A DNA stretch of 64,000 nt. Origin: Rhodamnia argentea (lineage: Eukaryota > Streptophyta > Magnoliopsida > Myrtales > Myrtaceae). A model generated the notes under the pieces. The model had not been told where the DNA came from, made no database searches, and was given only the letters and a program-made list of their open reading frames with translations. The stretch's first letter is position 1. Each line of letters begins with the position of its first letter. The stretch is taken from positions 32,101,826-32,165,825 of the forward strand of contig NC_063150.1 in assembly GCF_020921035.1 (NCBI RefSeq), in the 5' to 3' direction. The position numbers and the translations under genes were made by a program. Positions 1-64,000 of the stretch are shown here, piece by piece.

Positions 1-213
1 AATCTCCTGTCGTATTTGTTTTACATGCGATAGAAAACGTGTAATGAATTCTCATACTAGTTCGTATTACAACACTTGAGCTTGTTGCACTAGAAAGCTC
101 AATGAGGTCAACATTGTTTGATAACCTTAAATAGAACTGACTTGAAGGATTTTGTTAAGTCAAAAATCAACTTAATTCTAAAAGTAAGAGATGTAAAATC
201 TCGAATTAACTTA

Positions 214-550
214 TTGAGGTATTGTCCGTTTTGACCCGTTCCATATCAAACCTCACGGTTTTGTCCTTTGACCCTCAGGTTAGGAGCATTCCCAAGATGG
301 GTCACCCATCCTAAGAATGCTTCAATCTAAGCACACTTAATTTTGAAGTTTCAAAGCTAAGTATTGCCGTTACGTCAAAAAGCGATTTCGTGAGTTAATA
401 TATATATTCTAACATCGCTCTTTCCTTGTTCGGTGCAAAGTTCGGTTCATTCCTGTTTCCTTTTCCATCCTAGAAGTCTGTCAATAGCTGCTGTCCAGGC
501 CCTCTAGCCTCGGCGACCGCTCTCGGCACTCGTCGGACCGGGCCGTTACA
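214..550 (-). mobile_element. Cassandra-like TRIM LTR (solo or truncated) with 5S rRNA-like segment
   Basis: Read on the minus strand the element begins TGTAACGGCCCGG at 550. At about 362-288 it contains a stretch that resembles the 5S rRNA internal promoter region (AAGTGTGCTT, then AGGATGGGTGACCCATC and TTGGGAATGC). Near 230 it has GGACAATAC, a sequence I associate with the 3' part of such LTRs. Cassandra elements are terminal-repeat retrotransposons in miniature whose LTRs carry 5S rRNA-derived sequence. I see no second LTR, no tRNA-Met primer-binding site and no coding region, so this looks like a solo or truncated LTR. The left end is approximate. Positions 1-213 are AT-rich with nothing recognisable. 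Confidence 0.6.
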
Positions 551-952
551 AGAGAAGGGTTGCTTAATTCGTTTAATAGGAAAATAAATGACGCCAATTA
601 GAGTCTTGCCGATATTTGGATAAAACTTACCAACAATGTTCTTTTATTCGATCGCGATAAGAAATTAATAATACCCAGTTATCGAATTTTGGTTATCGTC
701 AAATAACATTTTAATTATATTTAAGCGCTTAATTTTCAATTTTACCAAACAAGTCTAGGTATCTACAGACTAGAGGCAACAATTGCTGATATCCTTGCAA
801 ATTAATTCTATAGTCGGAGTGCCATTTGAATTATCTACACGAAGAAAAAGATTCCTTAATCCCTCCAAATTGCAACATCAAAGGCCAACATTTTTTTTTA
901 AGCCGAGTACACTACACTGTCCAAGAAAACAAAAACAAGTTCATATTAACCC
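551..952. other. Intergenic, 3' flank of pectinesterase gene
   Basis: AT-rich sequence between the LTR and the pectinesterase stop codon. It probably includes that gene's 3' UTR on the minus strand. No other feature seen. Confidence 0.5.
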
Positions 953-2877
953 TCAAGCTTTCAGCATCCCAGCAACGTACGGCACTCCGGCCGTGCGAAT
1001 CCACCTGTCGCCCTTCATGAATCGCCCCGCTGTGAAGTCCACAGCGTGCTGCGGCGTGATCGTCTTGATGCCCTTCCACTTCACGCGCCTGGCGGTGCTC
1101 GCGCCGGGTCCTCGGTTCTTATACTCGGTGTAGAAGCAGGTGTTGAGCCCGAAGTCGCCGAGCCAAGGCAACCACCCCTCGGGCTGTATTACGTCGTCGA
1201 TGTACGACTCCATGATTATTGTCCTCGAGTAGATCTTCCATGGCCTCCCGAGGTATGAGCGGAACTGCCTCTTGACGGGCGCGTATGAGGGGGCGGCGGT
1301 GATTGTGCAGTTCTGGAGGATGAGCGCGGACGCCTGGCGCCTCTCCTTCCTCCCCTGAGCTGTCACGATGCACTGCTGGTTGTCCAGCGGCTTCCGGACA
1401 AGCATCTTGCAGTTCTGGAAGACGGCAGCCGCATCCCCGAACACGAAGTCGATCGTGCCGGAGATGGTGCAGTCCCGGTAGAACTGGCGCTTGGTGTGCA
1501 CGTAGAGCGTGTCCTGGTAGCCGTCCATGTGGCAGTTGTGGAAGACGGACATGTCGGATTGGACCAGCAGCGCCACGGCCTGGTGCTTGATTGCTCCGGC
1601 GGAGTTCTCGAACCCGATGTCCCTCGCTATGAAGTGGTCTCCGAAGACAGCTGCAACATCAAAGAAATCGATCAGGCACATGTCATTTGCGTCCGCCGCT
1701 AATAGATTCCGGTCTACAGCTTTTTGAATACCCTGAAAGAAACAATACGTGATAGAAACTTACAAACTGTGGCGGTTTTGAATGTGGTTAAGCCGTCGAC
1801 ATAGTTCTTGTTGAAGCTGATCCGGGTCTTGGTGGGGCCGTCACCGACCACCATGACATTGGTCATCTTCTTGTCAAACACCACCTGCTCCTTATAAACC
1901 CCAGCCTTGATGTGGATGACAAAGGTCTTGTTGCTTTTCAACGGAATGTGCTTTAGGGCCTCATTTATGGTCCTGAATCTCCCGCTCCCGTCCTTGGCAA
2001 CCACAAGATTCGGCCTCAGAGCGGCCACGCTCTTGCCGAGAAGCTTTCGCTTCCCCAGCAGCATCGGTGGCTCCAGGAGCACGGGCGGATCGTTGGGGCC
2101 GGTCCCTTCCTCCTCCGCGAGCAGCTTGCGCTTCTGCAGGCTGGTCACCCAGGTTGAGATGTCGTCGCCGTGTCCAATCACGTTGTTGCTGTCCGATAGG
2201 AGCCTGCGTCTAAATTGGATGTTCAGCTTAGCGAGGGCCAAGGAGATCTCGTCGACCATGGAGAGCACATTGCTCGTCAATTTGGAGGAGCTCTTCAATA
2301 TCTCCCTCATCTTTTCGCCCGCGTTGCCCGTCGTGTTCTGGAACCCGTCCAAGCAGGTCTCTTGGTAGGTGACCGCAGCGCTGAGCCAGATTTTCAGGTC
2401 CTCCAACGCGTCGTCCAGCTTGCCGTACTCGAGCTTTCCCAATTCGTCGAACGACCTCTCGAGGTCGTCGATCGCGTACTCCATCAAATCCTTGCAATTC
2501 TTTAGGGCCTGCTGCCCTCTCGGGGACTTCTCCAGCTCTTTCAGAACGGTCGATTTCTTCGCGGCCTCGGCAATGTGGTTCATCGCAGCTTTAAAGCTGG
2601 CTTTGATGAGCTCCTTGGGGTCGGTGGAGTTCACGCCGGCCTCCTTGAGGCTCCGCACGCATGCTTCTTTGTAATCGGTCGGCTGGCATATCCCCTCGAT
2701 GGCCTTGATCGAGGCCGAGATCTCGCTGGTTTTCTCGCTGGATTTCGACGCCGGGCCGGAGCTGCTCGTCGTGTACACCCCGATGGACACGGCGGCGCCG
2801 ATCACGACCAGGACGAACGACGAGACCACAATGATCGCAATTCTCCTCTTCCTCTTCGGGTCACTCCCATCAGACAT
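953..2877 (-). CDS. Pectinesterase with N-terminal inhibitor domain (type I PME precursor)
   Basis: Two exons, 2877..1764 and 1650..953, joined across a 113-nt GT-AG intron, giving 603 aa. The order is: a basic N-terminus, a membrane anchor at about residues 12-35, a pectin methylesterase inhibitor domain, a linker with RRLL and two KRKLL sites (the RKLL/RRLL type cut by subtilases in the Golgi), then the catalytic PME domain. All five PME signatures are visible: GVYKE, QAVALL, YQDTLY, DFVFG and LGRPW, so the catalytic Asp/Asp/Arg and the oxyanion Gln are kept. The enzyme de-esterifies homogalacturonan in the cell wall, releasing methanol. The splice join reads TFKTATVSVFGDHFIARDIG, as expected for the family. 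The length is normal for type I PMEs, several of which are pollen-expressed; tissue cannot be read from the sequence. The gene is divergent from the zinc-finger gene at 4479. Confidence 0.93.
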
Positions 2878-2965
2878 TGTTTCAAGTTTTCTTGAAGATG
2901 TTTTTGGAAGGACCCAAATGCAAGAACAGAGGTTGGGTTCGCTCTATTTAGGAAGATGGAGACTC

Positions 2966-2974
2966 ATTTTTATA
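2966..2974 (-). promoter_or_regulatory. TATA box of the pectinesterase gene
   Basis: TATAAAAAT on the minus strand about 90 nt upstream of the pectinesterase ATG, the only good TATA match in that interval. Confidence 0.5.
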
Positions 2975-4415
2975 AGAGAGAAAGGAAGAAAGGCAGATTT
3001 TTTTTAGAAATTAGCCGGAGAAGTTGAGGTTTTTGGGGGGACAAAGGGCTGAGGACAAGTAAGGAGAATGTGACAATCCATTCCAACAAGAATCTTATCG
3101 ACTCTTGCAATAATCTTGGCTGTCTGAATAACGAACTCTTACTATACATAGGAGAGGTTGGCCAATGTTCAAAAAGGTCGTGTCTTTTCTGGCAATGTTT
3201 GCTAATTCGGTCAACCCTGAAGTCATCATGAGCTAATATTGCAAACAAGGACTCCTCTTTTACAGTTATTTAAAAAAAAATCTGATATGACATAAAGATG
3301 CGGTTGATTTGATAATTAAATAGAGATTTATTCGTAACAGTTTGGACCGTGATTTATCCTTGGGAAAAATCTTTAGGCTGGAGAGGACCTTATTGTGAAA
3401 ATATCCACCATATGATTCAAGGACTTGGGTTTTAATTATTTGCCAATTCGGTACACAATGAACAAGCATTGGGAAGGCCCTATTAAAGAGGGAATTAAGG
3501 GAGGGATAAGGAAGATTTTGTGAGCTTAGGATCAACAAATGTATTAATGGAACGGGTTGTGACGTAAATTATAGAGTTTTTTTATTCGATTAACTTTTTC
3601 CTAATTTTAAAATGTTAACCAATAGACGTGGATTACTATTAAGTTTGTAATAAATATGTATGGCATGGTTACGATGTCAAGTAGAAAAGAAATATATTCG
3701 TGGTAATCTTTTATGTAAATACAAGTTTTTTTTTATTTTGCACGATTTACACTTTTAAGTGAAAGCTTTGAACTCTTTTCAACTCAAGTCGATCAGTTCT
3801 TGGTTATACTTTTACTTGACTCAATCACCAAATTAATTCACATATACCATATATCGAAGTGACTATATGAACTGGATCTTGGTTCCATAATTTTGAAAAG
3901 CATAGTTAAGGCAACGATTTGTAGAATGTACATACCAAATTATTACAACTTGACAATTATGAATCGAATAATATCTTTGTCCTTTAAATGCCTTTCTATA
4001 TGCCTCTTCTTGGCAATGCCTACCTAAAGTGAACATACTTTTAAGCGCTCCAAAATATTTTCATTGCTACACGTAGAAGATGTAAGTGGTCGGGACATAT
4101 ATTTACTCGATATATGCCCTAATAAATCATATATTGAACGCATGAGTCGGCGTGCAATTGTCAACCGTGGGACCATATCTTTACCAATTTTATCATCACT
4201 TGTTTCAAACTATTTGAGTAAGTCAATGGAAGTTCGATATATTTTTGGAAAAATAACATCGACTTATCTATCTAATAATTAACATATCCGGTAAGACTTA
4301 GTCATCAGTTTTTCGATATCTTATTCGATATTGGTGAACAGGGTTGGAGTCAGTAACTACGAAAGAAGATTTCTTGCCATAAATTAAAAGATTGGTCGTC
4401 AAACTTTTTTTTTCT

Positions 4416-4428
4416 GATATATAGATAA
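4416..4428 (+). promoter_or_regulatory. TATA box of zinc-finger gene A
   Basis: GATATATAGATAA about 55 nt upstream of the ATG at 4479. The aligned position in the paralogue (about 13147) reads TAATAAATAGA, a weaker TATA. Confidence 0.45.
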
Positions 4429-4478
4429 ACCCTTGTTGTATCATAAGCTAGCAAGGTCAAAAAAGGTATTTTCAGTCA

Positions 4479-5333
4479 ATGGCGATTATGCCATGCCCTT
4501 CAGAAGGCTCCAGCATCTCAGCTGCTTCTGGAGAAACCCTAGGTTGTGATGATCATCGTCACAAGGCCAAGCACAGATTCAACATGAGCGAAAAGTTCGC
4601 TGAACCCGCCACGTACTGTCATCCGGCGAGTCAAAAGATACCCGTCAAGGATGACGGGAACGGCGGCATCGGGTCAACCGACCTAGATCTCAAGCTCTTC
4701 AACCGAGGCATGCCATCCAATCCTAAGAAGAGCGACGAATCCTCAACGGACGAGAATTGCAAGGTCCCAAAAGCTAGGGTTTTCGCATGCAGCTTTTGCA
4801 AGCGGGAGTTCTCTACCTCGCAGGCTTTGGGTGGGCACCAGAACGCGCACAAGCAGGAGCGGGCCCTCGCCAAACAATGCAAGGGGATGGAAGCCGACCT
4901 GCTCGGCGTTCATCCGCCCTTGTCTTACTATTGCTCGGGCGTTCGTCATATGCCTCTTTATGGGAGTATAGGTAGGGCGCTGGAGGTCCGCCACGAGTCG
5001 ATGGTTCACAAGCCTTCTTACCTGCCATCTGTGCTTCCAGGGTACCGTTTCGGCGTTCTAAGGCAAGTGTGCCGCATAAACCCGAGTTCAAGACCGCCTA
5101 TCGATCGTTTGAGGGTCGAGAGTCTTCAAGCATATGTTGGTGCCGTTGGTCATGGTGAGCCTCCCCCTCCTCTTGCTTTTGATGGAAGCTCTAGTTTTCT
5201 AGTGCACCAAGCTCAAGTTGATGTTGGTCATGATAATAACAAGTCAATTAAAAAAGAAGGTGATCATCCAGAAGAAGTGCTTCAAAGTGATGGTTCCGAT
5301 CCATCCGGAATTGATTTGACTCTCAAACTTTGA
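4479..5333 (+). CDS. Single C2H2 zinc-finger EAR-motif repressor (copy A)
   Basis: Intronless, 284 aa. One plant-type zinc finger lies at residues 104-124 (C-x2-C-x12-H-x3-H) with the plant signature QALGGH, followed by [12 protein letters not shown]. This places it in the C1-1i single-finger family (ZFP1-ZFP8, GIS, KNUCKLES-like). The C-terminus ends IDLTLKL, an EAR-type LxLxL motif that recruits TOPLESS co-repressors, and a second LxLxL-like stretch, DLDLKLF, lies at 68-74. It is probably a nuclear transcriptional repressor of development; the exact orthologue cannot be named. The start is supported because the paralogue at 13206 begins at the same position. Compared with copy C it has Cys instead of Arg just after the finger (AKQCKG versus AKQRKG) and only four Pro where copy C has thirteen. 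Confidence 0.9.
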
Positions 5334-5856
5334 TGATAAGATTATATTCTTAGCTTTTGCTCATTTATTTGGGTATTTTTTTTAAATTTTTCTCATATGT
5401 TTTCTTGGTTGAGATGTTAGATTATAAGATTATTGGTTTTCGAACAAGCTAGTACGATATGTCATGTGCGTCCCATGTTCACATATGCTCAGTGAATGTT
5501 CATAGCTGATTTGACTCGATACAAGAATATTCACGTGTCTCTGATGTCATCTCTTCAGAATTTGAACTTAACTTGGAGTCGTTATGCCTACAATGACGAA
5601 AACCAAATTATTTGATGACCGTAAAGATCCCATGGTTAATGAGGAGGATCATCTTATCAATAGGAAGGAGCAATATGCTTAGTTGTTTGCTAGTTTCATG
5701 CATACCCAAACCGTACTTAATTACTAAGAATCTTATCCTTGGTATGAAATGACACAAAAAGATGCTCTTGAATCGGACTTTTAATCAATAGTTCCGCAAT
5801 TGAAGATCACATATTTAGGTGAGGACTATCATATGAAGAAATAGAATAATACACCA

Positions 5857-6075
5857 CTAGCCCTAGCCGATGGCCGGCCACCGCCTGTGACCGGCCACTA
5901 GTGAGAAGGAAGGGAAAAAAAAGGGAAAAAATGAGAAAAAGGAAAAAGAAGAAGAAGAAAGGGTGAAAAATAATTAAAATGTCCTTGGTCAGGCCCTTCT
6001 TTAAAACAATGAGAGTATTTTAGGCTCTTATTTGAAATTTTTCCTTTTTCTTTTCAAAGAATTTTTTTTTTCATT
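5857..6075. mobile_element. Fragment of GC-core TIR element
   Basis: A GC-rich segment (GCCGATGGCCGGCCACCG) is followed by a purine-rich A/G stretch and by a right end reading AGGCTCTTATTTGAAATTTTTCC. That end matches the right terminal repeats of the fuller elements at 26488-27405 and 38661-39228. The left terminal repeat is missing. Confidence 0.5.
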
Positions 6076-6084
6076 ACAATTACA

Positions 6085-6270
6085 AGATTAAGGAAAAATT
6101 GTCTACAAAGTCAAAAACCTACCGTATGGCAACTAATTCAATTATAAATTTTTTCGATTTGGCCAATTTAGTCCTTAACTTTTTGACAACTTATCAATAT
6201 AGTTATTCCTGTCAATCTTGGTCGAAAATCGCTGACGTGAATACTGACCAAAAGGAGCACTCTCAATTTT
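6085..6270. mobile_element. Half of a palindromic 'CCAATTTAGTCC' MITE
   Basis: Begins GGAAAAATTGTCTACAAAGTC and continues with units of the type 'TTTGGCCAATTTAGTCCTTAAC', as in the intact palindromic elements at 15128 and 33856. The opposite arm is absent. The part ending near GCTGACGTGAATACTGACC matches the internal end of similar fragments at 14520 and 24170. Confidence 0.5.
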
Positions 6271-8450
6271 GAAAATCTACAAAATTGCACCTAGACGTAT
6301 AAAAAATTACTAAAATGCCATTTTAGGTCTAGTTTTACCATATTCTCACTTTTTCCCATTCAAGAAATCTTCAAGCCGAACTAAACTTAACACCAAAATT
6401 CAAATTAAATGAGCAAACGTCAACCAACCAAGATCATGAGTCCCAAGTGAATCAATCTAACTTAATCCCTAGGATTTTATCTTAACCTGATCGGAAGACT
6501 TGAATAAATCAAAGCTCTAATCACCTTGAAAGAAAAACAGACAATATGAAAAATTAAACCAAACTAGTTTGATAAAAAATAACAAGTCCATGATTAACCT
6601 TGTAAGACACTTGATGGGTGAATGTAAAAAAAATTGAAGCAATGCAAATCGGGCATATTCTGGGCTTGGTTGAAAGTTTAGTTAAAACTTAACTTTCTTT
6701 ATTGAAGATTGGAAGTTTAGAACAAGTAAACCTAAAGAAGGGGAGATGTAGAAGCTTTGATTCGTTCAAGAGGAGGAATGGGATTATTTTAAATGATGAC
6801 TTTAAACCACGGTTAAGTTAAATTGTCATGCATGATGTCATTTTAGGGGCTAAGTTTAATGGCACAAATTAAGAGCTTGCCGGTTATTATTTGGGTGACA
6901 GGTGACATGATTTGGATGAAAATATGAAGATATTAGGCAATTTTGGATGGTATTTTACACTGCATTAAATAAACAGGTGAATCTGTATATGTTCTAAACA
7001 CTGATAAGTCAGAAAAGTCGACTAAAATTATCAATAAAAGCTATCTAACATTAAAAAAATTCTTAATTCAGTAAATTTCAACTTTGAAAATATACAATAC
7101 ACCTTTCGAGTATATTGGTCCCCATCGGCAAATAACAAGTATGATAAGCTTTTAACAGTCACTCCTTATAGTCAACTTATATTCTATATCTATTAGTTTA
7201 AGAATGTAAAAGTTAGTAAATATAATTTTTTAATTTATTTCCTTAAATTATGACTCCTCGTAAGGAATCACGTCTCAAAACATCACGGACATGGAATGTA
7301 TCTTTCGCTCTTTTCGTACGTCAACAATTAGCAACCTAATTGAAATTTTCGACGTCATTATAAAAAAAATTAAATTGATAATTATCTTGATATACTACAT
7401 ATTATCAATCAATGAAAAAAGTTTCGGATGTCACAGCAACTTCAATTGGGGCTTATTCAAATTGGGTCAAAGCAGAAAATTTCAGGCCAAATTTCTCTTG
7501 AAGTTGTCATCTTGCCGCCAGCACGGGCATTGCACGTGAGCTACATCATGTTCAATACCTGTGAACTGGGTTTGAGTTAGAAATTATGAAAGGAGACTAT
7601 AACAATTACCTAAAAATTGAATTAAGGTAACTTCAATTGGGGCTTATTCAAATTGGGTTAAAACAGAAAATTTCAGACCAAATTTCTCTTGAAGTTGTCA
7701 TCTTGCCGCCAGCACGGGCATTGCACGTGAACTACATCATGTTCAATACCTGTGAACTGGGTTTGAGTTAGAAATTATGAAAGGAGACTGTAACAATTAC
7801 TTGAAAATTGAATTAAGGTTCCGTTCCAACATGAAACTAAGTGACTCTTGCAATAATATTCGCTGTCCGAACACTCAGCTCTTACTCTATATATATAGGA
7901 GATCTTGGCCAATGATCAAAGGTAGTTTGCTTTGCAGCAATATTTACCAATTCAGTCAACCTTGAAGTCATCATGAGCTAATATTACACACAAGGTTTCC
8001 GGCCATAATTGATCGAAAGGATTACATTAAATATTTGTCAAAAGTTTATGATTAAATATTAAGGATTGTTAGGACAATTATCTCAAGAAAAATTTATTTT
8101 GATACTTTAGGATTATATTTCTTTTTTTTATTTTAATTATTTATCACGTTTTTTTCTTTTATTATCAGCATATGTTATAGAGTTATATAAGATTGATGAG
8201 CTGAATATTTTTCCCTTTCAAATTCTTTTTGAACGGTGATCTTCCCATTTTTATTTCCCTACGCGGGCATTGAGATTGACATGTATGTAATTTGACATCA
8301 AATTTTTAAGTTACTATTTTGTATGCTCGGACAACTCTTTCGATATTTATGTGATTCTAATATAATTATGTCATAGTTGTCTAAATTTGGTGACGGAATG
8401 AGTAACTTGAGCCATCATATGTGCGGCCTTAATGTAAGACTTAGGAAAAA
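6270..8450 (+). repeat. Tandem-array unit B (zinc-finger gene missing)
   Basis: Positions about 6300-7990 align with 10340-11940 of unit C, and 8200-8450 align with about 15690-15930 of unit C. The shared marks in the second block include TATTCC-type sequence, then GCATTGAGATTGACATGT, GTCATAGTTGTCT, AATTTGGTGA and GTGCGGCCTTAA/GTGTGGCCTTAA. In unit C these two blocks are separated by the zinc-finger gene and about 3.7 kb; in unit B they are almost adjacent (7990 versus 8200). The gene has therefore been deleted here, or was never copied. No open reading frame of note remains. Confidence 0.75.
7438..7819 (+). repeat. Direct tandem duplication, 191-bp period
   Basis: Two head-to-tail copies, 7438-7628 and 7629-7819, both starting AACTTCAATTGGGGCTTATT and ending GAATTAAGGT, with only a few base differences. 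Unit C has a single diverged copy (about 11598-11760), so the duplication arose in unit B after the units separated. Confidence 0.92.
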
Positions 8451-8640
8451 TTTCAAATGAAAATATAAAGTAGAGTCGTTCTCTCAAAAGAGGGTACAAA
8501 GTACACCTTATCTCATATAGGGGATGAAGTAACTAACTTAATCTCAAAAGAGTGCCTTGAAGTGGAATTGTTTTCTCAAAAGGGGCAAAAATAAATCTTG
8601 TCTCAAATAACATATTGAAGTAGCCAACTTAGTTGTAAAT
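8450..8640. mobile_element. Remnant of 'segment-length' TIR end
   Basis: GGAAAAATTTCAAATGAAAATATAAAG followed by repeated 'TCTCAAAAGAGGG' and 'TTGTCTCAAATAAC' units resembles the left terminal repeats at 16125, 26488 and 38661 (AAATTCCAAATAATGAC, then TCTCATTTTCTCAAATAAG). Degenerate. Confidence 0.35.
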
Positions 8641-10330
8641 TTGCCAGTCGGGCGGGTTGCCCCTGTGGCTCACGTTCTTATTCTAGCAGCAACAGTAAGA
8701 AGCCAAAAACGACATGCACGACGGAAACGGAGAAGCTATGACAGTAATATTAAGAGGAAAATTGCTCTAAAAGAAACCATGACTATCATGATATGTAATT
8801 GTCACACAATTTGAATCTAGAATAAACAAATAATTAAGCTTCAAATGACTTACATAATTTTGTTTATGCATAATTGAAACTCTCATTATAAAAGACAAGC
8901 TCCTAGTTTTGCCGCGCTTTCTGATCCATTCCTTAAAGAGATCTTCAGAAGCACCTAATCTAAATGCTTTTGAACTCTAATCTCGACCGAGCTAGAAAAT
9001 ATTTTGGGGATGAGCCTAAGCTCAATAAATGAAAGCTCTAGATCTAAGGTAGGAGATTATCTTACCACTCGACTAGAGAGCACAACAGCTTAATAACATT
9101 CAACAAGTAATATCACATAACATTTTTAGGAATCGGTATAATTCAGAAAATGCCTATCACTCATTTGAAAGAATACAATACGTATTCAATTTATTCCTTA
9201 ATTATATCCCATACTCATGATAGAGTTTTTTAATCACACTAGGAATGCAACATGTATTTTACATGATTCAAGTGCTAGTAGTTTAATCACGATCCAACAT
9301 GTTTACTAATTCATCTTTTGTGAGCATGTATCATTATGGATTTACATACAAATAAGAAATCTATATATTCACAAAAGTCGTTAGAGGCATTAAACCATCA
9401 AGTCAAATTTCCCTCAACACTTGTCTGCAACAATAATAAGGATATCAACATATTAAAATCAATGAGTATTCACATATTTTTTCCAAAAATATTATTTAAG
9501 TTCATTTAAGATGTAAGTCATGCATTATAGACAAAAGATTTTGATCATATATGCAATGTCAGAAGCAATTGGTCAGTTTATCACTCAAATGCACGCGGAT
9601 GAATATATTAGTTTCATGATGCGCAAACACCACATAGTAGCTCAGCAATATACACAAGTTAATTCCTTACCTGTCACTGGTTAAGATCCACCTCGATTAA
9701 TGAGGCATCATCACCATCAAACTCATGGGGATAGGACAATAAACACATTTTTGCCATGCCACTCAGCCCATCCATTATAGGTGTCCTCTACATCAGCACG
9801 CACAAACACACCATTGTAAGCCATGTCATATCTTGTATAAATCATAGGACTTCATGTATGCTCAACCTTGTTAGTTCCTGCCTTAGATTGTAGAACGTAT
9901 GTCTTCTCCTATAGCCTTATACACATACTCATACCATGGAATTCGCTCCCTCGCGAATAAGTCATGGGTAGAAGTCTTCATCACATGGCTTCAAATATCA
10001 TTATAATCTTATAATCTTTTGATATTCCCCGTATCACCAATGGAACCAAATATCTATTTATTAGCATTTGCAAAACCATCCATAACAATCATCATTCGAT
10101 ACATAGCATCATCACGTGCAAATTGTTAACACATAACAAATGCCACGTTTTGCATTAATCACATTTACAAATAATAACTCGCTAATCTCTTTGGCATTTA
10201 TATTGTAAACAGTTCTAATCAAATAAATATGTACACCTCAGCATATAGATCTTCATTTTCTAAGCACCATGTTAACATCGTTTTGTAGACAACTTATGCA
10301 AATTCAAAAATCATTGAGATAAAATTATCT
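8641..10330. other. AT-rich insertion between array units B and C, unidentified
   Basis: About 1.7 kb with no open reading frame above about 60 codons. I see no counterpart in units A or C, no clear terminal repeats and no tRNA or rRNA similarity. It may be a decayed retrotransposon, but nothing in the sequence proves that. Confidence 0.4.
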
Positions 10331-13205
10331 TTAAATCACATATAGAAAATTACTAAACTGTCAATTTTGAGTCTAGTTTTACTATTTTATCACTTTTTCT
10401 CGTTCAAGATGCAATAAAGATTTTGGATATTCTTTCAAACGCCTTCTAAACATTTACAAAATACTTCAATTTAGGCAAGAAATCACCATGGCTCAACATG
10501 CCAATCTTGAAGTCCAACGGAACTTAACATCAAAATTCAAATTAAATGAGTAAATATAGTAAGTCAATATAACTTAGTCCCTAGGATTTTAACTTACCCA
10601 AATTGAAAGACTTGAATAAATCAAAGCTCAAATCACCTTTAAAGGAAAACAAACAATATGAAAATTTAAAGGACCCGCATTCTTTAAAAATAAAACTAGT
10701 TTGATAAAATAAAAAAAAGTTCACGATTTACCTTGTAAGACACTTGATGGGTGAATGTAAAAATTTAAAGCAACACAAATTGGACATATTTTGGGCTTGG
10801 TTCAAAGTTGAGTTAAAACTTTGCTTTCTTTATTGAATATTGAACGGTAAGAACAACTGAACTTAAAGAAGTGGCGATGTGGAAGTTTTGATTCGTTCAA
10901 GAGGAGGAATGGGATTATTTAATTTATTCTTTTCGTTTTATATTTCACTTATAATGATGACTTTACATCATGGTTAAGTTAAATTACTGTGCATGATGTC
11001 ATTTTAGGGGCTAAGTTCAATGGCACAAATTAAGAGCATGTGACTTATAATTTGGATGACAAGTGATATGACTTGGATGAAAAGATGGAGATATTAGGCA
11101 ATTATGGATGATATTTTACGTTGCGGTAAATAAATAGGGAAATTAATATATGTTCTAAACATTGACAAATCAGAAAAGCCCACTGACATTATCAGTAAAA
11201 GCTATTTGACATTAGGAAAATCTTAACTAAGTAAATTTCAACTTTGAAAATATTCGATACGTCTTTCAAAGTATATTGGTCCTCGTTGACAAAGAATATG
11301 ATAAGTTTTAACTGTCGCTCAATGTAAACAACTTATATTTCAATGCTTATTAATTTAAGCATATAGAAGTTAGTAAATACATACTTTTAATTTATTTCCT
11401 TAAATTATGATTTCCCATAAGGAACCACGTTTCAAAAAATGACAGACAAAGAAGGTATCTTTCGATTTTTTCGTACATCACACAATTAGTAATCTGATTG
11501 AAATTTTCAACATTTTCATCTAAAAATCCATGTGAATTGTTAATTATCTTGATCTACTGAACATTATCAATCAATGCAAAAATTTTGGATGTCATGATAA
11601 CTTCAATTGGGGATCATTCAAATTAGGTCAAAGCAAAAAAATTTCGAACAAAATTTCCCTTTTGCGCGTGCGTTATAATGTTCAGCTTTTGTGAACTAGG
11701 TTTGAGTTAGAAATTACGAGAGAAAAAAGTAACAATTTCCTGCAAATTGAATTAAGGTTCCATTCCAACATGAATCTTAGTAACTCTTGCAATAGTATTG
11801 GCTGTCTAAACACTCAACTTACTATATATATGCATAGATGAGCTTGGTCAATGTTCAAAAGGTCGTTTCTTTTCTGGCAATATTTGCCAATTCGGTCAAC
11901 CATGAAGTCATCATGAGCTAATATTGCACAAAAGGACTCTTTTTTACTTTTTTCTTTGTTTTTATTTTATATGGCCAAAAGCTGCGGTTGATTGGGGAAT
12001 CCGAAGAGATTCATTTAGCTGGACCATGATTTATACAAGGGAAAAATCTTAGGCTGGAGAGGTCCTTATCGTGAAAATATCGCCCATATGATTCAAGGAC
12101 TTGATTTTATATTATTTGCCAATTTGGCACATTTCTTAATGAACAAGCTTCGGGAAGGCCCTATTAAAGAGGGAACTAAGGGAGGAATATGGAATATTTT
12201 GTGAGGATAGGATTGACAAACATATTAAAGGAAGGGGGTCGTACCATGAAATGGAGTAATCTGATTCTATAAACCTTTTCCTAATTTTGCAAGAGTTAAT
12301 AAAGAGATGTGGATTGCTATGAATTTTTTTTTTTTAGGGTCTAAGATTGCTATGAAGTTCACAATAAATAGGCATGGCTTGCTTACACGATCCAATTTAA
12401 AAGGAAATACATTCATGGCTGATTTTGTTTTGCATGATTTAAACTTTAGTGTTGGTGATGAACTATTGTCAACTAAAGTCAAATAACTATTAACTATAGT
12501 TTTACTCGACTCGATTTGATCGATAAATTAATTGGTATGTACCATATATCGAAGTGATTACATGAACTGAATCTCGGTTCCATAATTTGGAAAACCATAA
12601 TTAAGGCAACGATTTGTGGAATGTCCCTACCAAATTATTAGAACTAGACAATTTTGAATCAAATCATATCTTTATACTTTGAATGTCTTCCTCTATGCCT
12701 TTTCCCTACAGTGCATGCCTAAAGTGAACATACTTTTAAGTGCTCCCACATATTTTCGTTGTTATATGTGGAAGATGCAAGTGGTCGGCACGATATATTT
12801 ATTCTATAGATACGCCCTAATAAAACATACATTTTTTTTTTGTTTGACTAATAAAACATACGTTAAACGCATGAGTTGGTGTGTAATCCACAGCTATGAA
12901 ACCATATATTTACCATTTTTATCACCAATTGTTTCGAATTATTTTGAGTAAGTCGGAGAGAAAGTTCAAGATATCTTTGGAAAAGTAACATGACCAGCCT
13001 ACATAATGACCAATACATATCATGTGAGGCTCAGATATCTTGTTTAATGTGTGTGTGTGAACTGGGTTTGAGTCGGTAACTATGAAGTGAGATTTTTTGC
13101 CATAAATGAAAAAGATTGATTGTTCAAATTTGTGGTTTTTTGGCTAATAAATAGATCAAACCCCTGCTTTCCTAAGCTTGCATGGTTGGAAGATCTTTTT
13201 ATTCG

Positions 13206-14087
13206 ATGGCGATGGTGCCGTGCCCTTCAGAAGACAGCATCTCAGCTGCTTCTGGACAGACCCTAGATTGTGATGATCATCGGCGCAAGGCCGAGGATAG
13301 ATTGAACATGAGCGAAAAGATCGCCGAACCCACCACCTACCGTCATCTGGTGAATCAGAAGACACCCGTCGATGATGACGACGATAATGGAGGCGTCGGG
13401 TCGACTGACCTAGACCTCAAGCTCTTCAGCCAATGCGTGCCGTCCGATGCCAGGAAGAGCAACGAATCCTCGACAGACGAGAACTGCAAGGTCCCGAAAG
13501 CTAGGGTTTTCGCGTGCAACTTCTGCAAGCGAGAGTTCTCGACCTCCCAGGCTTTGGGTGGGCATCAGAACGCGCACAAGCAAGAGCGGGCGCTCGCCAA
13601 GCAGCGCAAGGGGATGGAAGCTGACCTGCTCGGGGTTCACCCGCACTTCTCGTACTATTGCTCGGGCGTTCCTCAGATGCCTCTTTACGGGAGTATAGGT
13701 AGGGCGCTCGGGGTCCGCCAAGAGCCGATGATTCACAAGCCTTCTTACCCGCCGTCTGTGCTTCCAGGGTACCGGTTTGGGGGTCTCAGGCCAGTGTGCG
13801 GCATGAATCCGAACTCAAGACCACCTTTCGATCGGATGAGGGTCGAGAGTCTTCAAGCACATGGCGGTGCCTTTGGGCTTGGCGAGCCGCCACCTCCACC
13901 TCCACCTCCACCTCCACCTCCTCCTGCTTTTGATGGAAGCGCTAGTTCTCTAGTGCACCAAGCTCAAGTCGATGCATGTCATGATAATAACAAATCAATG
14001 AAGAAAGAAGGTGATCATCCAGAAGAAGAAGTGCTTCAAAATGATGCCTCTGATCCATCCGGGATTGACTTGACTCTCAAGCTTTGA
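13206..14087 (+). CDS. Single C2H2 zinc-finger EAR-motif repressor (copy C)
   Basis: Intronless paralogue of the gene at 4479, 293 aa. The zinc finger has Cys104, Cys107, His120 and His124 with QALGGH, and the protein ends with the same IDLTLKL EAR motif; DLDLKLF at 68-74 is also kept. I chose the ATG at 13206 because it aligns with the copy A start; an in-frame ATG at 13182 has no counterpart there. A (CCACCT)n microsatellite at 13890-13922 encodes 13 consecutive prolines where copy A has PPPPL. Expected role: a nuclear repressor acting through TOPLESS-type co-repressors, perhaps redundant or subfunctionalised with copy A. The reading frame is intact and I see nothing to suggest a pseudogene. 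Confidence 0.9.
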   Translation: MAMVPCPSEDSISAASGQTLDCDDHRRKAEDRLNMSEKIAEPTTYRHLVNQKTPVDDDDDNGGVGSTDLDLKLFSQCVPSDARKSNESSTDENCKVPKARVFACNFCKREFSTSQALGGHQNAHKQERALAKQRKGMEADLLGVHPHFSYYCSGVPQMPLYGSIGRALGVRQEPMIHKPSYPPSVLPGYRFGGLRPVCGMNPNSRPPFDRMRVESLQAHGGAFGLGEPPPPPPPPPPPPPAFDGSASSLVHQAQVDACHDNNKSMKKEGDHPEEEVLQNDASDPSGIDLTLKL

Positions 14088-14519
14088 TCATACGATTATT
14101 TCTTATATTCTTAGCAAATGTTTTTGCTCATTCGTTTTGGGGATATTTAATTTTTCTCATATGTTTTAATGGTTGAGATTTAGCGAATAAGCTAGTACTA
14201 TATGTCATGTGTGTCGCTTGTTCATACACTCTCGATGAATGTTCATAGCTTTATTTGATTCAATCTATGGATATTCATGTGTCTTCAATTTAATCTGTTC
14301 AAAATAATTGTTCTTCGTCATTCATCTTATGCTAATTGCATAATCGTGAGATTTGAACTCGAATTGGAGTTGTTTCCGGTAATGCCTACTAAACCAAATT
14401 AATTAATGATCGGAAGATCATATGATTAATGAGGATCATCTTATCGATTGGAAGGAATCATACGCTTCCTTTTTTGCTAATTTCATACCTTACCTTGATC
14501 GTACTCAATTAACTAACCA

Positions 14520-15005
14520 AATTCGAAAAATTATCAAAAAAATCGTAAACCTTCTGCACTTTTGCCAATTTAGTCCTAAACCTTTTAAGTGTGCTGATTC
14601 AATTCTAAGCCTTATCATCTTTTGCCGATTCATCCTTAGAAATCGCTGATGTGGCGTCAATCATCCTACGTAGTACTGCCTTTGTTGATATTGATAATTT
14701 TTAATAATATTTTAATATTTTTTTAGATTATTTTTTATTTTTTTCCTTTTTTTCCTTTTCTTATTTTTCTCTCCACCGGCCTTAGGCGCGGGTCGCCCTT
14801 GCTTGGGCGAGCGATGGCCGCCCTCGCTTGCCAACCCAAGGCAACCTTGCCGGGGGGTGGCCTCGCATGGCGGAGGTTGAGGTTGGGCGGAGGGAAAAGA
14901 AAAATGGAAAAATGGAAAATGGAAAAAGGGAAAACAGAAAAAAGGGAAAGATAGATCAAAATGTTTGAAAAAAATACTAAAATACTATTAAGAATTGTTC
15001 ATGTT
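14520..15005. mobile_element. Composite GC-core element inserted in unit C
   Basis: Starts with a 'GCCAATTTAGTCCTAAACC' palindromic-MITE arm (14520-14680) and then a T-rich run. A GC-rich core follows (CCGGCCTTAGGCGCGGGTCG, CTTGCCGGGGGGTGGCCTCG), then a purine-rich run. It is absent from unit A at the corresponding place, so it inserted after duplication. No coding capacity. Confidence 0.55.
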
Positions 15006-15127
15006 AGTCTCACTGGTTAAATCAATACTTCTCGAAAATGAAGATCACAATAATTAGATAAGGGGAGTACTATCATATCCATAAACAGAATAATACATCA
15101 TGAGTGTGTTTAGGTCTCCTAAGATTG

Positions 15128-15564
15128 GGATAATTACCAAAAAAGTCCTAAACATATTGTTCTTGTACCAATTCAGTCCTAAACCTTTCAATTATGCTAA
15201 TTTAGTCCTAAAGCTTTTGATGATTTGCCAATTTAGTCCTAAACTTTTCAATTGTGTCAATTGAGTCCTAAATCTTTTAAAATTTTGCTAATTTAGTGCT
15301 ATATCTTTTGAAGTTTTGCCATTCCAGTCCTAAACATATTATTTGAGTAATTGGCCGAAATGAGTAAATTGGCAATTCGTTAATAGGTTTAGGACTAGTT
15401 TGGCAAATCATTAAAAGGTTGAGGACTAAATTGACATAATTGAAAGGTTTATAACTAAATTGGCAAGTTGTTAAAAGATTTAGGACTAAATAGACATTTT
15501 AAAAGGTATAGGACTAAATTGGCACAAGTGCAATAGGTTTAGGACTTTTTTAGACAATTTTCCC
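15128..15564. mobile_element. Palindromic MITE built from repeated 'gtcctaaac...' units
   Basis: The left arm starts GGATAATTACCAAAAAAGTCC; the right arm ends GGACTTTTTTAGACAATTTTCC, its near inverse complement. Each arm contains about four to five units of the type 'TTTAGTCCTAAA(C/G)CTTTT' with a ~35-nt period. Transcribed RNA would fold into a long hairpin. It is inserted in unit C. Confidence 0.75.
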
Positions 15565-16124
15565 CCTAATATTTGCTGAATATTTCACGTAAATTACATT
15601 TCTTACGAATCAAATTGTATAGAATTGGTTTTTTCTCCTTTCTATTTGAGCACGTGTCTAATACTACAAGTTTGACTTTGGTGATCAGGATTATCTGGCC
15701 CTTTTTATATTCCACTACGCCAATATTGAGATTGACATGTTCGTGACTGGATATGAAACCTTCTTTATTTACAATTTCTTATGTTCGGACAGCAGTTCCG
15801 ACATTTGTGTGATTTTGCTGTAGCTCTGTCATAGTTGTCTTAATTTGGTGATGAAAATCATTGGCTAAATTATCTAGTACGAGTAATTTGAGACGTCGGA
15901 TGTGTGGCCTTAACGTAAGATTTATTACATCTAGCGGCGCATATCGCTCGATCCATGATAGATGAAGTTTACGAGATAAATTGTCTCAATCAAATAAGTA
16001 TGAAAACCTTTGACCAAAAAATAATAATAAGTATGAAAACCGCACATATTAGATTTTATTTACCTAGTTGTTTGGTTTGACTTTTTGTCTTTTGGTTTTA
16101 CTTTTTTAGGAGTATGCTGTACTT

Positions 16125-16260
16125 TTGGGAAAATTCCAAATAATGACTTGAAGCGTTCTCATTTTTTCAAATAAGAACCTAAAGTGGACCTTGTGTCAAA
16201 TAAAGGCTTGAAATGCCTTTATTGCTTCTTAAACCCTAAACGGTGAGCACCTGCAACATT
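16125..16260. mobile_element. Left end of GC-core TIR family
   Basis: GGGAAAATTCCAAATAATGAC, TTCTCATTTTTTCAAATAAG and GTCAAATAAAGGCTTGAAATG match the left terminal repeat of the element at 26488. The core and right end are missing. Confidence 0.5.
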
Positions 16261-16451
16261 TGAAAACGAAAAAAAAAAATTACTAAGGATGTCGCCATTT
16301 TTAAAAATTAAAAAAAGGGAAGAGAGGGTCATATTAATCTCTATTAGACTTATCAAATGGGTGAGCTAAATCGGATTTTGCATCAAATCGAAAATGGTCC
16401 GACCTAAATAGATCTATTTTTACGAAATAAAATTTTAACGACTCCTACCGA

Positions 16452-16696
16452 GGGGTGTGCACCGGTCTCGGTTCAATCCGGGAACTTATGATATACACGA
16501 GGTTGCTCTCAAAGAAGAAGTTGGTGGTGTTGATGATCCAAGCGCCGATTCAATGGGCTCTTTTTTTGTCAGAAGTTCATGGTGGAATGACCTCAACAGA
16601 AGATTACTAGAAACTCTCGATATAAGCACGGTTGCTCCCACAATCCCTATGGAAACCGTTCATGAATTGCTTAGTCAGCAATTGATCTCAAAATAA
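16452..16696 (+). pseudogene. Coding-like fragment of unknown family
   Basis: A 79-codon open frame starts at 16457, within a repeat-like sequence (GGGGTGTGCACCGGTCTCGG). Its middle has coding character: HEVALKEEVGGVDDPSAD and then NDLNRRLLETLDISTVAP. A related stretch lies in the opposite orientation at 17640-17712, which on the minus strand reads EIALKEEVGDVIRGEGEE. Two inverted copies of the same peptide-coding segment suggest captured or duplicated exon fragments. I do not recognise the family, and an actively translated gene is unlikely. Confidence 0.3.
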
Positions 16697-17639
16697 AAGA
16701 ACTCAGCTATTAATTGATTTTATTTTTATTTTTATTTTTATTTTTACACTATATGAGGTTTTTTTAGGAAGATTACGACAAGACGCACGTAAATTCTGTC
16801 GAGATATGACCGAAACTCGGAGGAGCATGGAAGCATGCGTATAAACAATCCCCTGCACTTTTTCGTCCCCAGAATGTCAAAGATGGAACGTTGGTACAAG
16901 GTTGATCCAAGGATGCTCAGTATACAACAAAACTCAGACTATGATGTTTGTGCATTCTTGGATGGAATGGACATTTGGAAGGGTGCTTCCCTTGGTCGGG
17001 GCAAGATCAACCACGCCTCGCCTCGCCACCACCCTCATGCCCCCCATCCATTTCCCGACTTCCCGAACCAATCCACATAACACGCCTCTACATTGCTCAT
17101 GCGCCGCATGAAGTCCTACCCCACGACCCGACCCGAGCTCCCTCATCAACTCGCCGAATGGCGAATGGAGTCACCCATCTTCAGAGGCAACAACTCAAGG
17201 AGAAAAGTTGCTAAGAATTGAAGCCCGAGCTGGGTTGTTAGAAATTTTTTTTTTTTTTTGTTGGTCGAAGGGTCGCTAGAATTGAATTGCATAAAAACGA
17301 GTCAATTCCAACATAAAAACGAGTCAATTTGAGTTGAATCGTTCCATCCTCAATCCGATCTGATGCGATTCACCCATTTGACGGTCGTAGAGATGAGCTA
17401 AGAGAGTTGAACCCCCTTATCTTAACTTAGGTTGAAAGTAAGTTTTGCAACAGCCCATTAACACCCATCTTTTTGGGCTTTTATCTTTACAACTCATCAT
17501 GACCAATTATTTTGTATTAACAGAAAAGGATGGTGAAGAGGAATAGGATTTGTTATTGAAATAGTTTATGATTATGAGGCATGAGTCTTTAGTTAATATT
17601 ATTTCCGAAGTCCTGATAACAAAGCCAAATTGATAAAAT

Positions 17640-17712
17640 TGCAGTATATCTTCTTCTCCTTCTCCCCGTATTACATCACCAACTTCTTCTTTGAGAGCGA
17701 TTTCTCATTCGA
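17640..17712 (-). pseudogene. Inverted partner of the coding-like fragment at 16452
   Basis: On the minus strand GCTCTCAAAGAAGAAGTTGG is shared exactly with 16503-16530, and the surrounding reading frame is conserved (ALKEEVG). The open frame is short and flanked by transposon sequence. Between the two fragments, 16697-17639 holds a T-rich run, a C-rich stretch (16990-17170) and no gene that I can support. Confidence 0.3.
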
Positions 17713-17729
17713 ATTTTAAAAAAGGAAAA

Positions 17730-18150
17730 TGACATAAATGATCTTTAAACTTTAGTCCAACTTATATTGTGATCCCTAAACTTTTAATTTATTCAATGTG
17801 TTCTCTAAACTGTAGGCCAATATACAATGTCGTCTCTAAACTTTTAAATTGTTTGAGGTGGTCCATCCGACTTTTGGAACATATTCAATTTAGTCCCTAA
17901 ACTATATGAAAATGTTCAATATTGTGCTTGAAATTGAATCAATAGAATGGCTGCATTGAACATTTTTATATAGTTCAAACACTAAATAAAAGATATACTA
18001 AAAAATAAATTAAAAATTTATGAACCACATTGCACATTGAACCAAAGTTTAGAGACCATATTGAACAAATTAATAATTCATGAACTATAGTGCATGTTGA
18101 GCCAAAGTTTACGAACCATTTATATTATTATCTCTTTCAAAATACTCTCG
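17730..18150. mobile_element. Palindromic MITE ('gatccctaaacttt' family)
   Basis: The left arm has repeated units such as GATCCCTAAACTTTTAATTTATTCAATGTG (period ~60 nt) starting near GAAAATGACATAAATGATC. The right arm has the inverse (CAAAGTTTAGAGACCATATTG) and ends with AACCATTTATATTATTATC. Same family as 32525-32945. Confidence 0.65.
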
Positions 18151-18369
18151 CTCATGATTGGCTTATTTCTTCACGTGTAACTATCATATGGCACACCTAA
18201 TGCATAAAACACCTCCGCACCATCTAGTACTAAAATGCACTTTTATGATGATTCTTATCGGTATTATCAATTTATCATCATGTTATCCTATTAAGATTTT
18301 GACCATTCCAAATGCTAGATCAAGCTATTTGATCGTTGAGCTTTCGGCCACTTGGGGTGCAAATGATAA

Positions 18370-18715
18370 CCATTTTACTCCCGACAGCAATTTCTAGACA
18401 GAAATAGATTTTTATATTTTTATTCCTAGACGAGTTTTTGAGCACAAAAACACGTTTCATAACGAAACAAAATTTTTGTTCTCGAAATAAAAATCCGTTT
18501 GATAACGGCATAAATTTTTTACGGTTGTCAGCATCTAGTGGCCGGACGACAAGTGACAACCAGCAAGCTGCCTTTTTATTTTTATTTCTGTTACGGAAAT
18601 AGAAAAGTATAAATTTTCTACTTTTCATTTCTGGTCCAAATCTATTTCTAGAATAAAAATTATTCTACAAATAGAAAAATAAAATTGCCTTACCAAACTA
18701 ATTTTTATTTCGCAC
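18370..18715. mobile_element. Hairpin MITE ('tttttatttct' family)
   Basis: The left arm (CAATTTCTAGACAGAAATAG, ATTTTTATTCC) and the right arm (CTATTTCTAGAATAAAAATT, AATAGAAAAATAAAATTGCC) are inverted repeats around a short core. AT-rich and non-coding. Confidence 0.5.
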
Positions 18716-19103
18716 CAAGATTTAGACAAAATGGTTGTTATGCGCGCCCTTGTCATCAACTCCAAAGTTAACTTGACTGAGTCATGAAAAGCGCCATCTT
18801 ATAACCATTGCCACTCAAATTTACACAATCACACTAGCTAAACGCTTCACCAAATGATTTGATACTTACCATAAGAAAAGGAGCGAACGATAAATTCAAA
18901 CCAAGCGAAACGATCACGAGTACCTAACGGATCTCTTCCATCGTTTGTCCATAATATGCCTCCATTATTTCCAAAGAATTAAGCATACCTAGCATGAGAC
19001 ATCACCCTGTACAGAATCGAAGCGAAGCATCGGTGAACACAAACCGCGCAAGTTCCACGTACATGTCGCCCGCTCCTCCTCGCGCTCGGTCGTGAATGCT
19101 AGC

Positions 19104-22100
19104 TCATGACATGATCCCTCTCCCGTACAACACGTCGCCACCTTCCACCCCGGAATTGACAAAGCTCGGTTGCCTCGTTATGCTATCGGCCCTGTCAGAT
19201 GCCAGGACCGCTTTGGCGTTCCAATGCCAAGGCTGAAGGAACGGCGAAACAGGAGCGGGACAAGAAGGCGAGGGGTGAAGTATGACCGATCCCCAGTTCC
19301 GTGCTCCGGGCTTCGCTTCCTTCACTCTCCTCCTGACCAGCAACTTCCCCAAGTCTTCCTTTCTCATTTCCGACAAGCTCCGCACCATCGAAACACAAAG
19401 AAGAAGCACGAAAACCGCGTCCTCCTCGGGTATGAACTCCACCGCCAATAGCTTCCAGTTTATAAGAGCGGTTGCTCTTCCTGTCGGGTGTTCCTCTGTG
19501 ATACGAACAACTGTTACAAAGTCGAGTTCTTCTTCGTCCAAGTCCAGGCCTTCATCTCCTTCATCGTCCAGCTCTGTGCCTTCGGCATCACTCTTGGGGT
19601 GAACTTTCTTGACTCTGTATTGCATTCTCCGGCCTATCAACAACTTCACCTGAAATCAGTGCATATTTGCCTGAAAATTCGGACCAATATTTGCCTGAAG
19701 ATTTGAAATCTCAAAAAAGATTCTTGGCCTTACTGATGAATCAGAAGACGTTCGATTTCTCAAAGAAAACGTGAGGCCCGATCTTGATGTTGATGACTCC
19801 GATCGCAGCATCAGTTCGTCTCCGGAGGAAAACTGCCACGCAGCATCCCACTGCTCGGGAGGCTCTTTCGGCATAGCTGTTCCCACTACTTTCTCTGCAC
19901 TAGATAATAGCAATTTGCTTCAGGGTCCTTCAGTAACATGGAAAACATGAGAAAGGAAAATTGCTCTGAGTCCCCATTAGGGTGAACGATGAGATGAATT
20001 AAACCAGCAAGGTTGAAAAGTACAGACCGTTTCCTCTGCCATTATGGTATTGACTGCCAAAAGATGACGCGAGGTGACTCATAACACACAGAAAATGGAA
20101 AAGTTTCAAGAACATACCAGGAGCTCTGCCAATAGAACCAGCGACATACGACCAAGAACCTTCGCGTATCTCGGTAATCCGGTCTTCCCACTTAACATTT
20201 GATGGATTTTCGCCACCTCTTCTCCAGAAGCCGCCTCCCACCCTTTTATCCAACAATGTCAAAAACTTGTGTCATTGGGAGCGAGAAGAAATCGTGCAAT
20301 CTCAGGTTTTAGAATCTACCTGAAGTACAGTTACTATGCACATGACAAGAAATTATGAGTAAGGAATGACTTGTTTTGCAGCTGATCGATATTCCCCATA
20401 CGCAGAAATGTAGCAGAACTTTACCTTATTCGTACGACAAAACATCCTCTTCCTGCATGGTCAAGAACAGTCCTTGACAACCATCGACCTTCTTGAGGCC
20501 GATAATGGTTCATCCTCAGTATCTCATCGGAGATCATGGCTCCTGAATCATCAGTGACTCTATCCGGCACACATTTTAACAGATAGGGTGCTTGAACCGG
20601 TGGAGTTATTGAAGAAACAATACCAACCCCTTGTTCAACTTCTCTGCCTAAAGTAAGAGTCGGCGCCCCAAGTAAATCGTTCCAAAAAAACGCCTCGGCA
20701 TTCTTTAACTTACTTCCTTTGAAACAGCCACCACCACGATGACGGAATTCTATCACAAGGCCTCTGGTTCCAAACTCACAGTAGAGGTGCCAAACCATTT
20801 GCCAGGAATCATACAAAATGCTGGATAGGGGCTTATCCATCTTAAGCTCTTTGTGGCACCGTATAGCACAGAGACGCACAAAATCACGTGTCATCTTCTC
20901 CTGCATCGGCTTCATCTTTGGACTGAGCCTCGCAAACATGCACACCTGTAATATGTGCCATCGGTACATTCATACTGAGGTTCATTTCAGTTTTTTAGTC
21001 ATCCTAAGCCTTACTTGCTAACCATTGTCTCAGGTAGCATTTGATGCATAAAAGTAAAGATCTGCCCAAAACAACTTGATTCACCAGGTTCAGCAAATTG
21101 TCCTAATACACAATCCACTTAGGAAACTACTTAGACCTTGTCACTGTCCTGATTGTTAACGCCCATTAGAACTTCACTTCAATTGAACAGAGTCAGTTTG
21201 GATATAAGACACGATACACCGACTGACATAATAAAACTGGTGCTCCCTGCCCCCTCGAGTCAATCCCACAAGCCTCTATGTGAAATTAATTCTCTTACCA
21301 CTGCATTCAAATACAAATCAACCCCCTCTAACTGAATCACTCCGAGTTACCAAAGCTCTTGCAGAGCTATCCTTGGCATAATTTTGCATATCATTCCTTG
21401 GCTTAGGCAGAACTCTACCATTTTTCAAATCTAAGCCTTTGGTGTCAAAATTTCATCATCTCCTAGACTTCAGTACTTGAGTACATTTACCTCAATGGAC
21501 CAAAACCACTACAACGATGGAGGAAGGGATGCATCAAACAGTAGTCTCACCTCAAGCAGAAATCTAGGCATCAAGGATTTGTATTTGGTGTTGACATCAG
21601 TGTCGAACACTTCCCAGTATACCGGTGGCTTAAACGAGGGTACTCCTTGCCTGTCCAAAGCGATCCGGCCTCCTGCTTTCTCGTAAGGTTGATCAAAGGT
21701 TCCTTCCCACAGCTTCTTGGTTTCTTCCACTTCTTCTTCCTCCACAGTTTCCCACACTCTTGCCACCTTGCTGACATTGCACTTAGCTTCTTTCATGTCT
21801 TCTGCATATACTGTTGGATAGCTCTGAATCATTATTTGCCACAGCGGAAATTCTAGTAAGATAAAGATGCTATTCAAATATTCATTTCCACAAGAAAGAA
21901 AAGGTAATTCAGCATCTGTTTCTGTTTCTCTGCGAGATCTTGCAGCGGTTTTCATGATGTTTTTAATTGGTGAATAATATATGAAGGAGAACATAATCCT
22001 GTGGCAATCTTATAAAGGGAGACGAATAAGTAGTTACTTGAACAGAATCTCTGTATTAATCAATGATGGAAGAAAATACTTTATGTAACCATCAGTAACC

Positions 22101-23244
22101 CAACAAGAACTTAAAGAAATAGATAATAGAACCCATTAATCTCACCTGATGAGTTAGCCACATGATGAGAATATCGCCAGTAGGCACGAAGCGGCTGCAC
22201 TTATCCGATACTCTCGGCAAGATATACAAGAACCCCTTATATCTTGGTCTCGCCGCTATCAGGTACATAATCTCAGTCATGTAGGGTTCCGAGAACTTCG
22301 AATACAAGGTCCTTTGCTTCAACGCTTCACTCAAAAGATCTTCATTTCTCACAAGTGGGAGGGGGGACTCTGAATTCGCTTCATTCTCAAAAGGCTCAGA
22401 TGGATATCTGAGTACCCAGATTTCTCTGCATCTGTTCAATGCATATTCTTCGTTCTCTTCATCAAAGATGGTCGGCTTACCGATGAGTTTCGAGAATCTT
22501 GATTCACAGTATTGCCCATAGTTCACCTGGAAGCAGCGCCTTTTAAGAACCAAACTTGGAAACGAGATAGCATTATTCTCGATTGGCCTTAACAATATCT
22601 AATTGGACATGGAGAGTTTCGAACGAATGAACTAGTTAATGGAAACTCTCACTGGATAGTCTCCTCGATTTCACTCTAACCACATCAAATTTATCCATGA
22701 ACAACCAGCACAATCAGTTGAAATACGCTCATTTTCACCCAAAGTTACCTACTTCCAAACGATCATGAACTTCACACACTTCAATCCTTCATACTTCTTA
22801 CAGAACAGAGTTATCTAACGCAGATGGCGAAATCAAGTTGAACTTACTGGGTTCAGTGTATGACAAAACCAAACCCATTCAACATCTAGAGGAGGAAGAA
22901 CCCTGGGAGGCGTTGACCCCACTGAGATTTCAGCAACCAACGGCATCCACAGCTCTTCATACCTGCAAAAAAGAGAACACAACAATCAAGAAAATGGAAA
23001 CTTTTCCACACTACCACTTCACAGTCCGCCGCATTTTGATCTCAGGCCACTTGAGAATTGCTCAAGATGAGAACTTTTTCCACCTCCTGATGGCTTCAAC
23101 AATGGCAGGTCTCTCATGAAGCCAAAGCGACTCGTTCACAGTCCTCAAGAACCCAATGTTCCGCCTGACCGCCGAAACAAGATCCAAGCTCACTCCTACA
23201 GTCTCTCTCTCGGATACTTCACTGAGGCTTCTCGACACCGACAT
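19104..23244 (-). CDS. DUF1399 / GRDP-type glycine-rich-domain-containing protein homologue
   Basis: Eight exons on the minus strand: 23244..23084, 22962..22848, 22526..22146, 21823..21551, 20945..20425, 20242..20118, 19894..19734 and 19649..19104. All are GT-AG with matching phases, giving 760 aa. The N-terminal half is typical of the plant DUF1399 family: SLDLVSAVRRNIGFL, RYEELWMPL, LDVEWVWFCHTLNPV, YPSEPFE, ILIMWLTHQ and YAEDMKE. A middle domain (FARLSPKMKPMQEKM onward) and an acidic stretch in the last exon (DDEGDEGLDLDEEELD) follow. It lacks the Gly-rich tail of GRDP1/GRDP2 and is closest in layout to the shorter family branch (At1g56230-like, from memory). GRDPs are linked to stress and ABA responses; the biochemical function is unknown. 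The in-frame ATG at 23271 is an alternative start. Confidence 0.85.
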
Positions 23245-23381
23245 GATCAAACAAGACAGCGCGAGATCCAATCTTGATCTTTGTCAACGAGCGTCAAAAC
23301 ATTGAGCAGTTCCGGTGAATAGTTGATGGGTGCTGCTGTGGTGGAGCTGGGAAGAACACCTGAAAAAAAAGGAATGTCGTG

Positions 23382-23493
23382 ACCGAACGGAGGGACAAGA
23401 AGTGATGGGGGAAGGAAAGGGTTTTCGCCACGTGGCAACCGAACGGAGGGACAAGAAGTGATGGGGGAAGGAAAGGGTTTTCGCCACGTGGCA
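23382..23493. repeat. Perfect 56-bp tandem duplication carrying two G-boxes
   Basis: Copies 23382-23437 and 23438-23493 appear identical, starting ACCGAACGGAGGGACAAG. Each ends in a G-box palindrome; the CACGTG cores are at 23429-23434 and 23485-23490. They lie 140-250 nt upstream of the ATG of the minus-strand GRDP-type gene, so they fall in its promoter or 5' UTR. G-boxes bind bZIP and bHLH factors such as ABF and PIF proteins. Confidence 0.9.
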
Positions 23494-23839
23494 AGGTGGT
23501 TGCGGCTTTCAGGTATACGCAAAGCATTCAGAAGAAGAAGAATTTAGACCGTTCGTTGCTTTTCATCCTCAGATATCAACTATCGTCTAATCTCTTATAA
23601 TGACATTGATCATGGCCGCTAAATTCACGTCATTACAAAAATCGCATGTGATTATGACGGAGAGCGCCTCGATCGAAGATCCAAGTTAAACTCGAGACGT
23701 TCCGACACGAAGCGGAAGGAATAAAATATAAATTGCTTAGCTAATTCATACGAGTCGGTTGTCTTTTCAATCGCATTTCGTAAGCAATTCGACCTTCTTA
23801 TTTTTGGTGGGAAGAGGAGTTGCGTGATCGACGAAATTC

Positions 23840-23842
<3 letters not shown>

Positions 23843-23870
<28 letters not shown>
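23843..23870. repeat. (CT)n microsatellite
   Basis: Fourteen CT dinucleotides in a row. Confidence 0.95.
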
Positions 23871-23875
<5 letters not shown>

Positions 23876-24169
23876 TGTCTTAACGTGGATTCCATTGAAT
23901 GATCAAGAAACCATCTTTTTGGTTAATGTTTGTTTAAGGGATTAAAATAAGGTGGTAATTGCCAATTGGTTATGAGATGGTCTAGACAGCGAAGCAGTCC
24001 ATTAAAGTAAGTTAGCAAGTTCTTATCGACAAATCCAGATGCAGGAGGGAGAGATCTTTGACGGGTGACGAAGCAAGTACAGAGGTCTATAAATTAGCCA
24101 GACGATTTCGCTGTCGAATGAAGCGGGTACATGTATGAGATCCGGACTCCGCATGCGCGGTCATGGGAA

Positions 24170-24395
24170 AAATTACCCCAAAAATATCTTAAATTTATTG
24201 TATTTAAGTATTTATATCAATGTAATCTTAAACATTTCGATTTGATCAATTTAATCACAAATTTTTTAACAATTTGTCAATGTAATTCATGTAATCAATT
24301 TTGATCAGAAATTAATGACGTAGACGGCAGCCCGGCCCAAGCTCAGAGTTGGGCGACGACCGCAACCTTTACCCGGTGGGCGACAACAGAAAATG
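24170..24395. mobile_element. Arm of palindromic MITE plus GC-rich core remnant
   Basis: GGGAAAAATTACCCCAAAAATATC with 'GATCAATTTAATCACAAATTTTT' units, then GACGTAGACGGCAGCCCGGC and a GC-rich stretch. It has the same arrangement as 14520-14900. The remaining sequence to 25430 holds another half-arm (about 24930-25090) and no gene. Confidence 0.4.
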
Positions 24396-25429
24396 ATAAT
24401 CTTTAAAGATGATGATTCAGTATAATCGTTTAATTAAAATTACATGTGAAACCAAATCGATCATAGAGCCTGTGACAGGATAGGTTTTAGATTTCAAAAA
24501 TCGAGAAATTTGTTCCAATGAATAGATTTTCAGTGAAGTTTAGACGGGAAATCTGAAACCGGCCGCCCTAAATGTTCCTGACGTTGGACAAGGGCCAAGG
24601 GGTCACTGTGGATGGTGGGGAAAACTCGAGAAACGTGTGGATGAGGGACGAGCTTGGATGCACGAAAGAAAAATGGGACGACATTGATGGGAAACATCCC
24701 CCCACCCTTGCAATTCATTCCACTTTCATCGCCACGCCGCGACACGGTCGACCGACCAAGGAGATTCGGCGGGTCATTGCTTTCGATTTGGTACGCGGTT
24801 TTTGGCCGTTAGCGACGTCCCACGCCTAATCCACTTGACCACAAAAAGCCATCGCCATCCAATTTTTAAGTTGTCTCCAAACATTTGATGACCCCGCACC
24901 AGCCGATAATTCGAACGTTTAATTTAGGATAAATTTTACCTTTCGTCCCTGTACTTTCACGAATTTTTTCCAATTAAATCACGTAATTTGTAATCAAATT
25001 GACGTACTTTTAATATTTCTAATTAAGTCGATTTGCTTTCATAAGCTTTTTTAATGTAATATCTTTGACATTAAATTCAGCCAAACCGGAGGGAATTTGA
25101 TTGTTCGGAGTATGACTTAGATAGATAAATAAAAATACTTAGATGGCCACCTTAGCTAAATGTCATCCGCACCGTACTCCAACACAGTCCATTAATTTTC
25201 TGCGAGGCCCATCTAGGCATCCCATAGTAAGCTAAATTGCATCCACAATCGAACTTGGCCTGATTTGATGCTTGAGAGACTAGATTAGAGAATCTATGAA
25301 AATAGAGGGACTTGTTTAGAAAATTTTAAAAGTAGAAAAACTTGATTAAAACAAGCATAGAAATGCACCAAGTGTTCTGCCCATAGCTTCTTGGGGCATT
25401 CACGTGGGCAGATACCATTAAGAAAATTA

Positions 25430-26262
25430 GATGGGTAGGGTTTCCTCTCTTCTCTCCCTCACCAGCCGCCAAACCCCACTCTTCCTATGGCGTGTTTGCT
25501 GAGGGAGAGTGATCGCTCTCTCTCCCTCTCCCTCTCCCTCTTTATTCCTTTATCTATATACCCTTATCTACGAGATTCATTGATTTCGCAAGACGTCGGC
25601 TTTCTTCTTGTGGAGAGTTTTGTAAAAATTCGAAAGGTGAGCGTCTCGAAAGAATCTGTTATTTCGGATTGGCGCACTCGCTCCTTCTTTGGTGCTTGCT
25701 CCATACTATTGAGCGTTCCACTAATTTACGAGGCTCCTCTACTACTATATTTAGCGATCGGTTTATCCGAAAATAATTTTGTGATCAACGGATATCTCTT
25801 TTGCAAATCTTCCCTCCCGATCTAAAACTAAACTTAGATTTGGGTCTCTCCCGATCTAAAACTATATTTAGATTTAGATGATTTTCTATTCCAATCTATG
25901 AATAAATCTGGGATTCACAAGATGTTTTCTGTACTCTTTCAACCTATTGAGATTGTTATTGTCTTTATATGGCGATGATGCTGGAGACACCGAACCTAGG
26001 CTTGCATCGTCTTTTAACAAAGCCATAGCTGCTGGAGAAGAAAATCTCGACGTGTGCTCATCAACGATGTAGATGCGAGATTCAATGATTGGTCATCGAT
26101 TGTGCTTTGATGCTATATGAGACCCTTATTTATAGAATGAGCGAGTCTTTACAAAGAGTATCAAATTAATTTATCTTTCATATTTACTTACTTTATTTGA
26201 TTTGCATCTTTTTCTTGAAATTATGAAATGAAAATTTTCCTTTCAACCAAAAAAAAAAACAT
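25430..26262 (+). mobile_element. Putative poly(A)-tailed retroelement or retro-copy
   Basis: Runs from a pyrimidine-rich leader (TTTCCTCTCTTCTCTCCCTC) to a 12-nt poly(A) at 26250-26261, with an internal near-repeat of 'CCCGATCTAAAACTA(A/T)A(C/T)TTAGATTT' at about 25818 and 25849. A 112-codon open frame at 25487 looks like translated simple sequence rather than a known protein. The poly(A) end suggests retroposition. I find no clear target-site duplication or reverse transcriptase, so the class is uncertain. Confidence 0.3.
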
Positions 26263-26267
26263 GGACG

Positions 26268-26350
26268 GATAGCGGGAATCGAATCGGCGTCTCTAGGATA
26301 CATCGGGGAAATGTATCAGGTGTCATAGCTAATCGAGCTTTAACATTCAA
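26268..26350 (-). pseudogene. tRNA-like relic (B-box and 3' acceptor arm preserved)
   Basis: On the minus strand GATTCGATTCCCGCTATCCG resembles the T-arm (B-box GGTTCGANTCC) and 3' acceptor of a tRNA. It is preceded by a strong stem-loop GATACAT-TTCCCCG-ATGTATC in the anticodon-arm position and an A-box-like CGATTAGCTATGACACC, and followed by a T-run. The 5' acceptor strand pairs poorly and the T-stem is broken, so this is not a working tRNA. It may be the head of a SINE or a decayed tRNA-Gly-like gene. Confidence 0.3.
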
Positions 26351-26487
26351 CCATAGATGCTTAGTAGGGATCCTCACTTTATTCGGTGTCAATTAGGCAA
26401 TTAAACAGTCATGGGCGGCGAGGGATGTTGACCTCATTTTAAAAGCCCGCATCATCACAATGAAAATGGCCCCTATGATAAAAACAT

Positions 26488-27405
26488 GAAAAATTCCAAA
26501 TAATGACCCAAAGTACTCTCATTTTCTCAAATAAGAGTCCGAATTGAACTTTGTTTTGCATAAGGGCTCGAAGTGGAATAACAGTTTCGAGCAAAGGCCC
26601 GAAATGGCCATAGATCTAAAAAAATGGCCCGACCTAAAGGGTATTTTCATCATTTCTCCTTTTTGATTTTTTGACCTTTTTTTTCTTTATTTTTTCCTTT
26701 TTATTTTTTTTTTAAATGAAAAAAAAGGAATACACAGGCGGGAGGGGTTGCCTCTCCATTGCCGGTGGGGCGTCAATAAAGGCTGGCAACCCCGCCGACC
26801 AAAGGTGAGAGCCAGCATGCCCTCTCCCAAATTTGGGTAAGGGTCGCTAGCCCTCACACAGGTACGGGCAAGGATCACCGGCCCTCTGACTAGGGCGACA
26901 CCCAAGAAAACGCATTAGTTTCTGATTGCTTGGCTTGATGATCTCTTGTTTTTCTAGGTGTTCTTATTTTTTTGTTTGCATTGGATCTTCGTGACGTTTA
27001 TGAGATTTGGTCTTTTCCTTGAAGAGGACGACATGCCCAAGAAAACGCACTGGTTTCTAGGTTAGTGGTGGTGGAGGGAAGAGAGGAAGAGGTTGGGGTT
27101 TGGCCAAGAGGAGGAGGATGAGTGGAGGACGTCGATGCTGGGTGTCACCCTGTTAGGTCGAGGGCTGACAGTGCGGTGTGGCCACCAGTGGGAGGGGCAG
27201 CCCTTTTGCCTATGCGTGTATTTTTTTTTAACTCTTAAAAAAATAGAAAAGGAAAAGATGAATGAAAAAGACAAAATAAAAAATAAAAAATAAAATGACA
27301 AAAATGCCCTTGAGATTCAAGCCATTCTTTGATATAAAGTTCACTTCAAGCCCTTATTTGAAAAATGAAGACACTCGAGTCCTTATTTAGAATTTTCCCA
27401 TAAAA
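26488..27405. mobile_element. GC-core TIR element, near-complete
   Basis: The left end GAAAAATTCCAAATAATGAC and the right end TCCTTATTTAGAATTTTCCC are imperfect inverted repeats that extend inward for over 100 nt ('CTCAAATAAGAGTCC', 'AGGGCTCGAAGTGG' versus 'CTTCAAGCCCTTATTTGAAA'). Inside are two oppositely oriented GC-rich stretches (GGCGGGAGGGGTTGCCTCTC at about 26739 and GGTGGTGGAGGGAAGAGAGG at about 27065) and A/T-rich arms. No transposase is encoded. It is probably non-autonomous. Confidence 0.65.
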
Positions 27406-27759
27406 ATATATACCACAAAACACAAGGGCCATAGCTCATGGGCAATCAAGTGAAATTATATATAATCCTATGACTCCATTTATCCAAGGTTTTTGGTGGA
27501 AAAAAAAATGTGAATGAAAAATCCCACTCTGCAAGGTTTTCGCATAAAGGGTTGGACCAAAATATTCCACTCTCCAATTAATTAACCATAGACATATTTT
27601 AGTTGACAACGTCACTAGATTACTCTTGTGAGATCGAAATATCTTTACTAAAGGGTTGGAATATCTCTATTCTCAACAATTAAAGCATCCGAGGATGCGA
27701 TAATAAAATTGATTTAGTAACGAAAAAATAAAAAATCGATATAACCCCTTTGATATAAG

Positions 27760-28707
27760 GCTGCGTTTGATTATCGGGATATAAGTCAAAATAAGATATA
27801 TTTCATCCCATCTTGTATTTGGCAGCTATCCGGAATAGGATAAAGATGAATATAGAGGAATATAGCCAAGATAAAAAAAAAAAAATCCCTAGGGGAGGAG
27901 GTGGAATAAATCGGAATAGGATTTCTCAAGAGAATAGACATGAGGAAAACCGGGTTTTTCTCATAAGCACCACCTCTCCTTCATGTTGGATTGCCTTTCC
28001 GTAGCACCGGACCGCCTCTCTAGCAAGGTGGTCGCCCCTCCGATGGCAGCAATTGTCAAATATGGCCACCTCTCCAGCGACGTCAAGCTAGGTCTTCGAT
28101 AGCAAAGCTAGATATCTCTACATCCGTATTCTTAATCAATTGTTTGGCTTGATATGAGACCATGTCTCTCGTTCTTTAACAGCTTGAACCACTCCTACAT
28201 TCGAAAGTGATCTCAACATATTATGAAGAACTCGAAATTGATTATCGACTTTCAAAATGGGTCTCGACATTCGAGAGAGCTCTCTTGGACAACCTCCACG
28301 AGTGCATCTTCAATTTACGAAAAAAAGCCGAATAATTAGATTGTTCATCACTTATTTACTCACTTGATAAGACAACGAGTAAGTCGAGCGGGTCATTCTC
28401 AAAGGATTCGACTCCAAATCAAGACCCTCGATTTTACGGGATTTGCTCCATCGATGTTGTGCTCGAATTCAAATGGCACAAACCTTTGCTCAACAAATCT
28501 CTCATCAAAACTCATGAATAATTTCTAATGCGTCCCGCTATTTCAGCAAAATAGAATTGATCTCAACCGCTCTTTGCCTCTACTTATCCGACTTTAAATT
28601 CATAATTCACCAAACAGTAAATAGAATATGAAAAAATATTTCGACTCTTTATCCTAACCTATCTAGTTTTATCCCGACTAGAAATTCGAATGATCAAACA
28701 CAGTCAA
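27760..28707. mobile_element. TIR element with 'ctgcgtttgat' ends
   Basis: The left end GGCTGCGTTTGATTATCGGG and the right end CGAATGATCAAACACAGTC are inverted matches. The sub-terminal parts (ATAAGTCAAAATAAGATAT; TTTATCCTAACCTATC) also pair partly. hAT-type MITEs often have ends of this kind. The interior has no coding frame I recognise. Confidence 0.5.
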
Positions 28708-29342
28708 AATGATTAAAGGATAAGTGGCACTATCACAGGACCTACATGGATCAGTGGTTGGGATCAAAAGTCCGAAAAATCATTGAATATACACCATTGG
28801 ATGTACAACGCTAGTCATTATCGGCCAGAACAGATTTCAATCCCAATTCAAGTGAGTGAATCATTTACATGATCAGTTGACCATCACGTGCGCAGACATG
28901 GGCACTTCTACTGTACCTTTCAAAATGACAAGTAGTCCCAAATTGAACCGATTCACCCAAAAAAATTTGCATCAAGAGGACAAAGTACTACTAAAAGTTC
29001 AATCACAAAAACATCAGGGTCTTTGCTCAGTTTGTCATCCTTTGTTTATCCCTTTCTTGGCCTCGCGGGTCGAATTCCTTTGCTTGATTTCGAACATCTT
29101 ACCACAAGATCATCCGCTGGCAATGCCTGAAAGCTTAATTAAGTTGAGGCTGCTATGCATACATGTATCAATCTGTCAATAGCACTGCTAAAAGTACCAA
29201 TGCAATTCACAAGTGTTTGCTAAAGCTGGTAAAGCTGTAGAGATACATATATTTCCAAGAAGAAAGAACGAAACAGAGGAGGGAAAAGGAGAGCACCAGC
29301 TCAAGATCAATGAGAGAAAAAAAAAAAAGAGGCAGGAATATA
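28708..29342. other. Downstream part of the minus-strand snoRNA transcription unit, or intergenic
   Basis: No coding frame of substance on either strand. It lies downstream of the second snoRNA candidate in the transcribed direction and may hold the end of the host transcript. A short segment (about 29098-29121 on the minus strand) is flanked by AG and GTAAG and could be a micro-exon, but this is not supported further. Confidence 0.35.
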
Positions 29343-29429
29343 GTTCCCTCAGAAACCAAATATGAAGAGATCGTTCAAATCATGGGATGATCAGCATTAG
29401 CATGGTATATCCCAAACATCACAGGGAAC
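29343..29429 (-). ncRNA. C/D-box snoRNA candidate, guide matches U6 snRNA
   Basis: On the minus strand: terminal stem GTTCCC (29429-29424) pairing perfectly with GGGAAC (29348-29343); C box GTGATGT (29422-29416, 6/7 to RTGATGA); D' box CTGA (29394-29391); C' box ATGATTT (29383-29377); D box CTGA (29352-29349) directly next to the closing stem. Length is 87 nt. The guide just before D' reads CCATGCTAATG. Ten of its bases (CCATGCTAAT) complement the conserved U6 snRNA stretch ATTAGCATGG, and the fifth base upstream of D' pairs with the A corresponding to human U6 A53, a known 2'-O-methylated site. I found no target for the D guide (ATATTTGGTTT). Box layout and stem are seen directly; the target is inference from remembered U6 sequence. 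Confidence 0.65.
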
Positions 29430-29788
29430 AATCTGCAGAATCCAGAAAACAAGATTCTTCAATGAATTATAGGAACCCAAAATGTTTTCTTTTTAATATC
29501 ATATATACGATTAACTATTTTCGCCAGTATTTTCAAATATTTTTTTATTATTCATTATTTTATAAGAACAAAAACGATCATTTTTCAAAGAACCTTGAGT
29601 TTTTTCGCAAAACAGAGGCACCTACGAAAGCAGAAATCAAGAAATCTGAAAGCAGAGCATGTTCTTTTTCCTTCTGGCCACAAGCACAGAACAATTCTTT
29701 GAAACAGCCCTTCTTCACTGAGCCTCAAACGATGGATTTCAGCATCGAAAAGAGCCGTTCGAACAGACAGAAACCATCCGAATTCAAT

Positions 29789-29877
29789 TCCCTCAGATCA
29801 AGTGGAAACATCTTTTTTTTCAATCACATAAAGGTCAGGTATACATTAGCATGGTTCAATTGAAATCGTCATTGGGA
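29789..29877 (-). ncRNA. Second, paralogous C/D-box snoRNA candidate, guide matches U2 snRNA
   Basis: It has the same architecture as the unit at 29343. On the minus strand: stem TCCC (29877-29874) with GGGA (29792-29789), C box ATGACGA (29872-29866, 6/7), CTGA as possible D' (29838-29835), C' GTGATTG (29827-29821), and D CTGA (29796-29793). It is about 89 nt long and shares the ACCATGCTAATG segment with its neighbour, so the two look like duplicates. The D guide ends CACTTGAT, an 8-nt complement to U2 snRNA ATCAAGTG, and the base five upstream of D would pair with the A equivalent to human U2 A30, also a known 2'-O-methyl site. The U6-like segment sits five bases farther from its CTGA than in the sister copy, so that guide may not work here. 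Confidence 0.52.
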
Positions 29878-30312
29878 GCATAACCTATGCAGTCTCCTCA
29901 AGAATCCATCAACGCTGAAATGAAACGACGGAAATCAAAATAAGGCGAAACCCAGAAATCTTCCCGGATCGACGAAGGAAACCATCCAGCATCGTAATCC
30001 GCTTGTGAAAGAAAAAGAGGTTGACTTTCAGGGCTCAGATAAACGTTGGAAACAAGAATTCAACTCCCTGACCTGAGACAGGCCTCGTAATGAGCTGGGA
30101 TTATGAACATTTATCATCACTGCTAAAATCACCTCCACAAATAACGACGACGACGACAGTAATCATCCATCGAACAAAGAAGCAAAACGGCGCGAAAACA
30201 GAGGAATTAGCAGGAAAAGAGAGAGGGTTTGCCAAGAAGGACTCGTGGAAACGAGCAAGAATCGCTTGACGGCTTCCGCTGCAAGACGGCAGCGAAGAGG
30301 TTGAAGGGGGGG

Positions 30313-30376
30313 TTTTATAGAGAGGGACGACGAGAAGCTCGACTTAGGGTTTTGCTCTCTAATGGGCCATGGGCCC
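30313..30376 (-). promoter_or_regulatory. Telo-box / site II / TATA promoter of a minus-strand unit
   Basis: On the minus strand, in order: overlapping site II motifs (GGGCCCATGGCCCATT, 30376-30361), a telo-box AAACCCTAA (30352-30344), and TATAAAA (30319-30313). Transcription should start about 30 nt farther, near 30285. This combination is characteristic of plant ribosomal-protein, translation-factor and snoRNA genes. The unit leads into the two C/D-box candidates and has no protein-coding frame, so a snoRNA host gene is the best reading. Confidence 0.65.
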
Positions 30377-30614
30377 AACACTTATCGGGCCTAAATGGAT
30401 CTTTGGGCTTGCATTGGTTTTTTAATTTTTTTTTGTTGGGTCAGAGGCTTGCATGGTTTAATTGCTTGTTTTGCATGCTGATTGCTCAGGGCCCTTAATT
30501 AAAAAAGAATTAAGCAACAAGTTATTTTGTCTACCTTTCCTATCCAAATGAAAAATAATATATAAATCAACGTATCAACATCGGTATCTTTCAAAGTGAC
30601 AAGCACGGGAACTT

Positions 30615-30865
30615 TATCGAAAACTAAGGCTGATTGCATTTCGCGAAAAAAATGAGTGATTTGAAAAATATATTCCTAAAAATGGTCGTTTATATCGCTT
30701 GTGGAAATTAATGAACGACTAAAGTAATTTTCAAACGTAAATTGTTGTCGATAATGAAAATTTTTATCATTACATAATTATTTCAATCGATACAAATGAT
30801 CATTTTTGTAAAAATAATTTATAAATCACTCATTTTTCATGAAACAAACAGAGCCTAAAAACTGA
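30615..30865. mobile_element. Hairpin MITE ('atgagtgattt' ends)
   Basis: The left end AAATGAGTGATTTGAAAAATATATTCC and the right end AAAATAATTTATAAATCACTCATTTTT are inverted repeats, and the inner parts (AATGGTCGTTTATATCG / CGATACAAATGATCATTTT) also pair. Non-coding. Confidence 0.6.
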
Positions 30866-31010
30866 ATCTCTATTCGGCTAACTTTACATTCTAATCAAAG
30901 AAACAAGGACAAAATCAAAGAATTTGAGCATCCATCATGCCACGAACTGCCTCCTCTCTTTCCTTTATCATTTTCATGGGCCACACAAATTCCACAAGGC
31001 CCATCTCCAT

Positions 31011-32255
31011 TTAATGGACTGGACTCTTGGGCCTCACCTCAATGCCTTCAACCACAAGCCCACCCTTCAGCTGATAGCCCTTCACTTGCTTCAAGCTCAT
31101 CTTCACCTCCCCATCCCCATCCCCATCACCATCACCAACCTCGCCAATGAAGAACTCTCCAAGCTCAACCTCCATCCAACCATCCTCTCTCTCGCCCGGT
31201 GCTTTACCGCCTCGGCTATCGCGTTCCGTCTCCCAATGCTTCCTAAGCATCTCAGACCGGTTCGCGTACAACAAGCTCTCGAGGCAGCGTTTCCTCTGGT
31301 CGGGACATTGCAGACGAGCCGTGCCGGGTCGAACCCAGTTCCCCATCTCGACCGACGTCTCGAAGGGCATCAGGTCGAGCCCGAAAGCGCTGTCGGAGAC
31401 CTTGAAGATAAGGTGCGCCCCGTAGAGTGTGTGTGGCGATAGGGCTTTGGTTTCGATACTCCCTTCGATTTCTATCCGGTCGATTGTTCTAAGCTCGGCC
31501 ACCTCTTTGAACCTGCTAGAGAAGATAGGAGCAAAAATTATAAGAACAAGCATTGTCAATTGTCATCCGAGTTAGACTTTTTTTTTTTTTTTTCCTCTGG
31601 TCAAACCATGACCGATGAATTTTTCAAACTCTCTCTGTCGAGGTAAAAAGCATTGCCATCAACATCAGAGTCCAGGCTCTGACCTCATCATGCAGTGATC
31701 TGTTTGAAGATCAAGAGATTCAAGACGACAAGAAAATAAAAATGGAAGAACGGAGATTCAAAATCTTGCCTTGACTCAGGCAGGGTTTTCCAGATCCAAT
31801 GTGTGGGATCATCGCTCCACTTTATGGAGAGCTCTCTTGCTGATAATATGAACGACACCGTTCCGGCTGATCTCTCCAACTTGAAGCTCTGAGGGGGGGC
31901 AAAGAAACATCAGATATCATTTCAAAGGCATGACTTTTTATCATAACCAAGAAACAACTCGTCGTGTGGGAATTCTCACCTTTCTGCCGCCATCTACGAG
32001 AAGAGGGCGGTCGCAGAGCCGAAGGAAGAGCTCCTTCTTCGAAGAGAACTCGACTGGAGCAGCCGAACCAGAGATGATGCCGGCGTGATTAGGCGGCAAG
32101 AATCGCGCCCAGAGGACGTCGGACTCGGCCGCCGACAGGAACGTGGAGGACACGAGGGAGAGCCGGCATGCCTCGGCCGGAGACGTGAAGGAAAGGATCA
32201 TCGAAACGCAGCTTTCTGGCAAGGCATCCATGCCGGTCCGCACCGACATTCCCAT
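31011..32255 (-). CDS. F-box protein of the PP2-B (phloem protein 2-like) family
   Basis: Three exons, 32255..31980, 31888..31770 and 31512..31011, giving 298 aa. The N-terminal F-box (DALPESCVSMILSFTSPAEA through VLWARFLP) is followed by the PP2 lectin-like domain (RKLSxR-type segment SFKLERSAGTVSFILSARE, then WIWKTLPESRFKEVAEL). F-box PP2-B proteins join SCF E3 ligases through SKP1, and the PP2 part can bind glycans. Intron 2 uses a GC donor (AAG|GCAAGA), the only way to join the conserved ESR-FKEVAEL in phase. A GDGDGDGDGE run sits near the C-terminus. M at 32255, 32249 or 32231 could each be the start; I use the longest. The first intron is GT-AG. Function inferred from family. Confidence 0.9.
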
Positions 32256-32524
32256 GGAGGAGAAGAATTCAGCCGGAAACAGAAAGAGGTTTAACTTAGC
32301 ACCTAGCTGAGATCGTCGGAGTGCGTTCTCAAATGCTCCTCTTTTCAGGTTCGGTTTGCTGTTATTAAATACGCGAGAGGTTCGTGTGGATCAGGGAAAG
32401 ACAGGTCACGTCATCAGAGGTCAACGGCTGCGACAGATGTGAACCTTCGCAGGTCATCAACGCCCCCACAACGTGTTTTTTCCACGAGGTAAAAAGTTAC
32501 GGCAGAGAATATTATTATTATATT

Positions 32525-32945
32525 TATGGTGATAATAATGAAAAATAACACAATAATCCTTAAATTTTGATCCAATATATAATATGATCTTTAAATTTTT
32601 AATTGATTAATATGGTCTTTGAACTTTAACCCAATATATAATGTATTCCCTAAACTTTCAATTTGTTCAATGTGATTTTCGAAACTTTTATAGCATATTC
32701 AACTTAATCCCCGAACAATAAGAAAATATCCAATACCGTTCCTAAACTCAAATCAATGGAAAAACTATATTTAACAGCTTTTTATAATTCATAGACTAAG
32801 TTGAATATATTATAAAAGTTCGGAAATCATAATGAATAAATTAAAAGTTCATATTGCAAAGCTATATTAATCAAATTATAAATTCAAATATCACGTTACA
32901 CGCTCAATTAAAATTTAGGAACAATTTGCCTCGTTATCCCGACGG
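32525..32945. mobile_element. Palindromic MITE, same family as 17730-18150
   Basis: Units 'ATATAATATGATCTTTAAATTT' and 'TGTATTCCCTAAACTTTCAA' repeat in the left arm with inverse sequence in the right arm (about 32790-32940). It begins near AAAAATAACACAATAATCC. Non-coding. Confidence 0.55.
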
Positions 32946-33855
32946 CAGCGGCGACAAGAGAAAGAATAACGCGTGACGGAGTAAGGTAAGTTCGGGGAGG
33001 TACAAGAAAAGCAAATTTCGCAATAAATTAAAGAATTTAGGAGGGTCAGGCTGTCGGGCTTTGCTCTTCCTAGGAAGGTTAAAAAAGTTATTTTAGTCTC
33101 AAAAAAATATTATTTTGGAAGACTAGGACTTATCATCTCATTTTCACACTTGGCAAAGCTGTCTGAAAACACGCATTTAAGAATAATACACCCAAAAAAA
33201 CAAGTTTTTGACTGATAAAGGCCAATAAGATAGTCTAACTAATAAAGGTGAAACATAGTTTGACAAGCAAGGCACAAGTAAGATCAATTATGAAATGTAT
33301 TTAGGTACGAATAAAATAATCATAAGTATAAATTAAAGTTGGTTGATAAAAAATTTAGAAAGTATAATCTTTTGACTATAAATTAATAAGTCAAAAGTTT
33401 GGATAGATAAGATCGTAAATTTCGATAATTTTTTTAAATCTAATTTAATTGATCGAAAAATTTGGAGATGCACACAAATGACGATATTTTCATAAATGTA
33501 GATAGATTAGACAGCGAATTGTAAAGCATAATTAATTCGATGATCTCACGGATACATCCGGTCTTTCGAGTTCGTGTGGATTCATCATTTGAAGTGTATG
33601 AACTCGTTCGACTCTCGTCTATCTACAGCATATATTATGCTATGCTTGTTCATTTTTTTTAAATATGTAGAATGTACATTTGCATCGTGAAATCATTCAA
33701 GATCGCTCACAATTATACAACATGACCACAGTTATACCAACCGAACGCATCATATCAACTACCGAACGCTTGACTACTTAATTGCATTTATTATACTAAT
33801 GGCTGAGTTGTAGCTATGCTGTCATGCGATTGAGTGGTCCCGAACACCCAAAAAT
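32946..33855. other. Intergenic, nothing recognised
   Basis: AT-rich, no reading frame of note, no repeat that I could match within the window. Confidence 0.4.
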
Positions 33856-34200
33856 TGTGGAAAATTGTCCAAAAAACCCTAAATTTAGTGTACGGCGGTC
33901 AATTAAGCTATAAACCATTACTTGTACCAATTTAGCCCTAAACCTTTTAACGATTTGTCAATTTAGTCGTAAACCTTTTGTCGATCTATCAATGTAGTCT
34001 TTTCGGCCAATTACCAAAATAATACATTTAGGATCAAATTGACAAAACTCCAAAAAGCTTATGACTAAATTGACACGGTTAAAATGTCCATGACTAAATT
34101 AGCAAATCATCAAAAATTTTAAAATTAATTGGCATAATTGAAATGTTTAGGACCGCATTGGCCGCCGTATAATATACGTAAGACTTTTTGGACAATTACC
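33856..34200. mobile_element. Palindromic MITE, same family as 15128-15564
   Basis: The left end GGAAAATTGTCCAAAAAACCC and the right end GACTTTTTGGACAATTACCTCC pair. The arms have 'CAATTTAGTCGTAAACCTTTT' and its inverse, with GTGTACGGCGGTCAATTAAG mirrored by GCATTGGCCGCCGTATAATA. Confidence 0.7.
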
Positions 34201-34577
34201 TCCCTAAAAACTAGGAGGGGATAGCTTCTTAAAAGTTACTAATTACCATAGCTGCGAGTTACTTGCTAGTTAATGCTTTATAAATATCACGATACGATTT
34301 AGTTTGCAGAGCCGAAAAAGGGTATTGAACAGCCTCTCGATCGATCGCTCCCACGAAATAATATTCGACTAGTAAGAGTTTTTCTTCTTCTTTTAGTTTA
34401 AGCGAAGAGACGAAAGTGGTGTAGATGTGGAAACCGTGTGAAGGAAGGAGTAGACCCCGTGCACGTAGCACGGTGTTTTTGACCGGCTGAATGTGCATGT
34501 GCACGCAAGCCATGAAATCACGTAAAGTTGTATGAACGCACGATTATTTTAACGTTGGGCGGAATTGTTGAGAAAGC

Positions 34578-34613
<36 letters not shown>
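34578..34613. repeat. (TTA)n microsatellite
   Basis: About twelve TTA/ATT triplets in a row. Confidence 0.95.
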
Positions 34614-34615
<2 letters not shown>

Positions 34616-35915
34616 GGTTTTTGAATTTTCTAGAAATGGGCTACGAGAAGAATTTTTGTTTTCTTTTTTTTTTTTGTCAGAACGATAAGAAATTGAAAGG
34701 CAAATGAAAACCATCACCTCGGGAAAGGGGGAGCAATTCTTTAACGAGTACATCGACTGTTGAATCATGTGATTTTAAACGTGGAATTTTTCGTGATTAA
34801 ACAGTCGAGAGGGATCGAGCTCGTATGTGTAGATAACTCACGTTATGAATTTATTGCGCGGATGCGATTTCGGTCCACAATTTTTAAATTTTGTCGGTTT
34901 AGTCCTAAAATTTCACGAGAAATTCCAATACAGTTTATCCAGTCAATTTTCACAGAAAATAACGTGAGTGCAGTGTACCACGTAGGTCAGCCATAAATAA
35001 TTAGATCATTATGTCGGCAATTTTCAACGTAAATTGAAAAAAAGGATTATAGTTGAATTTCGCATAAAAATTAAAAAATGAATTGATATTAGTAAAATAG
35101 ATTTAGGATTGATCTGTCAACTTTTCCCAAGAAGATTGGTCTCATATTCGGCCTGATAAAATAGAAGCTGAGGAGTAGTCTTTAGCCACATGTGTTCCGT
35201 TGACTCGGAACGAATCGAATGTACGTGTGCTGGACTGCTCGTGGGTATGTAGTGACTACGCAACGCATGGAGATTGGAGGTCAGTCGCTCGCGACCATTG
35301 GAAACTGTCGATTTGATCAATGTCCAACTTTATGCATAGGAAAGAGAGAAAGGAGATAGTTGAAGAAGCTATATTTTTGTTTTTTTTTTTTTTTTTTGTG
35401 GGATCAGAAGTTGGAGAAGCTATTTCAACATATGGAAATGTGGTGAAACCGAAAGACATAAATTAGGATATTAGAGAGAGAAGAAGCTAAATCGAAGTAC
35501 GAGATAGTTCGGAAGTTAATTTATCGAGATTTCCTAGAGAAGCATATATGTGGTTGGAGGACGATGCTTGTTGTTCTTCCAATGTCTCTATAGTTTCGCT
35601 TCTCTATCTTCCGAAAAATAACAAGATCTCTGAGAGCAGGAAACGCGAGCAGAATATCAATAAAATGAGACCCTTTGCGCATTTATTATTACATCGATGA
35701 TATGGTTATGAATTCGGTTACGTGTTGTAGCATGTGTGCCGTCTCTCCAACGATCAATGCAAAGAAAAATTTTGAAAAACGACAATAGATCTAATAATAG
35801 TAATATAAAAATTATTTTAACCAAGTTCCGTGTGTTGGGTGTCTTATTAAGTTTAATTATGGTTCTACGTCGTCAAACAAGCGAGAATCGAGCGCCGAAA
35901 GGAGTAAAATCTGAT
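34614..35915. other. Intergenic with decayed MITE fragments
   Basis: Positions 34840-35120 look like a diverged TIR element ('TTTAGTCCTAAAATTTCACG' near the left, 'TTTAGGATTGATCTGTCAAC' near the right). The rest is AT-rich without a convincing gene. Confidence 0.35.
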
Positions 35916-35917
35916 TT

Positions 35918-36768
35918 TTTTTGCTTCGTTTTCGTGAAAAGCATTTTAGGAAAAATATTTTTCTCATTTTCTGGCGTTTGGATCACTTAGGAAAACAAGT
36001 CAGCAAAAAAAGTTTTATTACAAGAACTTAAATTCAAGAAAATGATTTAAAGAGGAAATCATTTTAAAAAATATGACTAGGTATCGGCGCTTTGACTAAA
36101 AACTCTGCACTTGGATACATGAATCCCAACGCTCTAGGCCGTGTTCAAGACCTCGCCCACCACGCTCGGGTCCATCAAAGTCGGGCTTGGTATTATCAAG
36201 GTCGGGCCTCGAACCCCAACACCCATGGGTTGCTAACTTCCAAGCCAGGCACTGGGGACCGAAGCCTCACCTCTATGGACCGGGGCATGGTTGCCAATGT
36301 CCCGAGCCCGACCTTGATGAACCATGGTTCGGGGTCCGGCCTCGTTTAACCCGTGCTCTGGCGTCAAGATCCTAGTTTCGGGCATTGGGTTCCTAGGCCT
36401 AGGTCCTACCGAGGCTCGTCCTATATGGGTAGGGACATTAGGGAGCTGTGCACGGGCATTGAGTTCTCAAACTCGGTTTCGATGGATCCAAGATCGGTGC
36501 TCGTACTTGTGCCCATGAGTCGAGGATCCGAGGTCGAGAGCCCGATGCCCGTGATCGATTCCTCGGATACTCATGTGCAAATTACTACGCCCGAATAATA
36601 AATGTCTATTTAGGAACAAGATTTTCCTTAGTAAATAATGAAAAATATTTGTTTAAATTCATTTTCAGATATCAACCAAATACTAAAAAATAGTCATTTC
36701 TTGAAAAATGTTTTTTTGTAATTTTTTTTAAATATACCATATTTTCACGAATCAAACGAAGCATTTAA
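35918..36768. mobile_element. hAT-like MITE with a GC-rich internal insert
   Basis: The left end TGCTTCGTTTTCGTGAAAAG and the right end ACGAATCAAACGAAGCA are inverted repeats. The arms (35918-36085 and 36597-36768) are AT-rich, e.g. AAATATTTTTCTC versus AATGAAAAATATTTGTTT. Between them 36090-36596 is GC-rich, with degenerate repeats of phrases such as GGTCGGGC, CCGGGGCATGG and CCCGAGCCCGACC, so it is compositionally unlike its surroundings. No protein function recognised. Confidence 0.55.
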
Positions 36769-37419
36769 ATATTTTGTCTTTCAAAATCGGACTTCAAAAT
36801 CCTCTTATCTCATAACTATTGAAGTTTTTCTTTGTCAAAATGCACGAAAGCTTTAAACGATAATATTTGTTTATCATTGTCATGTTTGACCATTTTCACT
36901 TCTTTTTTTCATTGACATACACTATTTGACGAACAAAAAACTACATTAGCCTGTTGTTTTGTCAGAATCTTCTATTATGCGTTGACTTGGATAATGGACT
37001 TATCATCTTCTTGATGCCGACATTTACACTGCCACCCAAGTTGGAACGGTTCGACCAAAAAAAAAAAAAAAAAGTTGGAACGGCCTATCACATTAGTCCA
37101 TCTCAGCATTATTAGTATATTTGAGGAGATGGAGAGGTTCCTCGGACAAAAAATTAGAATGCCCACTTGACATTCGAAATAAAACGACATCGTGGGGAAT
37201 CTAGGGGTCATTATGTAGTAATTTTGGTTCTATAGAGAGAACATATCAAGGGCAAAAAAAAAACATTAGGTTAGTAAAATTCAAAACTCCACTTTTGTCT
37301 TCTTAATTTATTTTACTCAAACGCTTGCAGCGGGTTATAAATAAATAAAAAAAATAAAAGCATTTTATGCATATGTTTGGACACATCAATTTCGACAAAA
37401 GAATATCAGAAGTGTTAAA

Positions 37420-38107
37420 GTTTATTTGCGGTGCTCACTTTAATGCCAATTTTTTTTCAGATTACTATGATTAATTTTTTTGAAAAACGATTATTTGAGT
37501 GCCAAATCCAATTTGCTTGGCCGAAAATTCAACGTGGCATGCTTTTATTAATAATTCAAGCCTACATGGCTCTTCGAAGATTCCAGTCAGCAATAAAAAA
37601 GCTAAAAGTTTTTAAAATATCAATAATTAAAAAATAAGCTAAAAAATTAATTTAAAAAAGGGGGCTTGTAGTGGCGAGGGCTTGCACAGCCCTCGCCGCC
37701 ACCGAGCGCCGGCCCCCACTAAGGTCGACACGAATCTCCAACCACCGGCCAAGGCCCAACGATCCTCACCAACCATTGGTGATGGTGGAAGGGCAGCGGC
37801 AAGGGTTGTGCAAGTCTCATTTTTCTATTTTTTTTAGCTTATTTTAAAATTTAATTTAGTTTTTTTTAAAAAATTAGCTTATTTTTAAGTTTAATTGTCC
37901 ATGAGGACTGAATTTTTTTAAAAAAAATTACCATGTAGACTATTTTTTAAATAAATTTGCCCCATAATATTAAAATTTTGAAAATAAATGTCACGTGATC
38001 GCCTTGATCGGAATCTCTAGCCGTTAACACTTACGTGATCGTTTTTTCTCCGATTTGGCACTTAAGTAAGTCTGCGAAAAATTTTACCACCAAAAGTGAG
38101 TGTCGTA
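37420..38107. mobile_element. GC-core element with 'gtgctcacttt' ends
   Basis: The left end GTGCTCACTTTAATGCCAA and the right end ACCACCAAAAGTGAGTGTCG are inverted. Inner arms with AAAAATAAGCTAAAAAATTAATT and TTTTAGCTTATTTTAAAATTTAATT flank a GC-rich core (37665-37815: GCCCTCGCCGCCACCGAGCG). The stretch 36769-37419 before it is AT-rich, with an A17 run at about 37057 and no gene. Confidence 0.5.
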
Positions 38108-38660
38108 CGTAAATTTTGACATTTCTAGTGTTATTTTGCCCATTAATTTCTCTGGTGCCTTTTGTTTTAATGAAAAGGAAAAGTATGCTCGGCGATATGC
38201 TTCGCTAAATCCTTGCCCTTTTGAAGTTGAAATTGTGATAAAAGCGGGACGATTTTGGGTCAAAATGAAGATTAGCCGTCGGAAATTTGATGTTGAGAAT
38301 GGACGTAGGTGGATTTTGGGGGATAAAACAGGGGTAGAGATTTAGTAAAAGCGTGACTGTTGTAGCGCGGACATCAATCAAGTTCAATAGTTTTCGATCA
38401 GCTGGTGAGAGATTTATTCACTCTATCATGTTAAAAAACACTAAAATAAACGAACGCCATCTTCAACAATTAATTTTCCTTTATCTTTTTCGCTGTTCTA
38501 TGAAATAGCTTTATGGCTGTTCCCATCAAATTAACAAATCAATTCGCGTTTCGATCCAAAGAGCACAAGGATCAAATTGCACAAAATTGAAGTTCGGGGG
38601 ATAGATTTGAAATTCATGCGTCCGGATTATTTTTAGTATTGTCTCGAGATAAATAAATAA

Positions 38661-39228
38661 AGGGAAAATTTCTAAATGAGGGCTCGAAGTACTCATTTTC
38701 TCAAAAAAATGGCTCGAAATAATAAATGCATGAAGTGCCATATTTATTTTAAAGAAGGGCTTAAAGTGGATATTAATTCAAATAAAGGCGTGAGGTGGTC
38801 ATATTAGTGTAAAAAAAGGCATGGTCCCCGATAATGGCGGTATTTTTGTCATTTATTTTGATTTTTTTTCTCTTTTCTATTCTTTTGAAAAAAAATGGAA
38901 ATACAGGCGGGAGGGCGGCCTACCCTCCCGCCTGTGGCCGATGACCCTCGCCCTCTCCCGGTTCTTGCGAGGGCCAGCAGGTGGCCTGTGTTGTTTTTTT
39001 GTTGTTGTCAAATTTTAACTTAATTTAACTAAAACTTAGATCAAAATGGTGTTTTAATAAAAATGCCATTTTGATCGATTGGCGAGGTCAGACTCTTATT
39101 TGAATTGATCATGGACACTTCAAATATTTATTTGAGACGATTTTAACCTTTTGAACCCTTATTTAATTACTTTAAATTCTTATTTAAAATAATATCAATT
39201 TCGAAACATTATTTGAAATTTCCCCGTA
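38661..39228. mobile_element. GC-core TIR element, same family as 26488-27405
   Basis: The left end AGGGAAAATTTCTAAATGAG and the right end TTATTTGAAATTTCCCC are inverted, with repeated 'TTCTCAAAAAAATGGCTCGAA' and 'AATAAAGGCGTGAGGTGG' units. The core is GGCGGGAGGGCGGCCTACCC. It ends about 100 nt before the next gene's start codon and so may overlap that gene's promoter. Confidence 0.65.
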
Positions 39229-39330
39229 AATAAACACAGAAAATCTCAATAGCCCTGGTTTTTTTGGCGCCTTATCTTTGGTCAACCCCACCGAGAAGCC
39301 ATCGGAGCAATCTTCGCTCTCTCTGAATCC

Positions 39331-42300
39331 ATGGCGTCAGTCAACGGACTCAAACCCGCAGTCCTCCAATCCTCCTACTTCTTCAACCCTTCATCTCCCT
39401 CGTCACTTCCCATCACCGCGCCCAAAACCCCCAAGCTCTCACGCTCTTTTAGCTCCGTCTCCTCGACCGTTATTCACCATCGCCAGGACCCCACCACGAC
39501 CGTGTCTCGAAGGTTGTTGCTTCCTTCAGTTTCGGGCATTTGGGAGGCTCTCACCGGAGGAGGAGGAGGAGGAGGCAACAATGCGCGCGAAGCGGTTCTC
39601 GCTGTTCGACGGGGAATGCTGCTCTTCAGACAGGTTTTCCATTTTCAATGCTGGGTTCTTGTGTTTTCCAATAATGTCTCTGTTTCGGCATGCTTGCTCT
39701 GTTCGACGTTGCATAGCACAGTGGTAGTGGATATCATAGGTTGATTAGGGCGTTGGCATAGTGATTTCTCACTATATGCTGTCGTCTGAAGGGCTTAATC
39801 TTTCTTTGATTTCCTGTAGGGTGACGTCGTTGGTTCTTTGCTAGAATTTGATAAAGCGATAGAGCTGGATCCTCGTCAAAAGGCATGTAAGTTGGTCGAA
39901 TTTCGTGAAAAGTGCTCTGCAAGTTTTACTTGCTAATGTCATGATGTTTTTGTGCATAACTGGAGTACTTCCTTCGGTGTATTTAGATCTTTGGCAAAGA
40001 GGGCTGTCACTTTACTATCTCGATAGGTAATAAATGATACTTTATCGGCTTGTGTGTTTTGTTTGCGTACTTACTGATCCTGGTCCACCTATTACCTCTG
40101 CCCGTGAATGCTTGTCGAAGTAGTTTTTCGCTAATACACTTGGAATTCCTGTGCCCTTCAGTTTTCATGTGATCTCTCTCAATTTCTGTTCTATTTTCTC
40201 CCACCATCTTTGTGGAAATTCAAATGAGGCTAATGGTGCTTGTTGAATTTAGGACGTAAGAATAGTCTGATTCTTAGTTTCTGTTTACTTCTTATAAAGG
40301 TTCGAAGGAGGTGCGGAGCAGTTCAGAATAGATGTTGCGCAAAATCCAAATGACACGGAGGAGTCAATATGGTGCTTTCTTTCTGAGGCTCAACTGTATG
40401 GAGTGGATGAAGCAAGGAAAAGATTTCTTGAAGTAAGTGCCTTTTCTTGGTCCAGCAAGTGTAGTAAAATCGTGATGTTGAAAAGGTGCTGCATAAGCTA
40501 ACTCTTCCAGTGGGCCTGACTAAGAATGTTACTCGTCATTGATAGTTTAGCTATTGCATTGAATTTTGGGTGTTTGACCTCATGCTTTCAGATTGGGTGT
40601 ACAAAAAACATGCTTATGGTACCTCTTGCAATATTATAGTGGCTTTCTACTTGCTTTTACTTTTCTGGAAAAGTAATTCCCACACAACAAATGTACAATA
40701 AAACTCTATATATGATTGTAGGTGGGGAAGGATCCACGACCTGTAATGCGGGAGGCATATAACCTTTTTAAAGACGGGGGAGATCCAGAAAAGGTGCTCG
40801 AGTCGAATTTCTTTTTACGGAACTGAAATTATTTGCCTAAGATTTTAGGATGTTTTGATTGCATCTCTTTGCTTCTTTGGAAAGATCTATGCGGAAACAG
40901 TTACTCTCTTTCTGTTTCTTTAGCTTCTTTGTTGAATTTAGGAATATGCCTTTCAGAGGATCTCCTGTACGAACACTGTTTGTCCTTTCCCCTTGACATT
41001 TTATTTAACTCAATCTTGGCTTCTATAATTTCTAAAGATTTGGTTTCTGTTTCTCAGGGATAAATTGGTGTGGAGATTTTCTCTAATTCTGGTTGATAGC
41101 CGAGGTCCTGTATATCTTAGTTCCTTTGCTCATTTCTGAGGGGCTTGAACTGATGTTATGAGATAATCAAGATTCTACCTTCTTTTAGGACCTAGTATTG
41201 TCTAAATTTGTGAGGGTTAAAGATTATCAATTGGTGAGCACTCTGGTTATTCTATTGCATGCTTCCGAGCTCTTCCACTTATTGGAATGGTGTATGCACA
41301 TGTTCTTTCCGGATCTTCTTTATAGTATTCCCTAATTAGATCTTTTGATACTGAATGTCCTGAACGGAAAGTTGGAACTTACTGTTGCCTCTATCTGAAA
41401 ATAAATGCAGAGTCAGTTGAAGTCGCAGAAGCAGAATTGAAGTTGATGCTTGAAACTACTAAAATGTACCTGCTTGGAGGGCTGAACCAGATAATTGAAA
41501 AAATAAAGAAAAAATTGTTGAAACTAACTCTGACATTTCTCAGTTCAATTGCTAAGTGAGTTTAGGAGAATGAGTGGACATTGAAATCTTTTACTGTTAC
41601 CTAATAGAATAACATTCTCCAATCTTTTCAAAACGTGCATGCTCTCATGTGTTTGTTATTTTCTCATGTTACGTGGAAGTCATATTACTCCGCCTGTTGC
41701 AATTCGAAATTAACTTCTTCACGACCGCTTGCTGCTGATAAGTCCATAGCAAAATGGGAGTGTTTATAGATGGAATAGGGACCAGGGGGTATAATTTAAG
41801 CCAGGCGAGAAAATATTATGTGATCCTTAGTGCCTTTTGCAGTCATACCTGATGCCTTCAAGCAGTAACATTTCTTCGCGAAATTCATCTTAGTTATTTG
41901 ATTCTGTTGTAGCTTGTCGCTGGATTTCTGAACGGACGGGACAGTGAGTACTTCTATGCTTCTTTGTATGCTGGCCTTTACTATGAAGCTGAGGTTTGCT
42001 CTCAACTCGTGGAATCTTTATGCAATTAGTTGGTCCTCAACCTTTAGAGGAAGACCCTCTTTCGCGAAAATATCATCACGCTTTTGCTTTAAGAGGTTCT
42101 TGGATCACCACTAAATCACTAGCCGAATACTCCAGCTGTTCATCTTCTCTTATGCAACTGAAATCATGAAAATGCTTTGACATTACAGAACAAGCCAGAA
42201 GGGGCTAAACATTATATCATTGCTGCGTGTCAGTCCCCTTATGGAGAAAGGTAAGATTGGAAGATATGCAGTTTGATAATTGATTTGTGACAAATCCATC

Positions 42301-42399
42301 AGAATATCAAACTCGCTTGTGGCTTGTTTCAGGTCAGATGATTACATGGCTTCGCTGGCCAAGGTACACTGTCTTTGCAGAGATTGGAGTTCCACTTAA
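39331..42399 (+). CDS. Plastid-targeted TPR-like protein
   Basis: Eight exons: 39331..39633, 39820..39886, 39987..40026, 40300..40432, 40722..40793, 41913..41993, 42189..42250 and 42333..42399. All are GT-AG in phase, giving 274 aa. The first ~75 residues are rich in Ser/Pro/Thr and basic, with few acidic residues, like a chloroplast transit peptide. Tetratricopeptide-type helices follow: REAVLAVRRGMLLFRQGDVV, LLEFDKAIELDPRQKAYLWQ, RGLSLYYLDRFEGGAEQF, and later YASLYAGLYYEAENKPEGAK, HYIIAACQSPYG. It resembles plant plastid proteins related to the bacterial NlpI/TPR group. The binding partner is unknown. A TIR element ends about 100 nt upstream. Introns 5 (about 1.1 kb) and 3 (273 nt) have no nested gene. 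Confidence 0.87.
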
Positions 42400-44169
42400 A
42401 CATCGCATTGCCGAGGGTCAGTTAGAATGAGTTAGAAGCTTGCATATCTGATTTTTGGGCGCTCAGCTTTACTGGTACATGCGAGTATTTAGTAGTACAA
42501 AGATTAACTTATTTAACTATTCATCATACCTTCTACGATTCTTCTCCTCATTTTTATTTGAATGGGAGATTGCTTAGTTGTCATGACTACCTCAAGCTTG
42601 GATCTTTGGAGAGTCTGACAAGCTTATTTAGCGGACTCAGTTATCGCTGGAGAAATGATCACATGTGTGTCCAAAGCTTCCTTTCCAAATTGAGCTAGGC
42701 AATCTGATGATAACTATGAGAATGATGCCTTATATTGCCCAAATATTCTTAGCATATTATGACGTCATTTACGAAAGAGCCGTCCATGTCACATAAATGC
42801 TACATCGGCACCCTGCACATGAAAACCTAAATTGGCTGATTTTCTTTGCTCTTAATGCGATGAGTTGGAATCTTCATTGTCAATAAAGCTTATCTTGTTT
42901 GGCTTTGGAGTACCATTCGATCTTTTCTCAAACGTCAAGTTAGAAAAAGTCAAATTATCAAAGTTAAACGGCTTAATACATATAAAGTTTGATGGAAACA
43001 AGTAATATGACGAACAAGCACCGAGCTTCCCCTCTGTTGAATTAAGTTGGTGTCAATATATGCCTCTATCGTGTCAAACTTCCCATTGGTGCATAACAGC
43101 GATCTTACTTGTTTTACCTTGCAGCATCCTCTAAAGGAGCTTTGTTCCAAGATGTTCGACAAAAGTCTCCAGGGTAATTGTCCTCAGAGTGCCGCATGCA
43201 CATGGCTCTTACTAAGTCTTTTCACAATTTTTATTCGCACGAGCGGGTCGAAGCAGCCATGCATAGACAAAACTTCTGATGCTGGACAGAGCAAGAGTTG
43301 CATGTGTCTTGACCTGTTATCCTATTGGAGTTGGGGAGTACAAAAGCATCCTCCAACCAACAGAGGTCTTTGGTAGATTCTCTTGATAACTTGTGCTGAT
43401 TAATGACCCTGCAGTGGTTGGTTTAATATAATAGCAGCCATCTTTGTTATTTTAAGAGGCAGCAATCATTTGCTTTTGCAGCATATTCTCAGCTCCAAGC
43501 ACCGAAAAAACCAGGATATTCTTGAAATGATCCTGGGACAGATATGCTGAGATGGACTTCCCATTTTGAGGGGTGGGTTGGGTTGAAATGACCGAAATAG
43601 CCCCTTTTTGGAAAATTGACTTTGAGGGGCCTACTTGATTTGACCCTTTCATTGAACTTACACAAGCAGTACAGTGCTTGAAATTTTGCTGTAGACAATC
43701 ATCGACTTCACCTGTTTTCTCAAGGCAACGTTGGACATTGCTTGTAAGCAAACCACATTGTTTTGGGACCAATTTTGGGCTTTTGCCCCCAAAAACCCAA
43801 AGGCTTTGGGGGGAATTTGAGGATTGGGGGAGGGGTAGAGTTGTACTTTCACTGGGCTGTCAGTTGGGACAGCGTGGGGGTTCCGAGTCTTCTGACTAGA
43901 TGCGAATAAAATATACGGAATCAAAACTCATTCCAGTTTACGTCTCGCTTTGTCTATTCGCCATAAAAAGTTACCGCATGAATGTCGCGGGTGATCGGAC
44001 CTTCTGTGGAACCCCATTGCTCTCTCGACACGTGTCCGCATCTCGCCTAGCCCTGCGTTTCGGTTGGCCCAACGACCTAGTTTTCACCAAAATCCCGAGT
44101 CACCGCAGGTAACGCTATCACACACCATCGCCACCTCCTCCCTGCAAAAATAGCGCCTTCTCTGCAAAC
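42400..44169. other. Intergenic between TPR and phospholipase D genes
   Basis: About 1.8 kb. The first part should hold the 3' UTR of the TPR gene. Open frames at 43047-43376 (plus) and 43452-43772 (minus) have no domain I recognise. Positions 43741-43830 contain a G/C run (GGCTTTTGCCCCCAAAAACC and GGGGGGAATTTGAGG). Confidence 0.4.
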
Positions 44170-44178
44170 TATAAAAAC
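44170..44178 (+). promoter_or_regulatory. TATA box of the phospholipase D gene
   Basis: TATAAAAAC about 180 nt upstream of the ATG. It is followed by a CT-rich 5' leader (44185-44278), typical of plant 5' UTRs and core promoters. Confidence 0.5.
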
Positions 44179-44348
44179 TGCCAACGTCGTCCTCCCAACC
44201 TCCCTTTCTCCCACACTCCAACTCCCGCAAAAAGCTCTCTCTCGCTCGCTCGCGCGCTCCCTCCCTCTCTCTCTGCCAGCGCGCGCAAGTGATTGAAAGG
44301 GACATGCGAAGCTGAATCGGCGGTGACTCGATCAGAATCGTTTGATCA

Positions 44349-47300
44349 ATGTTGACGGAGAGACTCATCGGCGAAGGACTGTCGGAGGCGGGCGGGGGCA
44401 GGGGCGGGATCCCTCGTGCCTCGTCGCAGCGGCAATGCCTCGACTCGGAATGGATTTTCGACGAGCTGCCGGCGGCCACCATCGTCTCCGTCTCGCGGCC
44501 CGAGACCGGCGAGTTCAGCCCCATGCTCCTCTCCTACACAATCGAATTGCAGTACAAACAGGTAATCCTTTCCATCGAATCTTTGTTAATATTGCGGATT
44601 GGAAATCTGGAACGACTTTGTTCCGTAGCGGTCGAGCTTTTGTCTGTAGTCCCTTCTCGTTTCGCGATTTTTGGCTCTGGAGAATGTGGAGGATGAGGTC
44701 ATGTATTCGAAGACGATGCATTTTTCGGGGAAAATTATGAAAGAACGATCACATTTGATGCGTCATGTGTTTCAGCTGTTTGCGTCCATGATGTTTTCCT
44801 TCGAGATTGAGTTAGGTCTAAAATTGTAAACATTGGTGAAGATGCTAATTTAGTTTTTATGTACCTTATTCATCCATGTGGTGTTACTAGATTTTGCAAT
44901 CTTTGCATGTGTCCTCTACCAAAGTTCAATTTAATTGGATGCATGTTTCAGGGAATGTAACAGCTTCAAGTAATTTGCGCATTTGCTTAGTGCTAACTTT
45001 GCTAACTTGTAGATTTTAGGAATGAGAATTGAGAACTTGAGGAATGCAGCATTGGAGTGATTAAAAGATGTGTGTATAGTTGCCACGATTGGATGCCCGC
45101 CCGCCCTGGAAATGGATATTGATTTGCAAAGGCCACTTTATTGTAACTGTTGGATGCAGACTGTTGAAGGAGAAATCCTGAGTTACAGGAGGACCATTGA
45201 TGTACTTATATCAATTCCAAGCTAATTTTATTAACCAAACAAAAAAGTCAGATTCTGTTGCTTATTTAATAATACATTAGACATATATGATGATTGAGAG
45301 AATTATGCCCAGTTTGATTCAAAATTGTCCTTGCAGTTTAAATGGCATTTATGGAAGAAAGCATCACAAGTTCTCTATCTACATTTCGCCCTGAAGAAGC
45401 GTGCTCTTATTGAGGAATTTTATGAGAAGCAAGAACAGGTGCTCAATTACATCATTAGTCTTCTTCTATTTCCCTTATCTTTTGTTCTGTTTTGTTAGAT
45501 TATGTCCAAGGCTTATTATTACCCTTTTGATCTGTCAAATTCTAATTAAAAGATTCTTTTGCAAGGTTAAAGAATGGCTTCAAAGCTTAGGCATCGTAGA
45601 CCAGATGGCTGTGGTGCCAGATGATGATGAACCCGATGATGGAGCTGTACCTCTAAATACTGAAGAGAGGTCTAAAGCAAGGTGAGCCATTCTGCTCTTG
45701 CATCTTATCACCATTCCCTTGCATTGGAAATCTTGGTCCTTACAACATAGTTTGATACATAGGGATGTTCCGTCAAAAGCTGTTTTGCCTATCATACGCC
45801 CATCACTGGGGAGGCAGCAGACAGTTTCAGACAGTGCAAAGGTGGCCATGCAGAATTATTTGAACCACTTTCTGGGGAACTTGGATATCGTAAATTCTCG
45901 AGAGGTGAGCAGATTACCATATCCGCAGTTATATTACTGAACGCCAATGTGTAACTGTTCTTTCTATGTCCTTTCCTTTTGCAATGCATAATTGCTTGAG
46001 TTGGAGTGGTCGAGAAGAATTGGCATTGTTTAGTGCAGATGATTACAACTCTCTATTTTTTTCATATTGCATCAGGAAGCTCTTCATTTTTGTTTCCCAA
46101 AATATCTTTGTACACTAATCTTATTTAGCATATATATGAATTTATTCGATATTTAATTTTTTCACAGATCATACTATGTAACCAAAATAAAAGCTGAAAA
46201 GTATGCCCTCCTGCATTGTATTGACTCTTCCTACCATATATTGCGTCATGCTTTTCTGAATTTTTTCAGGTTTGCAAATTTTTGGAGGTCTCCAAGTTGT
46301 CATTTTTGTCGGAGTATGGTCCAAAGTTGAAAGAAGGTTATGTAATGGTGAAGCATTTACCGCAACTCTCAAAGGACAACACAGAAATAAGTTGCTGGCC
46401 TTGTCAGTGGTTTGGCTGTTGCAGCAACTGGCAAAAGGTATTTAATTCCTTAAATTTGAAACTTAGGTGGTTCAGTTTTGTCTTTGAGATGATATCTCAG
46501 ATTGATCTTTTTATCTATTTTTGGAGGGTCATTGGATATTTATTGAACTATTCAACACTTACTAGACCTTCAAAATGTCTGTGACCTGTGCTTGATTACA
46601 ACTAAACTATAAGTTTTTTATGTTATGGTCAAGTGTCTTGGCTCACAGAATAGAAACAGCAGTTGAGTTGCCTTTCGTTCTGATTTGGTGTTGCCTTCTG
46701 TTTTGTGATCTCTTATTCATGTACAGTCTTTTCTCGATAAATATAAGTTCAATTAAATATGTTCGCTTTGTAGTAGTGTCATGAATTTTACAAAATACCT
46801 ATATGATAAGAAAGCAGAAGATTACCAATGAAAATTTGTTGCAAAAGGTCAACATTCAGATGCTCCATTAATCTACTTTATTTTATTATCAATTTATATT
46901 GCTAATGGACTTGGGTAATTTGGAGCTCTTGCAATTTTTAGGTCTACATTTTTATGCCTTTTCTTGCTGTTGTCCATGCAATTAGACTATTTCACTCTCT
47001 TTTTGCATACTTCACGTGAAATCATTGTCTCATCTGATTGTTGTAGGTGTGGGCTGTTCTAAAACCTGGATTTTTGGCATTTCTGGAAGATCCACTTGAC
47101 ACAGAACCCTTGGATATACTCGTCTTTGATGTACTACCAGTCACTCGAGGAAAGGAAAGTTCTGATACAAAAGGAAGTTCTTGGTTATCCTTGGCTGATC
47201 AGACAAATGAACGAAATCCTCTATACTATGGTTTCAAGGTAAAGTAGGAATTTGCAGCTTTCTTTTGTTTGTGGAAAATCTGGCCTGGGAAGTACACCAG

Positions 47301-50300
47301 GCCAAGAAATTTTTATCAGTCTTATTTGTTTCACACAGTTGTGTTCACGCGCATGAGCGCGCGTGTGAGTGAGAGAGAGAGAGAGAGAGGAGGAGAGAGA
47401 TTGTGTGCTTGGATACGTCCATATGTATATGGCACCATGGATAAATCAAGAAGCTCAAACCAGCTATTGTATGGGCGTTGACAAGATAAATTAGTTTGGT
47501 AGAAGTTTACTGTCCACTTTTCCAGTTTCCAGGTCCATTCTGAGCTGAATGAGGGAGTCTAGTACGCTCCATTTAGACCATATATACAATACCTTTACCA
47601 ATCCAAAATTATGTCACTTCCAGATGGAGGTAGTTAATAAATGAATGCAGAAAGATAGATATTATCAAATTGTCATTCTGCTTCAGTAAAACTTCACCTA
47701 GCGGCATTGATGAAACTAAGAGCACATATCTACCAGATGGATAATTTTACTTTTTCACTTTTTTTAGTATATGAGATTTTTCTGTTGCAGTGAGACACAT
47801 ATTATGGGCAGGTTGATTGCATCTAGAGGGTTGCCATTGTAATCATCGTCAGTTTTTTACATCTCCTAATAATGTTACAAGTGATTATTGGGCTTTTGTT
47901 GCTTTTTTATTGTTTTCTGGCAATTATATATTATATTTACAAGGGTTTTGAAACATCAAAAGGTTTCATGTGGAAATCGGTCCATAAACTTACGGACAAC
48001 GAGTTCCGGTAAAGTCAGAGGTTGGATTTCTGCCATTAATGATGCTGCTCTAAAGCCTCCAGAAGGTTGGTGTCATCCCCATTCCTATGGTTCCTTTGCT
48101 CCTCCTAGGGGTCTAAATGAAGATGGAAGTCAGGTTCAGCGGTTTATAGATGGGGATGCAGCTTTTGAAGCGGTTGCTTCTGCAATAGAGGATGCTAAGT
48201 CTGAGGTTGTTCATTTCGTCATACATAGCTTTAACAGACTAGAATTTTCATCTTCTTATGCTGAAATGATAAGGTACATATTTGCAGATATTCATTACTG
48301 GGTGGTGGCTTTGCCCTGAATTGTATCTGAGACGTCCTTTCGACAAACATCCTTCCTCCAGGCTCGATACATTACTAGAAGCAAAGGCTAAGCAAGGAGT
48401 TCAGGTGAAGATGCAGAAAAACCTGTCCTCTGTCATAACTCATTCTCTTGCGGTTTTGGCTTTTCTTCACCTTTTAGTGAGATTTTTTTAACGTTACTTT
48501 ATATCTCCATACGAAGTATTTCATCTTCTATGGATCCAACTCTATCCCCAAAAGAGTATCTCGAAATTGAATTGATTGTGCTATCATCTTTTCAGATTAT
48601 TTTTTTGGTTTTCCCTTTTTGTCCACATTTTGTGTTTGGGAGTCCATAATATCAGATTCACCACGAATAGTGGGAAAGAGCTAGACTAGATAGTTTCAAT
48701 ATTTCTCTCGGAGTTCTTAAATATATATTCTATCTTTTCTTTTTTCACATGAATAGTAGGTTTTTAAGCCATGTTTACCGCTAATGTTGGTTCCATAAGC
48801 TCAAATAATTTCACATCTACTTTCATTTGGTTTAATAAGTAGCCCATCTATTTACCAAAAAAAATAAAAATAAAATAAGTAGCCCATCTGTATCAAACAG
48901 CAGAGGCCAGATATAAGGCCTTTGCCTCTTACCTCTATATGACGTAGACAGATACTTCTCCTTGCTTGTTGTCCTTCTCTCAGATTACCTGTTACTACTC
49001 TCAATAGACCACCTAGTAATTCTCTCTCTTGATCCTGCAGATTTACGTCCTTCTTTATAAGGAGGTGTCTATTGCTTTAAAAATCAACAGCATGTACAGT
49101 AAAAAGAAGCTCCTTGACATCCATGAGAATGTGAAGGTGCTGCGATATCCTGATCACTTGTCTACTGGAGTTTATCTATGGTAAGCAATTGTGGATAGCT
49201 CATACTGATACAACTGCAGTTCAAACAGATGATGAATAATCTTGTCCGGTCAGGTCACACCATGAAAAACTTGTCATTGTCGACTACCAAGTCTGCTTTC
49301 TTGGAGGACTAGATCTATGCTTTGGCCGTTATGACACCATTGATCATAAAGTGGGCGATTGCCCTGCTTCCATATGGCCGGGAAAGGATTATTACAATCC
49401 CAGGTACTCAGTTTTCTTTTTCCACTTTTTATTGGGTGAAATAAGCTACAGTATGAAATATGTTCAAATTGCGATTGGTTCAAGAAAGCAATAGATGAAT
49501 CAGTAAGAAATTCATGATAAAAACCTAACACAAACAAGTTTATCGTTGCATCTTCCCATATGCTTATCTAATGGTAGTACTCTACTGATGTCTGGGTAGA
49601 GAATCTGAACCAGATTCCTGGGAAGACACAATGATGGATGAGCTGGAGCGAGAAAAATATCCCCGCATGCCATGGCATGATGTCCAATGTGCTCTCTGGG
49701 GGCCACCTTGCCGAGATGTTGCTAGGCACTTTGTCCAGCGCTGGAACCATGCCAAGGTCCCTTGATACTTTCACTCAACTTTATGGCACTCACTCCATGA
49801 ATATATCATATAATTAAATCTTGTTCATTTTCCAGAGAAACAAAGCTCCAAATGAGCAGACAATCCCGTTACTCATGCCTCGCCATTATATGGTCCTTCC
49901 TCATTATATGGGAAGAAGCAGCGAGATTAACATCAAAAGTACAAATGCAGAAGAAAACCACCAAGGCCATAGCAGGCATAACTCCTTTTCCGCAGAGTCA
50001 CCACTGGATGCTATCCCGTTACTTCTACCACAAGAAGCTGATCCGCAAAGCAGTTTTGATCTTGACCATAAGCCAAATGGCCCCCATGCACACCACGATC
50101 ATCATCTCAAACCATCTGTGTCTTGTGAAGGTCTTTTACTTACTTTCCTGAAGTTCAAAGTTGACGATTCTGTTAAGGATACTCAGTTGAAGGGTTTTGT
50201 TGGTGACAGTTGATTGCCTCGATTGTGAAAGAGAAAATCTGCCCGAGGTTGCACAATTTAGCAGGAGACTTGTGGATGAGCAGCAGGAGGCTTCAGACGA

Positions 50301-53153
50301 GGGTGACAATGATTTGACAATTGGACATGGACAAGTTGGTCCACGTGTCAGTTGTCGATGTCAGGTAGACATTCATCATTGACCTTTTAAAATTCCAGAA
50401 TTGTGGTTATTGCCTGAGTTTTAGGCATGATGCTAGCATTTCTATAAGGAAAACTCTTGCCATATGTAGGTTGTCAGGAGTGCAAGCCAATGGTCAGCGG
50501 GAACAAGCCAAACAGAAGAGAGTATTCACAAGGCTTGCTGTTCTCTTATCGAGAGAGCAGAGCACTTTGTTTACATAGAGGTAACGACCATAAAGTAACT
50601 GAGTATTTTCTATGATTTGACATCTTCTACAGGATCTGCAATGGATATACTTGTGATCCCCTGTTGTTTGGGCTTATTTTCTCATTCTTCTTTTGAAAGA
50701 TAGACCATTTGAACTACAGATTTTTCTTCAAAATGTTTTGGAATCACTTGCAACTACTACCGCTATATTGAATTCTTTTGCCATGTAAAGAACCAAATTA
50801 TGCTGCTAGTTAGGCATGGAGGGAAGGTGCTTTTCTTGGTCCTTCAACGGAAAAATTTGTGCGTTTATTGAAACATATGATGACAAGTCCATGTCCATTA
50901 ACCATTGGTCGAATCATGTATTTTACGTAGTGTGCTCTGAAGCTGCGCCTAGCCTGGAGTGGGACATCCGTTTTTACATGCCATGTTTCATCTTTTAAAG
51001 ATTTTGAAAGAGACGACCAACCAGAAAAATGAATGCTGCTGGTTTATGGCTTTAACTGACAGTGAGGAACCCAAGCAATACAGACTTTAGTTAGCCAGGA
51101 GATGAAACGATCAGACAATTAGGACATTTCTACAAAAAAATGGCCAAAATAAGCCTTCAGCCTCTGCAACAAAATGAGTTGTTTAACCTGAGGAGGTGGT
51201 CTCAACAATTATGTAATTTTATTTCTTGAACATTGAGATTCTTTCTTTCCTTGGATATGTGCGACTTAATTTTGCTCTTTTAATGTTAAAATGGCAACTC
51301 TTAGTGATGACTTGTTGCTTGCTTCCAGAATCAATTTTTCATATCAGGTCTTGCAAGGGATGAGACTATACAGAATCGTGTCCTTGACGCATTATACAAG
51401 CGCATTTTGCAAGCACACAAAGAGAGAACAAGTTTCCGTGTTATCATTGTCCTACCTCTTTTACCTGGCTTTCAGGTACTTATTTTTGGATTAGTTCTCT
51501 AATTAAGATGAACACGAGAGTGACCTTTCTTCCCTTAACGACACTCGATAACAGGGAGGCATTGATGATGGTGGAGCAGCTACAGTTAGAGCAATTATGC
51601 ATTGGCAATATCGAACCATTAGCAGAGGAAAGACCTCGATATTGCACAATCTCAAAGAAGCGCTTGGTGATAAGACACAAGACTATATTTCCTTTTATGG
51701 TCTACGATCTTATGGTAGACTTTCTGATCGTGGCCCCGTGGCAACAAGTCAGGTATCTATTTGGAGCGTCTTGCTTATATCCATTATGAGGTCCTAGTTC
51801 TTATTCTAGTTGTCCCAAAAATTATTCTGTGGGCAGCACATAATGGCCATTAACTTATTGTCCTTGAACCAACAAGCAGTTACATATTAGGTAGATGATA
51901 GCTAGTTCAGAGAGGGTGTTGAGGTCCAATCGAAGGCGGTGTTACTTGATATAGTAATGTGTCCCATGAGAATGAGTTTTGAGTGTCGTTATTATCTTGA
52001 AGATATTGCTAAGTAGATGTTTCTAACCATTAGCCCAAACTTCGTAGAATGTCGATTTGTCTGACAGAATGAAGTTAAATTGTTTAAGTATGTTCTTGTG
52101 GATCGTTCGTTGCAGGTGTATGTGCACAGTAAAGTCATGATTATAGATGATCGGGTTTCCTTTATTGGATCCTCAAATATCAATGATAGGAGTTTACTAG
52201 GATCAAGAGACTCCGAGGTAATGTGCTAGCTCTATTTCACTCTTCAAGTTCTCCAATTCATTGCGCTTAGATTCTACAGTGCTTCTTCCATCTTGTTCTG
52301 CTTGGAGATTAATGATGCTGCTCTTCTCAGATTGGGGTAATAATTGAAGATAAGGAGTTTGTGGAGTCGTCTATTAATGGAGAGCCGTGGAAGGCGGGAA
52401 AGTTTTCTCATAGTCTCAGGTGTTCGCTATGGTCGGAACACTTAGGACTTCATCCTGGAGAGGTTTGTGATCCAAAACACATGATTAAGACTCTCGATGC
52501 TCTATACATTATATTGCAACGTTTTCCCTCAATTGACAATATTTTGCCTAGATCCTAGTATGCCAAGACCATCTATCTAATAGTGACTTCCGGCATACAA
52601 TTCTCGCAGATCCACCAAATAGAGGATCCCGTTGCCGATGCAACGTACAGGGACTTGTGGTTGGCAACTGCAAAGGTACGGCAAGTTTGAGCAAAACACG
52701 TCTGGTCGCTGGTCCAGGTTGGACTTTGCAATGAATTGATTGTATCATCCTTCTGCAGGCGAACTCCAAAATTTATGACGATGTGTTTGCTTGCATCCCT
52801 AATGATAACATCCGGTCAAGGTATGATGCAGCCTGAGAGCCTTCTCCTCATTCCTTCCTCCTTAAGTCAAGCTTTCATTCGTCTAACATTAACCGTGCCA
52901 CAGAGCATCATTGAGACACAGCATGGCCCACTGGAAAGACAAGGCCGGGCTCACCACCATCGATCTAGGAATAGCACCCGAGAAGCTGGAGAACACCAAC
53001 GACAAAGATGCTAAAGAGACAGACCCGATGGAGAGACTGAAATCGGTCAGGGGACTTCTCGTCACCTTCCCACTGGAGTTCATGTGCCAAGAAGATCTGA
53101 GGCCGATGTTGATAGAGGGCGAGTTCTATGCATCGCCGCAAGTGTTTCATTAA
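44349..53153 (+). CDS. PLDZETA: Phospholipase D zeta (PX-PH type), with a local frame disruption
   Basis: Exons: 44349..44561, 45337..45438, 45566..45681, 45763..45904, 46270..46437, 47047..47238, 47963..48205, 48288..48404, 49041..49180, 49254..49403, 49600..49756, 49836..50130, 50210..50364, 50470..50580, 51329..51475, 51555..51752, 52116..52217, 52331..52462, 52610..52675, 52759..52820 and 52904..53153 (1085 aa; the family is about 1050-1100). It has a PX domain ([20 protein letters not shown]), a PH domain ([19 protein letters not shown]), and two catalytic HKD motifs, HEKLVIVD and HSKVMIIDD. It ends FYASPQVFH, as in Arabidopsis zeta forms. It hydrolyses phosphatidylcholine to phosphatidic acid, Ca2+-independently, acting in membrane traffic, auxin responses and phosphate starvation. 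Problem: 50131-50209 reads as conserved protein (KGFVGD) but meets a stop at 50211; removing it as a 79-nt GT-AG intron restores frame. Zeta1 versus zeta2 is not resolved. Confidence 0.9.
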
Positions 53154-53802
53154 AGCAACGAATCACAGTAGCTGTAGGACACGGAAACATTCGTATTCAT
53201 ACACACTCGATAGTTAGATCATGATAGGAGTCCACGCAATTGTATAGGAAATTACAAAAGCCAAAAAACAAAAAAAAAAAATGGAGGGAAGGAAAAAGAT
53301 GGGGGAGCGTACACTAACATGGAGTCGGAGTCGGAGACGACGAGTCTAACCAAATGCCGCATTGGCTGTGATTCAAAGCTTTGTACCAATAGCAACTAAC
53401 TTATTCAATTCTTTTCGATTAAAAATGCACAAGATTGAGAGTTTGTGCATCTGTATAAACTATTGACTCCCATTGAACATGAGATTGCCATTGCTGCTTA
53501 TGAGGCCCACTTCCTGTTCTTCTCTCAAATTCTGTTCTTGATCTTCATCTCGGGGGACATAACCTGAGAGAGAGGCCCAGCCACAAGGAGGGCCATCGTA
53601 TGGGTGATGGGCCCAGAGGCCCGGATTGATGGTGGGCCTGGAGGCCCAGTCACAAGGGCTCTCGGATTGATGGTGGGCCGAGAGCCCAGTCGCATCTGCC
53701 CGCCCTGCAAGTGTAAACCGGGAATGATTTGGGCCGCTGTTCGACGTCATTGACTAGATCCGAGAGGGAGAGAGCACCGAGCGTCATTTCTGCCGCGCGA
53801 AG

Positions 53803-55088
53803 ATGGCGTCTTCGGGCTCCGCCGTCGAATCCGGAGCTCCGGTTTCGCTGAAGGACCTCCGTCCGCCTTCTCCGCTCTTCGCCGACGGGGCTTCTCTTCG
53901 CGTCCTCGGCAAGTACGCTGTCATGTCCTCCTCCTCCTTAATCTATTGAAGCGTGAATCGGTGTGCATTTCTCTCCCCCGTCATTTTCGTCCATGTACTC
54001 GGCATTTTCATTCCCCATTGCTCCCCTGGTTTCGCTTTTGGCGAGGGGATATTTGGCACGAGAAACCCTAACAGACGTAGAATCTCTGACAATGGTGCCC
54101 GTGGGATCTAGGGTTTGCATATTGGTAGTTCTTCTCCATTGGTCCAGGTTCGATGATGTGGCTGTAAAGCCGGGCTCCGGAGTGACGGCTCTCATATACT
54201 TGGAGAACTAGACTAGAGTTCCGAATTTGTCGTCAACATTCCATTGTTTGGAATTTCGATCGTGTTAGATTCCGCGGGCTTCGCTGGTGATGAACTTCCA
54301 ATGTTTGTGATGGCCCCTAAAAAAAAAAAATGTTGACTGATGCTGCATTGCACATGGCAAGGCCTGTAATGAGCTTGGATTAGACACTTTCCTGGGTATT
54401 GATTTTGTCTCGATTACTTGTGAATGTGGCTGATCCTATTTTGAACCGGGATGAAGCGATCGTCCCTGACCTTTTAGGAATCAAAAGGGGTCCAGCCGAT
54501 GCAAGGTCGGGGAAATGCTTTTGGATCAGTTGTCCGTTTGTTGTCCTTCATTTATCGGTAGTTCCTACCGGAGAATCGTCTAGACATTGTCGATTGGATT
54601 GTATGCCGTCAATCATCTGCGCATCTTTTGCTTCTATTGTTCACCAGTTTCTCCTTTCGGAAAGTTGTGGTGGTTTATCGGGGGACTGATATCTGCTTTT
54701 CACTTGAGGTTACAAGAGTATTCCGTGGAGACGACGGTAGCGATTATTGTTGATAGAGATGCTAGTCTGAAGATAGACACGCAGCATCTGAGGGACCTTA
54801 GCTTTCGTGTTGGCTCGATCTACCAGTTCATCGGCGAACTCCGGATTCAACCTGATAATGAGGTGAGATCTTTCATTGTTATGATTTGAGCTTTGCCGGC
54901 AAATGGGTGAGAGCGGGTTGTGCATGATGGTATTGGCGTCCAGGTTAAAATGTTTTATTGCTTTTCAGGCGTTGTTGCAGGCACGAGTGGGTAGGAACGT
55001 CGACGGCCTTGACCTAGACCTGTACCATCAGTCTTTGCAGCTTGTTAGACAGTTTCAGGTTGAACGCACGAGGTATCGATCAACTTGA
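53803..55088 (+). CDS. TEN1: CST telomere-capping complex subunit TEN1
   Basis: Three exons, 53803..53912, 54709..54862 and 54969..55088, giving 127 aa, about the usual size for plant TEN1. The joined protein is one OB fold: VSLKDLRPPSPLF, GASLRVLGKLQEYSVET, ASLKIDTQHLRDLSFRVGS, YQFIGELRIQPDNE and ARVGRNVDGLDLDLYHQSLQ. TEN1 binds STN1 and, with CTC1, protects chromosome ends and assists C-strand fill-in by polymerase alpha-primase in the nucleus. The phase joins (AA|G at exon 1/2, phase 0 at exon 2/3) restore the conserved core exactly. Intron 1 is about 0.8 kb. It starts 650 nt after the phospholipase D stop codon, on the same strand. The C-terminal tail RTRYRST is not conserved as far as I recall. 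Confidence 0.88.
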
Positions 55089-56288
55089 CACGCGTTGTTA
55101 CTGAGAGGATCTTCAGAAGTTATTTCGGGAAAGATACAAAGGCAAACAACCCCGAGGCTATTCCAAGACTCCTTGGCATCGTCGACAGAGACGGCGGTTG
55201 GGATTATGTTAGTGCGCGGACCGATTAATTCGTTGTAAGTGATGGAAGCTGGAAGTGACGGTGATCTAAACCGAACAACATGGAGGATGAATTTTGCTGC
55301 TGAACGCGGGTTGTTCTTATTGTTGCCACATTGAATCGTTGTGTGTAAATGGGCTTACAGCTTCCCCGCTTACCCCCTCTGATCTTCTTGAGGTAGGCAT
55401 TAGCATGCCAAGAAACGACTTCGGTAGGGAGACACGACCAAGAAGATGATGACCAAATGAGTGAAAATTCAGACAACTAATCTGCGGAAAATTCTTTAAC
55501 TCAAACAAGCATGCTCTATTTGCGAATCAGTTTTCGATGAAGCGGCCCGGTTGCAAACAAACCTTTAATCTTGGGTTTGCCGTAGCATGTCCCAAGAGGG
55601 TATATTCATTTGAATCTATGTCGGGCGGGGAGGGGGGCACTACACGAACCTTTAAACCCGGTTGTACGAGTCAGGGCGTGAGTGCCTAGAGTGGCACAAA
55701 CCTACACAACTCCCTCATCTAAATCTGATTTACTACACAACCCAATCCCCCCACCAGATTCGGATCCACCGAGCGATCCCGTCGTCGTCCTTCCAATTAG
55801 GCTCGGTGCGATGAGGGCGCCTAAGGGGGGTCGCTGTCGGCAGATCGCACACCGCGCGCCAAATCCTTAGCTAGCTTTCTCGGTGAGATTACATGAGATT
55901 TCAACGCCCATCTCGATTGGCTGTTCCCATCATACATTGAAGTCTTCAATGTCGTCCTGACCTTAGGAGATTGGTGGGGGGTGGGCCGTTAGGCAGTGCC
56001 AGTGCCAGTGCTCGTGCTCGGAGGAGATGGAAGTACTTCCATTTTCTCGCACCTAATCGTGGAAAATAAAGCTGATCGTTCGCTGTCGCTTCCGGTGCAC
56101 CGCCCCACATGGGATTGTTGGCCAGGATTACGTGTCGGAACTTCATTGGCCGTTCGTCTTGACTTGTTCCCTCCGCGACCGTGAGTGGCTTGACGCCCTT
56201 TGGGCCCCATCTGAAGACGCCACCTTTCGCACCGACTTTCGTCGACCGGCGACCATCGTGTGGTCGTGGTTGGCTACAATCTTCTTCT

Positions 56289-56290
<2 letters not shown>
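55089..56290. other. Intergenic, no gene supported
   Basis: Downstream of TEN1. It contains a G-run (55624-55640), a moderately GC-rich stretch (55720-56260) and several short open frames without recognisable domains. The 181-codon minus-strand frame at 55946-56491 runs through the CT microsatellite (giving an RERERE tract) and is not credible as a gene. Confidence 0.4.

Positions 56291-56292
<2 letters not shown>

Positions 56293-56329
<37 letters not shown>
56293..56329. repeat. (CT)n microsatellite
   Basis: About eighteen CT dinucleotides. Confidence 0.95.
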
Positions 56330-56332
<3 letters not shown>

Positions 56333-56424
56333 GTTGTTTTTGGCTTTTCCAATTTTCTTTATTTTTGTTTTAAATTGGTGTGTATACCAAGAAAAAAAAA
56401 TGAACCGGTACATCTGTATTAAAT

Positions 56425-56745
56425 TTATTTCCAAAATAATTTTTGGGTGATCAAAAACTTCAAACCAACACACTTGTGATAAATTCACCATAGTTTAATT
56501 TTTGGATTGCTGAAATTCTCAAAACACTACACTTATGACAATTTCACCTCAAACTTATGCTGATTTTCACGTGGACTTCCATGTCAATTGAGTTCTTGTC
56601 GCGTGTCATCTAGTTCAGCGATCTCACCGTAAAATTTGATGAAAGCTTATTGTATAATAAATACGATATGAGTGTATCGGTTTGAAATTTTTTATGACCT
56701 AAAAATTAATTAAGGTACATTTATCACGAATATATCACTTTGTGA
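56425..56745. mobile_element. MITE with long inverted arms
   Basis: AATTTTTGGGTGATCAAAAA and CTTCAAACCAACACACTT on the left pair with AGTGTATCGGTTTGAAATTT and ATGACCTAAAAATTAATT on the right. A diverged right arm recurs at about 61630-61720, the start of the second copy of the duplicated segment. Confidence 0.5.
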
Positions 56746-59036
56746 TTTTTTCGTGATATTAATTTTTTTAATTTTTTTTTTGAAAGTACTTGACTTGGAT
56801 CAGATTCGTGAATCACACGCGATTGGGACACACACACGCACACGGAGCACGGTGTCTTCATTCCGAGTTCACATTTTGAAAAAGGCTGACCCCCAGCTGC
56901 TGGATGTTGACGACGCTTGCTCCTCTACGGCTGTGGGGGAGGAGAGGGACGCTAAAATTCCTATTTCACCCTCTCAGATTCATGCCAGGACGGAGCGTAA
57001 TCTTATCAAGGGCGAGTCGGCACCCTTCTCACCGCCCCGGTCGCGACCCGATCCCCGATCCAAGCTCGATCCCTCCGAACCCACATCGGCGGCACGAGGC
57101 AAATAGAAGGATGTAGCAATGACATGTACAAAGAGTCTCGGAGCATTCCACTAGTTTCCGTTTGGGTAAAGGTAACGTTAACGTGGAAACTAGAACGATC
57201 ACCACCACCACATTTCTTAGTTTAGAAAGGTCAAGGTTACTGTTGTACCGACAGCTTCTCATTAAGCCTCGAAGAAATAAAGTCGACAAAAATTTTAAAA
57301 AAAATTAAAAGATTAAATCTGGGCCCCACAATAATCGGGGCTAGCTTCGTGTACAGAGGTGATGCGAATGTCGCAATCCGCATCCGCACCGTCATCCAGG
57401 TGGACTTGCGGGGACGGCCAGACCATTAGCCTCTTGACTCCTTCTGGCCCCCACCAACTTTGATTTTCTTTCTCAATTTAATGCGTGTGACCGCCAGAGT
57501 GATTGGCCTAATTCACCTCGCTAGCAAACTACGACCGAACAACTCCTGTCGGGTCGCCCTAGTTACGGCCATGTCTCGTGTGAGAGACTTTTCCGACCGT
57601 TGATCTGAGCAAGATTGCCAGAATTATGGCCCTCCCTATGAGGGTGATCGGTTTTGGAACGGTCTAATGAAACTGGTAAATTATTAGTAGAGGTGAACAA
57701 TACCGACTTCTGTTTTAATAAACGAATGAAAATTAGGTTTATATATAAAAATAAATAAAAAAATAACTGATGAATTATTAGATTAATATTTAAGAAATAA
57801 AAAAATAGAAAAAATTCTCGTATCGGGGGCACAATTCTTCCTTAGAATTGGGAACCATATCGAAAATTACCGGGTTCAATTTCATGGAATTGGGAGTCGA
57901 ACGAAATTGGCTGGTTCGGGCGATTTTTTATTTGGTCGATCCATCTTGTTCATCCCTTTCTCTAATGGATGTGAGATTCTTATGATAATATGCAGAGGGG
58001 AGCAATTACCGCCGGTTCATCCTCTCTTTTTTTTCTACGAAATCATGTTTAATGTTCATTTCTTGTGTCTCTCGACTATTAACAATTTCGAATTTCTCTT
58101 TAATAAGTTGTTATTCAATGCCTATGCATCGTAGGGCCTATTTAAAGTAGCATAAACTTTGGATCTCGCTGCCGACCCCCGTCAACAAAAAGGGTGGATC
58201 TTAATTAGTCAATTTCTATATGACCATGATTCAACAATATATGGATCTTAATTAGTCAATATCTGTATGACTATGATTCAACAATATATATATAGGAGCA
58301 CCTTTTTCCTTGCGATGAACAGTTTACTTAGTCAGTTCATTTCTTTAACGGATCGAAACATCGTATTGATAATGTCGATGAATATATATAATATCAATTA
58401 TTTTTTGGGTTAATGTTGCTAAGTATTTTTAGCGATGTCTCGTCTCCAAACTCGAAGTGATAAGATGATCAAGATTCTCACACATACCCGGCATTGCATG
58501 GCATCTCGCACGTGTAATATTAGCATTTCACTCCCTAATCTCTTTATAAGTAGGATCGCATGTCTATTCGCGCATTATTATATGCTTTATTAAGGTATGG
58601 ATGAACAACGTTTACCAGTCGGTGTCGAATTAGAAACGCACAGGGGTTGGTGGAATGTCTAACATGACCTCCTCGGTCCTCACCCAATACGAAATTTGAG
58701 AGCCGTTATAAAATAATTTCCTTAATGATAATTATTCACAATAATAGAAATTGCACGCGCCTCCTTTCGTGGACCGACCCAATAATTTATTTAAATCCGT
58801 CCCGCAATCATTATTCCATAATTACTCCCCTGAGATTTTTTTAATCTTTCGTGTATTATATAGTCATATGGTCGTTGTTCGCGTAGCTTGGTATAACAAC
58901 GCCCGCCAATCAGGTGAAGCCACGTAGGCTTGACAAGAGGGTTCCATTAAATTTATAAAGTCGAAGATAAGGTCATATGATATATGGTTCAACGTATTAT
59001 ATTTATTGCCATGCCCATGTGTTTTATTGCTATTAC
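56675..59036 (+). repeat. Segmental duplication, copy 1
   Basis: Collinear with 61630-64000. Shared landmarks in order: GATATTAATTTTTTT, GTGAATCACA(C/T)GCG, GGAGCACGGTGTCT, AAAAAGGCTGACCCC, TGCTGGATGTTGACGAC, CCGACAGCTTCT(C/G)ATTAAGCC, TGGATCTTAATTAGTCAATT-type sequence, CGCGCCTCCTTT(C/T)GTGGACC, ATGGTCGTTGTTCGCG, CAATCAGG(T/A)GAAGCCACGTA and the final ACGTATTATATTTATTGCC. Open frames inside it (e.g. 56753-57106) are not conserved in copy 2, so I call no gene. It could be a duplicated gene flank whose coding part lies outside the window. Confidence 0.8.
58195..58288 (+). repeat. Direct tandem repeat, 47-bp period
   Basis: TGGATCTTAATTAGTCAAT starts at 58195 and again at 58242, both copies ending GATTCAACAATATA. 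Copy 2 of the large duplication has a single version (62899 onward), so this small duplication is specific to copy 1. Confidence 0.9.
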
Positions 59037-60059
59037 CGTTTATATCTAAATCAAAAGATATATTTGTAATGTAGGCGCATACGCGTGTATGTTTATGCTC
59101 TTAAAAGTTCCAAAAATGGTACCTCCGTGGCATATCTATCCCATTCGACGAGCTAAAAATTTCGAGCCAATATCTCGTGACACATAAGTTTTCGTCTTAT
59201 AAAAAATCTCAAATCTGTGCCCTCATGAAACATTTACCTTAAATTGAATTTCACCTCAAAAAAAAAAAAAAACTCGAATAGGTACTCCCGACTTCCTAAT
59301 TCTGCCTTCTAACACACGTGGATTTTTCACGTCCAATTCATCATTCTCCACATCAGATCTGCCTTGCAATTGTCTGCCACGTGTGTTGGCATGTATGGGT
59401 GTCATCAAGATATCGTGCGAGATGATAACTGAGAGTGAATTTGGATCAGGGGTAACACTTTTTTTTTTTTTGCAAGACGGTGATTAGTACGGCGTATATA
59501 TGTTATGATTGTACAAGTTTAGGACATTTTCGCGAGACGAAATCAATCTAGGATAAACCCATTTTTGTAGTGTCGGGTTTTCCCTCCTTTGTATAGTTGC
59601 GCATTGGTTAAAGTTAATTAATTACTTACTTTTACCAAAAAAAAAAATCAATCTAGGATAAACTTGTCATCATGTATCGGTTTTGAAATTTTCAAAGTAT
59701 TAACCCAAAAAAAGAGAGAAAAATCACGTGCGACACGAATCTTACAAACGCATTTGATCAATCCACAAAATTCCAAGTGTACCGAATGGAATCACTTGAT
59801 TATTTGTGTAGTACCCTTATTACGTACCTAATAAACATCGGTATGTGACGCATTGGCATCTTAAAATATCTGCGAGGCGATGCTCTATCTTCTTTTATTT
59901 TACATCAAGCATTAATAAATTTTGATGGACGATGCGCAGGTCGTGATTAATAAATTTAATCAAATTTGGTTGCAATCGTATCAATATTGGACCGTTGATT
60001 TTAAATGGGGAGGAGATATGTGTCCCGAATCATGGGATGTGTGAAGATAAATTTTAGAA
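59037..60059. other. Intergenic, nothing recognised
   Basis: AT-rich with several A/T runs (59257-59273, 59459-59471, 59636-59647). No gene. Confidence 0.4.
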
Positions 60060-60880
60060 GTGTGCATGGTCAAGGCCGGTCTGATCCTAGTGTGGAACCG
60101 GGGACTGGATCGGTAATCCCAATCCCCAAATTTTCAAGACCGGGGACCGGATGGGGATCATACTAGCCCGGGACCGGCGTTCCGTTCCGGTCCTGGTCCG
60201 GTTTCGGTGGGATCGCTAACACCGACTACTTATAGAAATCTAATTATTTGATCTAAAGTAATAACTTCCAATCTTAACCATCCAACCTAATAAATATACA
60301 CATGACCATGTACAACCATCATATGAGTACTTATAATCCTAAAATAATGAGAAAAGTCTAAATTAGAAAGAAAAATACTTAAAACAACTCAAGCGGGATT
60401 ATGCTCCCGATTCATTCTCCTTGAGTTAGAAAGAATCGAGTTCAAAGTGAGATTGCACTTGCACTTCATTGAATCCAAGTGCAAACAAAATCATAGATTT
60501 GCATAATATAGTAAAGAAAAAACACCGATTGAGTCAAAACAAAACACGTTTGGAGATTGCACATCAACAAACACGATTAGAGGCTGCGTTGCGAAGGCGA
60601 AACGCAAGCGTCAAGCGAGAGGAGAGAAGTGAGTGTCAAGTAGAAGATAGGAAAATTAGGTTAACTAATTCTTCAAAAAAAAATATTTTTTTAATTATAT
60701 GTAATTATATATTATCTAAGCGATCCGATCCGTTCCCATCTATCATGAAACCGGGGATTGGACCACCCAGTCACTAGTCCCATTTATTGGGATCGGGGAT
60801 CGGACCGCCCCCTCTCAAGGACCAAACCAACTAGGCCGGTCCGGTCCGGTCTAATCCATTTGCTCATCTCTAATAAATTT
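60060..60880. mobile_element. Element with 'ccggtccggtcc' inverted ends
   Basis: The left part (GTGCATGGTCAAGGCCGGTC, GACCGGGGACCGGATGGGG, GTTCCGTTCCGGTCCTGGTC) and the right part (GATCGGGGATCGGACCGCCC, CTAGGCCGGTCCGGTCCGG, GGATTAGACC on the complement) are rich in opposing CCGG/GGTCC phrases around an AT-rich middle. A 102-codon frame at 60469 is basic (KKKHRLSQNKTRLEIA) and unassigned. Confidence 0.4.
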
Positions 60881-61099
60881 TATGGTTATGGAGATCTTAG
60901 TGCATATAAGGAAACAGGTCACATGCACCTAATTTTGGACAGGCTATCCTTACCTTTTGTTGTTGATATAGTCCATTCTCGTTGTGTTGGAATACGTCAA
61001 GATAAGCATCCTGCTTCTTCTCCTTCTTCTTTTTAATAAAAAACAATGTCAAAAAATTCATGGGATCATGCTTATCACAAGGTCCAGAGAAATAAGTAC

Positions 61100-61500
61100 G
61101 AAAAAGCTTTTTTCACGTGGTGACGGAGCACCTTGTAAACTACTCATGCGCCTGGTCATCGTGCTTCCAATGCCACGTGGGGTGGGGTCAACTTTGTCCA
61201 GGGACGGCGAGGCTTGCCCGTGCTAGTGGCCGGCGAAGCGAGTTTTGCCAGAGTTCGGCAAGGTCGACCTCGTTGCCCTCGTCCTTGGCTAATCGTCAAG
61301 GTCTAGCGATCGGTTGGAGGAAAAAAGGAAATAAAAAATAAAAAAGAAACAAAAAATTTAAAATTATTATAAACTGTCTAGTTAGCGCAATTGATTTTTT
61401 TTTTTTTTCGATCTAGGATTCAATTTATTAAAGAAAAAAGTTTATGACTAAATCGACACAATTGCAAAAGGTTTAAGATTTTTTTGATAATTTTTTCTTA
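61100..61500. mobile_element. GC-core element fragment with one MITE arm
   Basis: GC-rich GGCGAGGCTTGCCCGTGCTA and GTGGCCGGCGAAGCG, then a purine-rich run, then the arm CACAATTGCAAAAGGTTTAAG ending near GATAATTTTTTC. It mirrors the left-handed fragments at 6085, 14520 and 24170. Confidence 0.45.
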
Positions 61501-61629
61501 TTTGCATATTACTGAAATTAGGCGGGTATATAATCGCGCGATACTTTGGGAGCACCTAAGGAACTCGTAATCACGCTGCTTTGGACATGAGAATATACAA
61601 ATCACGATCGGTCCAAATCCTTTTATCAC

Positions 61630-64000
61630 GAATTTATCAATTTGAGGTTTTTGATAATTCAAAAATTAACTTGAAGATACGATTATATCAATTCATGAAT
61701 TTTTCGAGATATTAATTTTTTTTTATTTTTTTGGAAAGTACTTTTTTTTTTTGCACTAGAAAGTATTTCACTTGGATAAAAAAACGTGAATCACATGCGC
61801 CCGGGACCCGCACGCGCACTCAACACACGGAGCACGGTGTCTCCATTCCGAGTCACGTTTGAAAAAGGCTGACCCCAGGAGGTGCTGGATGTTGACGACA
61901 CTTGCTCCTCCACGCCTCGGGGTGATGGACAGCGAAAATTTCCATTTCGACCCTCTCGGATTCGTGCTAGGATGGAGCGTAATCGTATTGAGGGGCTAGT
62001 CAGCCCCCTTCTCACCGCCCCATTCGCGACCCGATCCCTAGTCAGAGCTCGATCAGTCCGAACCATCCGAGCTCACCTGCGCGTGGCGAGGCGAATCGAC
62101 GATGTACGGTCCGACCGAGCCATGAGATGTACAGAAGTCTTGGAGCATGACACAAGTTTCCGTTGGGTAAAAGTTAGCGTTAGCATAGAAACGAAAATGA
62201 TCACCGCCACATTTCTTAATTTAGAAAGGTCGAGATTTACCGTTGTGCCGACAGCTTCTGATTAAGCCTCGAAAAAAAAGAAAGCCCAAAAAAATAAAAT
62301 AATAAATAAATAAATCTGGGTCCCAACCAAGGCGGCGGCTAACTTCGTGTACAGATGATGCGGATGTCGGAATCCGCACCAAAATCCAGGTGGACTTCCA
62401 GAGACCACCAGGTCAGGTCACGAGCCTCTTCACTCCTTTTGGTCCCCCCACCAAATTAATTTTTTCTTTCGTCTTCTTTCTTAGTCTAATCTGTGTCACC
62501 ACCAAACCTAGTAGCCGACGAAATATGATCACGGCTCGATTCGCGTCGCGCGAGCAAACTGCATCCGAACAATTCGTGTCATGTCTGGTGTGAGAGAACC
62601 TTTCTTGATCGTTGATCTAGGTGAGGTCGCAGGGACTCTCTCTCTCTCTCTCTCTCTTTATGTAATGGATGTGAAATTCTTACAGTAACATGCAGAGGGG
62701 AGTGATGATGGCCGGTTCGTCCATTCTTTTTTTCACGGAATTACTATTTAATGTTTGTGTCTCGTGTCCGTCTCGGTTAGTAATAACTTTAGTTTTCTCC
62801 TAAATAAATTGTTATTGAATACCCATGCATCGTAGGGCCTACTTTTCAAAGTATAATAACTTTGGATCTCATTACCCACCCCCACCAACAAAAACGGTGG
62901 ATCTTAGTTAGTCAATTTCTGCATCACTATTCAGTCCATGACATTCAACAAGTTTTAATTATATAAGGTGAATGGGACCACATTCCCCTTGCCACCACCG
63001 CCACCGCCACCGCCGCTGCTACCACCACTACCCCCCAGCCCTGCCCCGCACCACTCTTCCCTTTGTGATGAGCGGTTTAGAGCGCACACCGCACGGCAAT
63101 ATTTTTGCTAGAGAAATCAACTTCTGATCAAAAATTGATTTTCCTATTCCTACTTATGAGTTTTTTCAACTTTCGGAGAGAAGCGATTTTCTCTTCTTCT
63201 TTTTTGTAACTTTTTCAAGTAACTCCGAAACTACACATGGAGCAACAAAAAAAAAAAAAGATCCGAAAGTAGAAAAAATAAAGTCGCGCAATCAAACGGA
63301 TTCCTATTCTAGAAGTACTTTTGAAGCTTTTTCTTTAATGAATCAAAACACTATATTGATAATGTCGATAGATTATTTATATAAATATGTTATCAATTTC
63401 TTTGATTTTTTTTTTTTTTTATGTTGCTAAGTATTTTTTTGGCAATATCTTGTCTCCAAACTCGAGGTGATAAGATTGCATGGGCAGCAGACCCCATTGA
63501 CTCCATCCACATATTGTCTAATTCATATGATGCACATATATTTATATCATGTATTATTATCTTTGTTTTAATTAAGGTACGGATGAACAACTTTTACCGG
63601 TCAATGTCGAATTTAGAAATGCGCAGGCATTGGTGGAATGTCCAACACGACCTCATCGACCAATAGGAAAATCCAGAACCTTAATAAAATAAATTTTTTT
63701 ATAATGATAAGACCAGAGGAAATTTCACGCGCCTCCTTTTGTGGACCGACCCAAAAAAAAATTTATTTAAATCCCGTCCGGCAATCATTACTCCATAATC
63801 ACTCCCCCAAAGATTTTATTAATCTTCCCGTGTATTGTATAATCATATGGTCGTTGTTCGCGAAGCAACCGAACGTGGCGAGCCAATCAGGAGAAGCCAC
63901 GTAAGCTTGAGAAGAGGCCTTTAACGTCATATAATATATTGGTTCTTTTTTTTTTTTTGACGTATTATATTTATTGCCATGCCCCAAGTATTTTATTCCT
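61630..64000 (+). repeat. Segmental duplication, copy 2 (runs off the window)
   Basis: Collinear with 56675-59036 and still matching at the last base, so its end lies outside. Differences include a (TC)n microsatellite at 62635-62657 and a 60-nt (CCACCG)n-like insertion at 62985-63045. No conserved reading frame. Confidence 0.8.

Follow-up and report, generated by a model that had tools for sequence, protein, structure and literature searches.

A probable polycistronic box C/D snoRNA gene of Rhodamnia argentea with snoR69Y, snoR53Y and a snoR53Y-like unit, predicted to act mainly on rRNA

In the available part of the Arabidopsis 2′-O-methylation map (PMC8053127), 18S A801 is assigned to SnoR53Y and 18S A796 is assigned to SnoR25, and both nucleotides are methylated. 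U6 A48 is also assigned to SnoR53Y, and this site is detected by RiboMeth-seq. 25S C2949 is methylated in the same map and is assigned to SnoR69Y, while the guides of U2 A31 are SnoR125 and SnoR31. Among the assigned rRNA sites, 100 of 104 have at least 9 bp of pairing. In the available part of another report (PMC2780460), an snR53-type RNA of Neurospora has one D′ guide for both 18S Am793 and U6-Am47, and human SCARNA9 is placed beside Neurospora CD29, U2-Am31, in a table row. The combination of site II, defined as TGGGCY, Telo-box and TATA box is described as a hallmark of polycistronic snoRNA promoters in plants, according to the accessible text of PMC4660826.

Here, the window is the whole stretch of DNA that was analysed, 64,000 nt of the R. 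argentea genome. It contains a cluster of three box C/D snoRNA units, all on the minus strand, each with C and D boxes and a short closing stem. The features of the cluster are as follows.

30363–30377, minus strand: site II elements, TGGGCC at 30377–30372 and two GGCCCA (reverse complement) at 30375–30370 and 30368–30363 (pattern scan).
30345–30352, minus strand: Telo-box AAACCCTA (pattern scan).
30314–30319, minus strand: TATA box TATAAA, upstream of snoR69Y by about 190 bp (pattern scan).
30027–30127, minus strand: snoR69Y, box C/D snoRNA, first gene of the cluster (cmscan RF01198, 62.2 bits, gathering 45).
29786–29879, minus strand: proximal unit, box C/D snoRNA, snoR53Y-like, by predicted target the counterpart of SnoR25 (cmscan RF01279, 34.2 bits, gathering 43; boxes).
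29839–29854, minus strand: proximal D′ guide CCATGCTAATGTATAC, 16 bp with 18S, fifth base A796 (pairing against 18S copy L028).
29797–29804, minus strand: proximal D guide CACTTGAT, 8 bp with U2, fifth base A31 (taken as human A30), weak (pairing against U2 copy L018).
29342–29429, minus strand: distal unit, snoR53Y, box C/D snoRNA (cmscan RF01279, 65.9 bits, gathering 43).
29395–29405, minus strand: distal D′ guide CCATGCTAATG, 11 bp with 18S, fifth base A801, and 10 bp with U6, fifth base A48 (pairing count).

Upstream of snoR69Y, the order is site II, Telo-box and TATA box. This is the order of the plant TeloSII polycistronic snoRNA genes, in which several snoRNAs follow on the same strand, and no difference from them is seen. 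Nine Telo-boxes are present in the window, and only the one at 30352–30345 has site II within 100 bp, at a distance of 10 bp. The earlier note described a twin pair of box C/D units 450 nt apart, each carrying boxes C, D′, C′ and D, a stem that closes next to the boxes, and ACCATGCTAATG as a shared segment. All of these are present on the minus strand, and the 5′ ends of the proximal (29879) and distal (29429) units are indeed 450 nt apart. The third gene, snoR69Y, and the promoter with site II, Telo-box and TATA box had been missed. With its own promoter and snoR69Y, the locus is therefore a three-gene cluster, not a twin pair. The partners of snoR53Y appear to differ from plant to plant, since the available part of PMC5122169 describes another cluster, in which it is joined with U29a and U29b.

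The covariance search proposed in the earlier note separates the two units. When the window is compared with Rfam, only snoR69Y and the distal snoR53Y match above the cut-off, and the proximal unit stays below it. No tRNA genes are found in the window. snoR69Y corresponds to Arabidopsis SnoR69Y and RF01198 (yeast snR69) with no difference seen, and its C box does not deviate from TGATGA. By analogy to the Arabidopsis assignment, its predicted target is 25S C2949.

The distal unit has the C-like box GTGATGT, CTGA at 29394–29391, the C′-like box TGATTT and D box CTGA at 29352–29349, and is closed by a 6-bp stem, GUUCCC/GGGAAC. Its match to RF01279 has an E-value of 1.7e-10 in the window and 2.1e-10 in the whole genome. 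Against snoU6-53 (RF00377) it reaches 24.4 bits, below the gathering threshold of 36. The distal unit is like Arabidopsis SnoR53Y and RF01279 (yeast snR53) in the model match, in 18S A801 and in the second target U6 A48, and no functional difference is seen. The whole-genome search for snoR53Y at E up to 10 gives five matches, among them L012 and L013 with E-values of 0.67 and 5. L012 contains no recognisable snoRNA in the part read. Matches under the cut-off are also obtained with the same setting in 11 of 14 control genomes, so the weak matches carry little information.

The proximal unit has the C-like box ATGACGA, D′ box CTGA at 29838–29835, C′ box TGATTG and D box CTGA at 29796–29793, and its closing stem is of 4 bp, UCCC/GGGA. 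The C boxes of the proximal and distal units are each one base off TGATGA. The E-value of the proximal unit against RF01279 is 3.9e-4 for a 1.6-kb stretch and 0.02 genome-wide, and its score against snoU6-53 (RF00377) is 19.2 bits, below the gathering threshold of 36. When the two units are compared segment by segment as putative tandem duplicates, 674 and 343 of 1000 shuffles align as well in the two inner segments, and 29 and 3 of 1000 in the two stem segments. Outside the boxes, stem and guide, the proximal unit is no more like snoR53Y than shuffles are. Stable folding on their own is not expected of C/D snoRNAs, and folding of the three units shows no notable advantage over shuffles (z of −0.81 for distal, +1.13 for proximal and −1.32 for snoR69Y).

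Pairing was counted from the base adjoining D or D′, and the targets were U6, U2 and 18S of R. argentea, whose searched genome comprises 346.7 Mb in 74 contigs. The U6 sequence is one of 24 matches in the genome. There are 26 matches for U2, of which four (L018–L021) were read and L018, with the site ATCAAGTG, was used for pairing; L019 is a diverged U2 copy with ATCATGTG in place of the site. The 18S sequence comes from a single rDNA copy (L028) that is partly decayed, and A796 and A801 were numbered from the distance of 5 nt between them together with the published list of guides, rather than by a count along the full 18S. Positions of U2 and U6 were counted on the genome copies, and the published letters are present at all 15 published sites used; G84 is taken as a U6 site since the text counts eight sites in U6. 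We take plant U6 A48 to be human A53 and plant U2 A31 to be human A30, as counted on the human sequences.

The shared segment ACCATGCTAATG is at 29406–29395 in the distal unit and at 29855–29844 in the proximal unit. In the distal unit, it is directly followed by CTGA. The D′ guide here makes 11 contiguous pairs with 18S CATTAGCATGG, and the fifth base is A801. Positions 2–11 of the same guide make 10 pairs with U6 ATTAGCATGG, and the fifth base is A48. In the proximal unit, the core is set off from D′ by the five additional bases TATAC, which pair with 18S as well. The D′ guide makes 16 contiguous pairs with 18S GTATACATTAGCATGG, starting from guide position 1, with the fifth base on an A that precedes the target A of the distal D′ guide by 5 nt. 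The guide is shifted by 5 nt between the units, in agreement with the distance of 5 nt from A796 to A801, and this distance is what lets the core fit the two 18S sites. In both units, a stretch of at least 9 nt directly upstream of D or D′ is antisense to a target, with the fifth base on a nucleotide that is methylated in Arabidopsis.

In the shuffle test, runs were allowed to start from guide position 1 or 2. Over U2, U6 and a 600-nt part of 18S, none of 1500 shuffles reaches the 16-bp or the 11-bp run with 18S by Watson-Crick pairs; if G-U pairs count, the rates are 0.0007 and 0.023, respectively. The 10-bp Watson-Crick run with U6 is found in none of 20000 shuffles at the 15 published U2 and U6 sites (0.00075 with G-U).

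The earlier note assigned the distal segment directly before CTGA to U6 A53 (plant A48), and the 10-bp pairing bears this out. This U6 target is not new, because Arabidopsis SnoR53Y is already assigned to U6 A48, and rRNA is a target of that guide as well. snoR53Y of R. argentea probably marks U6 besides rRNA, as in Arabidopsis. The claim that the guides point at snRNAs rather than rRNA does not hold: the two D′ guides fit 18S (16 bp at A796 and 11 bp at A801) better than U2 or U6, the two snRNAs compared. The sequence ATTAGCATGG is present in both U6 and 18S of R. argentea, which makes a case for checking apparent spliceosomal guides against rRNA first.

The proximal D′ guide is predicted for the same 18S A796 as Arabidopsis SnoR25, and the two are likened by target only. 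The D′ box of SnoR25 is described as degenerate in the available part of PMC8053127, whereas that of the proximal unit is CTGA. SnoR25 is not listed for U2 in that part of the guide list, whereas the proximal D guide weakly pairs with U2.

Taken together, the locus is very probably a polycistronic gene of the standard plant type, encoding three box C/D snoRNAs mainly for rRNA. From the family matches, boxes, motifs and complementarity, the following course of transcription, processing and methylation in R. argentea can be proposed. RNA polymerase II would start at the promoter with site II, Telo-box and TATA box (30377–30314, minus strand) and produce one precursor, which would be cut and trimmed into snoR69Y, the snoR53Y-like unit and snoR53Y. 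Each snoRNA would form a snoRNP with fibrillarin, and 2′-O-methyl groups would be placed five bases from the D or D′ box. The predicted sites are 25S C2949 for snoR69Y, 18S A796 for the proximal D′ guide, and both 18S A801 and U6 A48 for the single D′ guide of snoR53Y. The core that abuts D′ in snoR53Y and sits 5 nt off in the proximal unit would thus serve two 18S sites, and the proximal D guide may reach U2 A31 too. The cluster is predicted to be an ordinary TeloSII polycistron, in which members of two known families are joined by a snoR53Y-like unit for 18S A796, and it adds a well-formed example of plant snoRNA polycistrons.

Besides hitting itself, the cluster sequence has matches at one duplicated locus, C1:4585309–4586534 (two candidates were scored in the first pass). 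The duplicated locus has two tandem partial copies of the part with snoR69Y and the proximal unit, and none of its three matches reaches the snoR53Y part. This tandem (L011, G000:C1:4584822–4587909) is partly decayed, with the proximal unit damaged and the snoR69Y part well kept. In copy 1, most of the proximal unit is missing. Copy 2 is the sole paralogue that retains the segment, and it has CAGTTGCT in the place of the D guide, so that the U2 pairing is not kept. Viral contigs scanned for U6, U2 and 18S patterns and for the proximal guide with its D′ box have none of them. The proximal guide with its D′ box was seen in one cyanobacterial contig among the genome contigs, which is taken as chance.

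The proximal D guide had been placed on U2 A30 (plant A31) in the earlier note. The fifth base lands there as claimed, but the run is only 8 bp and weak, short of the 9 bp looked for in a guide of U2 A31. This is the same U2 position as that of Arabidopsis SnoR125 and SnoR31 and of human SCARNA9. The D guide of the distal unit makes 11 bp with U2 including four G-U pairs, and its fifth base is another published site, C29. This run needs G-U, and its shuffle rate is 0.005 at known sites and 0.11 at any position. In the RF01279 consensus, conservation is weak over the region of the D guide.

Other candidates for U2 A31 were searched for in the genome. A match to snoR31 is present with 51 bits, and beside its D-like boxes there is no run of at least 7 to the seven U2 sites tested. 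The U2-guide families of Rfam are not among the matches of the permissive search. Pattern searches gave three places against one in the reversed control, and a second pattern gave one against one; none of the three places matches an Rfam snoRNA family at E up to 0.5. One unannotated C/D-like place with TGATGA and CTGA, L041 1494–1575 (G000:C5:27527619–27527685), makes nine pairs with U2 A31 including one G-U, a slightly better fit than the proximal D guide, while L040 makes eight pairs. L041 has no Rfam snoRNA match, and its flanking stem, judged by eye, has eight positions with one mismatch. L041 may be a better guide of U2 A31 in the R. argentea genome.

If the two units were a dedicated scaRNA-like pair for spliceosomal RNAs, as originally supposed, their targets would be U6 A53 and U2 A30, not rRNA. 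The 10 bp at U6 A48 and the 8 bp at U2 A31 are on sites both methylated in Arabidopsis, in the accessible portion of PMC8053127, and the snoR31 match here lacks the U2 run even though Arabidopsis SnoR31 is a listed guide of U2 A31. However, both D′ guides pair longer with 18S, from position 1, and the U2 run is shorter than the 9 bp reached by 100 of the 104 Arabidopsis rRNA sites in the same portion of PMC8053127. Besides, it is absent from copy 2 of the duplicated locus, and L041 pairs better with the same site. Such a pair is highly improbable. The polycistron for rRNA could instead be extended by a real U2 target, making a cluster of dual specificity, in which snoR53Y would act on 18S A801 and U6 A48 through D′, and the proximal unit on 18S A796 through D′ and on U2 A31 through D. 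The eight Watson-Crick pairs are on a known U2 site and are reached at a rate of 0.0003 in 20000 shuffles at the 15 published U2 and U6 sites. But this rate becomes 0.015 with G-U, and when runs may fall anywhere on U2, U6 or the 600 nt of 18S, it is 0.02 in 1500 shuffles, or 0.57 with G-U; the competing targets compared are these three. The dual specificity of the cluster is less likely than not, and U2 A31 as a target of the proximal D guide is likewise possible but weak. In the available part of PMC9512776, human METTL4 methylates U2 A30 only if it is 2′-O-methylated, and m6Am in U2 is made by Arabidopsis METTL4. U2 A31 is worth testing because of this requirement of METTL4. If the U2 pairing is real, the proximal unit would hint at a possible source of the 2′-O-methyl group that human METTL4 needs before the N6-methylation of U2 A30.

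The proximal unit could also be a decaying duplicate without function. Its C box ATGACGA is imperfect, its stem has only 4 bp, its score is under the Rfam cut-off and its folding is weak (z +1.13), and in the two duplicates found on its contig the corresponding segment is lost or damaged. The D′ guide nevertheless keeps 16 contiguous pairs with 18S, while the guide is broken in copy 2, where the segment is still present, and the decay of the proximal unit is improbable. Returning to the polycistron with functional units, it can be speculated that the 12-nt core is used at 0 and 5 nt from D′ for neighbouring 18S bases and that the same RNAs modify regions of U6 and U2 that are central to their function. 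This is rather unlikely as a whole. If true, a single promoter would control the modification of both ribosome and spliceosome, and the cluster would be needed for U2 Am31, which corresponds in position to human A30, the METTL4 site.

A poly(A)-ended LINE-like element is present at one fixed position of 18S in all nine distinct rDNA copies with the 3′ junction read. The nine copies correspond to 13 junction rows minus four repeats of the same copy, drawn from 40 probe matches.

G000:C6 and C17 (L022–L027, L032–L038, L028 and L044): loci of the LINE-like element.

The tails differ among copies in sequence and poly(A) length. The 5′ junction of L028 and the 3′ junctions of other copies fit a target duplication of about 14–16 bp. 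In one copy, 10 of 30 listed open stretches were searched and four matched, RVT_1 twice and zf-RVT under the cut-off and DUF4283 above it; four whole ORFs of this copy are without a Pfam family. Among the titles listed in a literature search by title, none describes an 18S-targeted LINE-like element of plants. It looks like either a plant non-LTR element that targets 18S or a single insertion that has multiplied along with an inactive rDNA block, and intact 18S copies may exist besides those read.

An ORF is found at 31011–31559 on the minus strand, just upstream of the cluster, and its product resembles a PP2-like lectin protein. A 158-aa ORF on the plus strand at 29387–29863 was discarded, as it overlaps both the proximal and distal snoRNAs. 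Between these two units, the region 29770–29647 (minus strand) is well preserved in each of the partial duplicates, more so than the proximal unit. It has no Rfam family above the cut-off. The region folds as a long hairpin (29655–29800; z −0.98, 37 of 200 shuffles as good), and is possibly an unrecognised H/ACA-like RNA.
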